From Bacteroidota bacterium (GTDB lineage Bacteria; Bacteroidota; Bacteroidia; Bacteroidales; JADFUO01): a stretch of DNA of 15,284 bases. Location: contig JADFUO010000354.1 in the NCBI GenBank assembly GCA_015222115.1, positions 1 to 15,284 of the forward strand, written 5' to 3'. The position numbers were made by a program, and so were the translations under genes. Position 1 is the first letter of the stretch; each line of letters begins with the position of its first letter. The notes below the pieces were generated by a model. That model saw only the letters and a list, made by a program, of their open reading frames with translations, made no database searches and had not been told where the DNA came from. This document shows positions 1-15,284 of this stretch, one piece after another.

Positions 1-26
1 CCTTTAGTGGGAATTTATAAACAAGT

Positions 27-92
27 AGCAGAGGCAGCAGCAGTGGCAGGAAAATTCGTACTGATACTGCCTTTTGTCTTTTGTTTTATTTT
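27..92. repeat. GGCAG-type repeat forming a hairpin; possible terminator
   Basis: Several GGCAG/GCAG units lie at 27-50. An inverted repeat pairs 33-44 with 60-71 (10 of 12 positions, 15-base loop) and is followed on the plus strand by a T-rich run at 72-92. It could end transcription of a rightward gene left of the window; the other strand lacks the T-run, so it is a poor terminator for the leftward phosphate transporter gene. The same GGCAGT-like units recur at 8774 and, inverted, at 15237. Positions 1-26 show nothing else recognisable. Confidence 0.4.
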
Positions 93-2329
93 CTGTTTTG
101 ATAAATCACAAAATCGCGTTGTGCTTTCAGCAGGTTTATTGTATTCAGCAATAAATTTTTAGTTTCGGATAATATTCCTAAATACAACAGGCTGTTTTTG
201 GTTCCTGTTTCTTTGTGTTTTATTCTTCTGATTTGTGTTTTTCGGAATTCTTCAATAATATTTAGTATTTCCTGTTGTTTATCAATTATGTGATTAATCT
301 CTGTAAATTTATTTTTTTGAATTATATCCTGAATAGTATTAAAAAATTCAGTTAATCGGTTTCTGATTTTATTCAATTCTTCAACCTGAATATAAATTAA
401 TCCTTTATGATTATTATTTATGTGTTCAAAACTCGGTTGAATTATAAATGTTATACAATGGGCAATTTCGCGAAGATAGTCAAGCACCTGAACATAATAA
501 TGCCCTGTTTCTATTGAATCTTCCTGTAATTGTATAATTGTATTATGTATATTATCCTTCAGGTATTTGGCTTTTTTATTTATTTCTTTGATTTCCTTAT
601 TAATGCTTTTAAGTTTTTTGAGATCTTCTTTTACCAAAGCCTGAATCGTTTCGTTGTATATTTTTATTGCATTATTTAAAGTATTGGCAACATTTGATGT
701 GCATTTTTCAAAAATATTCTTACTGTTTATTTCATCTGTAGTAGTTTTATATTCTTCGCTTTTCTTTTCTCTTTTTTTATGAAAAGCATGAGTTTTAATA
801 ATTAGAATTAATGCAATAATTAATAAAATACTAATTGAGATATAATTGCCCCAGTGAATGATATAAACAATTAAAAAAGCAACTGTAAAAGCTGAAATTG
901 CGGTAAAAAACCATCCTCCAATAACAGATAACACGCCGGTTATACGATAAACAGCGCTTTCGCGGTCCCATGCTTTGTCGGATAATGATGAACCCATTGC
1001 CACCATAAATGTTACATAGGTTGTTGATAACGGAAGTCTTAAAGAAGTAGCAAATGAAATGATTATACTGGCAACCACAAGGTTTACCGATGCACGCAAC
1101 AGGTCAAATGAAGGAACATCTTTTAGATCAATTGATGGTGTTTCCGGCTTGTCAAATTGCCTGGCAATACCCTCTTGAATTCTCTTTGGAATAATATATC
1201 TTATGACATTTCCGAAATTTATTGAGCTTCTAACCAATGATCTTGAAAGCATTGATGAGCCGAAGCGTTCACTTCCTTCATCCTGGCGGCTAAGACCTAT
1301 TTCAGTTTTGGTAACATAACGTGCTTTTCGCGAGAACCACAGTGCAAGCACCATAATAAAACCTGCAATAATAAGGAATATCGTTGGGCTTTTAATTTCA
1401 CCTGTTAAAGCCTCCATTAAAAATGTATCGGGGCTGGCAGAGGGTTCAGATAAAAATTCTTTAAAAGATTCATAACCGGCTAACGGGACACCAATAAAGT
1501 TCACCAGATCATTACCTGCAAAAGCCATAGCCAGAGCAAAAGTTCCAACTAAAACGATAAGCTTTAAAACATTAAGTTTAATAATCCAGTTTAATAATTG
1601 AAGTAAAATAGTCCATGCTACAAAACTTGTACCTAAGATTAAAAGTGTGTTTTCTTTTATCAACAGTTTTGCTTCGTCCGACATAAATGAAGCTCCTTTT
1701 GCTCCTTTTATAAGGATAAAATATGTTATTGCAGTAATTGCAATTCCACCCCAGATCGCACCGAAGTATTTTAATCTTTTTTTATAATTAAATGAAAAAG
1801 CAATTCTTGTAATATATTGAACAAGTGCACCAATAGAAAATGCAATTACAATCGACAGTAATATTCCAAAAATAATTGCCAGTGCATTGCTTGTATTAAT
1901 ATATTCTCCGATGTCTTTTGCTGTTTCTGGTGAGGATGCAATCTTGATAATTGACATAGCAACTGCTGCACCTAATAATTCAAAAACTATTGAAACGGTA
2001 GTAGAAGTTGGCAGTCCGAAAGTGTTAAATGTGTCAAGGAGTATAATATCGGTTATCATTACAGCAAGGAAAATGATTATGATTTCGGAGAAGTAGAAAT
2101 ATTCGGGATGGAAAATCCCTTTCCTTGCCACTTCCATCATACCGCCTGAAAATGTTGCACCAACAAGTACACCAAGTGCAGCTATTATCATTATTACTTT
2201 AAATGGTGCAGCTTTTGAGCCAATTGCAGAATTCAAAAAGTTTACAGCATCGTTGCTTACTCCTACAATAAGATCGGAAATGGCAAGAATAAATAAAACG
2301 ATAACTAAAACTAAATAAACGGTTTCCAT
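86..2329 (-). CDS. PiT-family inorganic phosphate transporter with PhoU-like C-terminal domain
   Basis: Predicted inner-membrane phosphate permease of the PiT (PF01384) family, which in known members couples phosphate uptake to a cation gradient. The two family signature repeats are visible: GVSNDAVNFLNSAIGSKA at residues 23-40 and AGNDLVNFIGVPLAG at 271-285. Each is followed later by a serine/threonine motif, PTSTT at 107-111 and PLSTT at 433-437. Many hydrophobic segments fill residues 1-512, with a hydrophilic loop around 335-410. From about residue 514 to 747 the protein is charged, helical and coiled-coil-like, resembling PhoU/DUF47 helical bundles, so it probably forms a cytoplasmic regulatory tail. 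At 747 residues it is far longer than a minimal PiT protein. The gene stands alone; the next minus-strand gene is 142 bp upstream. Ion specificity cannot be read from sequence. Confidence 0.9.
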   Translation of the reverse strand: METVYLVLVIVLFILAISDLIVGVSNDAVNFLNSAIGSKAAPFKVIMIIAALGVLVGATFSGGMMEVARKGIFHPEYFYFSEIIIIFLAVMITDIILLDTFNTFGLPTSTTVSIVFELLGAAVAMSIIKIASSPETAKDIGEYINTSNALAIIFGILLSIVIAFSIGALVQYITRIAFSFNYKKRLKYFGAIWGGIAITAITYFILIKGAKGASFMSDEAKLLIKENTLLILGTSFVAWTILLQLLNWIIKLNVLKLIVLVGTFALAMAFAGNDLVNFIGVPLAGYESFKEFLSEPSASPDTFLMEALTGEIKSPTIFLIIAGFIMVLALWFSRKARYVTKTEIGLSRQDEGSERFGSSMLSRSLVRSSINFGNVIRYIIPKRIQEGIARQFDKPETPSIDLKDVPSFDLLRASVNLVVASIIISFATSLRLPLSTTYVTFMVAMGSSLSDKAWDRESAVYRITGVLSVIGGWFFTAISAFTVAFLIVYIIHWGNYISISILLIIALILIIKTHAFHKKREKKSEEYKTTTDEINSKNIFEKCTSNVANTLNNAIKIYNETIQALVKEDLKKLKSINKEIKEINKKAKYLKDNIHNTIIQLQEDSIETGHYYVQVLDYLREIAHCITFIIQPSFEHINNNHKGLIYIQVEELNKIRNRLTEFFNTIQDIIQKNKFTEINHIIDKQQEILNIIEEFRKTQIRRIKHKETGTKNSLLYLGILSETKNLLLNTINLLKAQRDFVIYQNRK

Positions 2330-2357
2330 TTAATTTTTTAAATAAAATTGACTGTTA

Positions 2358-2365
2358 CAAAATTA
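2358..2365 (-). promoter_or_regulatory. Weak candidate -7 element for the phosphate transporter gene
   Basis: On the minus strand this reads TAATTTTG, matching the Bacteroidota TAnnTTTG -7 consensus, 28 bp before the start codon. No TTTG or TTG is found at the expected distance upstream, so this is only a possibility in very AT-rich DNA. Confidence 0.2.
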
Positions 2366-2471
2366 ATTAATCTGTATATATTTTATTTTAAAAGTAAAAA
2401 GAAAATTTTATAATCAAATTTGATACAATAATAAAATAATATTTAATCTGATGATAAAAAAGAAATAAAAT

Positions 2472-3611
2472 TTAATTAACAATAATTATTCTATTAACTG
2501 CACCAACGTTTTTTAGTATATCTTCAACATCTTCAAACGAAATAAAAATATCGGTATGGCCATTTGAATAAGGAGCAATTTCATAGCTATTGTAATAAAA
2601 TCCTATACCGTCTTTATTAATATAAAAATTGTTGTTTGGTTCAACTTCATCAACAAAAAAACCTGCATCTTTAAGGTTATCTTCAGGTTTAAATAAATAT
2701 AATTCCCTTAATTTTTGGTTTAATATTTTGGTTAGCTTTGGTTTGTAGCCATCTTCAAAAATATCATCAATAGTAATTATATTGCCATTTTTCAGGTCAA
2801 TTACATTAAATTTATTAACTTCAATTCCGTGAGCACCTCCTGTATAACCATAATCCTGGTATTCGAGCGAAAGAATAAAATCCTGATTATATCTGATGTT
2901 CATTTGTTTTATCTTTTCCCAGTTGAATGAGTTGCCACCGTTATAAATATCCTGATTTGATTTTTTATAAAGTTTAAAATATTGTTCTTCTTTTTTTATC
3001 AACATTGAATCAGGATGTATTTGCAAGAAGTTCTTTCCGAAAAAGTTTTGGGTAATAATATTTTTTACAGAATCGGAAATGTTTTTGTCGGGATAATTAT
3101 TTGGATCAAACAGGGCTAATTCCAAACTTGCAACAGGTGAATTTTTCTCTTCAACAAGGCGGCATTCCGATTTTAAATAATAAACTTCAAATTGCATTGT
3201 TCCATCCGGATATTTTTCTATTAATTCAAAACTTAATTTTTTATCACTTTCTGATTTTTTCCAGTTGCCTTCAATCTTGTTCTTGCTTATAAAATTCCCT
3301 TTAAATATTGAGCCTTTGCCATTGAATTCAGTAAGCTCTATATCTCCGTTTTCGTTAATTATTCCTTGTAAAGGTATAGTCTGTCCGTAATAGATAAAAT
3401 AGTTGATATCTTTATTTTCATGAAAATAGTAATAATAGTATCCTTGTATCTTACTGTTGATGCTTGAAAGGTCGGCAGTAATTTTTATATTATAATTAAT
3501 ATTACCTTCCATATGTTTGTAAAATTGCTTATCAGGTAAAGTTTGAGAATAAAGATTATTTGGAAGATTAAAAATAGAAAATAAAAGCAGCAACAACATA
3601 GATTGTTTCAT
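2472..3611 (-). CDS. Secreted protein with DUF3298 (RsiV-like) C-terminal domain
   Basis: A 379-residue exported protein of unknown function. Residues 1-22 form a signal peptide ending YSQ, without a lipobox cysteine, so a soluble periplasmic or surface location is likely. Residues 40-130 are rich in Tyr, Gly and predicted beta strands (FKGNFISKNKIEGNWKKS) and match nothing I recognise. Residues 160-370 resemble the DUF4163/DUF3298 pair found in RsiV anti-sigma factors and PdaC-like proteins: a YTGGAHG motif at 256-262 and IGFYYNSYEIAPYSNG at 336-351. RsiV binds lysozyme in Bacillus, but nothing here shows that activity, and there is no transmembrane anchor or sigma factor partner next to it. 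It is transcribed away from the TetR operon and has its own candidate promoter. The domain call is from memory of the motif. Confidence 0.75.
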   Translation of the reverse strand: MKQSMLLLLLFSIFNLPNNLYSQTLPDKQFYKHMEGNINYNIKITADLSSINSKIQGYYYYYFHENKDINYFIYYGQTIPLQGIINENGDIELTEFNGKGSIFKGNFISKNKIEGNWKKSESDKKLSFELIEKYPDGTMQFEVYYLKSECRLVEEKNSPVASLELALFDPNNYPDKNISDSVKNIITQNFFGKNFLQIHPDSMLIKKEEQYFKLYKKSNQDIYNGGNSFNWEKIKQMNIRYNQDFILSLEYQDYGYTGGAHGIEVNKFNVIDLKNGNIITIDDIFEDGYKPKLTKILNQKLRELYLFKPEDNLKDAGFFVDEVEPNNNFYINKDGIGFYYNSYEIAPYSNGHTDIFISFEDVEDILKNVGAVNRIIIVN

Positions 3612-3638
3612 TTGAATAATTTATTTATATTGAGTTGA

Positions 3639-3671
3639 CAAAAATAATTTCTTATTTTGGAAATGATACAA
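3639..3671 (-). promoter_or_regulatory. Candidate Bacteroidota promoter for the DUF3298 gene
   Basis: On the minus strand, TATTTTTG at 3646-3639 fits the TAnnTTTG -7 element and a TTG at 3671-3669 sits 22 bases upstream as a -33 element. The start codon follows 27 bases downstream, giving a short leader. The spacing is slightly long and the base composition makes chance matches likely. Confidence 0.4.
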
Positions 3672-3736
3672 TTATTTTGAAGAAATATTGCTATTTCAAT
3701 TAATATCATGAAATTTCTGTAATTTTTTAAAAAAAC

Positions 3737-3768
3737 TTGACAAATATAAAATAATTGTTTTACCTTTG
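3737..3768 (+). promoter_or_regulatory. Bacteroidota-type promoter of the TetR/ABC operon
   Basis: TTGA at 3737-3740 is followed, after 20 bases, by TACCTTTG at 3761-3768, an exact match to the TAnnTTTG -7 consensus with ideal spacing. The start site is predicted near 3773-3776, leaving a leader of about 150 bases before the TetR start codon. The -7 element shares bases with the operator at 3767-3784, so a bound repressor would block initiation. Confidence 0.7.
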
Positions 3769-3784
3769 ACCGACCGTTCAGTCA
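3767..3784. promoter_or_regulatory. TetR-type operator overlapping the operon promoter
   Basis: The 18-base site TGACCGACCGTTCAGTCA is an imperfect palindrome (14 of 18 positions symmetric). It is conspicuously GC-rich for this region and of the size and GACCG...CGGTC-like form bound by many TetR/AcrR regulators. It begins inside the -7 element and covers the expected transcription start. The TetR gene lies directly downstream, so autorepression of the whole operon is the simplest reading; the protein-site pairing is inferred from location. Confidence 0.7.
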
Positions 3785-3791
3785 TAAAAAA

Positions 3792-3823
3792 GTTAAAAGT
3801 TATATGTTAATTGTTAAAAGTTA
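3792..3823 (+). repeat. Direct repeat GTTAAAAGTTA in the operon leader
   Basis: GTTAAAAGTTA occurs at 3792-3802 and exactly again at 3813-3823. Related TATAACTTATAACAT sequence follows at 3842-3856 in partly inverted form. This resembles the AT-rich short-unit repeats elsewhere in the window's gaps; a function in the leader RNA is possible but not shown. Confidence 0.5.
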
Positions 3824-3927
3824 CTAATCTAAACATATATCTTATAACTTATAACATACAAGCTAAAAATGATGAAACTCAACAGTAACAATAAATCAGG
3901 TAAAATAACATCAAAATACTAATAATA

Positions 3928-4506
3928 ATGTCACCACGAAGCAAAAAACAATTTGAACAAATTCGTAAAAGTAAAAAAGCCCTTATAATAGAAAAGGCAT
4001 TAGAACTTTTTGCAAATAATGGATTTCATAATACTTCAATAAATATGATTGCTTCCGGAGCTGGTATTTCAAAAGGGTTAATTTATAATTATTTTAACAG
4101 TAAGGAAGACTTGATAAAAGAAATTGTTTTCAAAGGAATTGATGAACTAATACTTAATATTTTTGATCCGAATAAAGATGGTGTGCTTACTGATGAAGAG
4201 TTTGTTTTTTTCATAAACGAATGTTTTGATATTTTAAAGAAAAAAATTGAATTTTGGAAATTGTATTTTGCAATAATAATACAACCGAATGTTATGAAAT
4301 TGGTTGAACGAAAATTATTTGAATTAGTAAGTCCGTTATTTATTATACTTGAAAAATATTTTAAAGCAAAAGGAATAAAAAACCCCAAGGCTGAGGCAAG
4401 ATTATTCGGTGCAATAATGGATGGTATTAGCTTGAATTACATTGTTGACCCTGATAATTTTCCTCTTGATACTATAAAAGATATAATAATTGAAAAATAT
4501 TCGTAG
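3928..4506 (+). CDS. TetR/AcrR-family transcriptional regulator with EF-hand-like loop
   Basis: A 192-residue regulator of normal family length. Residues 15-63 form the TetR N-terminal DNA-binding domain, with the helix-turn-helix around 35-58 (NTSINMIASGAGISKGLIYNYF) and the usual NSKEDLI start of helix 4. The rest is the helical ligand-binding and dimer domain. Unusually, residues 80-91 (DPNKDGVLTDEE) fit the 12-residue EF-hand calcium loop: Asp80, Asn82, Asp84, Gly85, Leu87 and Glu91 fall at the canonical positions, between two predicted helices. The gene is first in a probable operon; its stop is only 2 bases before the LolA-like gene, and a TetR-type operator overlaps the promoter upstream. 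It probably represses its own operon until a ligand, perhaps the exported molecule, binds. The ligand is unknown. Confidence 0.9.
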   Translation: MSPRSKKQFEQIRKSKKALIIEKALELFANNGFHNTSINMIASGAGISKGLIYNYFNSKEDLIKEIVFKGIDELILNIFDPNKDGVLTDEEFVFFINECFDILKKKIEFWKLYFAIIIQPNVMKLVERKLFELVSPLFIILEKYFKAKGIKNPKAEARLFGAIMDGISLNYIVDPDNFPLDTIKDIIIEKYS

Positions 4507-4508
4507 CA

Positions 4509-5294
4509 ATGAAAAATCTAAAGATTAAAAAATTAATTCTAAGCATCTTAATCGTCTTAACATTGGTGATTAACATAAATGCACAAGAAAATTTAACAGC
4601 AAAACAGGTTGTGAAAAATGCCAAAGACTTGTTTTTAGGAAAATCAAGTATCAGCGATATGACCATGACAATAATTCGTCCCGAATGGAAAAGGTCGATA
4701 TCAATGCAAAACTGGTCGCTGGGAAGTGACTATTATATGATATTAATAACTGCACCTGCCCGCGATAAAGGACAGGTTTTTATGAAGAGAACATCGGATA
4801 TGTGGAATTGGATGCCCTCAATTGACAGGATGATAAAAATACCACCTTCAATGATGATGCAGTCATGGATGGGCTCGGACTTTACAAATGAAGACCTGAT
4901 GAAAGAAAATTCTATTATTACCGATTATACTCATAAATTTATCGGTAACGATACAATTGAAAACTACAATTGTTATATAATAGAATTAATTCCTTTTCCC
5001 GAAGCCCCTGTAGTTTGGGGGAAGATAATCATGTGGATAGCCAAAAAAGAATTTTACCAGCTAAAAGCGGAATATTATGATGATAATAAAAAACTTATAA
5101 ATTTGGAAACTTGTACTGATATCAAAAAAATGGGCGACAGAAGCCTGCCGACTAAACTTATAATGATTCCAGTAAATAAAAAAAGACAAAAAACCATAAT
5201 AGACATTACATATCAGAAATTTAATATTCCAACTATTAATGAGGATTTCTTTTCACAGCAAATGATGAAAAGATTGCGGGAAAGAAGAGATTAA
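4509..5294 (+). CDS. Periplasmic LolA-like 'outer membrane lipoprotein-sorting' protein
   Basis: A 261-residue exported protein with a signal peptide at residues 1-26 (ending NINAQ) and no lipobox, so probably soluble in the periplasm. The mature part resembles the LolA/LolB-fold group annotated as outer membrane lipoprotein-sorting proteins (COG2834, PF17131-like). Visible features are an early MTMTIIRPEW strand, RDKGQVFMKR, and the methionine-rich PPSMMMQSWMGSDFTNEDL stretch at 112-130, followed by alternating beta strands to the end. LolA-fold proteins carry acyl chains in a half-barrel, so this one may ferry a lipid or lipoprotein from the ABC complex to the outer membrane. It is not likely to be the housekeeping LolA, given its operon. 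It starts 2 bases after the TetR stop, implying translational coupling. The cargo is inferred only from the fold class. Confidence 0.8.
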   Translation: MKNLKIKKLILSILIVLTLVININAQENLTAKQVVKNAKDLFLGKSSISDMTMTIIRPEWKRSISMQNWSLGSDYYMILITAPARDKGQVFMKRTSDMWNWMPSIDRMIKIPPSMMMQSWMGSDFTNEDLMKENSIITDYTHKFIGNDTIENYNCYIIELIPFPEAPVVWGKIIMWIAKKEFYQLKAEYYDDNKKLINLETCTDIKKMGDRSLPTKLIMIPVNKKRQKTIIDITYQKFNIPTINEDFFSQQMMKRLRERRD

Positions 5295-5331
5295 GGAATA
5301 ATGGGATGAGAGAAAAATGAAATAATAAAAA

Positions 5332-6555
5332 ATGAAAACATTAATCAAAATAGCATGGCGGAATCTTTGGCGGAATAAAAAAAGGACATTTATTACTACC
5401 GCATCAATTTTGCTGGCTGTTTTTCTGGCAATGTTTATGCGTTCAATGCAAATTGGCAGTTATGACAATATGATACTGGCAGGAATAACCGAGGTTGGAT
5501 ATATACAAATACATGACAGTGGTTATTGGGATAACCGGTCAATTAACCATTCCTTTATTTATTCGGAAACTCTTAAAGAAAAAATCAAAAAAGTAAAAAA
5601 TGTCAGTTCTTTAATTCCCCGATTAGAAACATTTGCTTTAGGATCTTATGGTGAACAAACCAAAGGTGTTATGCTTATCGGTACAGATCCTGAAATAGAA
5701 AATAACCAAACTAACTTAGCCAATAAAATTGTTAAAGGAAGGTATCTGAATAAAAATGATAACGGCATTCTTGTTGCTGAAAGATTAGCGAAATATCTAA
5801 AAGTAGATGTTAACGACACCCTTGTTTTATTAGGACAAGGTTTTCAGGGAATTACTGCTGCAGGCAAATACAGGATTATCGGAATATTACATTTTCTGTC
5901 ACCACAAATGGACAACCAAATGGTTTATATGAGCTTGAGCAATGCACAGAATTTAATTTCCCCTTATGTACCTGATATATTATCATCGGTTTCCATTATG
6001 TTGCATAAACCTTCAAAGCTTGAGCAAACGATTGATGAATTGGAAAAATCACTTGGTAATGAATACGAAATAATTAGCTGGAGAAAAATGTTAACTGAAA
6101 TAGTACAGGCAATTCAAAGTGATAATGCCGGCGGAATAATAATGCTGGCTATACTTTATATAATAATAGCTTTTGGAATATTTGGCACAGTATTGATGAT
6201 GACTATGGAACGCCGCAAAGAATTTGCAGTTATGGTAGCTGTAGGTATGCGACGGGGAAAATTAACAAAGGTTGTGTTATCGGAAACTATTTTTATTGGA
6301 TTTATGGGAGTAATTTCAGGTATTATTCTTAGTCTGCCGTTTTTAATTTATTTGTATTATAACCCTATACCTCTTACCGGTGAAATGGCAACCATGGCTA
6401 TTGAATACAATATGGATCCCATTTTGCCATTTTCTCTGGCACCATATATTTTTGTGAATCAGGGAATCACTGTGCTGATTATCACTTTAATTGCGGCAAC
6501 TTATCCTGTTATTATTATTAACAGGTTTAATATTTTAAATGCATTCAGGAGATGA
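5332..6555 (+). CDS. ABC transporter permease, FtsX/MacB/LolC-E type (first of two)
   Basis: A 407-residue inner-membrane subunit with the four-helix topology of MacB/LolCE permeases: one transmembrane helix at about 20-40, a large periplasmic domain at about 41-265 (MacB_PCD-like), then three helices near 267-290, 316-342 and 372-395. The cytoplasmic start carries the family's WRNLWRNKKRT motif, and the coupling-helix region MERRKEFAVMVAVGM at 292-306 is the FtsX-domain signature contacting the ATPase. These permeases do not form a channel; in known relatives they extract lipoproteins from the inner membrane or drive periplasmic partners by mechanotransmission. The gene follows the LolA-like gene by 37 bp. 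The second permease, a distant paralogue, lies 274 bp downstream, separated by an inserted repeat element whose left flanking repeat begins inside this gene's stop codon. Confidence 0.9.
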   Translation: MKTLIKIAWRNLWRNKKRTFITTASILLAVFLAMFMRSMQIGSYDNMILAGITEVGYIQIHDSGYWDNRSINHSFIYSETLKEKIKKVKNVSSLIPRLETFALGSYGEQTKGVMLIGTDPEIENNQTNLANKIVKGRYLNKNDNGILVAERLAKYLKVDVNDTLVLLGQGFQGITAAGKYRIIGILHFLSPQMDNQMVYMSLSNAQNLISPYVPDILSSVSIMLHKPSKLEQTIDELEKSLGNEYEIISWRKMLTEIVQAIQSDNAGGIIMLAILYIIIAFGIFGTVLMMTMERRKEFAVMVAVGMRRGKLTKVVLSETIFIGFMGVISGIILSLPFLIYLYYNPIPLTGEMATMAIEYNMDPILPFSLAPYIFVNQGITVLIITLIAATYPVIIINRFNILNAFRR

Positions 6556-6807
6556 AATTAGGTAACCATTCACAGAACACTGAAATTGGAAATTAGAAAT
6601 TAGAAAAAATGATAAGAGTTTACGAATTATAGGTTTACCCCGTTGGATACTTATATATTGGTGGATAACTTATTATTAGAAGTTATTATCCTACGGGGTT
6701 TACAAACTATCGGAAGAATTGGTTGAATGCGTTTATCAACAGGACAAAAATATGATAATACAAATTTCTAATTTCTAATTTCAAACCGTGAACGGTTACG
6801 AAATTAG
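6554..6807. mobile_element. MITE-like nested inverted-repeat element with 8-bp flanking direct repeats
   Basis: The core at 6562-6799 is 238 bp. It begins GTAACCATTCACAG and ends CCGTGAACGGTTAC; these ends are inverted repeats matching at 12 of 14 positions. Both sides are flanked by the identical octamer GAAATTAG, at 6554-6561 and 6800-6807, as expected of a target-site duplication. Inside, an 18-bp perfect inverted repeat pairs 6589-6606 with 6765-6782 and is built from the heptamer AAATTAG. A central hairpin spans 6637-6699. No open reading frame of useful size is present, so it is non-autonomous. Removing the core and one octamer leaves 28 bp between the permease genes, typical of this operon. 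A caution is that GAAATTAG also occurs inside the element, so the flanking copies could be low-complexity coincidence. Confidence 0.6.
6637..6699. repeat. Central hairpin of the inserted element
   Basis: ACCCCGTTGGATA at 6637-6649 pairs with TATCCTACGGGGT at 6687-6699 (12 of 13 positions). A second perfect 7-bp stem inside it pairs ATAACTT 6665-6671 with AAGTTAT 6680-6686 around an 8-base loop. In operon mRNA this would be a strong structure between the two permease cistrons. No T-run follows, so it is not a typical intrinsic terminator. Confidence 0.65.
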
Positions 6808-6829
6808 TAATACTTAAACATATAAAACT

Positions 6830-8068
6830 ATGATCTGGTCAATATCATGGAGAAATGTTTGGCGAAACAAATTAAGAAGCCTTATAATAATAATTGCTGT
6901 TACAGTTGGTTTATTCGGAGGAATTATTTCAGCAGCATTTATGGTTGGCTGGTTGGAGCAGCGAACTGATGCTGCTATTGAATATGAAATCTCAAACATA
7001 CAATTGCACAATCCTAAGTTTCTGCTGAACGAAGAAATCAATTTTACCATAAATAACCCTGACAAAATAATAAATGAAATTAATACAGTTGAAGGTGTTA
7101 AAGCTGTTTGCAAAAGAACCAAAAGCACAGCAATGGCAAGCACTGCCACTACTGGAACAGGAATTATTATTAACGGTATAAACCCTGCACAGGAAAAACA
7201 AGTTACAAAACTTTATGAAAAATTATTGCAAGGTCATTACTTTGAGAAAGATGATAAAATTCCGGCAGTTATCGGACAAAAATTAGCATCAAAATTAAAT
7301 GCTTCAGTAGGTTCAAAAATCGTAATTACAATAGCAAATGTTGAAGGAATAATCACTTATGGAGCTTTCAGGGTGATTGGTATTTATAAAACAAGCAATG
7401 ATATGTTTGATGAAGTTAACGTTTTTGTGAGAAATGATGAACTGATAAACCTTATTAGTTTTGATAAAAATAAAACTTCAGAAATTGCAGTTGCATTAGA
7501 TGAAAACAAAGAAACCAATAAAATTGCAGAAATACTCAGGAAGAAATTCAATAAGGAAATAACTGAAGATAAATTTGTAATTCAAACATGGATTGAAATT
7601 CAGCCTACGTTGAATGCCATGAATGAAATGATGAATTATTTTTCATTTATTTTTCAAATAGTGATTTTAATTGCACTGGCATTTGGAATCGTAAACACAA
7701 TGCTAATGGTTGTTATGGAACGAACACACGAAATAGGTATGCTTATGGCAATTGGCATGAATAAAAACAGGATATTTTTCATGATCATGCTTGAAACTAT
7801 TTTCCTTTCAATTATTGGAGGAATAGGCGGTATTATTATCAGTTATTTTGTTGTGGGATATTTTTCAATACATGGAATTAATTTATCAATTGTTTCCGAA
7901 GGGCTTAATTCTATTGGTTTTAGCTCAATTGTTTATTTAAATATTGACTCACAATTTTACATTTTCACAGCATTGTTGGTTATTATAACGGCAATTATAT
8001 CAAGCATTTATCCAGCTTGCAAAGCGCTTAAATTAAAGCCGGCGGATGCTGTCAGGGAGAATGCATAA
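6830..8068 (+). CDS. ABC transporter permease, FtsX/MacB/LolC-E type (second of two)
   Basis: A 412-residue paralogue of the upstream permease, sharing the N-terminal SWRNVWRNKLRS motif and the same topology: helix 1 at about 17-40, a periplasmic domain to about 265, then helices near 271-295, 316-343 and 376-397. The FtsX signature is clearer here, MERTHEIGMLMAIGM at 296-310, and the C-terminus YPACKALKLKPADAVREN at 394-411 is typical of MacB/LolCE permeases. Two different permeases plus one ATPase suggest a heterodimeric LolCE-like complex rather than a MacB homodimer; the ATPase is a separate protein 15 bp downstream. The start codon lies just beyond the inserted element, 22 bp past its right flanking repeat, and the coding sequence appears intact. 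Confidence 0.9.
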   Translation: MIWSISWRNVWRNKLRSLIIIIAVTVGLFGGIISAAFMVGWLEQRTDAAIEYEISNIQLHNPKFLLNEEINFTINNPDKIINEINTVEGVKAVCKRTKSTAMASTATTGTGIIINGINPAQEKQVTKLYEKLLQGHYFEKDDKIPAVIGQKLASKLNASVGSKIVITIANVEGIITYGAFRVIGIYKTSNDMFDEVNVFVRNDELINLISFDKNKTSEIAVALDENKETNKIAEILRKKFNKEITEDKFVIQTWIEIQPTLNAMNEMMNYFSFIFQIVILIALAFGIVNTMLMVVMERTHEIGMLMAIGMNKNRIFFMIMLETIFLSIIGGIGGIIISYFVVGYFSIHGINLSIVSEGLNSIGFSSIVYLNIDSQFYIFTALLVIITAIISSIYPACKALKLKPADAVRENA

Positions 8069-8083
8069 TTAAATCATAATAAA

Positions 8084-8770
8084 ATGGGAATCATAGAAGT
8101 TAAAAATTTGCACAAAGTTTACCAGGACACCAAAGTCCCTGTAAAAGCTGTTAATGGTATTGATTTATCATTTGAAGAAGGTGAATTTACTGCTGTGGTT
8201 GGACCTTCCGGTTCAGGAAAAACTACTTTTTTGAATTTAATTGGAGGATTAGACACACCAACCGAAGGAGAAATACGTATTAACGGCGAAAATATCAGTA
8301 AATTGAAATCAAGAAAATTAATTGATTTCAGATTGCAAAACATAGGATTTGTATTTCAGTCATACAATTTAATTCCGGTTTTAACTGCAATTGAAAATGT
8401 AGCCTTTATAATGGAATTGCAGGGCAAATCAAAAGCAGAACGCAACAAGCGTGCAAAAGAATTACTAAATGCAGTTGGAATTGGTGATAAAATAAATAAC
8501 CGGCCCGGTGATCTGTCAGGTGGTCAGCAACAGCGTGTATCGGTTGCAAGGGCATTAGCTTCTGAACCAAGGTTTATTTTAGCAGATGAACCCACTGCAA
8601 ATCTTGATTCAAAATCAACAAACGACTTGTTAGACATAATGCAGAAGATGAACGAAGAATCAAAAATAACATTTATCTTCTCAACTCACGACCAAAGAGT
8701 TATGGATAAAGCCAGACGTATTATAACTATTGATGACGGAAAGGTAACGAGTGATGAGAATAGGAAGTAG
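8084..8770 (+). CDS. ABC transporter ATP-binding protein, LolD/MacB type
   Basis: A 228-residue nucleotide-binding subunit of normal LolD length. All motifs are intact: Walker A GPSGSGKTT at 40-48, Q-loop FQSYNLIP with Gln92, ABC signature LSGGQQQR at 144-151, Walker B FILADEP at 164-170 with catalytic Glu169, D-loop NLDSK at 173-177 and switch His202. The Q-loop sequence and the overall layout are those of the LolD/MacB/FtsE (3.A.1.122/125-like) branch, which works with FtsX-fold permeases. It should power the two permeases encoded just upstream (15-bp gap). It is unlikely to be the housekeeping lipoprotein-release ATPase because it belongs to a TetR-controlled cluster with a beta-barrel protein, although that cannot be excluded from this window alone. 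Confidence 0.93.
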   Translation: MGIIEVKNLHKVYQDTKVPVKAVNGIDLSFEEGEFTAVVGPSGSGKTTFLNLIGGLDTPTEGEIRINGENISKLKSRKLIDFRLQNIGFVFQSYNLIPVLTAIENVAFIMELQGKSKAERNKRAKELLNAVGIGDKINNRPGDLSGGQQQRVSVARALASEPRFILADEPTANLDSKSTNDLLDIMQKMNEESKITFIFSTHDQRVMDKARRIITIDDGKVTSDENRK

Positions 8771-8773
8771 ATA

Positions 8774-8856
8774 CTGGCAGTAGCAGTAGCAGTGGCAGTT
8801 GACAATAGACCAGTAGCAGTTGGCAATAAACAATAAAGAATAAACAATAATAAATA
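8774..8856 (+). repeat. GGCAGT-type and CAATAAA heptamer repeat tract
   Basis: After the ATPase stop codon come TGGCAG, TAGCAG, TAGCAG, TGGCAG units, a broken copy, and CAGTAGCAGTTGGCA ending near 8825. The tract then changes to repeated CAATAAA, CAATAAA, GAATAAA, CAATAAT heptamers (8825-8852). It fills nearly all of the 100-bp gap before the outer-membrane protein gene and has no strong hairpin, so read-through of the operon is expected. Confidence 0.7.
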
Positions 8857-8870
8857 GACAGTTTGTAATA

Positions 8871-10058
8871 ATGATAAAATTAAAAATTTTAATAAAGATT
8901 ATTCTTCTGTTTTTTTTATTGATATTCCTTAATCAAAGCATACAAGCAAAAGGCGATATAAAGCCAAGAAATTATTCATTAAACGGTCATCTTGAAACAC
9001 TTGAAACAGTTTGGATAAAAGATTTCAAAAAAAAATGGCTAACAATGAATACAATTAAAAACCGTCTGGATTTCAGATGGTATCCAACAAGTTTTTTAAC
9101 AGCTCATATCGGAATGCGAAATATTATGAATTACGGACAAATGGTTGGTGAATATTATCCGTTTTTTGCCGACTATGCGATTATTGATGATGGATATTTA
9201 GACCTTACAAGATTAATTGCAAAAGACACATCATTTTTTATATATTCAACCTTTGACAGAGCTAATCTTGAATTTTCAAAAGGAAATTTTGAAGCAAAAA
9301 TCGGAAGGCAAAGAATAAACTGGGGAATAAATTTAGTGTGGACTCCTAACGACATCTTTAATACTTTCAATTATTTTGATTTTGATTATATTGAACGCCC
9401 CGGTTGTGATGCCATAAAAATCCAGTATTACACAGGCATGACATCTTCCGCACAATTAGCATATAAAATTAATAAGGAAAACAAAGTTACTTTTGCAGGA
9501 TTATATAAATTCAATAAATGGAATTATGATTTTCAATTTCTTGCCGGAGTTATGGAAGACGATATTGTTTTAGGTACTGGATGGTCAGGTCAAATTAAAG
9601 GAGCCGGCTTTAACGGCGAAGCAACATATTTTCTATCCAAAGAAAATTTCAGTGATTCTACCGGAGTACTAGTTGCCTCGGCAGGTATAAACTATACTTT
9701 TAAAAACAGTCTTTATATTCATGCTGCTTTTTTATTTAACAGTGCCGGAACAACTGGTCCTGCAAGTATGGGAAGCATATTAGTAAAACAAACAAATATT
9801 TCGGCAAAAAATTATACAAGAGCAAAATATTCAACTTTTGGTGAGATTTCATATCCTATCACACCTTTGATAAAAGCAAATTTATCAGGAATGTTTAACC
9901 CAAACGATAAGTCAGCTTACATAGGTCCTTCTCTTGATTTTTCTTTAACTGAAAATATTGGTTTCCTTTTAATTGGTCAGATTTTCATCGGAGATCCCGA
10001 CACTGAGTTCGGAGACTATGGTAAAATGTTTTATATGCGATTAAAATGGTCTTTCTAA
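8871..10058 (+). CDS. Predicted outer-membrane beta-barrel protein (DUF1302-like)
   Basis: A 395-residue exported protein with a signal peptide at 1-26 (ending QSIQA) and many alternating aromatic/hydrophobic strands to a C-terminus MRLKWSF, whose terminal Phe is the usual outer-membrane assembly signal. The segment GRQRINWG at 145-152 followed by WTPNDIFN at 157-164 resembles the conserved core of DUF1302-type barrels, which in other phyla sit beside LolA-like (DUF1329) proteins and RND/MMPL exporters. Here the barrel is last in a cluster with a LolA-like protein and an ABC complex, consistent with an outer-membrane receiving or exit component. The 100-bp repeat-filled gap before it makes membership of the operon probable but not certain. 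Family assignment is by motif memory; function is unknown. Confidence 0.7.
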   Translation: MIKLKILIKIILLFFLLIFLNQSIQAKGDIKPRNYSLNGHLETLETVWIKDFKKKWLTMNTIKNRLDFRWYPTSFLTAHIGMRNIMNYGQMVGEYYPFFADYAIIDDGYLDLTRLIAKDTSFFIYSTFDRANLEFSKGNFEAKIGRQRINWGINLVWTPNDIFNTFNYFDFDYIERPGCDAIKIQYYTGMTSSAQLAYKINKENKVTFAGLYKFNKWNYDFQFLAGVMEDDIVLGTGWSGQIKGAGFNGEATYFLSKENFSDSTGVLVASAGINYTFKNSLYIHAAFLFNSAGTTGPASMGSILVKQTNISAKNYTRAKYSTFGEISYPITPLIKANLSGMFNPNDKSAYIGPSLDFSLTENIGFLLIGQIFIGDPDTEFGDYGKMFYMRLKWSF

Positions 10059-10077
10059 ATAAATAATAATAAAAAGT

Positions 10078-10108
10078 TTTGTTATATAAAAAGATTGTAC
10101 TATTTTTG
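10078..10108 (+). promoter_or_regulatory. Promoter of rpsO
   Basis: TTTG at 10078-10081 and TATTTTTG at 10101-10108 match both Bacteroidota promoter elements exactly, with the preferred 19-base spacing. Transcription should start near 10113-10116, giving a leader of about 25 bases before the rpsO start codon. It begins only 20 bases after the outer-membrane protein gene ends, separating the housekeeping block from the TetR operon. Confidence 0.8.
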
Positions 10109-10137
10109 CACGCCGAAATTGAAAACAAAAAAATAAT

Positions 10138-10407
10138 ATGTATTTAACAACGGAAACAAAAAAAGATATTTTTAAGAAGTACGGAAAATCGGAATTTGAT
10201 ACAGGATCTGCTGAAGGGCAAATTGCTTTATTTACATTCAGAGTCAAGCATCTAACTGATCATTTAAAGAAAAACAAAAAAGATCTTAATACCGAACGTT
10301 CATTGGTTAGGTTAGTTGGTAAAAGAAGAAAATTACTTGATTATCTTAAAGAAAAAGACATAGAAAGATACAGAGTAATAATTAAAAAATTAGGTATCAG
10401 AAAATAA
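10138..10407 (+). CDS. rpsO: 30S ribosomal protein S15
   Basis: An 89-residue protein of exactly the usual S15 length. It binds the central domain of 16S rRNA early in small-subunit assembly. The conserved blocks are present: DTGSAEGQIALFTFRVKHLT at 21-40, the DLNTERSLVRLVGKRRKLLDYL region at about 49-70 that contacts rRNA, and the C-terminal ERYRVIIKKLGIRK. The start ATG sits about 25 bases after the predicted transcription start, and no alternative start is plausible. As in many bacteria it lies directly before pnp, with an intrinsic terminator between them. In E. coli S15 represses its own translation; no equivalent pseudoknot can be claimed in this very short leader. Confidence 0.98.
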   Translation: MYLTTETKKDIFKKYGKSEFDTGSAEGQIALFTFRVKHLTDHLKKNKKDLNTERSLVRLVGKRRKLLDYLKEKDIERYRVIIKKLGIRK

Positions 10408-10435
10408 TCTTATACATTTTTAAAAACAGATGTAG

Positions 10436-10462
10436 AAAAGGCAATTTTGATTGCCTTTTTTT
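10436..10462 (+). terminator. Intrinsic terminator between rpsO and pnp
   Basis: AAAAGGCAA at 10436-10444 pairs perfectly with TTGCCTTTT at 10451-10459 around a 6-base loop, and the descending arm runs straight into T residues up to 10462. It lies 28 bases after the rpsO stop and 33 bases before the pnp start. It should end a portion of rpsO transcripts and reduce pnp expression. It also overlaps the upstream TTG that could extend the pnp reading frame, which argues against that start. Confidence 0.8.
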
Positions 10463-10494
10463 GTATACAAATTAATAAAACACACACAAATATC

Positions 10495-12630
10495 ATGTCA
10501 AAATCAGTTATTACTAAAACATTTGAATTAGATGATGGAAGAACCATTTCAATAGAAACAGGAAAGTTAGCTAATCAGGCTGATGGAGCTGTTGTAGTTA
10601 AGATGGGTGATACTATGCTAATTGCCACGGTAGTTGCAACAAAAGAAGCAAGGGAAAATGTTGATTTTATGCCACTTACTGTTGAATATAAAGAAAAATA
10701 TGCTGCAACCGGAAAATTTCCTGGTGGCTTTTTTAAAAGAGAAGCACGACCTTCAGAGTATGAAATATTAATTGCAAGATTAGTTGACAGAGCGCTTCGC
10801 CCTTTATTCCCTGATGATTTCCACGGTGACACTCAGGTAATAATTACATTAATTTCAGGAAGCAATGACACTGCACCCGACACATTGGCTGCATTAGCTG
10901 CTTCATCGGCATTAACTATTTCGGATATACCTTTTAACGGACCAATTTCTGAAGTCAGGGTGGCAAAAATTAATGGAGATTTTGTTATCAACCCTTCAAT
11001 TAAAGAGATAGAAACTGCCGAACTTGACCTTATAGTAGCAGCAACTATGGATAATATTATTATGGTTGAGGGCGGGATGAAAGAAGTATCAGAAGAAGTA
11101 ATGCTTGAAGCTATTAAAGTTGCTCATAATGCAATAAAAGTTCAATGCCAGGCACAGCTTGAACTGGCTGAAATGATTGAAAAGTCAAAGGTAAGAAGAG
11201 AATACAGCCACGAAGAAAATGATACTGAACTTAAAGAAGCATTAAAACGAGCTACTTACGATAAACTCTATCAAATATCAAAATCAGGTAATAATTGTAA
11301 GCATGAAAGGTCTGAAGCTTTTGAAGCAGTAAAAAACGAATTTATCAGCACCTTGTCAGAAGAGGACAAAGAAGCAAAAGCCAATCTAATTGACCGTTAT
11401 TTTCATGATATTGAAAAAGAAGCAGTGAGAAATACTGTTTTAAAAGAAAAAATTCGCCTGGATGGAAGAAAATCAGATGAAATAAGACCAATATGGTGCG
11501 AAGTTGATTATCTGCCGGCTGCACACGGCTCAGCAATTTTTACTCGTGGTGAGACACAGTCGCTAGTAACTGTTACTTTAGGTACAAAACTTGATAAACA
11601 AACTATTGATGGTGCCGTATTTGAAGGTAAAAGCGATTTTCTGCTGCACTACAATTTTCCTGCATTTTCTACAGGCGAAGTAAGACCCATTCGTGGAACC
11701 AGCCGGCGTGAAATTGGTCATGGTAATCTTGCCATGCGGGCATTAAAACGCGTTATTCCTGATGATATTGAGAACCCATACACTATCAGGATTGTCTCAG
11801 ATATCCTTGAATCCAACGGTTCTTCATCAATGGCTACGGTTTGCGGCGGTACACTTGCCTTAATGGATGCCGGTGTTAAAATCTCAAAACCTGTTTCGGG
11901 AATTGCTATGGGCTTGATAACTGATAATGAATCGGGTAAATATGCTATACTTTCGGATATTTTGGGTGATGAAGACCATCTTGGCGATATGGATTTTAAA
12001 ATTGCAGGAACAAAAGATGGAATTACTGCCTGCCAGATGGATATTAAAGTTGAAGGGCTTTCTTTCGAAATTCTTCAGGAAGCACTTGAACAAGCCAGAA
12101 AAGGACGATTACATATACTTACCGAAATGGAAAAAACCATTTCTCAACCCCGTGAAGATTACAAACCACATGTTCCTAGAATTGAAAAAATGACAGTTCA
12201 TAAGGAATTTATCGGTGCAATAATCGGTCCCGGAGGTAAAGTTATCCAGAAAATTCAAGAGGAAACCAATACAACTATAGTTATTGAAGAAGAAGGCGAT
12301 CTTGGAATTATCGATATCGTATCAAGCAACAAAGAAGATATTGAAGCTGCCAAAGAAAAAATCAAACAAATAGTTGCAATTCCCGAAATTGGAAATATAT
12401 ACAAAGGCGTCGTTAAAAATATTGTTCCTTTTGGGGCTTTTGTTGAAATACTTCCCGGCAAAGATGGATTACTGCATATTTCTGAAATTGAATGGAGACG
12501 ATTGGAAAACGTTGAAAGTGTTTTAAAAGTTGGTGATGAAATAGAAGTTAAATTGATAGGTATTGACAGCAGAACCGGTAAATTGAAGCTTTCACGAAAA
12601 GTTTTATTATCCAGACCACCGAGTAGATAA
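10495..12630 (+). CDS. pnp: Polyribonucleotide nucleotidyltransferase (PNPase)
   Basis: A 711-residue PNPase: phosphorolytic 3'-5' exoribonuclease that degrades RNA and works in cytoplasmic mRNA decay and quality control. Two RNase PH domains flank a helical linker (about 1-225 and 310-545). The [12 protein letters not shown] motif of the catalytic second domain carries the acidic residues Asp492 and Asp498. A KH domain follows with [12 protein letters not shown] around 576-587, then an S1 domain from about 633 ([28 protein letters not shown]). Length is typical and all domains are complete. I chose the ATG at 10495 because the protein homology begins there; a TTG 48 bases upstream is inside the terminator hairpin and would add 16 unrelated residues. 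It follows rpsO as in many bacteria. No clear terminator was seen after it. Confidence 0.97.
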
Positions 12631-12771
12631 AAGTTCTGGATTTTAATATTGAGTATAGTCTAAATAGTAAGAATTTAAAATGATAGCCAATACTAACATT
12701 TTTTGTAACTTAATTAATGATATTTCGTACAATTTTTACCAATTCTAATTAATTTTTACATTATATAAATT

Positions 12772-13635
12772 ATGAGGCAACTAAAAATTACCAAACAGGT
12801 AACGAATCGTGAAACCGCTTCATTAGATAAATACCTCCAGGAAATCGGAAGAGTGGATCTTATTACAGCAGATGAAGAAGTTTTATTAGCTCAAAAAATT
12901 AAACAGGGCGACAAGTTAGCACTGGAGAAACTTACAAATGCAAATTTGCGTTTTGTCGTTTCCGTTTCAAAACAATATCAAAATCAAGGATTAACTCTGC
13001 CCGATTTAATTAATGAAGGTAATCTCGGACTTATCAAAGCAGCTCAAAGATTTGATGAAACCAGAGGATTTAAATTCATTTCTTATGCTGTTTGGTGGAT
13101 ACGTCAGTCAATTTTACAGGCATTAGCTGAGCAATCACGTATTGTTCGCTTACCTCTGAATAAAATCGGTTCAATTAATAAAATTAATAAGGCTCATGCT
13201 AAACTTGAACAGAAATTTGAAAGAGAACCAAATCCTGAAGAAATTGCTGATTTGCTTGAGATTACGGAACGCGAGATAAAAGAATCAATGAAAAATGCCG
13301 GTCGTCATATTTCCATGGATGCACCTTTGATTCAGGATGAGGATAATAACTTGTATGATGTGCTTAAGATAGATGAAGGTATTACACCTGAAACCGAATT
13401 GCTTTATGAGTCGCTACGTAAAGAAATTGAAAGGGCAATTTCCACTTTAACTACTCGTGAAGCAGATGTTATAAGACTTTATTTCGGGTTAAACGGTAGT
13501 CATCCTATGACTCTTGAAGAAATTGGTGAAAAATTTGATCTGACCCGTGAAAGAGTGCGACAAATAAAAGAAAAAGCAATAAGAAGATTAAAACATACTT
13601 CGCGATGCAAAATTCTAAAAACTTATTTAGGTTAA
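12772..13635 (+). CDS. rpoD: Primary RNA polymerase sigma factor (RpoD/SigA), Bacteroidota type
   Basis: A 287-residue group 1 sigma-70 factor that directs RNA polymerase to housekeeping promoters. Region 1.2 is at about 17-47, region 2 at 55-125 with the core-binding and -7-recognition helix [13 protein letters not shown] at 102-114, region 3 at about 130-205, and region 4 with the helix-turn-helix [10 protein letters not shown]...[11 protein letters not shown] at 246-270. Region 1.1 and the non-conserved insert of proteobacterial RpoD are absent, the known form of the Bacteroidota primary sigma factor, which recognises TTTG/TAnnTTTG promoters like those seen in this window. The 141-bp gap upstream is AT-rich, has no convincing promoter or terminator, and may mean co-transcription with pnp. 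It ends 4 bases before rpe. Confidence 0.95.
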
Positions 13636-13639
13636 ATTC

Positions 13640-14293
13640 ATGAATCATTTAGTCGCTCCTTCCCTCTTATCCGCCGATTTTGCAAATCTTCGTAATGATA
13701 TTGAAATGGTCAATCGCAGTGAGGCTGACTGGTTTCACATTGATGTTATGGACGGTGTTTTTGTTCCGAATATTTCATTTGGTATTCCTGTAATCAAACA
13801 AATTAAAAAATATGCTCAAAAACCCCTTGATGTTCATCTGATGATAATTGATCCTGATCGTTATTTTGAAAAATTTAAAAATGCAGGTGCTGATATCATC
13901 AGCGTCCATTACGAAGCATGTACCCATTTACACAGATCAATACAGGCAATAAAATCATTAGGACTTAAAGCGGGAGTTGCCATTAACCCCCATACGAATG
14001 TCAATTTACTGGAAAATATAATTTCTGATGTTGATATTGTGTTGGTGATGTCAGTAAATCCAGGTTTTGGCGGACAAAAATTTATTAAAAACACTTATTC
14101 GAAAATTAAACAATTAAAACAAATTATCAATAAAGCAGGTTCTTCATCTTTAATTGAAGTTGACGGAGGAGTTACTTTATCAAATGCTGCTGGTTTAATA
14201 AAAGCCGGTACTAATGTTTTAGTAGCAGGTTACACTATATTTTCTTCACAAAATCCTGAAAAAACTATTTCTGAATTAAAAACAAAAGAATAA
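13640..14293 (+). CDS. rpe: Ribulose-phosphate 3-epimerase
   Basis: A 217-residue TIM-barrel enzyme of normal length that interconverts ribulose 5-phosphate and xylulose 5-phosphate in the pentose phosphate pathway. The metal and catalytic residues are visible: FHIDVMDG at 32-39 with His33 and Asp35, DVHLMI at 64-69 with His66, and EVDGGV at 173-178 with Asp175. The mobile phosphate-side loop VMSVNPGFGGQKF is at 136-148, and the N-terminal PSLLSADFANL is typical. The start codon is 4 bases after the rpoD stop, so the two genes are almost certainly co-transcribed and perhaps translationally coupled, an odd pairing of a sigma factor and a metabolic enzyme. Confidence 0.97.
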   Translation: MNHLVAPSLLSADFANLRNDIEMVNRSEADWFHIDVMDGVFVPNISFGIPVIKQIKKYAQKPLDVHLMIIDPDRYFEKFKNAGADIISVHYEACTHLHRSIQAIKSLGLKAGVAINPHTNVNLLENIISDVDIVLVMSVNPGFGGQKFIKNTYSKIKQLKQIINKAGSSSLIEVDGGVTLSNAAGLIKAGTNVLVAGYTIFSSQNPEKTISELKTKE

Positions 14294-14318
14294 TTCGTAA
14301 TTTGCCTTTAAATTTTTT

Positions 14319-14374
14319 ACTTTTGTCTTTTCCCGATAGCTATCTGGACTTTTATCTTTTTACTTTTATCTTTA
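14319..14374 (+). repeat. 13-bp pyrimidine-rich repeats with an inserted palindrome
   Basis: ACTTTTGTCTTTT at 14319-14331, ACTTTTATCTTTT at 14348-14360 and ACTTTTATCTTTA at 14362-14374 are three near-identical copies. Between the first and second lies a 16-base near-palindrome, CCCGATAGCTATCTGG (14332-14347, 7 of 8 pairs). The tract fills the gap before the regulatory protein gene. CTTTTGTCTTTT also occurs at 71-82 near the left edge of the window. Confidence 0.7.
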
Positions 14375-14379
14375 ATAAA

Positions 14380-15195
14380 ATGTATACAATATTTGTAGTT
14401 TCCGATGGAACAGGAAGAACAGCCCAGCAAGCACTTAACGCAGCTTTAACACAATTTCCCAATATAACTGTTAATATTATTAAATTTTCTGAAGTCCGCA
14501 CCAAAGAACAAGTGTTAAATGTAGTTGAAGAAGCAGTAAAAGCAAATGCTTCCATAGCTCATACATTGGTCAAGAATAATGTAAGACAGGCAATGGTCAG
14601 AGCCGGAAGATTGCGTAACATAGAAACCATTGACTTAATGGGGCCTCTTTTATCACGTTTAGCAGATCAGTTTGAGAATGTACCATCACAAAAACCAGGG
14701 TTATTTCATGAGATAAATAGAAATTATTTCAAGCGAATAGATTCCATGCAATTTGCATTCAATCATGATGATGGCTTGAGAACTAATGAATTGTATAAGG
14801 CAGAAATAGTTTTATTAGGGGTATCCCGCACATTTAAAACACCGCTAAGTATTTTCCTCGCTTTCAAAGGCTGGTTCGTTGCAAATGTCCCTATAATACT
14901 TGGTATACAACCACCCGATGCACTTTTTAAAATTCCAACTGAAAGAGTTTTTTGTTTAACTACAAATGCCAGGCGGTTGTCAGCACTACGTCAGGTAAGA
15001 GAAGAATATTTTGGTGGTAATACCGGTGATTACGCATCACTTGACTATGTGAGGCGTGAACTGGAATATGCCCAATCAATTTTTAACAGACAACCAAAAT
15101 GGTCGGTTATTAAAGTAACCAGCAAACCTATTGAAGAAATAGCTTCTGAAATTCTGGCAATTATTGGTAAAGTAAAAATGTTTGTGGAAAGTTAA
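14380..15195 (+). CDS. Pyruvate phosphate dikinase / PEP synthase regulatory protein (DUF299 family)
   Basis: A 271-residue bifunctional regulator of the PSRP/DUF299 (PF03618) family. Known members use ADP to phosphorylate and inactivate pyruvate,phosphate dikinase or PEP synthase and use phosphate to reverse it, controlling the pyruvate-PEP step. The N-terminal VSDGTGRTAQ at 7-16 and the P-loop-like GVSRTFKTPLSIFLA at 147-161 are the family landmarks; the usual GxSRTSKT has Phe in place of the second Ser here. I chose the ATG at 14380 because family homology starts at MYTIFVVSDG; an in-frame upstream start at 14302 would add 26 residues encoded by repeat DNA. It follows rpe in the same direction after an 86-bp gap. 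Which target kinase exists, PPDK or PEP synthase, is not visible here. Confidence 0.92.
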   Translation: MYTIFVVSDGTGRTAQQALNAALTQFPNITVNIIKFSEVRTKEQVLNVVEEAVKANASIAHTLVKNNVRQAMVRAGRLRNIETIDLMGPLLSRLADQFENVPSQKPGLFHEINRNYFKRIDSMQFAFNHDDGLRTNELYKAEIVLLGVSRTFKTPLSIFLAFKGWFVANVPIILGIQPPDALFKIPTERVFCLTTNARRLSALRQVREEYFGGNTGDYASLDYVRRELEYAQSIFNRQPKWSVIKVTSKPIEEIASEILAIIGKVKMFVES

Positions 15196-15218
15196 AACAA
15201 TACTTGTTGTTGAAGATA

Positions 15219-15284
15219 GAAGGCAGAAGATCGAAGACTGCCACTGCCACTTTGCCTTCGGTTCGTCTTCACTCACAATGACTC
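15219..15284. repeat. Intergenic repeat mosaic at the right edge
   Basis: GAAGGCA at 15219-15225 pairs with TGCCTTC at 15253-15259, enclosing inverted GGCAGT units (ACTGCCACTGCCAC at 15237-15250). GAAGAC 15233-15238 and GTCTTC 15265-15270 form a second inverted pair. On the minus strand the end reads GAGTCATTGTGAGTGAAG, similar to the GTCATTGCGAG-type dispersed repeats I remember from other bacterial genomes. The element is cut by the window edge. Confidence 0.45.

Follow-up and report, generated by a model that had tools for sequence, protein, structure and literature searches.

A probable internally deleted mobile element with heptamer arms and remnants of a PF05635 gene between two permease genes of a Bacteroidales bacterium

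Described systems and the insert in the permease operon

Insertion sequences of the IS66 family have ends starting with GTAA and make an 8-bp target duplication; REP/RAYT systems consist of a single gene between inverted repeats and of further, orphan repeats scattered through the genome; and the STRR of cyanobacteria are heptanucleotide repeats. The term STRR is used in PMC5088731. Passages of two other papers report heptameric arrays of GGGAATC in Xanthomonas and GGGGAYT in Nostoc (PMC4692102) and of TAACTGA in Beggiatoaceae (PMC4679880). Two Xanthomonas genomes contain 70 and 75 convergent inverted heptamer pairs, and the preferred places of the repeats are, on the sense strand, within 50 bp of stop codons and, on the antisense strand, the 50 bp upstream of ORFs (PMC4692102). 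Intervening sequences (IVS) of rRNA with ORFs of the PF05635 type (S23/IVP) are known from Leptospira and Coxiella and have been termed selfish, and a Xanthomonas relative of the PF05635 protein is a homopentamer (PMC4990558). PF05635 ORFs were also reported in rRNA insertions of CPR bacteria (PMC11270868), and a figure legend dealing with CRISPR-associated adaptation modules mentions PF05635 (PMC10910872). PF05635 ORFs in rRNA IVS and heptamer arrays with convergent pairs are known already; the link between PF05635 and the heptamers is drawn here. It is drawn from repeat sequences other than the Xanthomonas, Nostoc and Beggiatoaceae repeats of PMC4692102 and PMC4679880 and from other genomes; in the main texts of these two papers the terms S23 and helix bundle have 0 occurrences. 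No paper joining PF05635 genes to heptamer arrays was found among open-access papers, judged by titles, abstract beginnings and passages.

The stretch of DNA analyzed here (the window; 15,284 nucleotides, contig JADFUO010000354.1) carries an insert between two permease genes of one operon (Table 1). Like the 23S rRNA IVS, PF05635 units are short, encode a protein that goes by the same family name (S23/IVP), have complementary borders that form a stem, and have an ORF that runs in the direction of the host transcript (PMC4990558). They differ from the IVS in that: i) they lie at many sites in protein operons, not in rRNA helices, the window insert being between the permease genes and not within a 23S rRNA helix; ii) the arms of their stem consist of heptamers in tandem, with a sequence that changes from one gene to the next; and iii) the window family has outer ends and 8-bp duplications besides. 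With the known heptameric arrays they share 7-bp tandem repeats that are mostly intergenic. The window family also has the 8-bp duplication and the GTAA-starting ends of IS66 insertion sequences and MITEs. It differs from IS66 in that no end sequence past the first bases was found in common with the 12 IS66 loci inspected, in that a four-helix-bundle gene takes the place of transposase genes in its full-length copies, and in that the host genome, which is 83% complete, lacks the IS66 transposase domain (PF03050). As in REP/RAYT systems, the PF05635 gene lies between inverted repeats and orphan repeats are dispersed; the protein, however, is of the four-helix-bundle family, and tandem heptamers stand where REP/RAYT systems have single palindromes.

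Table 1. Parts of the insert and the flanking genes (positions in the window)
Feature	Position	Strand	Remarks
FtsX/MacB-like ABC permease, upstream operon gene	5332..6555	+	
Left 8-bp target duplication	6554..6561	.	GAAATTAG; read from the sequence and from the duplications of the family
Left terminal inverted repeat	6562..6575	+	GTAACCATTCACAG; family form GTAASCRTTCACAG
Left heptamer array	6581..6606	+	GAAATTG GAAATTA GAAATTA G
PF05635 ORF start, remnant	6609..6638	+	MIRVYEL*VY, in-frame stop at 6630-6632; unbroken G001:C60 has MKRVYELEVY
Hairpin insert within the ORF remnant	6639..6703	.	65 bp; GGTTTAC on either side (6632-6638, 6697-6703)
ORF remnant	6704..6756	+	KLSEEL fused to C-terminal LNAFINRTKI*; middle of gene deleted
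Right heptamer array, inverted	6763..6785	-	TTTCTAATTTCTAATTTC
Right terminal inverted repeat	6786..6799	-	CCGTGAACGGTTAC
Right 8-bp target duplication	6800..6807	.	GAAATTAG
FtsX/MacB-like ABC permease, downstream operon gene	6830..8068	+	

A preliminary description of the locus had proposed a MITE-like element with nested symmetric layers and no coding capacity. Its structural observations were confirmed on re-reading: the terminal inverted repeats are imperfect (12 of 14 positions complementary), the flanking octamers are identical, and both the inner inverted heptamer layer and the central hairpin (arms at 6637-6649 and 6687-6699) are present. The inner arms are 21 nt long and 95% complementary. 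Recomputation likewise gave a gap of 274 bp between the permease ORFs, which falls to 28 bp after subtraction of the 238-bp core and one octamer. At 238 bp, with such ends and such a duplication, the window copy looks like a MITE. The octamer is similar to the inner heptamers and has a third copy at 6589-6596; taken alone, the duplication of the window copy could be due to chance, a point settled by the other copies of the family.

The lack of coding capacity holds in the sense that the window copy has no intact PF05635 ORF; its core nonetheless contains remnants of one, namely its two extremities, the first of which is soon interrupted by a stop. The account of the nested layers was right about a nested hairpin and incomplete for the rest, as the inner heptamers are the arms of a PF05635 unit and the core is a gene with its middle deleted. 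To judge from the sequence, the outermost layer consists of transposon ends, the next of the arms of a four-helix-bundle unit, and the central one is a palindrome that came later. The GGTTTAC-flanked hairpin insert is common to loci L039 and L040, and occurs with extra sequence in L074, which comes from another family.

The dispersed family and its four-helix-bundle gene

Copies elsewhere in the genome and in relatives, which the preliminary description had proposed to look for, are numerous. The host genome has 24 matching places on 13 contigs, window included (40 of 53 first-look candidates were scored); on contigs C341 and C472 the match is confined to the heptamer array. Matches occur in 8 of the 60 genomes searched, host included, and are strong in G000-G003, which belong to one genus, and in G055, from another family of the same order. 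Twenty-five candidate end pairs yielded 23 delimited elements, two over-long pairings of L039 and L068 being dropped; three pairs among the 23 are the same site in two genomes. A perfect 8-bp duplication flanks 13 of the 23 copies and one with a single mismatch flanks 5, compared to 3 and 8, respectively, of 600 control cross-pairings. End pairs were ranked partly on the duplication match, which biases towards duplications, and the empty sites are therefore the cleaner proof of mobility. At L042, G002 has the element between two copies of CATGATTC, and G001 and G003 have an empty site with a single CATGATTA. At L060, G001 has it between two copies of TTTTGCTG, and the empty site of G000 has a single TTTTGCAG. 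On these sequence comparisons the window insert is a mobile, non-autonomous element.

At the window locus itself, the empty site with a single GAAATTAG that had been anticipated was not found cleanly in the sister genomes G001 and G002, and no close orthologue of the permease locus was found in G003. In G001 the left end of the element is joined to the right flank at the GAAATTAG repeat, a deleted remnant, suggesting that the insertion predates that split and was deleted later in G001. The permease gap of G002 (L147) contains an unrelated heptamer hairpin, TTATAAG/TTATTTG ... ATATAAC, in which no PF05635 remnant was found. The permease gap may be a repeated target.

The predicted RNA fold of the window insert is very stable (-65.8 kcal/mol vs -40.6 +/- 4.15 for shuffled versions; z -6.07; 0 of 200 shuffles as stable). 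Such a fold would be expected if the permeases were separated by a structured regulatory RNA under conservation, as might the conservation of the permease pair in G001 and in the part of it that the G002 contig covers. This explanation is very improbable and was rejected: no Rfam family matches in the window at threshold, and copies lie at unrelated sites with target duplications and have empty sites. Furthermore, the orthologous gap in the sisters is a remnant or unrelated sequence. The preliminary description had held that an absence of other copies, together with a conserved RNA at orthologous sites, would speak against a mobile element; the dispersed copies and the differing gaps of the sisters are the opposite.

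The longest copies, 492-495 bp, occupy one site, L015 in G000 and L067 in G001. This complete form consists of a 14-bp end, a heptamer array, a PF05635 ORF, the array inverted, and the other 14-bp end. In an alignment of the 23 elements, the ends, heptamer arrays and short inner pieces are found in most, and the long middle, which completes an ORF of 118 codons, only in L015 and L067. The ORF matches PF05635 (23S rRNA-intervening sequence protein; E 2.6e-22, 79.5 bits, cut-off 33.8) and TIGR02436 (four helix bundle protein; E 5.6e-23, 81.2 bits, cut-off 24), and its best solved-structure match is XCC0516 (PDB 2gsc); a single-sequence structure prediction (mean pLDDT 48) was left unused. In the wider PF05635-protein family, some members score against DGR Avd models. 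Other copies of the family ORF are two unbroken ones in G055, one with two stops in G002 and one with three stops in G000. None of these four has both ends: one end is present in L078 (G055), none is recognizable in L077 (G055), and a single end can be recognized in each of the two broken copies, L045 and L012. The complete form is therefore delimited at one site only. The dN/dS ratio is 0.12-0.24 among the four unbroken copies (G000, G001, G055) and 0.14-0.25 in comparisons with broken copies, the equally low values of the latter reflecting the period before their decay. By this measure the family ORF is under purifying selection.

One deletion junction, with one base variable, is common to 10 of the loci retrieved. 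They include four delimited elements, L060, L061, L064 and L068, each at a site of its own, as expected were the deleted form copied in trans. Stable pairing of the arms is predicted for the window copy and for the full-length copy. In L015 both arms contain an identical extra block, and arms may be kept alike by conversion between the inverted copies.

The preliminary description had assigned the movement of the element to a transposase elsewhere in the genome. Mobility, 8-bp duplications and dispersed copies bear out a non-autonomous element; the transposase was not found, the host genome, at 83% completeness, having no IS66 domain. Nor was a full-length insertion sequence with matching ends recovered from the host genome at its present completeness or from 12 IS66 loci of relatives (L092-L103), none of which has the family end at two or fewer mismatches when the end motif alone is searched. 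In a search confined to ends beginning GTA plus 8-bp duplications, 3 of the 12 (L092, L093, L097) have GTAA or GTAT ends and an 8-bp duplication. The duplication and the GTAA-type ends of the window family are what an IS66 derivative would have, and from these we infer an IS66-like mobilization, in which the copies would be moved in trans by a DDE-type transposase recognizing GTAASC...GSTTAC ends.

Thus the insert probably belongs, as a non-autonomous copy with an internal deletion, to a mobile family that in its complete form has a PF05635 ORF between heptamer arms. In the window copy the gene would have been lost and a small palindrome inserted into the remnant, leaving a transcribed hairpin between the permeases. 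Among the 23 end-bounded copies, which are mostly non-coding, orientation in the sense of both neighboring genes outnumbers the opposite 19 to 1, a count that includes the three same-site pairs; this is unusual for a MITE, and either a preference at insertion or later selection may lie behind it.

Heptamer arms around PF05635 genes

PF05635 matches number 14 in the host genome. Among 60 genomes of relatives, 44 have such genes, and so do 157 of 198 genomes sampled across the phylum. The loci examined for arms are mostly best-scoring search matches, not a random draw, and the 200 bp upstream of each gene were compared with the 200 bp downstream. In a first sample of 43 loci, 32 exceeded the 95th and 23 the 99th percentile of 677 cross-gene pairings. 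Adding 15 named GTDB loci, and setting aside the broken L111 and L117, the duplicate L153, and L114 for its short flank, gave a second sample of 54; of these, 40 exceeded the 95th percentile of the controls and 37 exceeded all 41 control ORFs, taken from the same loci and the window. A periodicity of 7, peaking at 14, 21 and 28, was seen in both flanks of this sample and not in the controls. In a third sample, of 30 new loci from the phylum, 16 scored higher than any of 19 control ORFs, and period 7 was less marked. The fourth sample comprised 14 plasmid loci (12 cyanobacterial, one Gemmatirosa, one Azospirillum), 7 of which were above all 16 control ORFs. The flanks were G-richer upstream and C-richer downstream at 57/69, 29/30 and 13/14 loci.

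Outside Bacteroidota and Cyanobacteriota, clear arms are present in 3 of 4 Chloroflexota loci (L155, L156 and L167; not L165), both Verrucomicrobiota loci (L162, L164) and Gemmatirosa (L299), and absent from L160 (Anaerovorax) and L300 (Azospirillum). Overall, one third to half of the PF05635 genes sampled have no clear arms. A subfamily of ~150 residues (L110, L191, L203; G000, G001, G055), with scores of 10.0, 15.2 and 11.8, is without visible heptamers; these genes are possibly settled copies.

The repeat unit varies from gene to gene (GTTTGAC, GGGAACA, AGTAGTC, etc.) and is the same in both arms of one gene. Among 112 loci, 74 of which have arms, arm similarity correlated with protein similarity (Mantel r 0.30, or 0.27 after correction for composition; 0 of 999 permutations in either case). 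A heptamer code was considered and found weak, since many proteins that are 55-60% identical have unrelated heptamers. Both neighbors are co-oriented at 85 of 115 PF05635 loci, the gene running along with them in 81 and opposed in 4. This strand bias was dropped as a proof of an RNA-level mechanism, ordinary short ORFs being likewise oriented 17 to 2.

A search for any ends plus a duplication around 43 PF05635 genes gave scattered matches, and its threshold missed the full-length copy L109; the end motif was therefore checked directly. In 121 PF05635 loci, some of them duplicate or broken, both ends at three or fewer mismatches were found only in L109. The outer ends thus mark the window family and perhaps a few relatives. 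One PF05635 gene, L192 (G001:C170), has a perfect left end, GTAACCGTTCACAG, 74 bp upstream, the other side being off the contig. Another, L115 (G000:C484), has a left end with one mismatch, GTAACCATTCACAC, 42 bp upstream and no recognizable other end. The recurrence of heptamers as arms around PF05635 genes makes them more than a decoration of the MITE in the window family.

Gene and arms as insertions, and their significance

Related genomes and plasmids allow the unit of gene and arms to be compared with sites that lack it. A unit of ~580 bp in G001 (L143) is missing from G002, with CATTG probable at both edges. In plasmid C of Trichormus variabilis a unit lies within a conjugation operon, between AAAAAGTAAT and GTAATTAAC; the Nostoc linckia and Aulosira laxa plasmids, ~97.5% identical to it, are empty and read AAAAAGTAATTAAC, and Nostoc C052 has a remnant at the site. 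Nostoc ATCC 53789 has two units in related operons, each missing from homologous plasmids (Nostoc C052, C057); one lies at overlapping stop and start codons, and its empty site is GAGGTAATGGG. In Picosynechococcus PCC 7003 a unit lies between cas10 and cmr3, where PCC 7002 has 12 bp, and in Pseudanabaena galeata one lies between cas6 and cas4. The cyanobacterial plasmid loci L254 and L250 are accordingly heptamer-armed four-helix-bundle genes in CRISPR operons (cas10-cmr3; cas6-cas4). A target duplication of such units is clean in L253 (GTAAT), ambiguous in L293 (TTCTA, which may belong to the end of the element) and L296 (TAATG/TTATG), and was not recognized in L294, L295, L250 and L254. In several cases, then, gene and arms make up the segment that a relative lacks, and such units are insertions. 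One PF05635 query gave no match in phage records.

Heptamer arrays also occur without the gene. Relatives have such arrays at the same site (L259, L261): Nostoc ATCC 53789 has heptamer hairpins without a gene where Nostoc edaphicum has gene and arms, and at the site of the P. galeata unit Pseudanabaena ABRG5-3 has only different heptamers, in a short array. Dispersed arrays number 29 in 183 kb of G001 (first 20 contigs, L168-L187), compared to 1 in one base-shuffled version, and 6 in 112 kb of G055, compared to 2. Four pairs of the G001 arrays are inverted within 900 bp, and two hold remnants of a PF05635 gene. Using 7 of 11 genes of G001 and 15 of 20 of G055, orphan arrays nearer to the resident arms than 30 draws from other genomes were 13 of 29 in G001 and 1 of 6 in G055. 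Several G001 arrays have GTTTGAC/GTTTGAT, as do the arms of the resident G001:C32 gene. At L172 (8504-9349), an inverted pair of GTTTGAC heptamers surrounds an ORF of 250 residues that is not a PF05635 gene.

If the arms were instead regulatory parts of resident PF05635 genes, such as terminators or autoregulatory hairpins, their stable predicted pairing in the window and full-length copies and the weak tracking of protein similarity by arm sequence would be expected. The joint absence of gene and arms (Trichormus vs Nostoc/Aulosira, Nostoc ATCC 53789 vs C052/C057, G001 vs G002), and the arrays that exist without a gene, at the same site and dispersed, make this improbable. An ordinary IS66-type MITE that captured a four-helix-bundle gene by chance, with heptamers and gene as passengers, has more in its favor: the 8-bp duplications and GTAA-type ends suit IS66, the deleted copies spread without the gene, and the complete form is delimited at a single site. 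It is nevertheless unlikely in view of the heptamer arms that flank PF05635 genes without these ends, the several end-less cases in which gene and arms are an insertion, and the purifying selection on the ORF.

PF05635 genes are here read as small mobile units that come to rest between the genes of operons, and as free-standing relatives of the rRNA intervening sequences. The heptamer arms and gene would originally have been an independent unit, of a wider class than the window family, and the inner unit would move by a route of its own with a shorter duplication. In the wider class the PF05635 protein may bind or use its heptamer-armed RNA or DNA hairpin, as may be compared with the 23S rRNA IVS; it is a candidate for a role in movement. 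We tentatively propose, as a reading that could well be right, that PF05635 genes belong to an unrecognized mobile class consisting of the gene and inverted, hypervariable 7-bp arrays, with a duplication of ~5 bp and a preference for tight operon gaps, often stop/start junctions. The class would be present in Bacteroidota and Cyanobacteriota, and probably in Chloroflexota, Verrucomicrobiota and Gemmatimonadota; heptamer arrays would be its orphan traces and the 23S rRNA IVS a specialized branch.

This proposal joins things that have been studied separately: abundant four-helix-bundle genes so far without an assigned function, tandem heptamer arrays without an assigned origin, and rRNA intervening sequences. 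It might account for PF05635-type genes within CRISPR and conjugation operons. Insertions such as the cas10-cmr3 and cas6-cas4 units might explain the CRISPR association of the PF05635 family that is indicated in the figure legend of PMC10910872. If gene and repeats are indeed one mobile unit, the binding target of the protein and the mover of the unit become directly testable.
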